Shown: positions 1 to 41,962, counted from the first letter of the stretch. The stretch is DNA of 41,962 nucleotides from Candidatus Zixiibacteriota bacterium (GCA_024278515.1 JAJRTA010000118.1:1-41962); one strand, 5' to 3'. A program made the numbers and translations. Notes: generated by a model from the letters alone, not told the origin.

Positions 1-2402
1 ACTTTGCCGGTACGGGTGTCGACAGTCACTTCGGCGATCTGGGTGCCATAAGCTATCGGATGATACGCGTTCCCCTGTCCGGTTCGCGGGTCGAGCGGCT
101 GTGTGTACTGATCACCCTTGAATATAGACTCGCGGCGAAGCGGCTTACCGAAACGTTCAAAAGAACTGAATAACCCGGATGCGGATATGCTTCTTGAATT
201 GTCCTGGCTGCAGGTTGCTGCGCCGTTTTTGAGAACGACCTGGTTCTCATCACACTCAAGAAGTCGGGCCGCGACGGTCAGGATATCGACGCGTAAGCGA
301 TCGCAGGCCATTTTGATCGCGTTACCGGTGATAAAGGTCTGACGGGTTGCAACCGTGGAGCCGCAGTTGGGGGTGGTGTCGGAATCACCGGTGACCATCT
401 CAATATCAGCCGGTTTCAGCCCCAGCGTTTCGGCGGCGATTTGCGGAAAAATAGTGTTGGCCCCCTGACCATAATCGACCGTCGAAACAAACACCCGTGC
501 CTTACCCTCTCTGGTCAACTCGACAATAGCGTTGCCGCGATCGGGAATACCGGCCCCGAAACCGATACCGTACCACAGGGAGGCAATCCCCCGTCCGCGA
601 CGAAGATGCGGGGACTCGATCACGGTGTGTTCGAATTTCTTGTTCCATTCTGCTTTGTCGGCGGCCAGTTCAATTGTTTTGCGGCCGGGGGTGGTTTGAA
701 CAACCTGACCGGTGGCTGTTTTCGAGCCGGGCTGGAATGAGTTCAGCATTCGCAGTTCCAGTGGGTCCATGTTCAGTTTTTCAGCCAGTGAATCAAGCAG
801 CGATTCCGAGGCGAACACTGCCTGCGGAGTGCCGAACCCGCGCATCGCGCCGCAGAAGATATTGTTGGTGTACACCGAGACACCATGCACGCGCACATTG
901 GGGATCTCGTAAGGGCCGCTCACATGCACACAGATTTTGCGCAGGATATTCTGCCCCCACGAGGCATAAGCGCCGGTGTCGGAAAGCACGTCTGCTTTGA
1001 AAGCTGTCAGCCTGCCTTCGCTGGTGGCTCCCACGCGAATCCTCATCCGCACCGGGTGGCGTTTCTGGGTGGTTCGGAATGTCTCCTCGCGGCTGTAACG
1101 TGTTCTTACCGGTCGTCGGGTCAAAAAAGCGGCCAGGGCGCAGTGAATCTGCCCGTACACATCCTCACGCTTGCCGAATGCTCCGCCCACCGGCGGTTGA
1201 ATCACACGGACATCGTCTTTGGGCAGGCCCAGCGCCCGGATGATGTTCAGGCGGTCGAAAAAGACATGCTGAGTCGGCGCCTTGACACAGAGTTTACCGT
1301 TCTCATCGAAATAAGCCAGAGCGGCCTCCGGTTCAAGCTGGGCATGATCGACGCGGGTGGTTGAAAACTCATCTTCCACCACTACATCAGCTTGCCGGAA
1401 ACCTTCATCGATATCCCCCTTGATTATATTGAACTCATAAAGCAGGTTGCCCTTCGGATGAATCTTCGGCGCGTCTTTATCCAGCGACCGTTCCATATCG
1501 AACAACGGATCCAGGTCTTCATACTCGACTTTCACCGCCTCGCAACCGGCTCGCGCTGTTTCATAACTGTCGGCCACGACCAGGGCGACAGCATCGGCGT
1601 AAGAGCGCACTTTATCTTCGGCCAGCACCGGAATGTCACGGATGATCTTGCCGTATCGGTTGTCGCCCGGAATATCGGCGGCTGTGATTACTCGCGCCAC
1701 TCCGGGCAGTCTTATAGCTGCGCTGGTGTCGATTGATTTGATCAGGGCGTGGGGACGTTCGGATCGTTTGGCGACAAGATACAAACATCCTTCCGGATCG
1801 GGCAGATCATCGGTGAACAGCGCCCGCCCGGTGACAAGAGCGACCGCGTCACGGCGCGGCACTGACTGTCCCACCCATGAAGTATCCCGGTCGGGCCCGA
1901 CCAGTTCAAGTCCCTCAGCGATCCGGTCTTTCGGCAGTTGCCCTGAAGCCTGTTTAACGGCGTCGATAATCGGCTGGTAGCCGGTGCAGCGACAGAGATT
2001 GACCCGCATCGCATGTTTGATGGCGCGCTCATCCGGGGTCGGGTTTTCATCGAGCAACGCCTTGGCGGTCATGATCATGCCGGGGGTACAAAAACCGCAC
2101 TGGCAACCCTGACGGTCGACAAAGGCCTGCTGCAACGGGTGCAGAGTACCGTCGGACGAGAGATTCTCGATTGTCTCAATTATCGAGTTGTTCAGCTTTT
2201 CCGGGAGTACAGTACAGGAGCGAACAGCTTTACCGTTCATGATCACAGTGCAGCATCCGCAGGTACCCACGTTACACCCGCACTTGGTCCCGGTCAGGTG
2301 AAGCCGTTCGCGCAGAATATCCAGCAGAGACTGATCGGCGGGCACTTCCAATGAATGCGCTGAGCCGTTGACGGTTATTTGAATGCTGGTTGTATCAGTC
2401 AT
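1..2402 (-). CDS. Xanthine dehydrogenase family protein: N-terminal [2Fe-2S] domain fused to molybdopterin-binding (large) subunit; truncated at window edge
   Basis: Minus-strand reading from ATG at 2402: MTDTTSIQITVNGSAHSLEVPADQSLLDILRERLHLTGTKCGCNVGTCGCCTVIMNG...CQCGFCTPGMIMTAKALL...CRCTGYQPI, continuing into ...VPRRDAVALVTGRALFTDDLPDPEG...QPPVGGAFGKRED...GAMRGFGTPQAVFASE... No stop before the window edge, so absent from the ORF track. Confidence 0.9.
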   Translation of the reverse strand, partial: MTDTTSIQITVNGSAHSLEVPADQSLLDILRERLHLTGTKCGCNVGTCGCCTVIMNGKAVRSCTVLPEKLNNSIIETIENLSSDGTLHPLQQAFVDRQGCQCGFCTPGMIMTAKALLDENPTPDERAIKHAMRVNLCRCTGYQPIIDAVKQASGQLPKDRIAEGLELVGPDRDTSWVGQSVPRRDAVALVTGRALFTDDLPDPEGCLYLVAKRSERPHALIKSIDTSAAIRLPGVARVITAADIPGDNRYGKIIRDIPVLAEDKVRSYADAVALVVADSYETARAGCEAVKVEYEDLDPLFDMERSLDKDAPKIHPKGNLLYEFNIIKGDIDEGFRQADVVVEDEFSTTRVDHAQLEPEAALAYFDENGKLCVKAPTQHVFFDRLNIIRALGLPKDDVRVIQPPVGGAFGKREDVYGQIHCALAAFLTRRPVRTRYSREETFRTTQKRHPVRMRIRVGATSEGRLTAFKADVLSDTGAYASWGQNILRKICVHVSGPYEIPNVRVHGVSVYTNNIFCGAMRGFGTPQAVFASESLLDSLAEKLNMDPLELRMLNSFQPGSKTATGQVVQTTPGRKTIELAADKAEWNKKFEHTVIESPHLRRGRGIASLWYGIGFGAGIPDRGNAIVELTREGKARVFVSTVDYGQGANTIFPQIAAETLGLKPADIEMVTGDSDTTPNCGSTVATRQTFITGNAIKMACDRLRVDILTVAARLLECDENQVVLKNGAATCSQDNSRSISASGLFSSFERFGKPLRRESIFKGDQYTQPLDPRTGQGNAYHPIAYGTQIAEVTVDTRTGK

Positions 2403-2482
2403 GCAGAATGATAGAACCGATGAATGGAAATGTCAAGATAACCACCGGTTGTGAAGGGATGGTTTCAGTTTGTACGAACGGT

Positions 2483-3409
2483 TTATCCCGCCGTTGCTTG
2501 TTTCGGTTTGGGCGTGTCCTTAAGGCGGACAACCTCGGTCGACTGATCTGATAGTTGCAGTAGGCGGTCGATAACATCATCAATGAGAAATTGTGGTGTT
2601 GAGGCTCCGGCTGAAACACCCACCCTTGTGACACCGGCATCCGGGTCAAACCATTCCGGTTTTATATCCGCGGCAGTTTCAATCAGCATCCCTTTACCGC
2701 AGGCATCGGCAGAGAGCGAGGCCAGACGTTTGGAGTTGGCCGAGGTTTGCGAACCTACCACCAGGATCATATCAACAAGCGGAGCCATTTCCATGATGGA
2801 GTCCTGCCGCTGGGTGGTGGCGTTACAGATCGTATTGAAAACTTCTATTTGCGGCCACTTCGTAAGCGCCAGTTTTTCAACTTCTCTGAACTGCCGGGAA
2901 TGAGCGGTGGTTTGTACTGTCAGTCCGAGTTTTCTATTTGGCCAGTCCGGCAGGGCGAGCAGTTCTTCATGGCTGGCGGCAACCGTGATACGGTCGGGAG
3001 CGTGACCTACTATCCCGGCTGTTTCATCGTGATGCGGATCTCCGTAATGAATAATGTACAGTCCATCGGCGATAGCTTTATTGATTATCCGGTAGATACG
3101 TGTCACCAGGGGACAGGTGGCATCGATAACTTCCAGCCCCTTCGATCGGGCCGCCTCGATGGTGCCCGGAGCGATCCCGTGGGCGGAGATAATCAAAAGA
3201 CCGGAATCGACATCATCGAGCGAAGTCGCCTGACCGACACCGCGCCTGCGAAAACCATCCACCACAGCCTCGTTGTGAACTATTTCATTCAGGATAGTCA
3301 CCGCGCTGTTTTGACCTCGGGTCTCAGCGGTTTCATCGGCTATCTTGATGGCGCGTTCGACTCCCATACAGAAGCCCTGGTAACGGGCCAGTACTATTTT
3401 CTTTATCAT
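2483..3409 (-). CDS. ispH: 4-hydroxy-3-methylbut-2-enyl diphosphate reductase
   Basis: MIKKIVLARYQGFCMGVERAIKIADE..., DATCPLVTRIY, GDPHHDETAGIVGHAP, ICNATTQRQ, VGSQTSANSKRL; IspH/LytB family. Confidence 0.95.
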   Translation of the reverse strand: MIKKIVLARYQGFCMGVERAIKIADETAETRGQNSAVTILNEIVHNEAVVDGFRRRGVGQATSLDDVDSGLLIISAHGIAPGTIEAARSKGLEVIDATCPLVTRIYRIINKAIADGLYIIHYGDPHHDETAGIVGHAPDRITVAASHEELLALPDWPNRKLGLTVQTTAHSRQFREVEKLALTKWPQIEVFNTICNATTQRQDSIMEMAPLVDMILVVGSQTSANSKRLASLSADACGKGMLIETAADIKPEWFDPDAGVTRVGVSAGASTPQFLIDDVIDRLLQLSDQSTEVVRLKDTPKPKQATAG

Positions 3410-3489
3410 GACAGTATGGACTTATTGTATCGCTTTCCTTACGGTTGCTCAGATCGTGTTAAACCACTCAAGCGTCGATTTCCCCGCCG

Positions 3490-3531
3490 GGGAGGAGTTC
3501 CATAGTCCGGGCAGATATGGAGACTCCTCCC
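3490..3531. repeat. Long imperfect inverted repeat (GGGAGGAGT-TCCATA ... TATGGA-g-ACTCCTCCC)
   Basis: Arms of 9+6 bp with one bulged base; between pdxT and ispH, about 80 bp upstream of the ispH start. Confidence 0.75.
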
Positions 3532-3602
3532 GTTGACGGGAAAAACTCTCCAGCCGACCCGGCGGCGTATTAAAGACTTTTCTTGTCCATCAATCATACG
3601 CT

Positions 3603-4205
3603 TTAACTCCTCTTTTGCTCAAAGAAATCTTCGAGAAAATACTCAAGCAGGCGGGTATCGTCATCAAGCTCGGCGTGAAAACTGCCGGCCAGCAAGCGTC
3701 CCTGCCTGACCAGCACCGGCGAGTCCTTATACACGGCCAGCGCCTCAACTTCAGAGCCGCAGCGAATGATGCGCGGCGCCCGAATGAAAGTTGTTTCCAG
3801 ATGTAATGAAGCTCCGTTGAGAGTGACGGTTATCGTGTCGGTGAATGAAAAAATCTGTCGGCCGTAACCGTTACGAACAACATCGATATCCATTAGTCGC
3901 AAAGGCTCGATACCGGCCTGATTGTTCTCGATTTTGTTTGCCAGCATGATCATCCCGGCGCAGGTTCCCCAGATCGGTTTGTCATCAGCGAATTCAATCA
4001 GCGGTCGGCGCATATCAAACCGGTCGATCAGGTAGTTCATCGTGGTAGACTCACCGCCCGGGATTATCAAACCGTCAAGATCGCTTAGATCTTCTGCAAG
4101 ACGCACTTGTTTCGGTCTGGCGCCGGCCAGCCTTAGCTGGTGTTCATGACGTTCGAAATCTCCCTGCAGGGCAAGAACGCCTATGGTTTTATTCTTTCTT
4201 GTCAT
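3603..4205 (-). CDS. pdxT: Pyridoxal 5'-phosphate synthase glutaminase subunit PdxT
   Basis: MTRKNKTIGVLALQGDFERHEHQLRLAGARPKQVR...GLIIPGGESTTMNYL...PIWGTCAGMIMLA; the ORF track extends to 4235 but the family N-terminus fits the internal ATG at 4205. Confidence 0.93.
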   Translation of the reverse strand: MTRKNKTIGVLALQGDFERHEHQLRLAGARPKQVRLAEDLSDLDGLIIPGGESTTMNYLIDRFDMRRPLIEFADDKPIWGTCAGMIMLANKIENNQAGIEPLRLMDIDVVRNGYGRQIFSFTDTITVTLNGASLHLETTFIRAPRIIRCGSEVEALAVYKDSPVLVRQGRLLAGSFHAELDDDTRLLEYFLEDFFEQKRS

Positions 4206-4330
4206 CACCTGTTTTACAGCAAATTCCTGTCGCAATGGCCCAAAGTAAGGGAAAAAGAAGCCGGGTCAAGGTCGATAACTACAAAACCCGGCGGAGTTTA
4301 ATACTTGGTCCTGATACCTGATGGGGCGTA

Positions 4331-4358
4331 AAAAGCCCCTTCAAAGGAAGGGGCTTTA
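4331..4358 (-). terminator. Rho-independent terminator (AAAGCCCCTTC...GAAGGGGCTTT), A/T flanked
   Basis: Perfect GC-rich hairpin just downstream of the minus-strand cytochrome gene ending at 4390; on the minus strand it is followed by a T run. Confidence 0.85.
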
Positions 4359-4389
4359 TGAAATTATTGCTATAATTGCGGTTGCAGGA

Positions 4390-6369
4390 TCAGGTATCGG
4401 CGGTCCGTTTTGGGCTTATATTATCTTCTGAGTCGGGGATGACCTTCTCATCGCTGCTTTTGGTTTCTGCCATCTTTCTTTCCAGTTCGAGAATGACCGG
4501 ATCCTCAGGATGCTCATGGCGATACTTGTCAAGCGGCATCTTACCGGAATACCAAGCCGGGTTCATCGGGTAGGTCCCGGGATTGAAAACAGTAGCGTAC
4601 AGATGCCAGACCATTATAGCCAGTGTGGCCAGCCAGGCCTCATAAAAATGAACGACCAGGGCGACATCGAGAATATATTTTGGGAACCAGGCAACAACCC
4701 TGTTGTCAAACCACAGCAGCAGCCCGGTGGCCACCATTATTATCGTCCCCCAGACCAGCGCCCAGTATTCGGCTTTTTCGATATACGCAAACCGTCCAAA
4801 CCGGGGCTTTTCCTTCACCAGCCCGAGATTGTACCCGACCAACTGAAAGGCTTGTTTCAGGTCGGTCACCGTCGGGATCATATCCTTGAGAAATCCCCGC
4901 CCGCGGGCTGTTGTCAGATACAATAGATGCCATACCGTTGTGAACATCAGCATCACCGCTGAAATCCGGTGGATGGTTCCGCGCAGTTCAAACCCGCCTT
5001 CCCAGCCGAACAGCATCTTAACCCATAGAGAATCAGAGTAACGCAGGGCGAAACCTGAAATTACCAGCGAAATAAACGAGACTGTGAGGAAAGTGTGCTG
5101 CCAGACCTCCTGTCGGGTCATCCGGACTATCTGCGGTCCCTTGCTGACTTTCTGGATTTCTTTGCGGAGGTCGATCAGCCAGTGAAGGACCATGCCGCCG
5201 ATGACCAGCAGGATCAGCCATATATAGATATTTTTGACGATATTGGCCAGCTTGTTGTCGGTCAGGCCGGGGTCTCCGTGAATAGGAGTGCGGGCAATCT
5301 CGGCTGAGATTCCCGGGTGGCAGGTGCCGCAGGTCTGGCTGAGATTGTCCGGATGAATCGAAGAAGTCGGATCGTTCTGGTTGAGAATACGATGGGCGCC
5401 ATGACAGGAGGCGCAGTTAGCTACTGCTTTGTCGCCCGCCTGACTCTTGAGACCGTGATAACTGTCTACATAGCTGTGCTGTTCGCCGGTTGGTATGTTA
5501 TACTTTTCGTTAAGCGCAGCCGACTCATGACAGGGTTCACAGGTGGCCTCGGCGATACGATTCGGGCTTACCGGTGAACGGGGGTCGCTGGCTGCGATAA
5601 TCCCATGTTCGCCATGACAGTGAGTACAAACAGGGGCGTCCACTTCCCCCTGCTGGACCAGTTGACCATGAACTCCCTCCCAGAAATCCCGTTCGATACG
5701 CTTGTGGCATTTCCCGCAGGTACGAGGAATATTGAAATGGTTGACCGACGATTCCTGATGATTCGCGGCCAGAATATGGTGCGAACTTCCGCCGGGTGAG
5801 TGGCAATCGACACAAGTAGCCGCGGAATACACACCCCCGACTTTGGTCTGACCGTGTACCGAACTCTGGTAAACCCGGACCGCCTGACCATAGAGCGTTT
5901 TGTGTTTTGCCGTCAGGTCGAGATTCTCATGGCACTGACCGCAGGTGGACGGAAGATTGATAGGGTTGACACGAGACAGCTTACTGCTCGGACTGAGAAT
6001 GTTGTGACGTCCATGGCAATCGGCGCACCCGGGGATATCGACACCTTCCGCGGTAGTGAGCCGACCGTGCCACTGGTAATCTTCGCTGACATCGGAATGG
6101 CAATCACCACATTCGACTTTGTCCACCGTTTCCTCGTGAGGCAGTTCTTCGATTGAACTGTGGCAATCGACACAACTGAATCCTTCATGCACGGAACCGG
6201 ACAGAGCTGAATCGAATGGCTGCGCATCGTGATCGTCGGATTCCTCGTGACAATCCAAACACAGCGTCGTTCCGTCACCAATATCATCCTGAGACCAGGC
6301 CGGTACTGCTAATAGTATCATCGCAAATAATAGCAGGGACCAGAAACTGAAACGAACTTTTCGTGTCAT
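4390..6369 (-). CDS. Multiheme (11 CXXCH) cytochrome c with C-terminal cytochrome-b561-like membrane domain
   Basis: Signal peptide; 11 CXXCH motifs counted (CLDCH, CVDCH, CGDCH, CADCH, CGQCH, CVDCH, CGKCH, CTHCH, CEPCH, CASCH, CGTCH), then multiple hydrophobic segments with paired His (IHRISAV...VWHLLY; VVHFYEAWLAT...VWHLYATVF). Confidence 0.9.
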   Translation of the reverse strand: MTRKVRFSFWSLLLFAMILLAVPAWSQDDIGDGTTLCLDCHEESDDHDAQPFDSALSGSVHEGFSCVDCHSSIEELPHEETVDKVECGDCHSDVSEDYQWHGRLTTAEGVDIPGCADCHGRHNILSPSSKLSRVNPINLPSTCGQCHENLDLTAKHKTLYGQAVRVYQSSVHGQTKVGGVYSAATCVDCHSPGGSSHHILAANHQESSVNHFNIPRTCGKCHKRIERDFWEGVHGQLVQQGEVDAPVCTHCHGEHGIIAASDPRSPVSPNRIAEATCEPCHESAALNEKYNIPTGEQHSYVDSYHGLKSQAGDKAVANCASCHGAHRILNQNDPTSSIHPDNLSQTCGTCHPGISAEIARTPIHGDPGLTDNKLANIVKNIYIWLILLVIGGMVLHWLIDLRKEIQKVSKGPQIVRMTRQEVWQHTFLTVSFISLVISGFALRYSDSLWVKMLFGWEGGFELRGTIHRISAVMLMFTTVWHLLYLTTARGRGFLKDMIPTVTDLKQAFQLVGYNLGLVKEKPRFGRFAYIEKAEYWALVWGTIIMVATGLLLWFDNRVVAWFPKYILDVALVVHFYEAWLATLAIMVWHLYATVFNPGTYPMNPAWYSGKMPLDKYRHEHPEDPVILELERKMAETKSSDEKVIPDSEDNISPKRTADT

Positions 6370-6453
6370 TAAAGTCTCCTTATTATTCTGCTGATTCCAT
6401 CGCCGATTCTAAGGCGCGGCACCAGTAATAAAGAATTAATTGCAAATCCATAA

Positions 6454-6469
6454 TGTGAAATCTTTCACA
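6454..6469. promoter_or_regulatory. CRP/FNR-superfamily-like palindrome TGTGAAATCTTTCACA
   Basis: Exact fit to TGTGA-N6-TCACA (arms TGTGAAA/TTTCACA); located in the divergent intergenic region, about 85 bp upstream of the 11-heme cytochrome start. Confidence 0.55.
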
Positions 6470-6770
6470 ATTTTTCGCAAAAAAATGTTATTTAACCATA
6501 ACATACCGAAGATTAATACCGTTTTACTGATTTGGCAAGAGAAAAAGAGACAAAAACATCCCCTATTTTGTTTTGTATTTACTATTGCGTAGTATCAGTT
6601 GTTTTCAGGGGAAAAAAGACAGGAATACTATGATTTTGGACGATTATAATTATTTATCAAGGTCAAAACGGTTCGCTATAAAAGCTGTGTTGTCTTCAGG
6701 GCGGAGTAAGCTAATCTGAACGTTCTTGTGAATTATTTCATTAAATAATACCAATCTTGACACATTTCAC

Positions 6771-6798
6771 TTGACCGTACCCGAAAGTTTATTATGCT
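6771..6798 (+). promoter_or_regulatory. Candidate sigma70-type promoter TTGACC-16-TATGCT
   Basis: -35-like TTGACC at 6771-6776, 16-bp spacer, -10-like TATGCT at 6793-6798, upstream of the CDS start at 6832. Confidence 0.4.
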
Positions 6799-6831
6799 TA
6801 ACAAAGTTTTCGGTATTCAGGCCGAAAGTGC

Positions 6832-9669
6832 ATGGAAGACGAAGGTAAAGAGAGTATTGTGAAAAAGATACCGAGCAGTATCCTCAATTCAACGATTTGC
6901 GCAATCCTGTTGCTTCTGATGGGTTCATTTGCGGCGGCTCAGGAGGCAGATGACTGCCTGGCCTGTCATGAGGACCCGGACCTGACAAAAATGCGCAAAG
7001 GGAGAGAAATCTCTCTCTACATCGACATAGACAAATACCGCCAGTCCGTTCATGGCGAATGGGAGTGTATTGACTGCCATGCCGACCTGGCCGATGTTGA
7101 CTTTCCTCATGATGAAGAGGTTGAGCCGGTTGACTGCTCCATGTGTCACGATGATATAGCGGAAACCTACATGGCCAGTTTGCACGGGCGCCTGGTGGAA
7201 AAGGGAGAGGATCTGGCCCCGCAGTGCTGGGACTGTCATGGCGCACACGACATAGTAGGCCCGGACAATCCGTCATCGGCGGTGACGAAATTCAATATCC
7301 CGATTATGTGCGGGCGCTGCCACAAAGAGGGGTCCGAGGTAACCCGCGCTTATGATATTCCCGAAGACAGTGTTCTGTACAATTACTCGCTGTCAATTCA
7401 TGGTATCGGACTTTTCAAACAGGGCCTGACTGTTACCGCTGTTTGCAGTGACTGCCATACTGCTCATAATGTACGTAATCATACCGATCCGCAATCATCC
7501 ATTCATCGGGACAATGTGGCCGCTACCTGTCAGAAATGCCACGGCCAGATCGAGAAAGTGCACCGCAAAATAATAAAGGGCGAACTTTGGGAAAAGAAAC
7601 CGGAGCAGGTTCCGGTTTGCGTGGATTGCCACTCGCCGCACCGGATCAGACGAGTGCTGTACAAAGAAGGAATCTCCGATCAGGAATGTATGGAATGCCA
7701 CTCCGATCCGAACCTCTCATTGGTTCGCGACGGGGAGAGCATATCGCTTTATGTCGATTCGGTCGAAGTTCATGGATCGACCCATCGGAATACCGGCTGT
7801 GCCCAGTGTCATACCGGTACGACTCCGCGCCTGGACCGACCGTGCGCTACCGTGGCCACCGAGGTGGATTGTGCCAACTGTCATTCGGAGGTGGCGATTT
7901 CCTACCGGACAGGGATGCACGGAACTCTGGCCGAGCGGGGTGATCCGGATGCGCCCGTATGCAAGGACTGCCACGGCGTTCACGGAATCCGTAAACATAC
8001 CGACAGAAACTCACCAACTTATCCGACCAATGTCCCGGACCTGTGCGGAAAATGTCACCGGCATGGAAACAAAGCGGCGGTCAGATATGAAAACGGAAAC
8101 GGCGGCCACGAACTTCCCGATTATATCGTAAAGAACTATACCATGTCGATCCATGGCAAGGGTCTTTTGCAATCGGGTCTTGTAGTGACCGCGATGTGCA
8201 CCGATTGTCACACTGCGCACCACGTGCTTCCGCACGAAGATCCAGAATCGAGTGTCAACGACGACAACATTGCCAAAACCTGCGCCAAGTGTCATAATGG
8301 AATCTACGAGCAGTTCACCAACAGCATTCACTCGCCGACTGTTTCGGAGACTACGGAACGATTACCCAACTGTAAGGATTGTCATCAATCGCACACAATC
8401 AGCCGGGCCGACAAGGTGAACTTTCGTCTGAACATAAGAAACCAGTGCGGTATCTGCCACGAGGATGTTACCGAGAGCTATTTTGAGACTTTCCACGGCA
8501 AAGTTTCCAAGCTTGGATACGCGGAGGCGGCGCAGTGTTATGATTGTCACGGCTCTCACAACATCCTGCCGCCGGGGGAACCGGGATCGACCTTGTCACA
8601 TCAGAACATTGTTGCGACTTGCGGTAAATGTCATGAGGGATCGCATCGTCAGTTCGCCGGTTATCTTACTCATGCCACCCACCATGATCGCGACAAGTAC
8701 CCCATACTGTTTTATACTTTCTGGTTCATGACCACGTTGCTGGTCGGCACCCTGGCGGTGGCGATTACGCATACTTTATTGTGGCTGCCGCGCTCTTTCC
8801 AGGCTATGCGACAGCATAAGAAGAGACGCGCCGAAATGCGCGGGCAACTGCAATACCGACGATTCAAACCGTTGCACAGCCGCCTGCATATACTTGTTGT
8901 CCTGAGTTTTCTCGGTCTTGCTCTGACCGGCATGACCCTGAAGTTTTCCTATCTGAGCTGGGCGCAGTGGATTTCCGGAGTATTGGGCGGCTTCGAGTCA
9001 GCCGGGTTTATCCATCGGGTGTGTGCTGTTATAACGTTCTTCTATTTCGGTACGCATCTTTTCGATCTTATCCGACAGTATCGTAAGAAACGGTCGCCTA
9101 TAAAAGAGATGCTGAGCTCTCCCTATTCCATGGTTCCGACCTGGAATGATGCGAAAGAACTTTACGCCACCCTCAAATGGTTCATCGGTATCGGCCCCCG
9201 TCCCGCCTATGGACGCTGGACCTACTGGGAGAAGTTCGATTACTTTGCGGTTTTCTGGGGCGTCGCGATAATCGGATCTACCGGCCTTATGCTGTGGTTC
9301 CCGGAATACTTTACCTATATCCTTCCGGGCTGGATAATCAATGTGGCGACAATTATCCACTCGGATGAAGCCCTGCTGGCTACGGCGTTTATTTTCACCG
9401 TACATTTCTTCAACACTCATTTCCGCCCGGACAAGTTCCCGATGGATACCGTTATATTTACCGGCCGCATGCCACTGGAAGAACTCAGGCTGGAGCGACC
9501 GCGTGAATATAACCATCTTGTCAAAACCCACCAGTTGAGAAAGCATTTGGTCGAACCCCTGCCGCCGGCTATGGAACGGACCGCCCGGATTTTCGGCGCA
9601 ATTGCTTTGACTGTCGGGATTTCAATTATCCTTCTGATTATCTATGCTGAGATCTTCGGTTATCGATAG
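6832..9669 (+). CDS. Multiheme (19 CXXCH) cytochrome c with C-terminal cytochrome-b561-like membrane domain
   Basis: 945 aa with signal-like N-terminus; 19 CXXCH motifs counted; C-terminal hydrophobic domain ending HFFNTHFRPDKFPMDTVIFTGRMPLEEL, paralogous to the 11-heme protein ending (VFNPGTYPMNPAWYSGKMPLDKY). Confidence 0.9.
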   Translation: MEDEGKESIVKKIPSSILNSTICAILLLLMGSFAAAQEADDCLACHEDPDLTKMRKGREISLYIDIDKYRQSVHGEWECIDCHADLADVDFPHDEEVEPVDCSMCHDDIAETYMASLHGRLVEKGEDLAPQCWDCHGAHDIVGPDNPSSAVTKFNIPIMCGRCHKEGSEVTRAYDIPEDSVLYNYSLSIHGIGLFKQGLTVTAVCSDCHTAHNVRNHTDPQSSIHRDNVAATCQKCHGQIEKVHRKIIKGELWEKKPEQVPVCVDCHSPHRIRRVLYKEGISDQECMECHSDPNLSLVRDGESISLYVDSVEVHGSTHRNTGCAQCHTGTTPRLDRPCATVATEVDCANCHSEVAISYRTGMHGTLAERGDPDAPVCKDCHGVHGIRKHTDRNSPTYPTNVPDLCGKCHRHGNKAAVRYENGNGGHELPDYIVKNYTMSIHGKGLLQSGLVVTAMCTDCHTAHHVLPHEDPESSVNDDNIAKTCAKCHNGIYEQFTNSIHSPTVSETTERLPNCKDCHQSHTISRADKVNFRLNIRNQCGICHEDVTESYFETFHGKVSKLGYAEAAQCYDCHGSHNILPPGEPGSTLSHQNIVATCGKCHEGSHRQFAGYLTHATHHDRDKYPILFYTFWFMTTLLVGTLAVAITHTLLWLPRSFQAMRQHKKRRAEMRGQLQYRRFKPLHSRLHILVVLSFLGLALTGMTLKFSYLSWAQWISGVLGGFESAGFIHRVCAVITFFYFGTHLFDLIRQYRKKRSPIKEMLSSPYSMVPTWNDAKELYATLKWFIGIGPRPAYGRWTYWEKFDYFAVFWGVAIIGSTGLMLWFPEYFTYILPGWIINVATIIHSDEALLATAFIFTVHFFNTHFRPDKFPMDTVIFTGRMPLEELRLERPREYNHLVKTHQLRKHLVEPLPPAMERTARIFGAIALTVGISIILLIIYAEIFGYR

Positions 9670-9793
9670 GCTGATGTGTTCGTTATCATAACTTGTTACC
9701 GAAGTCGCTGTCGGCCTGCGACGGCGGTAGCAGTTCTTTTGTCCTTCACTTCAGTCAGGTAGAAATCACTCAGGTGTATTGTTGTTTTTTCGA

Positions 9794-10681
9794 TCAGTCA
9801 ACCAGGCTTCGCAGAACCTTGAGGTTTTCGATATCCTCAGAGAGATCTTCGCCCTTGGGCGTTTCAAGGATCATAGGTATCTTTTTCAGTAGTCGATCAT
9901 TTACGAAATTGCGGAAACCTTCCAGCCCGATATGACCCTGCCCGATATGTTCGTGACGGTCTTTTCTGGAACCGAATTCACGTTTGCTGTCGTTAATATG
10001 AATTATCCGCAAACGGTTCAGACCGATTATTTCATCAAACTGTTTGATAGTCTTTTCGTACTCCCCCGGTTCGACAATCGGGTACCCGGCCGCAAAGATA
10101 TGACAGGTATCAAGACACACGCCTATATTATCCTTGTCTTCAACGCCGTCTATAATCTGCGCCAACTGTTCAAATTTGTAGCCGAGGTTCGACCCCTGTC
10201 CGGCGGTAGTCTCAAGCAATAGCGACACGCTGTTATCTGTAAGCTCGTTGAACATCCTGTTGATGCTTTCGATAATCGCAGCCAGTCCCGCTTCTTCACC
10301 GGTTCCCACATGTGATCCCGGATGTATCACCAGGCCGGGAATCCCAAGCAGTTGACAGCGCCGCATCTCTTCGGTGAGGGCCTTGCGTGATTTCTCACGC
10401 AAGGCTTCATCAGGTGAGGCGATATTGATCAGGTAGCTTGAATGCGAGCATGAAACCGTAACACCGGTATTTTCGATCGCTTCTAAATACCGGTCGATTT
10501 CGGATCTTTCAAGTTTCCGGGCTTTCCACTGATTGTTGGACTTGTTGAACATCTGGATCGTGTCGCAGGTAGCCTTCTTCCCGCGTTCGATCGCATTGAA
10601 TACTCCCCCGGCGATTGATTCATGAGCGCCAAAAAGCAAAATAACGACCTTTCCTGCTATGCTTTCATGTAACAACCGCAT
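9794..10681 (-). CDS. nfo: Deoxyribonuclease IV (endonuclease IV); true start may be internal near GAHESIAGG
   Basis: GAHESIAGGVFNAIERGKKATCDTIQMFNKSNNQWKA, LVIHPGSHVG, LLLETTAGQGSNLGYKFEQL, GVCLDTCHIFAAGYPI, HINDSKREFGSRKDRHEHIGQGHIG, ILETPKG. Confidence 0.95.
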   Translation of the reverse strand: MRLLHESIAGKVVILLFGAHESIAGGVFNAIERGKKATCDTIQMFNKSNNQWKARKLERSEIDRYLEAIENTGVTVSCSHSSYLINIASPDEALREKSRKALTEEMRRCQLLGIPGLVIHPGSHVGTGEEAGLAAIIESINRMFNELTDNSVSLLLETTAGQGSNLGYKFEQLAQIIDGVEDKDNIGVCLDTCHIFAAGYPIVEPGEYEKTIKQFDEIIGLNRLRIIHINDSKREFGSRKDRHEHIGQGHIGLEGFRNFVNDRLLKKIPMILETPKGEDLSEDIENLKVLRSLVD

Positions 10682-10752
10682 AATACAGGATCGGTTCCGG
10701 AGCGTAAACAGAAATCAGCGGCGAACCCGATGAAAAATAAATCGACCGCAGG

Positions 10753-10765
10753 TGACGTAACGTCA
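10753..10765. repeat. Small palindrome TGACGTAACGTCA
   Basis: 6-bp arms around a single central base, between nfo and the kinase-like gene. Confidence 0.5.
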
Positions 10766-10933
10766 ATATTGACTGAAGAACATCCTGTGTTGTCACTGTT
10801 CTTGTTAGAGGGGACACCGGAAACCTTTTGATGTCTGTTTTGCACACCCGGCTTGTGGCCTGCAGATCAACCGGTTTTCTGGAAGGCAGAAGACTGTTAA
10901 GTTATGGCTGAAGCAAGCCGTTAATATGAGTAT

Positions 10934-11875
10934 ATGGAAACAAAAATGCCTCAGCGGATATTTCAGTACGAAATCCATGACTATATCGGTAACGGCAAAA
11001 ACGGAGAGGTTTACCGCGGGCTCGACTCAACCAGTGGTCGTCAGGTTGTGGTAAAGCTCCTGCGTCCGGAGATTGGAGCCGACACAGCTTTCAAAACAGA
11101 CAACCGCAAACGGCTTGACTGCGCCCGCAACCGGGAGCATCCCAATATCGCCACCCTGCTGGAAATAATCGAACATGACAACCGCATCGTGCTTGTCTCG
11201 GAATTCGTCGCTGGGCGGTCATTTCAGGCAGTTTTGGAGTCCGGTCCGATGCAGGTTGCGAACTTTACCCCCTGGGTCTGTCAGATTGCTGCAGGTCTGA
11301 AGTTTTTGCATGACGCTGAAATAATCCACGGTAATATAAAACCATCGAATATTATTGTCTCCGATAACGGTACGGTAAAGCTTACCGATTTCTGCCTTCC
11401 CCGCATTCCTGAGAGTAACGAGACTGATCTTGTCACTTACAAGCGGGAATTGATTGAGTTCGCCTCACCCGAGGAGGTATGTTGCGGACCTCTTCAGCCG
11501 GCTTCGGATTTGTTCTCTTTGGGTTCGGTACTCTACAAGATGTTGACCGGTCAGCCGCCTTTTCCGGGTCAGAATGCTGCTGAGGTTTCCCGCCAGATAT
11601 TGAATTTCAAGCCTGATTTCGGTCTTCTTACACGTCAACAGGTTCCCGGCGAAATAAAACTGCTTCTGAAAAGACTCCTGTCAGCCCAGCCAAAAGAGCA
11701 GAGGTGTACCGACTGCGAGGAACTGATTGCTACTCTGGAGGCGATCAGCCATCTTGAAAAACAGTCCATTGAGAATGAAATCGGAGGTTATTCGCCTTCC
11801 TACCGCCTTTATCTTCTACTGCCGGTTTTGGTTGTATTGCTGGTATTGCTCTGGAGCTATCTGGCCGGTAAATAG
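10934..11875 (+). CDS. Ser/Thr protein kinase-fold protein (probable pseudokinase) with C-terminal transmembrane helix
   Basis: YEIHDYIGNGKNGEVYRG, QVVVKLL, IIHGNIKPSNIIV, VKLTDFCLP, ASPEE, SDLFSLGSVLYKMLTGQPPF; C-terminal LYLLLPVLVVLLVLLWSYLAGK. Confidence 0.88.
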   Translation: METKMPQRIFQYEIHDYIGNGKNGEVYRGLDSTSGRQVVVKLLRPEIGADTAFKTDNRKRLDCARNREHPNIATLLEIIEHDNRIVLVSEFVAGRSFQAVLESGPMQVANFTPWVCQIAAGLKFLHDAEIIHGNIKPSNIIVSDNGTVKLTDFCLPRIPESNETDLVTYKRELIEFASPEEVCCGPLQPASDLFSLGSVLYKMLTGQPPFPGQNAAEVSRQILNFKPDFGLLTRQQVPGEIKLLLKRLLSAQPKEQRCTDCEELIATLEAISHLEKQSIENEIGGYSPSYRLYLLLPVLVVLLVLLWSYLAGK

Positions 11876-11948
11876 CCGGGCTTTTTCCGAAACAGCCACA
11901 CCGTCACCAAAATCACTTACTTTTTCAGTCCCAAAAAGCAGTTGTCCC

Positions 11949-11979
11949 TTTGAGACGTTTATCATATTTTGAGACGTTT
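11949..11979. repeat. Two direct copies of TTTGAGACGTTT with 19-bp period upstream of lon
   Basis: TTTGAGACGTTT at 11949-11960 and 11968-11979, read directly. Confidence 0.7.
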
Positions 11980-12006
11980 GGCCGGTCCCCGGCATAGAAG
12001 AAAGAT

Positions 12007-14415
12007 ATGGCAATGAAATATGTACATAATGACGAAACTCTGAATATCCCCGGCCGTCTGCCGGTGATCCCGGTGCGTGATGTGATCATCTTTCCCTACA
12101 TGATGTACCCGCTGCTGATCGGCCGCGAGTTCACAGTCAACGCGCTTCAGGAAGCAATGGTTCGGGATAAGCTGGTGCTATTGCTGGCCCAGCATACCGC
12201 CGAAATCGACAGCCCGGAAGAGGACGATCTGTACCGGGTGGGGGTGGTCGCCCGGATTCTGCAGGTTATGAAAATGCCGAACGGCATGCTCAAGGTGCTG
12301 GTGGAAGGGCTGGTACGGGCGCACACTGTCAGTCTGTCCGTCGGGGGGCGGTACATTTCGGCCCGCCTTGAATTATTCGATACGGCCGGTCCGTCATTCG
12401 ACCGCGAAACGGAAGCGTTGTCCCGGACAGTCGGAGAAAGTTTCGCCGAATACGTCAGGCTGAACCACCGGATACCGGACGAGGTGCTGGTTTCACTGGC
12501 CTCGATTGAGGATTACGGACAGCAGGCCGATACGGTAGCGGCTCACCTTCTGCACAAGATCGAAACCAAGCAGAAACTGCTCGAAGCAAAAACTCCTCGT
12601 GAGCGATTTATTATCCTGGCCGCTGTGCTCAAAGAGGAGATCGAGATTCTCAATCTTGAACAGGAGATCGACGGCAGTGTGCGCGAATCGATGTCACGCA
12701 GTCAGCGGGAGTTCTACCTTCAGCAGCAACTGAAAGCGATCAAAGAAGAGCTGGGCCAGTATGATGACTCGGGAACTGATGTTGACGATCTTTACGCCAG
12801 ACTCGAGACAGGGGACTTCCCCAAACGGGTTCGGACCAAAGCTGAAGATGAGATCAAAAAGCTCTCCAGGATGCATCCGTTCTCTGCCGAGGCGGGAGTT
12901 GTCAGATCATATCTTGACTGGCTGCTCGGATTGCCGTGGGATAATTTCACCGAAGATCGTACAGATTTCAAAGAAGTACGCTCGATCCTTGACGGTGACC
13001 ATTTCGGCCTGGATAAACCTAAACAGCGTATCCTCGAACATCTGGCCGTAATGCGTCTGGCCGGCAAAGTCCGCGGACCTATCGTATGTCTGGTCGGTCC
13101 GCCCGGAGTAGGAAAAACATCGGTGGGACGGTCGATTGCCCGCGCTCTGGACCGAAAGTTTGTGCGTATGTCACTCGGCGGTGTTCACGACGAGGCCGAA
13201 ATACGCGGGCATCGTCGCACTTATATCGGCGCCCTGCCCGGTCGGATAATCCAGTCGATCAAGAAGGCCAAAGCGTCGAACCCGGTTTTCCTGCTTGATG
13301 AGATAGACAAACTCGGTTCCGATTTTCGGGGTGATCCGGCTTCGGCGCTTCTGGAAGTGCTCGATCCCGAACAGAACTGCACGTTCACCGACAACTATCT
13401 TGAAGTCGAATATGATCTTTCGGACATCCTGTTCATCACCACCGCCAACACAACTGCTTCGATTCCGCCGGCTCTGCGGGACCGTATGGAGATCATCCAT
13501 CTGCCCGGGTACCTTGATTTCGAGAAAGCGGCCATTGCGACCGATTTTCTGGTTCCGAAACTGCGCAAAATGAACGGTCTCGAGAAAGTCCGGGTTGCTT
13601 TCGAGGATGACGCCATCATGGAAATTATCCGTCATTACACACGTGAAGCGGGTGTTCGTGAGCTGGAGAGACAAATATCCTCGATGATGCGCAAAGCGGC
13701 TGTTACTATTGCCGACGGCAAGCGCTTACGCAAACTGACCTTCACCAAAAGCAAAGTCACCCGGATGCTGGGTGCGCCCAAATATACCGGCACCAATATC
13801 AAGACAAAACCGACAGTTGGCTACGCGGTCGGGCTGGCCTGGACCGAAATGGGCGGCGAAGTGCTTCCCGTCGAGGTAGTTCCCCTGCGAGGCAAAGCCA
13901 AACTGACACTTACCGGATCGCTGGGCGATGTTATGCAGGAATCAGCCACGGCCGGTCTGGCCTTTATACGCCGACATGCCGGAAGTTACGGTCTTGACGA
14001 TAATTTCTTCGAGAACCTGGAATTGCATGTTCACTGTCCGGAAGGGGCCGTGCCCAAGGACGGACCCTCGGCCGGGTTGACATTGCTTGCGGCGATGTTG
14101 TCCAGCCTGACCGGTATTCCGGTGCGGACCGATATCGCCATGACCGGCGAGATCACCCTGACCGGCGATATTCTGGCTGTGGGGGGACTGAATGAAAAAC
14201 TCCTCGCTGCCAGGAGACTGGGTATCAACCGGATTATCCTCCCGGATAAGAACCGCAAGGATATTAACGAACTGCCGAAGGATTTGCTTGAAGGGCTGAA
14301 GCTGCATTATGTTCGTACGGTAAGCGCCGGTCTGAAACTGGTAATGGCCGATTCTCCTGCCGGACTGACCGGAAGAAAAACAGTCAGAACCAACCGGGCG
14401 GGAGCTCGTCAGTGA
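12007..14415 (+). CDS. lon: ATP-dependent endopeptidase Lon
   Basis: N-terminal LAN domain (LPVIPVRDVIIFPYMMYPLLIGRE), Walker A GPPGVGKTSVGRSIA, FLLDEIDKL, catalytic Ser motif PKDGPSAGLTL. Confidence 0.97.
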   Translation: MAMKYVHNDETLNIPGRLPVIPVRDVIIFPYMMYPLLIGREFTVNALQEAMVRDKLVLLLAQHTAEIDSPEEDDLYRVGVVARILQVMKMPNGMLKVLVEGLVRAHTVSLSVGGRYISARLELFDTAGPSFDRETEALSRTVGESFAEYVRLNHRIPDEVLVSLASIEDYGQQADTVAAHLLHKIETKQKLLEAKTPRERFIILAAVLKEEIEILNLEQEIDGSVRESMSRSQREFYLQQQLKAIKEELGQYDDSGTDVDDLYARLETGDFPKRVRTKAEDEIKKLSRMHPFSAEAGVVRSYLDWLLGLPWDNFTEDRTDFKEVRSILDGDHFGLDKPKQRILEHLAVMRLAGKVRGPIVCLVGPPGVGKTSVGRSIARALDRKFVRMSLGGVHDEAEIRGHRRTYIGALPGRIIQSIKKAKASNPVFLLDEIDKLGSDFRGDPASALLEVLDPEQNCTFTDNYLEVEYDLSDILFITTANTTASIPPALRDRMEIIHLPGYLDFEKAAIATDFLVPKLRKMNGLEKVRVAFEDDAIMEIIRHYTREAGVRELERQISSMMRKAAVTIADGKRLRKLTFTKSKVTRMLGAPKYTGTNIKTKPTVGYAVGLAWTEMGGEVLPVEVVPLRGKAKLTLTGSLGDVMQESATAGLAFIRRHAGSYGLDDNFFENLELHVHCPEGAVPKDGPSAGLTLLAAMLSSLTGIPVRTDIAMTGEITLTGDILAVGGLNEKLLAARRLGINRIILPDKNRKDINELPKDLLEGLKLHYVRTVSAGLKLVMADSPAGLTGRKTVRTNRAGARQ

Positions 14416-15059
14416 ACGACAGTGCGACAGTGACCGGGCCACCACTGTCGACCGTTAACGAGAAACATAAATATACCGTGCTTAAGATAAAACAGTGTGA
14501 GTTTGTCGGGTCTTTCTTTACGCTGGATAAGATTCCTCGTGATCCTCGGCCCCAGATCGCTTTTGCCGGACGCTCCAATGTCGGTAAGTCGACTTTGTTG
14601 AACAGTCTGGTGGGACAGCGAAAAATGGCCCGGGTATCCAACACGCCCGGCAAGACACGATCGCTCAATTTCTTTTTGATCAACGATCGTTTCAATTTTG
14701 TCGATCTCCCCGGTTACGGGTACGCCAAAGTATCGAAAGCGGAAAGAGCTTCGTGGGCGAAGCTGATTGAGGGATATCTGAAAACCAGTGAGCAGTTGGT
14801 CGGACTGGTGCTTCTGCTGGACTGCCGACGGGACCCCAATGACGATGATCTCCAGATGCTTGAGTGGCTCGGCGAAAGCCGACTGCCGACTCTTATCGTT
14901 GTCACCAAGACCGACAAGCTCAACCGGGACAAGACAGCGCGAAAACTAAGGCAGATCGAGACAGCTCTGGGTCTCCCGGCGATCGGTTTTTCATCACTGT
15001 CAGGAACAGGGAAAAATGAATTGCTGGCCGCTCTCGGCGATTTGCTGAACGACCGGTAA
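14412..15059 (+). CDS. engB: Ribosome biogenesis GTP-binding protein EngB/YsxC
   Basis: IAFAGRSNVGKSTLLNSLV, ARVSNTPGKTRSLNFF, FVDLPGYGYAKVS, VVTKTDKL; GTG start overlapping the lon stop. Confidence 0.95.
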   Translation: MNDSATVTGPPLSTVNEKHKYTVLKIKQCEFVGSFFTLDKIPRDPRPQIAFAGRSNVGKSTLLNSLVGQRKMARVSNTPGKTRSLNFFLINDRFNFVDLPGYGYAKVSKAERASWAKLIEGYLKTSEQLVGLVLLLDCRRDPNDDDLQMLEWLGESRLPTLIVVTKTDKLNRDKTARKLRQIETALGLPAIGFSSLSGTGKNELLAALGDLLNDR

Positions 15060-15080
15060 AATTTGAGAGTCTGAAAAAAT

Positions 15081-16355
15081 ATGGCCAAAAACAGAATTGT
15101 GCTGGGATGCCAATGGGGTGATGAGGGCAAGGGGAAAATTGTCGACCTGCTGGCCGCCGAGGCTGACATAATCGCCCGTTTTCAGGGAGGCGCCAACGCA
15201 GGGCATACGATTGTAGTAGATGACCGTAAGTATAAGTTTCACCTGTTGCCGTCGGGTATCCTTCATGAGGGCAAACAGTGTGTTATCGGCAATGGGGTGG
15301 TGCTGGATCCCTTCGGTATCAAAGAAGAACTGGACGTGTTGGTCGAAAACGGAATCAGCTACCGGGATCGTCTCTGGATCTCCCCGGCGGCCAATCTGGT
15401 CCTGCCGTACCACAAGCTGATCGATGCGGTCCAGGAACACAGCCGCGGCACCGCTAACCTGGGCACTACCAAACGGGGTATCGGCCCCGCCTATGTCGAC
15501 AAGGTGGCCCGGCATGGTATCCGTCTCGTTGACCTGTTCGCGCCGGAACGACTCAAAAAAAGGCTTGAGTTCCAGCGCACGATCAAGGAGCAGTACTTCA
15601 CCGGTTCCGATGACGAGCGGACCGATCTCGATCGGACCTATCGCGAGTTGTTACAACTGGCCGATCTGTTCCGTCCTCTGGTAATCGATGTGTCACGGTA
15701 TATCAACGAAGCCATCGACTCAGGCAAAACCATTCTGTACGAAGGAGCGCAGGGGAGTTTGCTCGATGTCGATCTCGGCACCTATCCGTTTGCTACTTCA
15801 TCCAACACTACGGTGGGCGGCGCTCTGACCGGTCTTGGTATCGGACCGCGCGCTATTGATGAAGTGATAGGTGTGGTGAAAGCATACACTACCAGGGTCG
15901 GGGCCGGGCCGTTTCCGACCGAACTGGTCGACGATATGGGCGACCGCCTCCGTAACCAGGGAGACGAATTCGGAACTACCACCGGCCGACCGCGAAGATG
16001 CGGCTGGCTGGACCTGGTAGCCCTCAGACACGTGGTCAGACTTAACGGGGTGGATGCAATCGCCGTTACCAAGCTGGATGTGCTCGATGGTCTCGACGAA
16101 CTGAAAGTCTGCCATGCTTACGATCTGGACGGCAAAATCATCACCGATGTACCGCTTGATCTGGCTCGTTTGAATGAAGTGAAACCGGTTTACACCAGCC
16201 TGCCCGGGTGGTCTGAAGACACTACCGGCATCCTGTCGTTTGCCGATCTCCCCGCGAACGCCCGGGCCTATCTTGAGTATATTGCCGCGGACCTGAAAGT
16301 TGAGATCAAAATGGTCTCAACCGGCGCCAAACGAAAAGAAATCATAATGGTATAA
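15081..16355 (+). CDS. purA: Adenylosuccinate synthetase
   Basis: NRIVLGCQWGDEGKGKIVDLLA, ARFQGGANAGHTIVV, GTTKRGIGPAY, LYEGAQGSLLDVDLGTYPFATSSNTT, TTTGRPRRCGWLD. Confidence 0.97.
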   Translation: MAKNRIVLGCQWGDEGKGKIVDLLAAEADIIARFQGGANAGHTIVVDDRKYKFHLLPSGILHEGKQCVIGNGVVLDPFGIKEELDVLVENGISYRDRLWISPAANLVLPYHKLIDAVQEHSRGTANLGTTKRGIGPAYVDKVARHGIRLVDLFAPERLKKRLEFQRTIKEQYFTGSDDERTDLDRTYRELLQLADLFRPLVIDVSRYINEAIDSGKTILYEGAQGSLLDVDLGTYPFATSSNTTVGGALTGLGIGPRAIDEVIGVVKAYTTRVGAGPFPTELVDDMGDRLRNQGDEFGTTTGRPRRCGWLDLVALRHVVRLNGVDAIAVTKLDVLDGLDELKVCHAYDLDGKIITDVPLDLARLNEVKPVYTSLPGWSEDTTGILSFADLPANARAYLEYIAADLKVEIKMVSTGAKRKEIIMV

Positions 16356-16357
16356 CT

Positions 16358-16900
16358 ATGGAGTCCACGAAAACCATTCCGGAAAGGAAAACAATGAAGT
16401 ATTTATTTCTCATCATGGCCCTGTCGGCTTTCCTCGTCTGCAATGTAGCAGGCTCCGATTCAACCAGGGTGAAAACCAGTGAAAAAAAGGCAGAAGTGAC
16501 AGAGAAAAAAAAGGAATCAGCCGACAAGGAGAAAAAAGTGGAGACGATCACAACCAAATCCGGCCTCCGGTATATCGATCATGTTGTGGGTAAAGGAGAT
16601 GAAGCGGTGGCCGGGAAAATGGTCGAAGTCCACTACACAGGTTGGTTGCGAAATAAAGACGGCAGCAAGGGAAATAAGTTTGACAGTTCCAAAGACCGTG
16701 GCCAGCCTTTTTCCTTTCCGCTCGGCGGCGGCCGGGTGATAAAAGGCTGGGATGAAGGTGTGGCCGGCATGAAAGTCGGCGGCGTGCGCGAACTGATTAT
16801 CCCGCCGGATCTGGGTTATGGCTCCCGTGGCGCCGGAAATGTGATCCCGCCCAACTCCACCCTGATTTTTGAAGTGGAACTGCTTAAAGTAAAAAAGTAA
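16358..16900 (+). CDS. FKBP-type peptidyl-prolyl cis-trans isomerase, exported
   Basis: Signal peptide MKYLFLIMALSAFLVCNVAGS (probable start at 16394), charged linker, then VEVHYTGWL...GQPFSFPLGGGRVIKGWDEGVAGMKVGGVRELIIPPDLGYG...IPPNSTLIFEVELLKV. Confidence 0.92.
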   Translation: MESTKTIPERKTMKYLFLIMALSAFLVCNVAGSDSTRVKTSEKKAEVTEKKKESADKEKKVETITTKSGLRYIDHVVGKGDEAVAGKMVEVHYTGWLRNKDGSKGNKFDSSKDRGQPFSFPLGGGRVIKGWDEGVAGMKVGGVRELIIPPDLGYGSRGAGNVIPPNSTLIFEVELLKVKK

Positions 16901-16925
16901 CAACTGAACTAACTCAGTAGATTTT

Positions 16926-16977
16926 CCGCCGCTGACCGGATGGTTTCTTCAAACTCCGGGTCGGCGGTGTTTTTTTG
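16926..16977 (+). terminator. Rho-independent terminator after FKBP gene
   Basis: CCGCC..GACCGG / CCGGGTCGGCGG stem followed by TGTTTTTTT. Confidence 0.65.
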
Positions 16978-17293
16978 GCGCGACCATCGCCCTAAGTTGT
17001 TGCCGTAAATAGAGAAAAGGCGCCCCGGGAAGGACGCCTTCACTCTTACGAAGACAAAGACAGAGAGGTATGTTGAAACTTTCTAAATATCAGTCAAATC
17101 TAATTCATTCAATTCTTATAACACAAGATCGACCAAAATGGTTCATGTTTATAGCAAATAATAATAGAATTAACAAAAAAACACAACATTTATTGTCTTA
17201 TTTGAGGCCGAAAGGCCATATCTTAAAAAGTCGGCCGGTAATATTCACACAATACGGTCGTACGACCGGCTGAAAACCTGAATACGTTGTGCC

Positions 17294-17327
17294 GATTCCC
17301 GTCGTCTTTTCCACGCAGACGGGAATC
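17294..17327. repeat. Inverted repeat GATTCCCGTC...GACGGGAATC (REP-like or terminator-like)
   Basis: 10-bp perfect arms, 14-nt loop, just downstream of the minus-strand HAO-like gene. Confidence 0.7.
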
Positions 17328-17340
17328 CTCTGATTACGTC

Positions 17341-18741
17341 TTATTCGGCGTAACGTTTCCTGAACTCTTCAGCAGCTTTTTTGCGGGCTGCTTTCACTTC
17401 AGCAGGTTCGTTGCCGGTGAACCATTTGTGCTGATCCATCTCGAACACTTCAGCAACCATCTTTTCAACTTCCTCGGCCGCGGTTGCTTTGTCTCCGCCT
17501 TCTGTTTTGGCCTTTTCCACGATCTCCATCACTTCCGGGATGAACTCCATGTAGAACCGTTCGGCTATCTCGTAGAACCCATGCCACTGAGTGTAATCAG
17601 GGGCGAACATAGCAGCGCCCATCCGCGCGCGACGGCCTTCGTGATGCCATAGATAGAAGTAGGTCCATTCCAGCTTGTCATCAAAAGCGATGTCGTTGGT
17701 GATAAGTCCGCTGGAACGAACCTTTTTGTATATTCTGGTGGCGGGGACGGCAAACTTGTCGTTGTACAGATTCACCGCACCGTCATACTGGACGTAGAAG
17801 TTTTTGACGTAGTTGGAAGTATGACAGTTGGCGCAGACCTTTTGCATATCACTGCGGCGGCTTTCCCATGATTTGGTTTGTTTTCCTTTGGCCCTGGCGG
17901 CGGCATCGATTTTTTGCGACACCGGCGGGCGCAATGTCCAACTGATCCGGTCACCCACGTCGTGAGTAAGCGGCAGATCCCGGGTGGCTGACATGTGGCA
18001 GGTCGCACAGGTCGGCGCCGCGGAGTAATCAATGCCTACTACCCAGGAGGCGTTGCCCAGATTCATCCGGTCAATGTTGGCGTAGTACGCGATACCGTGC
18101 TTGGATTCTTCAAAGATCTCTTTCTGCGGGTGGTCCGGCCCAAGATGACACTTGCCGCAGTTTTCCGGCTGACGAGCCAGCGCCGCGTCGAAAGAATGCC
18201 GTGAGTGACAGGCCGCGCAGGACCCCTTGGAACCGTCCGGGTTGATTCGGCCCATCCCGGTATTCGGCCAGGTATCCGGGTCAAGACTGCCGTCATCGTT
18301 GACCTTTACAATCGAACCATGGCACTGCTTGCATCCGTTGACAGCCGCGGCCGGCCCTTCAACCACTTCACCGAGCACGTTGTCCAGCGAACCGAGAATC
18401 TTACCGGCGTCGGCATGGTGCGATTTCTGAAACTCATCATACTCCTGCTGGTGACATTTCGAACAATCCTTGGGGGATACGATCACCGCGATGTTGAACC
18501 CGTTGTGCTCGATCAGGTCGGCATCTCCCTCGTTGGCCGCGTGACATTCATAACAACCGACATCAGCCGCATAATGCCGGCTGTGACGCCACTCCCCGGT
18601 CATCCCCGGCATATCGGCCTCGTGGCATTCCACGCACGCCGCCGATTCCTCGGACAATGATGCCGGTACCGAACGTCCCTGTCCGATTACGACTGATGCA
18701 GCCATCATGCTGATCACGACGAATAAGCTGATCTGTTTCAT
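17341..18741 (-). CDS. Octaheme cytochrome c, hydroxylamine oxidoreductase (HAO)-like
   Basis: Signal peptide; 8 CXXCH (CVECH, CYECH, CSKCH, CKQCH, CAACH, CGKCH, CATCH, CANCH); HAO-family features VIVSPKDCSKCHQQEYDEFQKSHHA, SKHGIAY, PTCATCHMSA, LWHHEGRRARMGAAMFAPDYTQWHGFYE. Confidence 0.88.
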   Translation of the reverse strand: MKQISLFVVISMMAASVVIGQGRSVPASLSEESAACVECHEADMPGMTGEWRHSRHYAADVGCYECHAANEGDADLIEHNGFNIAVIVSPKDCSKCHQQEYDEFQKSHHADAGKILGSLDNVLGEVVEGPAAAVNGCKQCHGSIVKVNDDGSLDPDTWPNTGMGRINPDGSKGSCAACHSRHSFDAALARQPENCGKCHLGPDHPQKEIFEESKHGIAYYANIDRMNLGNASWVVGIDYSAAPTCATCHMSATRDLPLTHDVGDRISWTLRPPVSQKIDAAARAKGKQTKSWESRRSDMQKVCANCHTSNYVKNFYVQYDGAVNLYNDKFAVPATRIYKKVRSSGLITNDIAFDDKLEWTYFYLWHHEGRRARMGAAMFAPDYTQWHGFYEIAERFYMEFIPEVMEIVEKAKTEGGDKATAAEEVEKMVAEVFEMDQHKWFTGNEPAEVKAARKKAAEEFRKRYAE

Positions 18742-18910
18742 AGAGCAACCCTTTCCTCTGCTTTGAACCTTGACATATCCTTTGTCTTTTTGAATTGTCC
18801 GACTTTTTTGTTAAGAGCACGAATACAACTCTTGACGCCATTAACGACAACTCCTGTTGTGCTCGGCCTGGCACAGATAAAAAAACGGGCGTTGCCACAG
18901 GAAACAAATA

Positions 18911-18945
18911 AAAAAAGGCCACCCCGTCAAAGGGCGACCTTTTTT
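18911..18945 (-). terminator. Rho-independent terminator between porin-like and HAO-like genes
   Basis: AAAAAAGGCCACCCC gtcaaa GGGCGACCTTTTTT; on the minus strand, a hairpin followed by a T run. Confidence 0.75.
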
Positions 18946-18962
18946 GTCGAGTATTTACCAGA

Positions 18963-20285
18963 TCAGAAATTCACAGTAGCCATGGTGTAGAACCACAACC
19001 CCGGATCGGTATCGGTGGCGCCGGTATAAGCCATTTTGAAATCATCATCAGCCAGGAAAATCGAGGCGCCTCCCTGCAGATGAAGACCGTCAATCACAGT
19101 AGTGCTGACTGTCGCGTCCAGCTCAATCCCCACCTTCTTGGAATAGACTGTGGAGCCTTCATCGGTAAAGTACATGTAATCCTTGTCGGTCGAGAAGAAA
19201 TGGGCGTCCAGAGCGGCCTTCCATCCTTCATACGGGGAGCCGGAGGCCCGGAGGATGAAATCAACCAGCCCGGCATTGGCGTACGGTAGACCGGCCTTGG
19301 CGGCGTCAACAAAGTAATCCATGTACCCGTTGAACTTGTGCGCGGTCGGATAAAGATTGTTGTACGCCTTGAATTTGTCATCATCAGGATCGTCGTCGCC
19401 CGAGGTGTAATCAATACCGGCGGCGATACGAGCCTTGAACGGAGCCTCAAAAGTATAACCGGCTTCGAAGGCAAACATGTAAGCGGCGATATCGATCTTG
19501 TCTTTGTTGGCTCCGGTCAGCGGATTGTAAAGTCCCCGCGGCTGCTGACCCCACTGGTAGACGCCGTTGAACTCAAAGTCCAGTTTCAGGTCTTCATAGA
19601 CCCGTTTGAAGTAGGCCCCGGCGTTGAGACGGTCGAGCCTGTTCATATTGTACCAGTACCCGGTGGTGTCGGCGTCATATTCATAGAACCAGAACAAATC
19701 AAGGTTGTATGGTTTGTAAGTCGCATAAACACCGCCTGCGTCGAAATCAGCATGATAGTACGGGTTATTCTTTTCGGTAGCCTTGAGACCGAAACCGGTG
19801 ATGCGGAACTTTTCCTGGTCGTACCAGCCGATTCCGCCTTCCCATACCCGACCGACATTATCCCAGCCGACCGCACCGAAGACACGCTCGTTGCCGAAAT
19901 TGACTTCGAACCGACCGATTTTCATCCCGAGTCCGTCGACCAGTAAGCGATCGACCTGAATATAAGCCTGATGGACATCGACATTCTTGCCGTCATTCAG
20001 ACCGGACGAGGCCGGTTTGCCGAACTGTGTGTTGCCGCCCATCAATCGGCTGTCCTGGAACTGAATAAAGGCGTGAGTATTATTGTCAACAATCGCTTCC
20101 ACACCGAATCGTGTCCGCAGATTCGCGTATGTCAGGAATGTCTTGGCCGTGTCGAAATCCCGTTTATCGATCTCTTCACGCAGCCTGATCTGCCCAGAGA
20201 ACTTAAATTCGGTGTCGGCGTTCACGGGAACAGCCACCGCGATCATCACGGCAAACAATATAAGTCCCTTAACAAAGCTTTTCAC
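18963..20285 (-). CDS. Outer-membrane beta-barrel porin-like protein (alginate-export/porin type)
   Basis: Signal peptide MKSFVKGLILFAVMIAVAVPVNA; FKFSGQIRLREEIDKRDFD, alternating amphipathic strands, ending WFYTMATVNF with C-terminal aromatic. Confidence 0.78.
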   Translation of the reverse strand: MKSFVKGLILFAVMIAVAVPVNADTEFKFSGQIRLREEIDKRDFDTAKTFLTYANLRTRFGVEAIVDNNTHAFIQFQDSRLMGGNTQFGKPASSGLNDGKNVDVHQAYIQVDRLLVDGLGMKIGRFEVNFGNERVFGAVGWDNVGRVWEGGIGWYDQEKFRITGFGLKATEKNNPYYHADFDAGGVYATYKPYNLDLFWFYEYDADTTGYWYNMNRLDRLNAGAYFKRVYEDLKLDFEFNGVYQWGQQPRGLYNPLTGANKDKIDIAAYMFAFEAGYTFEAPFKARIAAGIDYTSGDDDPDDDKFKAYNNLYPTAHKFNGYMDYFVDAAKAGLPYANAGLVDFILRASGSPYEGWKAALDAHFFSTDKDYMYFTDEGSTVYSKKVGIELDATVSTTVIDGLHLQGGASIFLADDDFKMAYTGATDTDPGLWFYTMATVNF

Positions 20286-20530
20286 CTGTTCTTCTCCTTT
20301 ATTATGGCGTTCTATATCCTATTGGCACACCTTCCGACAGCAATGCGACCGCACGGACACACAACTGCCCTAAAATCAGGCCGATAATAAGAACTGGTCG
20401 TATAACCCGCAAGCTAAAAAACAGCTAATTTCTACAACCTGCTGTAGCTGAATTTTCATAGCCAATGAAAAGATATAGGATGTGAACATCCGGTTGTCCC
20501 ACCGGGAGGGTAGCACCGAGTTTCTGTTTC

Positions 20531-20549
20531 CTGTTCAACTTTTGAACAG
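20531..20549. promoter_or_regulatory. Perfect inverted repeat CTGTTCAA-ctt-TTGAACAG, candidate operator
   Basis: 8-bp arms, 3-nt spacer, in the intergenic region between the divergent porin gene and the 206-aa gene. Confidence 0.45.
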
Positions 20550-20800
20550 CAGATACCTGAAACATCACGCCGCAGAATATCATACATGATGAACCGGTAT
20601 GCAATCATAGACAGTCCGATGCATGGCGTGTAACAGTTTTCAGTCTCGACCGGTGACGACAGAACCTTCCTTCTGTTCGATCAAGCTACGGTCCGGCAAC
20701 ATGATAACATCCATTCAGACACAACCGGACTGAAATCTCCCGGATAGGCACACTCTTCGCTCAAAAGGGCTGCAGAGCCGTGAATGACAAAGGAGTGTAG

Positions 20801-21421
20801 ATGTTAGACGCAAAGTATCAACGAGGTTTCACCGCCGACAAGCTGGCCGACTCCAGGGAACCAAGAATCCGTAAAGATGACGTCGGTTATTTTCTGATGT
20901 CGTTATCTGAAAACACCAAAGTCTATTTTGATGACTATTATCGGTTTCTCGAGATGGTCTATAAACGGGCCGGCCATGAACGGGCGATTCTTGATGAAAA
21001 GATCGAGCAGACCTCGCCCGATTCGGTTGAAACCCTGGCCTATTATCGTGCCCGCGGCGTTATCGTCGACCTGGTACTGCAGACTGTTCGTCGCTTCTAC
21101 ACCGATGGAGCCAATCTCGGAGTGGTTATGACCCCCTGGTGTTTCGGTACTGTGATGCTCGAAAAGGTCGAGGTTTACCGCGACCGTTTGGGCAAAGGAG
21201 AAGTCCGTGACGCCAATGTGCCGGAGTTTCCCTATTACGTTATTCAGTATATCGATGAGATCTACAAAGCCACCCTGCTTGAGCTGTTCGACTTTCCGGA
21301 GAAAGCTTTCCGTATGCGCTGGCAATACTCGGAGCTTTTGAAGAAATACTCGCGGATTCTGACCAGTATAACCGACTCGCTCAATTCGGTTTTGGGGATG
21401 GTTCGCAATTATAATTCCTGA
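20801..21421 (+). CDS. Conserved hypothetical protein, 206 aa, predicted mostly alpha-helical
   Basis: Long ORF followed immediately by a strong terminator; no family recognised. Confidence 0.75.
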   Translation: MLDAKYQRGFTADKLADSREPRIRKDDVGYFLMSLSENTKVYFDDYYRFLEMVYKRAGHERAILDEKIEQTSPDSVETLAYYRARGVIVDLVLQTVRRFYTDGANLGVVMTPWCFGTVMLEKVEVYRDRLGKGEVRDANVPEFPYYVIQYIDEIYKATLLELFDFPEKAFRMRWQYSELLKKYSRILTSITDSLNSVLGMVRNYNS

Positions 21422-21454
21422 ACGCCCTTACGTCTCCATACTCTCCTTGGTTGA

Positions 21455-21482
21455 ACCTCCGGCCCGCGCCGGAGGTTTTTTA
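21455..21482 (+). terminator. Rho-independent terminator
   Basis: AACCTCCGGC ccg CGCCGGAGGTTTTTT. Confidence 0.92.
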
Positions 21483-21544
21483 AATCAACGGCAGCTTCTG
21501 CCGATAATGTACGGGACGGAGTATGTGTACGAATATGAGTGTTT

Positions 21545-22558
21545 ATGTCTGTGAATAAGCCGCAACCATCTTCTCCAGCTCACCGGTCGGAACATGATTC
21601 GGGGGAACAGCAGTTTATCCCGATCTACCTGGACTGCCTGCGGGTCGATTCGATACTCGACTTCGATCTGTTTCTTCGGATCAACAGCGGGATGGTGCTA
21701 TATCGCTCGGCCGATCTGCCCTTCACCGAGCGGACCCGCCAGAGACTGCTTGAAAACAAGGTCGACCGGCTTTATGTCAAGGGGGAAGCCAAAGGCAACT
21801 ACCAGCGTTATATCGAACAGAATCTCGACAAGGTGCTGGTCGATCCGCATATCCCGGAGAAAAAGAAAGCCAGTATCCTGTATGAAACATCCAAAGGGCT
21901 GGTGAAAGATATATTCGACAATCCGACCTATGGCGATAAAGTCAAACGCTCTCAGGAACTGGTCAGTACAACGGTCGGGTATATCCTGAGATGACAGGAG
22001 GCATTTCATAATCTGCTGAAGATCACCTCGTTCGACTACTATACTTACACTCACTCGGTCAATGTCTGTACTTTTTCTCTTGCTCTTGCTCAGCAGATGG
22101 GGCAGAAGGACGAACAGTTTCTTCATGAACTCGGAACCGGCGCGCTGCTGCACGACCTGGGTAAATCAAGGATTTCCGAGCGGATTATCAACAAACGGTC
22201 GGCCCTCAACCCGTACGAATTCGAAATCATGAAAAAACACCCTAAATGGGGGGTGGAGATACTCGAAGGGGATGAGGATTTCGCTTCCAACTCCGTCTAT
22301 CCGGTGCTTCAGCACCATGAGCGGGGGGACCGTTCCGGTTATCCGAACGGTATTAACTTTTCCGAGATGCATATTTTCTCCAGAATCGTGGCTATCGCCG
22401 ATACTTTCGATGCCATGACCACAGAACGCGTTTACCAGAAAGCGATCGACAGTTTCCCCTGCCTGAAAATCATGTTTTCGATGAAACAAGCCTACGACCA
22501 GCATATTCTTCGCTGTTTCGCGGAACTGATGGGGCCGAGCGGTCTGCTTGAAATCTGA
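21545..22558 (+). pseudogene. HD-GYP domain signalling protein interrupted by an in-frame TGA at 21992-21994
   Basis: Upstream part MSVNKPQ...FIPIYLDCLRVDSILDFDLFLRINSGMVLYRSADLPFTE...SQELVSTTVGYILR, TGA, then in the same frame QEAFHNLLKITSFDYYTYTHSVNVCTFSLALAQQMGQKDEQFLHELGTGALLHDLGKSRISERI...HHERGDRSGYPNG... Confidence 0.8.
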
Positions 22559-22706
22559 GCTTTCTCTGAACTCCCCTGCATTATTTCGTTCGCTTTCGGG
22601 AAACAATACTGTCGTTGTCTTGTTATATCGCAGGAAAGTCAGTGATGATATACACTGCTCTGATTGCCGGTCAGAACAGAATGTAAAAAAGGATACAGGT
22701 GGACAA

Positions 22707-23150
22707 ATGAGTCGCAGGAAGAATAAAGTATCGGTCAGTATCGTCTATTGCGTGGAGTGAAACTATCTCCCTAAGGCGGCCGGTCTGGCCGCTGTAATTG
22801 AAAAGCAGGTGGGAATTGCCGCCAACTTGGTCGAAGGGAGCGGTGGAATACTTGAAGTGCAAATCGACAACAAACTGGTTTACACCAACAAGGGAAATAA
22901 AGCCGAGGAATATCCGGGAGATGAAGAGATCGTGAAAAGACTTGAACATATCGTACCGGTTGTTCAGTCACTGGAACAACCCCGATCCAAAGATATGGTT
23001 GACGGCAGTAACACACCGAGCAACCCGATAGAACCACCCCCGGTGGTCAAGCCGCCGGACAAAGAAAAACGGACGGCCATTGACGAAATGAGTTTCGCCT
23101 GTAATTGCGCTCCGGTGACCGGCCCGGAAGGTTGCAGTTGCCGCAACTGA
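22707..23150 (+). CDS. SelW/Rdx-family (thioredoxin-fold) selenoprotein, 147 aa, UGA at 22758-22760 read as selenocysteine (CVEU motif)
   Basis: MSRRKNKVSVSIVYCVE-U-NYLPKAAGLAAVIEKQVGIAANLVEGSGGILEVQIDNKLVYTNKG...; the residue order YCxxU-NY-P-A...LVEGxGGxxEVxxDxKLVY is the Rdx family pattern; continuous frame on both sides of TGA. Confidence 0.85.
22776..22792 (+). promoter_or_regulatory. Candidate bacterial SECIS hairpin GCGGCC-GGTCT-GGCCGC, 15 nt downstream of the UGA
   Basis: 6-bp all-GC stem with loop GGUCU, closely matching the AGGUCU apical loop of the E. coli fdhF SECIS. Confidence 0.72.
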
Positions 23151-23224
23151 ACTCATCAGTCGGCAACTGTTTGCCCCCGACATTTTGTATCTGCTTCTGG
23201 CCGCACCGGGTTGCGGTATGAGAC

Positions 23225-23255
23225 AGGGACCACGACTTTCCCGACCGTGGTCCCT
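23225..23255. repeat. Inverted repeat AGGGACCACG...CGTGGTCCCT between convergent genes (possible bidirectional terminator)
   Basis: 10-bp perfect arms, 11-nt loop; weak T-tract. Confidence 0.65.
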
Positions 23256-23284
23256 CAAATCGATCGTGGTTGTCCGATCAGATA

Positions 23285-24190
23285 TCAGATCAGCTTGAAG
23301 ACAAATCCAATGCCCAGCGTTTCCTTGAACCGTCCTTTCTTGCTGACCTGTTTGTCGTACAGAAGTTGCGTGTAGAAATTGACGGTAATAATCTTGCTGA
23401 TCGACGCTGCGAAAATATTCTCCCAGTTGATATCAATCGCTTTCCAGTCGTCTTCGTAGGGTGTGCCTTTGACCGCGTCGCTACCGGAGAAGAAAAATGC
23501 CTTGTACACAGTCAGCTTACCGGTGTACATGAGACGGTCGCTCAGGGTCAGCACAACGTCGGTTACGGATTCCAGCCCGCCGTCGTTGACTGTGGAGTCT
23601 TCAACGGTGAGAGTCAGGCTGTCGATTATTACGCTGGTGATGGTCTGACGCAGGGCCAGACCGAAACGGCTGGTGATATGGTCATTATCTTTTTTATAGA
23701 ACTTTCTGATAGCGCCGGCCGATTCCGTGAAACGCATCGGAGACAGGTACCTTTTTTTAGCTTCTACGGATGCGTCGACGAACTGTGACTCCAGCCGGAA
23801 GGCTGCGTAGGGATCAATGAATTTTTGCAGTTTGAAACTGCCGACATTTTCCCAATCGATCAGATCGGTTGATTTCTTCGGCTTACTCCAGTCCTTTGTT
23901 TCGGCGTCCTGGGTGATAGTCTGGCCGAACGAAAGTTTCAGTATTGATCTGAGTCCAAACCACGGAAGCAGTTGTTTTTCGGCGGTGCCGTTCATGTTAC
24001 CGACCCAGTTTACCGATCCGGCCTCACCGCCGACCCATGAATCGGAGTAGGATGTCTGCGTCACGGTGGCGTCGACTGTCAGTGATTTCTTCCAGCCGGA
24101 GGCGGTGCTGTCGGCGGCATGTCCTCCGGTGATAGCCAGGCATAGAATAGCTATTGTTACAAACCCTGTTGTTTTCACGGATACCTCCAT
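23285..24190 (-). CDS. DUF3078-like outer membrane beta-barrel protein
   Basis: Signal peptide MEVSVKTTGFVTIAILCLAITGGHAADS; SGWKKSLTVDATVTQTSYSDSWVGGEAGSVNWVGNMNGTAEKQL; ends TLGIGFVFKLI. Confidence 0.75.
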   Translation of the reverse strand: MEVSVKTTGFVTIAILCLAITGGHAADSTASGWKKSLTVDATVTQTSYSDSWVGGEAGSVNWVGNMNGTAEKQLLPWFGLRSILKLSFGQTITQDAETKDWSKPKKSTDLIDWENVGSFKLQKFIDPYAAFRLESQFVDASVEAKKRYLSPMRFTESAGAIRKFYKKDNDHITSRFGLALRQTITSVIIDSLTLTVEDSTVNDGGLESVTDVVLTLSDRLMYTGKLTVYKAFFFSGSDAVKGTPYEDDWKAIDINWENIFAASISKIITVNFYTQLLYDKQVSKKGRFKETLGIGFVFKLI

Positions 24191-24191
24191 T

Positions 24192-25007
24192 TTATCCTGC
24201 GGTCGTTTGATACAGATGAACATCGGTCTGCGGATAGGGGATGCTGATTCCTTCACGGTCGAAGACCAGTTTTACTTTCTCCGTGATGTCGAATTTTACC
24301 GCCCAGTAGTCGGATGTTCTGACCCACGGACGGACGGCGAAATTGACCGAACTGTCGCCAAGCTCCGCTACGGCGATAGTTGGCGCCGGATCGTCAAGAA
24401 TACGATTGTCCTCGGCAATAATATTTTCCAGGATCCGCTTGGCTTTGAGCAGGTCGTCATCATAACCGATCCCGAACACGAAATCGATCCTTCGTGTTTC
24501 TTTGGCTGAGTAATTTACGATATTGTCGCCGGTGATTTTACTGTTCGGGATAATCACTTTTTTATTGTCGGGGGTATTCAGCACGGTGTTGAAAATATGA
24601 ATCTCCTCAACCGACCCTGACTGCCCGCCGACTTCGACATAGTCGCCGACTGAAAACGGTCTGAAAATCACCAGCATGACTCCGGAGGCGAAGTTCGAAA
24701 GCGACCCCTGCAAGGCAAAACCGACCGCCAGGCCGGCCGCGCCGATCACCGCCACAAACGATGTCGTTTCGAAACCAAGCGCTCCCAGGGCGGCAATCAA
24801 AACAAACACCAGCAAAGCGATCCGGGTGAGATTGACCACAAACCTGGTGAGCGTCTGATCGACATTTGCACGGTTCATCAGACGGCTTATGATGCCCGTG
24901 ACAATCCCGACGCCGATACGACCGAGAATGACAATTGCCAACGCGCCGATAATTCTGGGACCATACAGGTAGGTCCACTCCAGCAGCGTTTCAGTCCAGT
25001 TCTCCAT
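24192..25007 (-). CDS. MscS-family mechanosensitive ion channel
   Basis: VAVIGAAGLAVGFALQGSLSNFASGVMLVIFRPFSVGDYVEVGGQSGSVEEIHIFNTVLNTPDNKKVIIPNSKI. Confidence 0.95.
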   Translation of the reverse strand: MENWTETLLEWTYLYGPRIIGALAIVILGRIGVGIVTGIISRLMNRANVDQTLTRFVVNLTRIALLVFVLIAALGALGFETTSFVAVIGAAGLAVGFALQGSLSNFASGVMLVIFRPFSVGDYVEVGGQSGSVEEIHIFNTVLNTPDNKKVIIPNSKITGDNIVNYSAKETRRIDFVFGIGYDDDLLKAKRILENIIAEDNRILDDPAPTIAVAELGDSSVNFAVRPWVRTSDYWAVKFDITEKVKLVFDREGISIPYPQTDVHLYQTTAG

Positions 25008-25510
25008 TTTTATCTCCTTTTAGTAGTAGTGATTGTTCTTTCTTTTTGTCTTCGTTGGTCCAGCTCTGCGTTCGTTTATTTACAAGCTAAGTTAACGTTA
25101 CCTGTGCATACCTGGTTCCGACAATCGGTAACTCGAAGTACGATTTCTCCATTTTGTTAAGTCGCAATTTGACGATGTGTCATTCTGCTACGTAAAGCTG
25201 TCACCACAAATCAGGTGAATGTACTTCAAGTCGACAAGAATTAATATTGAAATAAAACAGGACCTTCCCGCCCCACATTTTCCTGTGTTGGGTGGGGTTC
25301 TGCGGATTCGTGCCGAAAAATCCGCGTGGCCCAACGCTGTTTATATTACAAGGAGTCTGGTATCGGTCCTCAAACAGACCTGCGGCCTGTTCAGGACCCG
25401 ACACGACATAAAAAATCGGCCAACTGCCCGATGGTTCTCAAGGCCCCGAAACAGCTTGACTTATCGGGCGGTTGTGCCTATTATCCAAAGCTGCCGTGGG
25501 CAGCGTTGTT

Positions 25511-26083
25511 ATGATTTCACTTGTCGCCGGACTGGGAAATATCGGCGCCGCCTACGCCGGCACCCGTCACAACGTCGGCTTTGAAGTTGTGCGTGGCGTT
25601 GCCGAAGCGCTGCGAGCCGGGGTCAGGCGGTCAACAGTCGAATATGACTGGGCCGCAGCGACCGTGAACAGCCGTGAGCTTATTTTAATGATGCCGCGGT
25701 TGCTGATGAATCGCTCAGGCGTGGCGATTGGAGCTCTTTTACAACGTGAAAATATCGATCCGACCCGGATGCTGGTGGTGGTCGATGATCTTAACCTGTC
25801 GCTGGGCCGGTTGAGGTTTCGTCCCGGTGGGTCTGATGGCGGCCATAACGGTTTGGCCTCGATTATCGCTGCTCTCGGCAGTGAAAACTTCCCCCGCCTG
25901 CGTTTGGGAATCGGCCCGTTACCCGATAATGTCAACAGGGCCGACTTCGTGCTGGATTGTTTCGAGCGCGACGAGATCGCGCCCAAAGATAAAATGATCG
26001 ATACCGCTGTTGAGGCGGTCTTGTTTGCTATAGATCATTGCCTCGATGAGGTGATGTCGAAATATAATGTTAACCCTGCCTGA
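25511..26083 (+). CDS. pth: Peptidyl-tRNA hydrolase
   Basis: MISLVAGLGNIGAAYAGTRHNVGFEVV, LMNRSGVAIGALLQ, LVVVDDLNLSLGRLRFRPGGSDGGHNGLASIIAALGSENFPRLRLGIG. Confidence 0.95.
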   Translation: MISLVAGLGNIGAAYAGTRHNVGFEVVRGVAEALRAGVRRSTVEYDWAAATVNSRELILMMPRLLMNRSGVAIGALLQRENIDPTRMLVVVDDLNLSLGRLRFRPGGSDGGHNGLASIIAALGSENFPRLRLGIGPLPDNVNRADFVLDCFERDEIAPKDKMIDTAVEAVLFAIDHCLDEVMSKYNVNPA

Positions 26084-26148
26084 CTTTCCCGGTTATCCTG
26101 AGTCAGGCCGTTTGAACCTTTAACCAACGTCCACAGGGAGGATACCTG

Positions 26149-26865
26149 ATGAGACTTTACGAAACCACGTTCATTATTAACCCTCAAACCGATGATGCTA
26201 CCATTGATTCGCAGGTCAGGGCGGTCACGGAGCTGATTACCGCAGGCGGCGGGAAAATAGTCTATGAGAATCGCATGGGCACTCGTCGCATGGCCTACCC
26301 TATCAAAAAGCACACTCAGGGCTATTACGCCAATTTCATCTTCGAAGGTCCCAAGACGATTGTCACCGATATCGACCGTCACATGCGACTGGGTGAAGGG
26401 TATCTCAGGCATCTGACTGTCGTTTACGAAGGCACTGTTCCGGATAAGGATGCGCCTCCGGCAGAAATCGACATGGGCTTTGGGCGCCGCGGTGATCGGC
26501 ACGATCGCCATGACCGGGGCGACCGCTCCGGCCGTCCTTTTGGTCGCCGCGAACCCGGTGGGGACCGCCGTCCGCGCAGCTCCGACTCGGGAGCCGACAG
26601 TCCCGTTTCTCCTGTTCCGACCACGGAGACAAAAGCTGAAGAACCCAAAACCGAAGAGGTCAAAGCTGAAGTAGAAGAAAAGCCTGTTGTCGATCAGTCG
26701 GTCACGCCGGAAGCTGAATCAACTCCGGAACCGGCCCCGGCGGCTGAGACCACGGAATCCGAGCCGGCCACTGTTGAGCCGGAACCGGTCGAGGAAAAAC
26801 CGGCCGCGCCGACTCCGGCTGAAGAACCGCCGGTTGAAGAATACCGTGAGGATGAAGAGCTTTAG
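26149..26865 (+). CDS. rpsF: 30S ribosomal protein S6 with long charged C-terminal extension
   Basis: MRLYETTFIINPQTDDATIDSQVRAVTELI...GTRRMAYPIKKHTQGYYANFIFEG...LGEGYLRHLTVV, then RG/DR/H-rich segment and Pro/Glu-rich tail. Confidence 0.93.
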   Translation: MRLYETTFIINPQTDDATIDSQVRAVTELITAGGGKIVYENRMGTRRMAYPIKKHTQGYYANFIFEGPKTIVTDIDRHMRLGEGYLRHLTVVYEGTVPDKDAPPAEIDMGFGRRGDRHDRHDRGDRSGRPFGRREPGGDRRPRSSDSGADSPVSPVPTTETKAEEPKTEEVKAEVEEKPVVDQSVTPEAESTPEPAPAAETTESEPATVEPEPVEEKPAAPTPAEEPPVEEYREDEEL

Positions 26866-26952
26866 TTTTTCCTGATGAGTTCGGGTTGTACGGTCATTGT
26901 TCAGTGTGCTGACCGAATGAACTCCCGAAAGTAGTTGAAAGGACTTTTTGAT

Positions 26953-27186
26953 ATGGCTGAGATGAGAATGAAACGACGCAAGATATGCCGCTACTGCGAA
27001 AACAAAATTGAGCACGTCGACTACAAAGACGAACGACTGCTCCGGCGGTTTGTCAATGAGCGAGGGAAGATAATTCCCCGCCGTGTCTCCGGAAACTGCG
27101 CCCGCCATCAGCGCAAGCTGACCCAGGCGGTGAAACGCGCGCGGATTCTGGCAATCATGGCCTTCGAGAGTGAATCTTACAGGTGA
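26953..27186 (+). CDS. rpsR: 30S ribosomal protein S18
   Basis: [66 protein letters not shown]. Confidence 0.96.
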
Positions 27187-28225
27187 AAAACCGGCCGCTC
27201 TGACGGCTGCCGGTCCGTCGACCGATCCGGCAAGGCACGGCAGTCATTTAGTTACTGCTCTGCTGTTTCCGGTAGTCGCCGCACTGGCCTGGTCGGAGAT
27301 TGCCTCGCAAGCGCCGCTGTTGATCACTATGCTGATCTCAGTCGGGCTTTATTTCGCGACAATCTATCTCTACTACGGCCTGGCCCGGCTGGCTTTCGAC
27401 CGTCGAAGCGGGTTGCTGTGGGCCAGTGCGATAGTCGCCTTTGTTCTGGGCTTTATGGCTTCAGGACTGTCCAATGTCTGGCCGTTGTTGACCGGGTGTA
27501 GTATGCTGCTTTTCGGAGGAGTTATCACGGGGCGTTTTTTAGCCGACGGACGTTCGTTCGGACGGGTCTATTTGCTCGCCGGTCTGGCTGTTGCGGCTTT
27601 TTTCGCGGCCGGTTTTGCCGGTATGTGGCAACCTCTGATGACCCGCATGAGCGAGGATTTGCCCAACATCCTAAGCGAGATGGAGACACTGTACCGCTCG
27701 TTTGGTGTCGGTGAAGAGATCATTCAGGATGCGCTGATCCAGAGCGAAAAGATGTTTATGGTCATAACCCGGCTTGTACCCGCCCTCACTACTTTGGGCG
27801 CCCTCTTTCAATTCAGCCTCGGTTTTTTATTATTTACGTACCTGACCGCTCGAAACCATCCCGATCGTCGGATCTGGGCGCCGTTCAGTCGGTGGCGGAT
27901 ACCGTTTGGTTTTACGCCGCTTCTGGCTGTAGCTATCGCCGCCCGGCTGCTCAGCAGCGGAACGATGCAGTTGGTCGCCGATAATATCATCGCTGTAATG
28001 GCTGTTTACTATTCTGTTGCCGGGCTGGCCCTGATCGAGTATTATATGAACAGACTGGAGCTTTCGCGCCTGCTGAAGGTCAGCTTCTATCTACTATTGT
28101 TTGTTACTCAGTTCTGGAGCTTCCTTGCGGCGGCTGCATTGTTCGGTCTTCTGATACTGCTCGGTTTTGTGGACAGCTTTGCCGACTGGCGCAGCCGGGA
28201 AACTTCGCCTGCGGAGGCGACCTGA
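27170..28225 (+). CDS. DUF2232 (YybS-like) integral membrane protein
   Basis: GTG start overlapping rpsR; multiple TM segments; position between rpsR and rplI is typical of DUF2232 proteins. Confidence 0.8.
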
Positions 28226-28264
28226 AAAAGATAAGTTTGTGTTTTTGTACAGGAAGGATTTGTG

Positions 28265-28711
28265 ATGAAAGTAATTCTTAGAGAAGATATCCCCGATATC
28301 GGACAGGCCGGCCAGACGGTCGAGGTCAAAGACGGTTACGGCAGAAACTACCTGATCCCGCGCAATCTGGCGGTTGTAGCCAGTAAAGGGAATCTCCGAT
28401 CGATCGATGAAATAACCCGCCAGAAAGAGATCAGGGAAAGGAAACTTCGTCGCGAAGCTGAAGTTATCAAAGATAAGATCGAAAAACTCGAAGTTTCGGC
28501 TGAGGTCCTGGTTGGAGAAGAAGAGAAGGTTTTCGGTTCGGTTACTGTTCACGATGTGGTTGAACTTCTGGCCAAAGAAGGGATTACGATTCCCAAACAT
28601 GCCGTTAAACTGGAAGAACCGATCAAGGTGCTGGGTGTTTACACGGTGCCGATCAAAATCGAGAAGGATGTTACTGCCGAGCTGAAACTCTGGGTGGTGA
28701 AGAAGTCGTAA
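28265..28711 (+). CDS. rplI: 50S ribosomal protein L9
   Basis: MKVILREDIPDIGQAGQTVEVKDGYGRNYLIPRNLAV. Confidence 0.97.
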   Translation: MKVILREDIPDIGQAGQTVEVKDGYGRNYLIPRNLAVVASKGNLRSIDEITRQKEIRERKLRREAEVIKDKIEKLEVSAEVLVGEEEKVFGSVTVHDVVELLAKEGITIPKHAVKLEEPIKVLGVYTVPIKIEKDVTAELKLWVVKKS

Positions 28712-28713
28712 CG

Positions 28714-29211
28714 ATGAATCTGCTGGAGGCAAAAGTTGAAGGGCTGGCGATGGATATGACCACCAATTCGCCGGTAGTGATTCTGGCCCCGATAGGTATC
28801 AACAAGGTGCTCCCGATTTGGATCGGCCATGCCGAAGCCTGGGGTATCGCCATGGAGCTTTCCGGGATCAGTTCGCGTCGCCCGATGACCTATGACCTCC
28901 TGCGTACGGTGATAGAATCGATGGAGGCCAGGGTTGACCGGGTTGAGGTGACCGAGCTGAAAGATCAGACTTTCTATGCTCGCATCCATCTGAAATGCAA
29001 CGACCGGACCCATGAAATAGACGCGCGCCCGTCCGACTCGATCGCCCTCGCCTTGAAAACCAAGGCGAAAATATTCGTTAACGAGGAACTGTTTAACATC
29101 AGTACCGACGATCAGGCGAGCGAGACTCCGCCCATGCCGACCGATCGGGAATCGCTCAGGGAACGTCTGAAAAGGATCAACCCGGAAGACTTCGGGAAAT
29201 ATCAACTCTAA
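28714..29211 (+). CDS. Bifunctional nuclease family protein (DUF151)
   Basis: NSPVVILAPIGINKVLPIWIGHAEAWGIAMEL...RPMTYDLL...DARPSDSIALALKTKAKIFVNEEL. Confidence 0.9.
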   Translation: MNLLEAKVEGLAMDMTTNSPVVILAPIGINKVLPIWIGHAEAWGIAMELSGISSRRPMTYDLLRTVIESMEARVDRVEVTELKDQTFYARIHLKCNDRTHEIDARPSDSIALALKTKAKIFVNEELFNISTDDQASETPPMPTDRESLRERLKRINPEDFGKYQL

Positions 29212-31010
29212 TGCAGGTAAGCGTCAGACCGGTATTATTCAGTCTTGTTCTTGTTATGTTCTTTTTCGCTGCGCCTTTTTCGGCAGGCATTGAGGACGAG
29301 GGCGAGGTTCTTTCGGAGTATCATAACGGACTGCGAATGATGCGCGAGGGTGACTTCTTCGGCGCCGCTGCAGTTTTCATGCAGTTGGAAGGGCGTTTTC
29401 CTGACAGCAAAAATGTCGATTTGTTCGTTCTTCAAAGATCAAAGTGCCAGTACTATCTGGGAGAGTATTCCAAAGCGCTGGCCGGGTTCGGCTATTATAT
29501 TGATCGCTTCGGCAACTCTGTCGAAGTTTCCTACGCGTACTTCTTTCTCGGTAACTGCCGGTATCGGCTCGGTCGCAGCACCGAGGCGGTGGAAAGCTGG
29601 CTCAACGCCTATCGTTTGTCGGAGGATCAGCGGCTGGATGAGCTGGTTCAAAAATCATTGAAAGCGGCTTATGCTCATGCGTCGACAGTGGCATTGTCGC
29701 CGGAGCTGTTCATAGATATCCCTGATGACAAGCTGTGTGCGGTAGTAAGCGACGCGGCTCCTTACCTGACTGGAGGGGTGAATGCACAGGAGGCCGAGGA
29801 CCTTCTGAAGCAGTGCGGCGTGACGGTTGCCCCCCGTCCGGAACAACCGAAGCGTCCGCGGAGATTTACCGGCGCTCTGACCATACCGATAATGATGCCG
29901 TTCAGCGGTGAACTGGCCGGATACGGTCAGGACATTTTCAACGGCGCCGTCATTGCGGCCGAGAAATACCGCAACGAGACCGGCCAGCTGATCGAGCTGG
30001 CGCCGCATGATACCAGGGCGGACCCGGTGGAAGCGGCACGGTTGGCTTCCGAACTGGCCGAAGACAACTCGATCCCGGCGGCGGTCGGGCCGTTGACCTC
30101 GGATGCGGCGGCGCTCACTTCGGCAACCCTGGCGTGCCGGGATCTTCCGATAATCGTTCCCGCGGCTACCCAGGCCGGGTTGGCCCGCCTTTCGGAGACT
30201 ACTTTTCAGCTTTCACCCAATATCGAACTGCAGGGTCTCAGGATGGCTCAGTATGCCATCGACAGCCTGCGCGCCGATTCGGCGGTGATTCTGACCTCCT
30301 CGTCGGCCGACCATCTGCGAATGTCCCGCGCCTTCTCGAAACAGTTCGAGCAACTGGGGGGGGAAATCATTGCGGTGGAATACTACCGTCCGCGTGACCG
30401 GGATTTCGGACCGTACCTGCGCGATCTTAAAGCGATGATCTGGGGCCTGCCTCCCGACTCGATCTTTTTTACCAACGAATATGGCGATACGCTTGACCCC
30501 GATGGTATCCCCGTGGAGATAGATTGTCTGTACTTGCCGGGTGAGCCGAGACAGTTGAGGCAGTTGCTGCCGCAGATTCGTTTCTACAAGATCGAGGGTG
30601 CCTATCTGGGCAGTGACGGCTGGGCCGATGACGCGGTGTTGAAACTTGGCGATGATGTCACCCGCAACGCCGTGATCTCTTCTCCTTTCCTTTCAGCAGG
30701 CAACACCGGTGACTATGTTCAGTTCGCGGCGGCTTTTGACAGCCGTTACGGCAAACAGCCGAGCCGTCTTGCCGCTCTCGGTTATGATGCGATGCGTCTT
30801 TTGATCAACGCCCTTGAAGCCGTCGGCAACGATCGCGAACGACTGGTAAAGAACCTGGCCGGGATTCGTGAGTTCGCCGGAGCGGCCGGACGTGTGACCT
30901 GGTCCGAGTATCGTGAAAATATGTATATGCCGCTCTACCGAATTGTCTCCGGAGAAGCCCGGCCGCTTAACCAGACCACTACCGTTGCCGATGAACCGCC
31001 GACCGAATAA
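29211..31010 (+). CDS. TPR repeats fused to a periplasmic ligand-binding (LivK/LpoA-like, Peripla_BP_6) domain
   Basis: Signal peptide; TPR-like EYHNGLRMMREGDFFGAAAVFMQLEGRFPDS...; then LTIPIMMPFSGELAGYGQDIFNGAVIAAEKYRNETG...AAVGPLTSDAAALTSATLACRDLPIIVPAATQAGL. Confidence 0.85.
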   Translation: MQVSVRPVLFSLVLVMFFFAAPFSAGIEDEGEVLSEYHNGLRMMREGDFFGAAAVFMQLEGRFPDSKNVDLFVLQRSKCQYYLGEYSKALAGFGYYIDRFGNSVEVSYAYFFLGNCRYRLGRSTEAVESWLNAYRLSEDQRLDELVQKSLKAAYAHASTVALSPELFIDIPDDKLCAVVSDAAPYLTGGVNAQEAEDLLKQCGVTVAPRPEQPKRPRRFTGALTIPIMMPFSGELAGYGQDIFNGAVIAAEKYRNETGQLIELAPHDTRADPVEAARLASELAEDNSIPAAVGPLTSDAAALTSATLACRDLPIIVPAATQAGLARLSETTFQLSPNIELQGLRMAQYAIDSLRADSAVILTSSSADHLRMSRAFSKQFEQLGGEIIAVEYYRPRDRDFGPYLRDLKAMIWGLPPDSIFFTNEYGDTLDPDGIPVEIDCLYLPGEPRQLRQLLPQIRFYKIEGAYLGSDGWADDAVLKLGDDVTRNAVISSPFLSAGNTGDYVQFAAAFDSRYGKQPSRLAALGYDAMRLLINALEAVGNDRERLVKNLAGIREFAGAAGRVTWSEYRENMYMPLYRIVSGEARPLNQTTTVADEPPTE

Positions 31011-31095
31011 CCTGCGGTCGATTGCTTTTTCCACCGGATAGTTTATATTCAACCAGATGAGAAACGACCCGCAACAGAAAATCGAGGGCATTTGA

Positions 31096-31296
31096 ATGGA
31101 TGACAAGAAGATCGCGTTGAAAATGGTTGTGGACGGCAAAGAGCGTGATGTATCGTATGAGGAACTGGCTCTGTCCAATAACCTCGCCCAGGAAGCTCTG
31201 GTTCGTCTGCTTATCGAGAAAAAGCTCTTTGAACCAAAGGAGCTGATGGAGATGATGGAGCGGGTCAAGAAAGAACGATACCGCCCGGCGGAATAG
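31096..31296 (+). CDS. Small conserved hypothetical protein (66 aa)
   Basis: Compact ORF closely spaced with its neighbours; charged helical sequence. Confidence 0.65.
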   Translation: MDDKKIALKMVVDGKERDVSYEELALSNNLAQEALVRLLIEKKLFEPKELMEMMERVKKERYRPAE

Positions 31297-31304
31297 AATC
31301 AATA

Positions 31305-31811
31305 ATGGCTGACGAGGCTGAAAAAGAAAGAGACGATATAGGACCGGAGGTCGAACTCTCAGACGATACCGAGGAGAGCCTGAGCTGGAGGTGTCATCCG
31401 GCTACGCGCCGTCCTCTGGTGACGGTTGCGGTGTCGCTTTTTGTCATCATTGTCGGCCTGGCGGTTTATTATAGTACCGACTCGCGCGCTTTTACCGTGC
31501 TGGCTCTGGTTGTCATGCTTGGTTCTCTGGCTAAGTTTTACTTTCCTACCAGCTACCGACTGACCGAAAAAACGGTAACAGTAAAAACTACTACTACAAC
31601 CATCACGAAACCGTGGTCGCAATATCGCAGTTATTATCCGGACAAAAACGGCGTACTGCTGTCCCCCTTCCCGGAGCCGTCACGACTTGAGAACTTTCGC
31701 GGTCTTTACCTGATGTTCTCGGGCAACCGTGACGAGGTTATCGCTTTCGTTCGGGAACGTGTCAATCGTGAGCCTGCTGAAGAAACCTCTTCGAGGGAAA
31801 CCACCGCGTGA
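31305..31811 (+). CDS. Membrane protein of unknown function (168 aa)
   Basis: Two hydrophobic helices (PLVTVAVSLFVIIVGLAVYY, AFTVLALVVMLGSLAKFYF) followed by a PH/DUF-like YRLTEKTVTVKT... segment; overlaps the next ORF. Confidence 0.7.
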   Translation: MADEAEKERDDIGPEVELSDDTEESLSWRCHPATRRPLVTVAVSLFVIIVGLAVYYSTDSRAFTVLALVVMLGSLAKFYFPTSYRLTEKTVTVKTTTTTITKPWSQYRSYYPDKNGVLLSPFPEPSRLENFRGLYLMFSGNRDEVIAFVRERVNREPAEETSSRETTA

Positions 31812-32278
31812 ATCTGTTCAAATCGAACATGAACATGCCCGACCCGGAAAAACCGCCGCTTCCGGCTGAAGAAGATGCGGTCCTTGAAAAGCTGGCGAAG
31901 AAAGTGGTGGAGTGGAAGATGAGCGTGCCGGCGATTCTGGCGCTGGAATCGGTCAAGCCGCTTAATTTTATCGGATCACAGGCGATGGTTTTCTTTGAGC
32001 CGATTATTCAGGCGGTGTTCAATATCAAGGACTATGACACTTTTCGTTGCGCGCTGGAAAAGCGAGAAACGATCGAGATACTGCTTTTGAAAATCGAAGC
32101 GCATGATGCCGTGGCCATGGCTCGTGAGAAGCGGATCAAAAAGTTCATGAAGGCCGAAAAAAAGAAGTGGAAATGGTACCAGCGTTACCTCGGTGTTTTT
32201 GTTCCCAAAGTTCAAATCCCCGAAGAGATCCTCAACCCGCCCCGGGAGAAATCAGATCCTGCTGCCGGGTCAAAGTGA
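31808..32278 (+). CDS. Hypothetical protein (156 aa)
   Basis: GTG start overlapping the upstream stop; KMSVPAILALESVKPLNFIGSQAMVFFEPIIQAVFN. Confidence 0.7.
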   Translation: MNLFKSNMNMPDPEKPPLPAEEDAVLEKLAKKVVEWKMSVPAILALESVKPLNFIGSQAMVFFEPIIQAVFNIKDYDTFRCALEKRETIEILLLKIEAHDAVAMAREKRIKKFMKAEKKKWKWYQRYLGVFVPKVQIPEEILNPPREKSDPAAGSK

Positions 32279-33469
32279 ACGATTGCGCCCGGCGGCTTCG
32301 TAGACAATTTCAGCATACCGTTTCGCCAGCGGCCCCGACGCATAATGTTCGATCGCGAATTCATGTCCGGCTTGCGCGAGCTTCTGCCTGAGAGTCCTGT
32401 CCGACAACATCCGGCCAAGAGCTTCGGCAAGCGCTTCGGAATTGTCCGGCGGCGCCAGCAGGCCGCGTTTTTCATGTTCGATAATGTCCGGAATTCCGCC
32501 TGAATCCACTCCCACCACCGCCGTACCGCACAGCATCGCCTCAGACAGAGCCAGTCCGAACCCTTCACGGCAGGAGTTCAGCACCACCACCGAAGCGCGG
32601 TTGTATACTACACGTAATTCGTCCTGGGGAATCGGTTCATGGATAGTTATGCGGTTAGTGAGGGCTAACGACTGTATTTTACTTTCAATCTGGCTCTTCA
32701 GGGGACCGACTCCGTAGATTTCCATCCGTGCTTCAGGAGTACTGTCATACACATGCCTGAACGAGTCGATCAGATGCCCCACCCGCTTTTGCTCGGTGAA
32801 CCGGGTCACCGCCACTATTAGATATTCCTCTTTGCTCACCGACGGATCGATCCGAAAGATAGTCTCATCATGCGGCAGGGGGAGTACTTCAAGCTGATCT
32901 GACAACTGTGAATCCATTTTCAGCACCTGGTCCCGCAGGTAGCTTGAGACGAAAGTCCAGCGCGACAGCCGGCGACAAAATGATTTCAGGTACTTGTACG
33001 GCAGACCTCCGGCTATTCCGATCAGCCTGATATCACTGCCATGCGAGGAAAGGATCATCGGCAGGTTTTCCTTGAAAGACCGCATCACCAGCGCCGCCGG
33101 TACCAGCCAGTGCCCGGCGATAACATCAGCCCCGTCGTCTTCGATCAGTCGCATCGCGGCATGTTTGTATGTTCTCAGGTACCGCCGAAAGCGGGTGAGA
33201 CCGGTCAGTGATCCGGTCACGATCTGGTGCATATTGCCGCGGTAGGCCAGTGTTTCTTCTTCATCGGAACCGTACCGGAACCTATGTATTACTACGCCCG
33301 AGTTTTCTTCATACTCCGGCGCTCCGGCGTCATGCGGCGCCAGGACGATTGGCTGAATCGAATGTTCGATTAACCTGCGGCACAGAAGCGAGACGAAGAT
33401 TCCGGCGTGATCGCCATACCAGCGCGGATAATTATGAGTTAAAACCAACAGGCGCAATTGATCAGGCAT
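32270..33469 (-). CDS. Glycosyltransferase family 4-like protein
   Basis: LRLLVLTHNYPRWYGDHAGIFVSLLCRRL, DVIAGHWLVPAALV, VAVTRFTEQKRVGHLIDSF, EGFGLALSEAMLCGTAVVGVDSGGIPDIIEHEKRGLLAPPDN. Confidence 0.92.
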   Translation of the reverse strand: MPDQLRLLVLTHNYPRWYGDHAGIFVSLLCRRLIEHSIQPIVLAPHDAGAPEYEENSGVVIHRFRYGSDEEETLAYRGNMHQIVTGSLTGLTRFRRYLRTYKHAAMRLIEDDGADVIAGHWLVPAALVMRSFKENLPMILSSHGSDIRLIGIAGGLPYKYLKSFCRRLSRWTFVSSYLRDQVLKMDSQLSDQLEVLPLPHDETIFRIDPSVSKEEYLIVAVTRFTEQKRVGHLIDSFRHVYDSTPEARMEIYGVGPLKSQIESKIQSLALTNRITIHEPIPQDELRVVYNRASVVVLNSCREGFGLALSEAMLCGTAVVGVDSGGIPDIIEHEKRGLLAPPDNSEALAEALGRMLSDRTLRQKLAQAGHEFAIEHYASGPLAKRYAEIVYEAAGRNRSL

Positions 33470-33515
33470 ACGTATAATCTTATACTAATTGGGTGCAGTG
33501 GAAAGTTAAAACAGT

Positions 33516-34448
33516 ATGACCAGAAATCGACACGACGGTATTGAATACATCCCGGATGTTGATTTCAGCCGGATACTTACCAATCCGATCCTGGACATTG
33601 CCGCGCGAGTATGGGATGATGACCGCTACGCCGCCTTCCGCATCTGTTACCGCTCGATGCGAATAATCGATGATTTGGTCGATAACGCCCGGATTGCGGA
33701 AACAACGCTCACCGAAAGACGCAGGGAAGAGATTAGTAAACAGATCGAAAAGGCGGTCAGCCGTTTGCGTTCGGGAGATACAACGGACCCTTCTCTTGTC
33801 GGTCTGATGGCTGTCCGCGAGAGGTTCGCGATCCCTCTGTGGCCGTGGGAACGGTTGGCCGGGGCGATGATCTATGATCTGTACCACGACAGTTTCAAAA
33901 ACTTTGCCGCTTTCCTGCGTTACTGTGAAGGTTCGGCGATTGCGCCCGCCGCTATTTTCGTCCACCTCTGCGGAGTTACTCTCAGGAAAGATGTGCCTTC
34001 TCGGCCTGATTTCAATATTCGCGTGATTGCTCGTCCCTTAGCTTTGTTTTCCTACCTTGTGCACATAATCCGGGATTTTCAAAAAGACCAACAGGCCGGG
34101 CTTAACTACTTTTCGGATGAGCTGCTTAATAAACATGGTATATCGAAAACCGGGTTAAGACAAATCGCGGCCGACTATGAGATCACCGCTCCCTTTCGCA
34201 GCCTGATGGCGGACTACTATCGAATAGCCGACTATTATCGCAATCGCGCCCGGCAGGCGCTGGATCGAAACAGCGAACGGTTTACTGCTCAATATCGTAT
34301 CAGCCTCGAACTTATCTATCAGCTCTATAAGCAGATTTTTGAGCGGATCGACCCTGAAAACGGGTCATTTTCCGCTGAAGAACTCAACCCGACTCCGGAG
34401 CAAGTCCAGGCCCGTATAGAACTTACGCTCAATTCTGCTTCCTGGTAA
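33516..34448 (+). CDS. Squalene/phytoene synthase family protein
   Basis: RSMRIIDDLVDNAR Asp-rich motif, LFSYLVHIIRDFQKDQQAGLNYFSDELL second Asp motif. Confidence 0.82.
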   Translation: MTRNRHDGIEYIPDVDFSRILTNPILDIAARVWDDDRYAAFRICYRSMRIIDDLVDNARIAETTLTERRREEISKQIEKAVSRLRSGDTTDPSLVGLMAVRERFAIPLWPWERLAGAMIYDLYHDSFKNFAAFLRYCEGSAIAPAAIFVHLCGVTLRKDVPSRPDFNIRVIARPLALFSYLVHIIRDFQKDQQAGLNYFSDELLNKHGISKTGLRQIAADYEITAPFRSLMADYYRIADYYRNRARQALDRNSERFTAQYRISLELIYQLYKQIFERIDPENGSFSAEELNPTPEQVQARIELTLNSASW

Positions 34449-34572
34449 TTGGTCTTTAATTCCGGGAAGAAATCGTCATTTATCCGGTATCATAATTAAA
34501 CTTGCCGATGATCCCCTCCCCGAGGTAGCTTGAAACAGTGGTGGGAGGTGACGGTATAACCTGTGGAGGTTC

Positions 34573-35922
34573 ATGATGAACAAGATGTTGATGATTCTAT
34601 GTTTGCTGATTCCGGCTGTTCCGGTCGGAGCTGATGAAGTTGCGGTGACAGTTTACAACAGCAATTTGGGTGTGATCTCGGAAACCCGTCTGCTTGAATT
34701 TGAGAAAGGAATCGGGCGGCTGAGTTTCCGGGATGTGCCGGCGCAGATCGATGCCGCCTCGGTCAGGTTTGAACTGATCGGCAGTGACGCCAGGGTAGGT
34801 ATTCTGGAGCAGAACTACGCTTACGATCTGGTCAGCCCGCAACAGATGTATCAGAAGTATATCGACAAGGATATCGAACTGATCGACAAGGAAGGTCGCA
34901 TGTTTACCGGTACGCTGCTGGCCTATGCCGGTGGCGCGGTAACCCTGATGGAGAAGTCGGGTCGGATCAAGATTGTATTGTTGGAAAATATCTCCGAAGT
35001 CAATTTCCCGAAACTCCCCGACGGTCTTATCACTCGGCCTACTTTGTTCTGGATATACGATGCGGATAAGGCCGGGAGGTTCAACTGCCGCGTGGGCTAT
35101 CAAACCGGCGGCCTGAGTTGGACGGCTGAATATGTCGGCCTGCTCAGCGGCGATGAAAATAGTCTTGATCTGTCCGGCTGGTCCTCGATAACCAACAACT
35201 CCGGTAAGACCTACAAAAACGCTACGTTAAAACTGGTCGCCGGTGATATCAACCGCGCGACCAGTCCGCCGCGTATACTGGCCAAAGGGATGGCGATGGC
35301 TGAAATGGCTACCGGTGCCGGATTCGAGGAGAAAGCTTTTTTTGAATACCACATGTACACCCTCCCGCGCCGTGCTACCGTAGCTGATAAAGAGATCAAA
35401 CAGATCTCATTGTTCGAGCCGGCTCGTACTACTGTCGACAAGCTGTTCGTATACCGGCCGGACCGCCACCCCTCTGATGTCGAAGTTCGCCTGAAGTTCA
35501 TCAACAGCGAATCGGACGGCCTTGGAATGCCGTTGCCCGCCGGCCGGATTCGACTGTTCAAGGCTGATGACGATGGGGCGATGATTCTTCTGGGGGAAGA
35601 TCGTATCGACCACACTCCCAAAGATGAAGAAGTCACGGTCAAAGTCGGCAATGCCTTCGATATAGTCGCGGAGCAAAAACTAATCAGCCAGCAACGAGTG
35701 TCAGCGAAAGTTGAAGACCGTCAGTATGAAATCGAACTGCGTAACCGCAAAGAGGCCGATGTCATGGTTACCGTTGAAAAGAGTTTTTATGGTTACTGGG
35801 ATATCCTGGAATCCAATTATGAGTTCAAAAGGAAAAATGCCAGCACGGTGGAGTTTGACATACCTGTCAAGGCCGGTCAGACAGCACAATTGAACATGCT
35901 GGTCCGTTTTACCTCAAGATGA
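34573..35922 (+). CDS. DUF4139 domain-containing exported protein
   Basis: Signal peptide; VAVTVYNSNLGVISETRLLEFEKGIGRLSFRDVPAQIDAASVRFE...; PTLFWIYDADKAGRFNCRVGYQTGGLSWTAEYVGLLS. Confidence 0.8.
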   Translation: MMNKMLMILCLLIPAVPVGADEVAVTVYNSNLGVISETRLLEFEKGIGRLSFRDVPAQIDAASVRFELIGSDARVGILEQNYAYDLVSPQQMYQKYIDKDIELIDKEGRMFTGTLLAYAGGAVTLMEKSGRIKIVLLENISEVNFPKLPDGLITRPTLFWIYDADKAGRFNCRVGYQTGGLSWTAEYVGLLSGDENSLDLSGWSSITNNSGKTYKNATLKLVAGDINRATSPPRILAKGMAMAEMATGAGFEEKAFFEYHMYTLPRRATVADKEIKQISLFEPARTTVDKLFVYRPDRHPSDVEVRLKFINSESDGLGMPLPAGRIRLFKADDDGAMILLGEDRIDHTPKDEEVTVKVGNAFDIVAEQKLISQQRVSAKVEDRQYEIELRNRKEADVMVTVEKSFYGYWDILESNYEFKRKNASTVEFDIPVKAGQTAQLNMLVRFTSR

Positions 35923-36004
35923 GGGACTGTCGGTTGACAAGGTGATACCTACTGATTACATTCCCCCGTTGATATGCAGAGACTGGAAATGACAGGAGGA
36001 ACTT

Positions 36005-37393
36005 TTGAAACTTTACACTAAGATAATCACTTTTTGTGTTCTGACGGTTATCGTGGCTCTATCTGCTATGGCAGGTAAAAAAGCCCGCAAACTGCCGGTG
36101 GGCGCATATATTAAATCGGCCAAGATTGCCATTATTTCCGGTGATATCGAGCGTTATCCGGAAGCGATAGCGATGCTGGATTCGCTGTTTATGTATTATG
36201 GCCCCGACGCTGAGGCGCTTAACTGGATGGCTCAGATTAATGTCGACTATATCGAGAAGACAGCCGATCCTCGAAAGAAAAAGCCTTATGTCGAAAAGAT
36301 GGTGGCGTACTTTGATTCGTTGAGTCTCTGTTGCAATAACAAGGAGATCAAGAAGAAGTACCGAAAAAACTGCAAGAAGTATATCGAGCAGGCAGATGCT
36401 ACTCGTGATAATTACTGGCGTATCTTCTACAATCAGGGTGTTGAGCAATTGACTGCTATGGGTGAACTTCAGGCGGAGATTGCCAAAGCGGATGACTCCG
36501 CGACACGCGCTATATTTGAGAAGAATCTCCAGGCCAATGGTGACTCCTGTATCGCCAATATGGAACTGGCCATTATCGTAGATCCCCAGAATCACCAGAC
36601 CTATATCGGAATAGGGAGCGCCTACGACAAGCTGAACAACCCTGAAAAAGCGTTAGAATGGCAGATCATAGGGCTTGAGAAAGCGCCTGATGAAAACAAA
36701 CCGGACATGGCCCTTTCTATCGGCTATACCTATATTAATATGAACAAGTACTGTGATGCTATACCATATCTGAAAACTTATCTGGAAGCCAATCCTCAGG
36801 ACACTACCTGGCTGTACAATCTCAGTATCTGTTATAATAATTGCGGACAGTACGATGAAGCCATGAAAGTCTACCAGCAGATACTCACCCTAAATCCCGG
36901 TCATATGAAAGTGCTCACCGGCATCGGTCGTTATTTCAACGACCAGGCGAGAAAGGCGGCTGATTCATCACGGGTTTATCAGAATGCCGGAGATACCGAC
37001 AAAGTCAAACACTGGAGAGCGGAGAGCGACCGCTTCTTTGATTCCTCGCACGTTTATTTCAAACGTGCTTTCCAGTCCGATCCCAATGATGAATTCGTGG
37101 CCGACATGTATGGTCTGGTTAGTTCGCTGAGGCAGAAATACGAGGATGCCGCCGAAGGATATGCTCAGCTTTGTGCGATCAGGCCGGATAACGCTGAGTA
37201 CTGGACATACTTGGGTGATACTCAGATCAGGCTCAGCCGCTTCGATGAAGCGATCAAATCGTATGAAAAGTCGGTCGAGCTTGATCCCAACAAAGTAGGC
37301 GTCTGGGAAAAGCTGGCGGAACTGTACCAGAACCAGAAAATGAAACAGAAAGAAGCGGCGGCTCGAAAAAAAATAGCTGAAATGAAACCGTAG
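36005..37393 (+). CDS. Exported TPR repeat protein
   Basis: Signal peptide (TTG start after AGGAGG); multiple TPR motifs, e.g. AEYWTYLGDTQIRLSRFDEAIKSYEKSVELDPNKVGVWEKLAELYQNQ. Confidence 0.88.
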   Translation: MKLYTKIITFCVLTVIVALSAMAGKKARKLPVGAYIKSAKIAIISGDIERYPEAIAMLDSLFMYYGPDAEALNWMAQINVDYIEKTADPRKKKPYVEKMVAYFDSLSLCCNNKEIKKKYRKNCKKYIEQADATRDNYWRIFYNQGVEQLTAMGELQAEIAKADDSATRAIFEKNLQANGDSCIANMELAIIVDPQNHQTYIGIGSAYDKLNNPEKALEWQIIGLEKAPDENKPDMALSIGYTYINMNKYCDAIPYLKTYLEANPQDTTWLYNLSICYNNCGQYDEAMKVYQQILTLNPGHMKVLTGIGRYFNDQARKAADSSRVYQNAGDTDKVKHWRAESDRFFDSSHVYFKRAFQSDPNDEFVADMYGLVSSLRQKYEDAAEGYAQLCAIRPDNAEYWTYLGDTQIRLSRFDEAIKSYEKSVELDPNKVGVWEKLAELYQNQKMKQKEAAARKKIAEMKP

Positions 37394-37463
37394 TTGCTGT
37401 TGTGAAAAACAGGTTCCCTGGGCATTTCTGTTCAGATATGCCGGTGATGATAAAACAGAATGC

Positions 37464-37496
37464 AAGCGGCAGGTGTGAGCCTGCCGCTTTGTTCTT
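37464..37496 (+). terminator. Rho-independent terminator after TPR gene
   Basis: AAGCGGCAGG tgtgag CCTGCCGCTT tgttctt. Confidence 0.75.
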
Positions 37497-37511
37497 CACG
37501 AGATACTGAAC

Positions 37512-39899
37512 ATGAAAACCGACGAAACGCTGGCGGAGGTTGCTGTTTCCGGCCCGCTCAGGCAGACATTCATTTATCGTCTGCCTGATACATTGGAACG
37601 ACCCCAGCCGGGACAGCGTGTATTGGTGCCGTTCGGGCGCACTCGCAAAGCGGGGTACTATATTGCACCCGCTCAGCCAAGACCGGGACTTCGTTTGAAA
37701 TCGGTGATAAGGTTGCTTGACCCGCAGTCTTACTTTTCGGATGATCTCTTTCGGCTCTGTCTCTGGTTAGCCGAATACTACTTCGCCAATCCCGCCGACT
37801 GTTTTACCGCAGCTCTCCCGACTGTATTCAAGGGGAAAAGTTCGGTTCGTTATCGTTGTTTGCGTGAAGATGACGAGCTTAATCAGTTATCAGGCAGAAA
37901 GGTAAAACCCGGTGACCGCATTTCCGGGGCCGTTATTAAAACCATGCGAAGCAGGAACGAGATGTTCCACAGGCTGCTCGATGAGGGAGTGATTGAGGAA
38001 GACTGGCGGCTGGAAAAGGAGCGTAGCGCCTCACCCGCCGGATATCGAGCGGCCGAGATAGAGCTTTTCGATCGCTTTTTCAAACGTCGCAAAACCGGAC
38101 TGGCACCGTTTGATACCTTACGTAGCCGCGCCGAGCTGAAAGCCAGCGGATGGACCGATTACCTTATTCGCGAAGCCGTCAAAGCAAAAGTGCTTATCCC
38201 GGAGTTTAATAATTCTCCGGCCGGTATTCTCGACTTTATAGAATCCCGAGTAGAGGTGCAGTCTATCCGTCTTAACGGAGAACAACAAACAGTTGTGGAT
38301 GAACTATCCAAAACCATCGATGATGGTTTCTCGGTCAACCTGCTTCACGGTGTGACCGGTTCGGGTAAGACGATTGTTTACTGCCACCTGTGTCGTACAG
38401 TGATCGAAAACGGCAAAACCGCCCTTGTCCTGACTCCGGAGATCGCTTTGGCGGGAAGAACCCTGGCCTATTTCCGGGGTTTTTTCGGCGACCAGGTGAC
38501 TATCCTGCATTCGGCGATGACGGCGAAAGAACGGTTTGAAAGTTGGCGCGGCATACGCTCCGGACGGTTCAAACTGGTTATCGGACCTCGCTCGGCGTTG
38601 TTTGCCCCGCTGGAAAAGCTGGGCTTGATCGTGGTCGATGAGGAACACGACTCATCATACAAACAGGACAACCCGTCCCCGCGCTTTCATGGTCGTGACG
38701 CGGCTGTTATGCGAGCGCGTATTAACAATATTCCGATTCTGCTGGGGTCGGCGTCACCCTCATTTGAATCATACACGAATGCGAAGTCCGGCCGTTACCG
38801 GCTTTTCCATTTGTCCCGGCGACCTCGCGAAGCGAAACTTCCCATCGTCCATATTGTCGACATGCGCAAAGAACGCCTGAAAGGGAACCTCGCGTTCTTC
38901 AGTCTGCCTTTGAAGCAGCACATAGAAAGTCGCATTTCGGCTGACGAGCAGGTGATTCTTTACCTTAACCGCCGCGGCCATTCTCCTCGGGCCAAATGTC
39001 TCGACTGTGGCTTTGTGCCGAGTTGTAGTCATTGCCGGGTTAACCTGACCTATCATCGGTCGGGTAATCGGATGTCCTGTCATTACTGCGGTCGCGTGGA
39101 AGCAGTCCCGAAACAATGTCCCGAGTGCGGATCGGGCGATATTATGTTTCTGGGAGTAGGCACTCAGAAAGTAGAGGACTCTTTGCCGCGTTTTATTGAA
39201 AATGTCCGTGTGGCGAGGTTCGATTCCGACAGCGCTTCCGGACGACAGAATGCCCACCGGATTCTGGCCGGGTTCGCATCCGGAGAATCCAATCTTCTGC
39301 TTGGGACCCAGATGGTCACCAAGGGGCTTGATTTTCCCAAAGTTACTCTGGTCGGTGTTATGTCGGCTGATTCGAGTCTTGACCTGCCGGATTTCAGGGC
39401 TTCGGAAAAAACATTCGCGCGTCTTTTGCAGGTGGCCGGACGAGCCGGACGGGCGGAACAGGCCGGCGAAGTACTGATACAAACTTTCAACCCGGACAAC
39501 GAGCTTATTGATGATGCCGCCCGACAGGACTATGACTCGTTCTATGATCGTGAGATTCGCAAACGAAAAGCTCTTGACTATCCGCCGTTCTCACGGCTGG
39601 TAAACTTTACTTTGTCCGGCAAAAGTGAGTCTTTGCTTGAAAAAAGTGCTCTTCAGTTTCGAGATCGCTTCAAAGAAAAACTCGCTTCCGGAAATCTTAG
39701 CCGCTCGGTTATTCTCGGCCCGGCGCCCTGCCCGCTTTATCGTTTGCGCGGAATGTATCGCCGACATTTATTCATCAAGACTCACGAGGTGGTGAAGCTT
39801 GTCCGAATGTTGACCGTGTGGGAGTTATCGGAACCACGCTTCAAGCTACCATCAGGCATCAAGCTGGCTGTCGATGTCGACCCCGAAGACATGATGTAA
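37512..39899 (+). CDS. priA: Primosomal replication helicase PriA
   Basis: LLHGVTGSGKTIVY, LVLTPEIALAGRTL, VIGPRSALFAPL, VVDEEHDSSYKQDNPSPRFHGRDAAVMRA, zinc motifs CLDCGFVPSCSHC...CHYCG...CPECGS. Confidence 0.97.
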   Translation: MKTDETLAEVAVSGPLRQTFIYRLPDTLERPQPGQRVLVPFGRTRKAGYYIAPAQPRPGLRLKSVIRLLDPQSYFSDDLFRLCLWLAEYYFANPADCFTAALPTVFKGKSSVRYRCLREDDELNQLSGRKVKPGDRISGAVIKTMRSRNEMFHRLLDEGVIEEDWRLEKERSASPAGYRAAEIELFDRFFKRRKTGLAPFDTLRSRAELKASGWTDYLIREAVKAKVLIPEFNNSPAGILDFIESRVEVQSIRLNGEQQTVVDELSKTIDDGFSVNLLHGVTGSGKTIVYCHLCRTVIENGKTALVLTPEIALAGRTLAYFRGFFGDQVTILHSAMTAKERFESWRGIRSGRFKLVIGPRSALFAPLEKLGLIVVDEEHDSSYKQDNPSPRFHGRDAAVMRARINNIPILLGSASPSFESYTNAKSGRYRLFHLSRRPREAKLPIVHIVDMRKERLKGNLAFFSLPLKQHIESRISADEQVILYLNRRGHSPRAKCLDCGFVPSCSHCRVNLTYHRSGNRMSCHYCGRVEAVPKQCPECGSGDIMFLGVGTQKVEDSLPRFIENVRVARFDSDSASGRQNAHRILAGFASGESNLLLGTQMVTKGLDFPKVTLVGVMSADSSLDLPDFRASEKTFARLLQVAGRAGRAEQAGEVLIQTFNPDNELIDDAARQDYDSFYDREIRKRKALDYPPFSRLVNFTLSGKSESLLEKSALQFRDRFKEKLASGNLSRSVILGPAPCPLYRLRGMYRRHLFIKTHEVVKLVRMLTVWELSEPRFKLPSGIKLAVDVDPEDMM

Positions 39900-39962
39900 A
39901 AATGCCCTACATCATACTTACGAATAGCGTGTTATTCCAGGATGACAGACAAAGAAGGCATT

Positions 39963-40008
39963 AAAAAAAGAAGGGGCAACAGGACCAACCACCAGGTTCC
40001 CGCTGCCG
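39963..40008 (-). terminator. Probable Rho-independent terminator downstream of tRNA-Glu
   Basis: Minus strand: GGCAGCGGGAACC tggtggtt GGTCCTGTTGCC then CCTTCTTTTTTT. Confidence 0.6.
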
Positions 40009-40026
40009 CCTTCCAAAAACGCTTCT

Positions 40027-40098
40027 TAGCGGTACGGGGAATCGAACCCCGGTTTGATGGCTGAGAACCACCCGTCCTGACCACTAGACGATACCGCC
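40027..40098 (-). tRNA. tRNA-Glu, anticodon CTC
   Basis: Minus strand GGCGGTATCGTCTAGTGGTCAGGACGGGTGGTTCTCAGCCATCAAACCGGGGTTCGATTCCCCGTACCGCTA folds as a cloverleaf; loop TTCTCAG gives CTC; CCA not encoded. Confidence 0.93.
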
Positions 40099-40639
40099 AA
40101 ATGCGCAAAGCTAAAAAAGCAACGCGTTAATATATGAGGATTAAAGCCTCTGTCAAGATGGTTGACTGTGTTGCGCTACAACGAGTTACGCGGACCGTTT
40201 TCGCAAGTTACGGTTGGGCAACAGGTTGATGGTTGTCACAAATTCTGCGAAATCAGACTTTTTTTCTTAAATCTTCAAAGTTCATTACGGCAGTTGCCCT
40301 GCCATAATGGCCGAGAGACGCTGAGAGTTGATTGTACTAATTTGGTGCCCTTAAACTTGCCCTGTTTTCGTTCTGTCAGTAATAATAACTTAAAACCGGC
40401 TCATACAAATAAAAAGAATCGGTCAACCTATTAGTTTTTTTTACAAAAAAATGCAGTTGATTTGTTGAAGCATGATTTCGCGCTTGTGAGCGTACGGTAT
40501 TCAGTTAGTGTCTGATATTATATAATCTGGTTCGCACGGTATTACTAAACTTCGGAAAATAGTCTCCGTTTTTTTTGTTCACCCTGTAATCAAAACATTG
40601 TTTATTGAACGGTAATGATAATGTGGTTACGGAGGAATA

Positions 40640-41962
40640 ATGCCTAAAGCGACCAAATCAAAGTCGAGAAAAATACGCGAACTCAAAGCAAAAGATCTTG
40701 ATTACTCTATATCATGGAAACCATCGGGGGTCAATACTTCAGATGATGTTGATCCCTGTTGCGGGATAATCGGGTAGCAGCGAGCGATCAACGCCATCAG
40801 GACCGGCCTGCACGTCAAAAGCTCCGGTTACAATATATTCGTCACCGGTCTTATCGGCACCGGACGCACCTCGACTATCAAGCATCTGCTGGAACAGCTT
40901 GATCATGACAAACCGGGCCTCCAGGATATCTGTTATGTCAACAACTTCAAAAACGAGGATTGTCCTCGTGTCCTGATTTTTAAGGCCGGTGACGGTCGTC
41001 GGTTCAAGAAGGATATGTCTTATCTTATCGATTCGGTGCGAAAAGCGGTGCCGAAGATATTCCTGGCCGATGATTACAAGGACCGTCATTCACGAATCAC
41101 CCGCGAGTTTGAAAACCGTCAGAAAGAACTTATCCGGGGTTTTGAAGATAAACTGAATAAAGCGGGCTTTGTCATGGTCCAGGTTCAATCCGGATTGGGG
41201 ATTCGTAACGAGATACAGCCGTTGATCGACGACGAACCGGCCTCGCTGGACAAACTCGAACAACTGGCTCGCGAGGGGAAGTTCCCGTTGCCTCGTCTTG
41301 ATGAACTAAGGCGGCAATGGGACAGGTTACGTCGCGAGTTTGATGTTACCTCGACCGAATCGAAAAAACTGACTTCCAAACTGGAAGTGGCCCTGGAGAA
41401 ACTTGATTACTCGGTTATTGCTCCGCTGGTGACCGACAAGGTCAATCTTCTCAAACGACGGTTCCCCGACGAACGGGTCGTCGATTATCTCGATGAAGTT
41501 CAGGAAGCGCTCCTTTCGGATCTGGACCGGTTTCGTGAAGCTCGGCCCCGTCGCGGCGAAGAAGAGGCGCCGGCATTTCGCAAACGGGAACCGTTCGAAG
41601 AGTTTTCAATCAATCTCGTTTTGGACAATTCCGAAACGGAACGGGTGCCGATCGTTATCGAAATGTCTCCGTCATACAAGAATCTTTTCGGTTCGCTGGA
41701 ACGGGTGGTTGACCGTTTCGGCTACTGGCGCACTGATTTTACGCGAATTTTCTCCGGGTCGATACTTCGGGCGTCGGGCGGTTTTCTGGTCATGAATGCG
41801 ATGGATGTACTCACCGAGCCCGGTGTCTGGGTGCATCTCAAACGGGCGATACGTAACAATAATATAGAGATTACCGGTTACGATCCATTCTACAACATGG
41901 CCGGGTCCGGCATCAAGCCGGAACCGATTCCGCTCGATGTCAAAGTTGTTTTGATAGGCGAA
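40640..41962 (+). pseudogene. Lon-like AAA protease (LonB/AAA_32 type) with in-frame TAG at 40775-40777; runs off window edge
   Basis: GGAGG RBS; MPKATKSKSRKIRELKAKDLDYSISWKPSGVNTSDDVDPCCGIIG, TAG, then in the same frame QRAINAIRTGLHVKSSGYNIFVTGLIGTGRTSTIKHLLEQL...FSINLVLDNSETERVPIVIEMSPSYKNLFGSLERV...ILRASGGFLVMNAMDVL. Confidence 0.75.

Follow-up and report, generated by a model that had tools for sequence, protein, structure and literature searches.

A porin gene and an octaheme cytochrome gene, adjacent in the genome of a Candidatus Zixiibacteriota bacterium, probably form a nitrite-ammonification module. The module would be of the eHao type, already known, and its co-selected porin would admit nitrite or nitrate. 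We hold this reading with moderate, rather than high, confidence. The observations that carry it are gene content and order, the fold of the cytochrome, a missing cross-linking tyrosine, linkage of the porin with HAO-family genes, and once with nrfHA, and a site shared among relatives. Note that enzymes of this class have been described before. What appears to be new is the pairing with a porin, the exchange of HAO for nrfHA beside that porin, and the HcpR-type site common to relatives. In searches that covered mainly journals open without subscription, we found no literature connecting a porin with nitrite reduction of HAO or Nrf type, or tying HcpR sites to HAO genes.

The DNA analysed, referred to here as the window, is the whole of contig C82 (41,962 nucleotides), from a Zixibacteria-type genome of 2.86 Mb that is 99% complete. 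Relevant features are listed in Table 1. The named relatives closest to the octaheme protein are encoded by other Candidatus Zixiibacteriota genomes (70-78% identity). A previous sequence-only reading of this DNA placed a porin-like gene, a terminator and an HAO-like gene in that order on the coding strand. This is correct, with all three on the minus strand and 221 bp between the two genes. The porin-like protein has the length claimed and matches Pfam Alginate_exp, and the HAO-like protein has both the 8 CXXCH motifs and the C-terminal segment quoted. The absence of an adjoining NrfH/cM552-type partner is also borne out in the window. Furthermore, neither a quinol dehydrogenase gene nor any nitrate or nitrite gene adjoins the pair in the window. 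On one flank are the housekeeping genes FKBP, purA, engB and lon; on the other is an HD-domain gene. Two quinol-linked multiheme fusions had been noted nearby, and these correspond to cytochrome b561 fusions about 8-13 kb away. The fusions are likely quinone-linked. We dropped them as electron donors for the HAO-family protein because no link between such fusions and HAO was seen in relatives.

Table 1. Position and strand of the porin-octaheme pair, its hairpins and the two cytochrome b561 fusions in the window
Feature	Position	Strand	Evidence
Outer-membrane beta-barrel porin, Alginate_exp type, 440 aa, upstream gene of pair	18963-20285	minus	PF13372 4.5e-25
Intrinsic terminator, porin/octaheme intergenic	18945-18911	minus	15-bp stem + T-run, -22.7 kcal/mol
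Octaheme HAO-family cytochrome c, 466 aa, predicted periplasmic nitrite reductase	17341-18741	minus	8 CXXCH
Terminator-like hairpin, downstream of octaheme gene	17016-17041	minus	pattern scan only
Multiheme cytochrome-cytochrome b561 (Ni_hydr_CYTB) fusion	4390-6369	minus	
Multiheme cytochrome-cytochrome b561 (Ni_hydr_CYTB) fusion	6832-9669	plus	

Some other features of the region are recorded here in their own right. The flanking HD-domain (HD-GYP-like) gene (21539-22558, plus strand) is broken by an in-frame TGA at 21992-21994. The homologue in locus L077 (6270-7253) is intact, and the TGA could mark a pseudogene, an assembly error or recoding. Further along the plus strand, 22707-23149 is a candidate Rdx/SelW-type selenoprotein gene. 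When the TGA at 22758-22760 is read as selenocysteine the product contains VYCVEUNYLPKA (CxxU), and the read-through product matches Pfam Rdx (1.2e-10). In some relatives, molybdopterin genes (PF00384) contain one in-frame TGA, and the lineage may use selenocysteine. Finally, a perfect palindrome, CTGTTCAA-CTT-TTGAACAG, lies at 20530-20548, approximately 245 bp upstream of the porin start.

The octaheme protein belongs to the HAO family. It matches Pfam Multi-haem_cyto (1.2e-24), well over the cut-off, and has exactly 8 CXXCH motifs (at residues 36, 63, 93, 137, 175, 195, 245 and 303). Its best solved relative is the Ignicoccus hospitalis octaheme cytochrome, IhOCC (PDB 4qo5; 5.7e-50). An AF2 model built from a 92-member alignment has a pLDDT of 93.1, and supersedes a poor model (pLDDT 59) made from 19 sequences. 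Compared with the PDB using Foldseek, the later model gave 11 matches at E<=0.001. All were HAO-family structures, which upholds the family assignment of the sequence-only reading, and the modelled protein has an HAO fold. The top match was again 4qo5, followed by the Kuenenia reducing Kustc0457/0458 complex (PDB 6h5l). Pentaheme NrfA structures, which represent a different fold class, gave no match to the model (E about 0.7 or worse). The protein sequence contains no CXXCK motif. An identity as NrfA, ONR or OTR was rejected because both the CXXCK motif and an NrfA-type fold are missing. The distal Asp-His pair of the catalytic heme is kept, with Asp203 in 92/92 and His204 in 88/92 relatives. 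Two cases of a second HAO-family gene are worth recording. The same genome encodes a second HAO-family octaheme protein, from a different clade, in a gene truncated by the end of contig C25 (L060, 1-896, minus strand). Grimontia celer (L086) has its HAO gene twice, at 2160-3641 and 7672-9153, with about 4 kb between.

Absence of the cross-linking tyrosine is the accepted mark of reducing HAO forms (PMC3701875, PMC5317091). In Nitrosomonas HAO this residue is Tyr467, within GGWTYTEGW. A single-sequence search left the Tyr467 column unsettled, and a 56-residue HAO fragment matched only Nitrosomonas HAO. We used a C-terminal alignment from a mixed-clade profile, counting residue positions from chain numbers in the alignment. 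The references for the column were Nitrosomonas HAO, Kustc0458 and IhOCC. The sequence-only reading had proposed this comparison. The tyrosine is absent; Tyr467 aligns with Gln385 (APDYTQWHG), in a stretch without gaps that runs from Trp465 to Gly470. The column holds Trp in Kustc0458 and Thr in IhOCC. Among 92 relatives it holds Gln in 44, His in 30, Trp in 11, Leu in 3, Phe in 1 and a gap in 3, and Tyr in none. Since Gln385 occupies the column here, and Gln, His or Trp do so in 85/92 relatives, the alignment points to reduction, not oxidation. A second tyrosine, Tyr383, lies two residues from the column and is present in 87/92 relatives. It aligns with Trp465 of Nitrosomonas HAO, a Trp of IhOCC and a Val of Kustc0458. 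Hence, by alignment, Tyr383 appears not to be the same residue as Tyr467. The protein lacks the cross-linking tyrosine of the oxidising HAO/HDH (P460) group. A nitrogen-oxide redox module, preferred in the sequence-only reading, is supported and narrows to the reducing, Tyr-less, eHao-like side.

HAO-family proteins are found in 65 phyla and, as of 2022, most of those outside ammonia oxidisers, anammox bacteria and Campylobacterota had no assigned function (PMC9213671). A role for Tyr-less HAO as nitrite reductase has experimental support in Campylobacterota and is inferred for Caldithrix and Deferribacteres (PMC3701875, PMC5317091, PMC6896113). The eHao proteins of Campylobacterota (Nautilia, Campylobacter) and of Caldithrix abyssi are likewise octaheme HAO-family proteins without the cross-linking tyrosine. 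Their carriers are nitrate-reducing organisms without NrfA (PMC3701875, PMC5317091). C. abyssi converts nitrate to ammonium with Nap and eHao, and without NrfA (PMC5317091). There are differences. Campylobacterota eHao has a NapC/NrfH-type partner, cM552, whereas here the linked partner is a porin and the quinol partner is unlinked. In addition, nitrate reduction in the window's own genome would fall to NarGH. Compared with solved structures, IhOCC is the closest by both sequence and fold, and it too lacks Tyr at the cross-link column. However, it is archaeal and has Val in place of His204. The second-best match, Kustc0457/Kustc0458, shares the HAO fold at approximately 20% identity. Kustc0458 is a Kuenenia anammox enzyme that reduces nitrite to NO.

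We turn now to the porin. The gene has a GTG start, and the protein has a signal-like N-terminus, a C-terminal Phe and a PF13372 score of 88.7 bits (gathering cut-off 25.2). In 133 genomes of the phylum, the porin is found in 60, HAO of clades A-C in 76, and both in 46 (Fisher 3e-5, uncorrected for phylogeny); 30 of the 76 HAO genomes have no recognisable porin. The two genes adjoin in 27 of the 133. Because the same order recurs in all 27, with the porin immediately upstream on the same strand, the arrangement is not due to chance. HAO genes of clades B and C also have the porin as a partner, in different settings, and the porin-linked state changes at least 9 times on the HAO tree. Outside Zixibacteria, the porin lies within three genes of HAO in 9/72 loci, compared with 0 further away, and gene order is varied, with both orders seen. 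Seven porins from such loci were checked, together with that of genome G022 described below, and all are of Alginate_exp type. Note that the linkage is, judging by gene order, in part synteny; in family f1 the porin gene is flanked by argF and an hslU/LiaF-like region in genomes with an HAO insertion and in those without. Porin homologues tied to unrelated uptake would have counted against the sequence-only reading. What we found did not refute it, although several relatives have the porin without HAO at the argF site. In one Zixibacteria genome without HAO (G022; L171, 5682-10405), the porin directly precedes nrfH, nrfA and a gene for a NapH-like protein; an Rrf2 regulator is encoded upstream. 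Hence, NrfHA takes the place of HAO beside the same porin. This is the only one of six NrfA genomes to pair nrfA with the porin.

The terminator between the two genes has a z-score of -3.2, and 1/200 shuffles fold as well. A similar hairpin terminator was found in another genome of the same genus (G002) and in G036. Conversely, the same scan found none in relatives with short gaps, of 31-96 bp, between porin and HAO genes. These short-gap pairs look co-transcribed. In the window's lineage, the hairpin probably causes porin expression to exceed, or separate from, HAO expression. A role in setting porin:HAO stoichiometry is possible. It is not a general property across relatives, since many of those with short gaps have no terminator that we could find.

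Intergenic regions of relatives contain a perfect palindrome, TTGACnnnnGTCAA. In Zixibacteria regions it lies upstream of HAO in 9/28 and of the porin in 6/28, compared with 2/376 for other genes, both within HAO loci. It also precedes nrfHA (G063, L203), napD-napA (G012, L190) and stand-alone porins (L176 and L184; genomes G025 and G043). The palindrome matches the published consensus, wyTTGACnnnnGTCAArw, for HcpR, which belongs to the FNR family and regulates nitrogen-oxide genes (PMC1274295). It is absent near the porin and HAO genes of the window, where the best copy has 3 mismatches. Hence, evidence for co-regulation of porin and HAO comes from relatives, not from the window's own genome. 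The C25 HAO paralogue does have an HcpR-type site upstream, with one mismatch.

A genome scan returned hundreds of octaheme relatives, and we read the surroundings of 80. These belong to Pseudomonadota, Bacteroidota, Planctomycetota, Verrucomicrobiota, Nitrospirota, Nitrospinota, Calditrichota and others; Shewanella nanhaiensis is a cultivated carrier. In Vibrio, Shewanella, Neiella and their kin, a NapC/NrfH-type tetraheme gene lies beside HAO. Elsewhere, HAO neighbours include a Rieske protein with cytochrome b, NarK, NapA with NapG, NapH and NapB, or a tetraheme with NrfC/DsrO-like and NrfD/DsrP-like subunits. Genes for Rrf2 regulators are also found nearby. A second Zixibacteria HAO clade has an operon encoding a Crp/Fnr regulator, ferredoxin, a NapH-like protein, porin, HAO and a NapC-like pentaheme. 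Taken by gene content, such neighbourhoods are settings for quinol-linked nitrate and nitrite respiration. Enrichment of NapA, NapB and NapH near HAO was not significant against a far-gene control, and for these genes we report occurrence only. The missing enrichment is probably explained by Nap operons running past three genes.

Nitrogen partners were also sought in the window's own genome, as the sequence-only reading had suggested. NarG, NarH and NarK are encoded, together with an Rrf2 regulator, on contig C49. The NarG score is 1507 bits (cut-off 1084), although NarG and its NxrA relatives cannot be told apart by homology alone. No NrfA scored above the cut-off, and the weak matches in this genome come from one subunit encoded in an alternative complex III cluster. 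The cd1 nitrite reductase NirS was not found in this genome, and a NirK-like match is a multicopper oxidase (66 bits, compared with a cut-off of 296). AMO was not detected in this genome by a search that was also silent in control genomes. Since NirS and NrfA were not found, and the NirK-like match is weak, either the window protein or the C25 paralogue is the only obvious candidate for a periplasmic nitrite reductase. Two possible electron donors are encoded elsewhere in the genome: a NapC/ImcH-like six-heme quinol dehydrogenase candidate (contig C130, unlinked) and the alternative complex III cluster (contig C185).

For substrate, direction, product, electron donor and porin cargo we infer the following scheme. 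Nitrate would be converted to nitrite elsewhere, by NarGH with NarK in this genome and by Nap in relatives. Nitrite or nitrate would pass the outer membrane via the Alginate_exp-type porin. Reduction of nitrite would then take place in the periplasm, on the octaheme cytochrome, with ammonium the most likely product and perhaps some hydroxylamine or NO. The predicted reaction site is heme 4, which would be five-coordinate, be served by the Asp203/His204 pair and lack a Tyr cross-link. Electrons would come from the quinol pool by way of a donor of NapC/NrfH/ImcH type, Rieske/cytochrome b or alternative complex III. In this genome the donor would be unlinked, with the C130 ImcH-like cytochrome and the C185 complex as candidates.

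Other explanations were weighed against this scheme. The porin could be a general nutrient porin, its pairing with HAO being the inherited, and functionally meaningless, synteny of one lineage. The fixed position of the f1 porin, with or without HAO, is consistent with this. However, the pairing recurs across HAO clades, flanking genes and phyla, and with nrfHA. Moreover, both gene orders occur outside Zixibacteria, and stand-alone porins in G025 and G043 bear the HcpR-type site. We consider this explanation somewhat unlikely. Logically, a porin adjoining a multiheme cytochrome might also be a conduit that moves electrons across the outer membrane, which the sequence-only reading had listed as less likely. 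This found no support, and we give it almost no credence. The modelled cytochrome shows the fold of a catalytic HAO and keeps the conserved Asp-His pair. The porin is a 440-residue Alginate_exp barrel that also partners nrfHA, and no surface cytochrome of the kind expected for MtrAB or Ext systems was seen among the neighbours.

The remaining alternatives concern the enzyme. The octaheme protein might be a reductase for nitrogen-oxide detoxification, countering NO, hydroxylamine or nitrite stress rather than serving respiratory ammonification, with the porin incidental. The palindrome in relatives is of HcpR type, and HcpR is associated with Hcp and with stress from nitrogen oxides. Rrf2 regulators are nearby, and no quinol dehydrogenase is linked in the window. 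Conversely, linkage of HAO with NapC/NrfH, Rieske/cytochrome b, NapA and NarK fits respiration better, as does the same site upstream of nap and nrfHA in relatives. On this evidence detoxification is unlikely. A sulfur, selenium or tellurium oxyanion is very improbable as the substrate. Tharpellota HAO-family proteins, with function unassigned, have been proposed to reduce sulfur species (PMC9213671). ExtI of Geobacter sulfurreducens is an outer-membrane porin whose gene lies with cytochrome genes; it is needed for efficient oxyanion reduction, and affects reduction of selenite and tellurite (PMC5877670). One relative's neighbouring cytochrome b resembles ExtP, with a score below the cut-off. 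Yet HAO neighbours are the nitrate and nitrite genes Nap, NarK and NapGH, and the window porin matches no Ext-type model. An oxidising hydroxylamine or hydrazine dehydrogenase is more improbable again. Family membership, and a widely conserved Tyr383 close to the cross-link column, might be taken to suggest one. However, the column itself holds Gln, Tyr383 aligns with Trp465, and no AMO was found, although that search was silent in controls too.

The ammonification module with its co-selected porin can be taken a step further. An HcpR-controlled, dedicated nitrite or nitrate porin may be a regular part of ammonification in this region of the bacterial tree, interchangeable between HAO-type and NrfHA-type systems, with outer-membrane entry both selected and regulated. 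We put this forward tentatively, as possible rather than probable. The HAO neighbourhoods, and the shared nitrogen-oxide site, argue that a large Tyr-less lineage reduces nitrite in place of NrfA. If Tyr-less HAO does replace NrfA, surveys using only nrfA would miss much ammonification. The porin partner, in turn, suggests that entry of nitrite across the outer membrane is a selected step.
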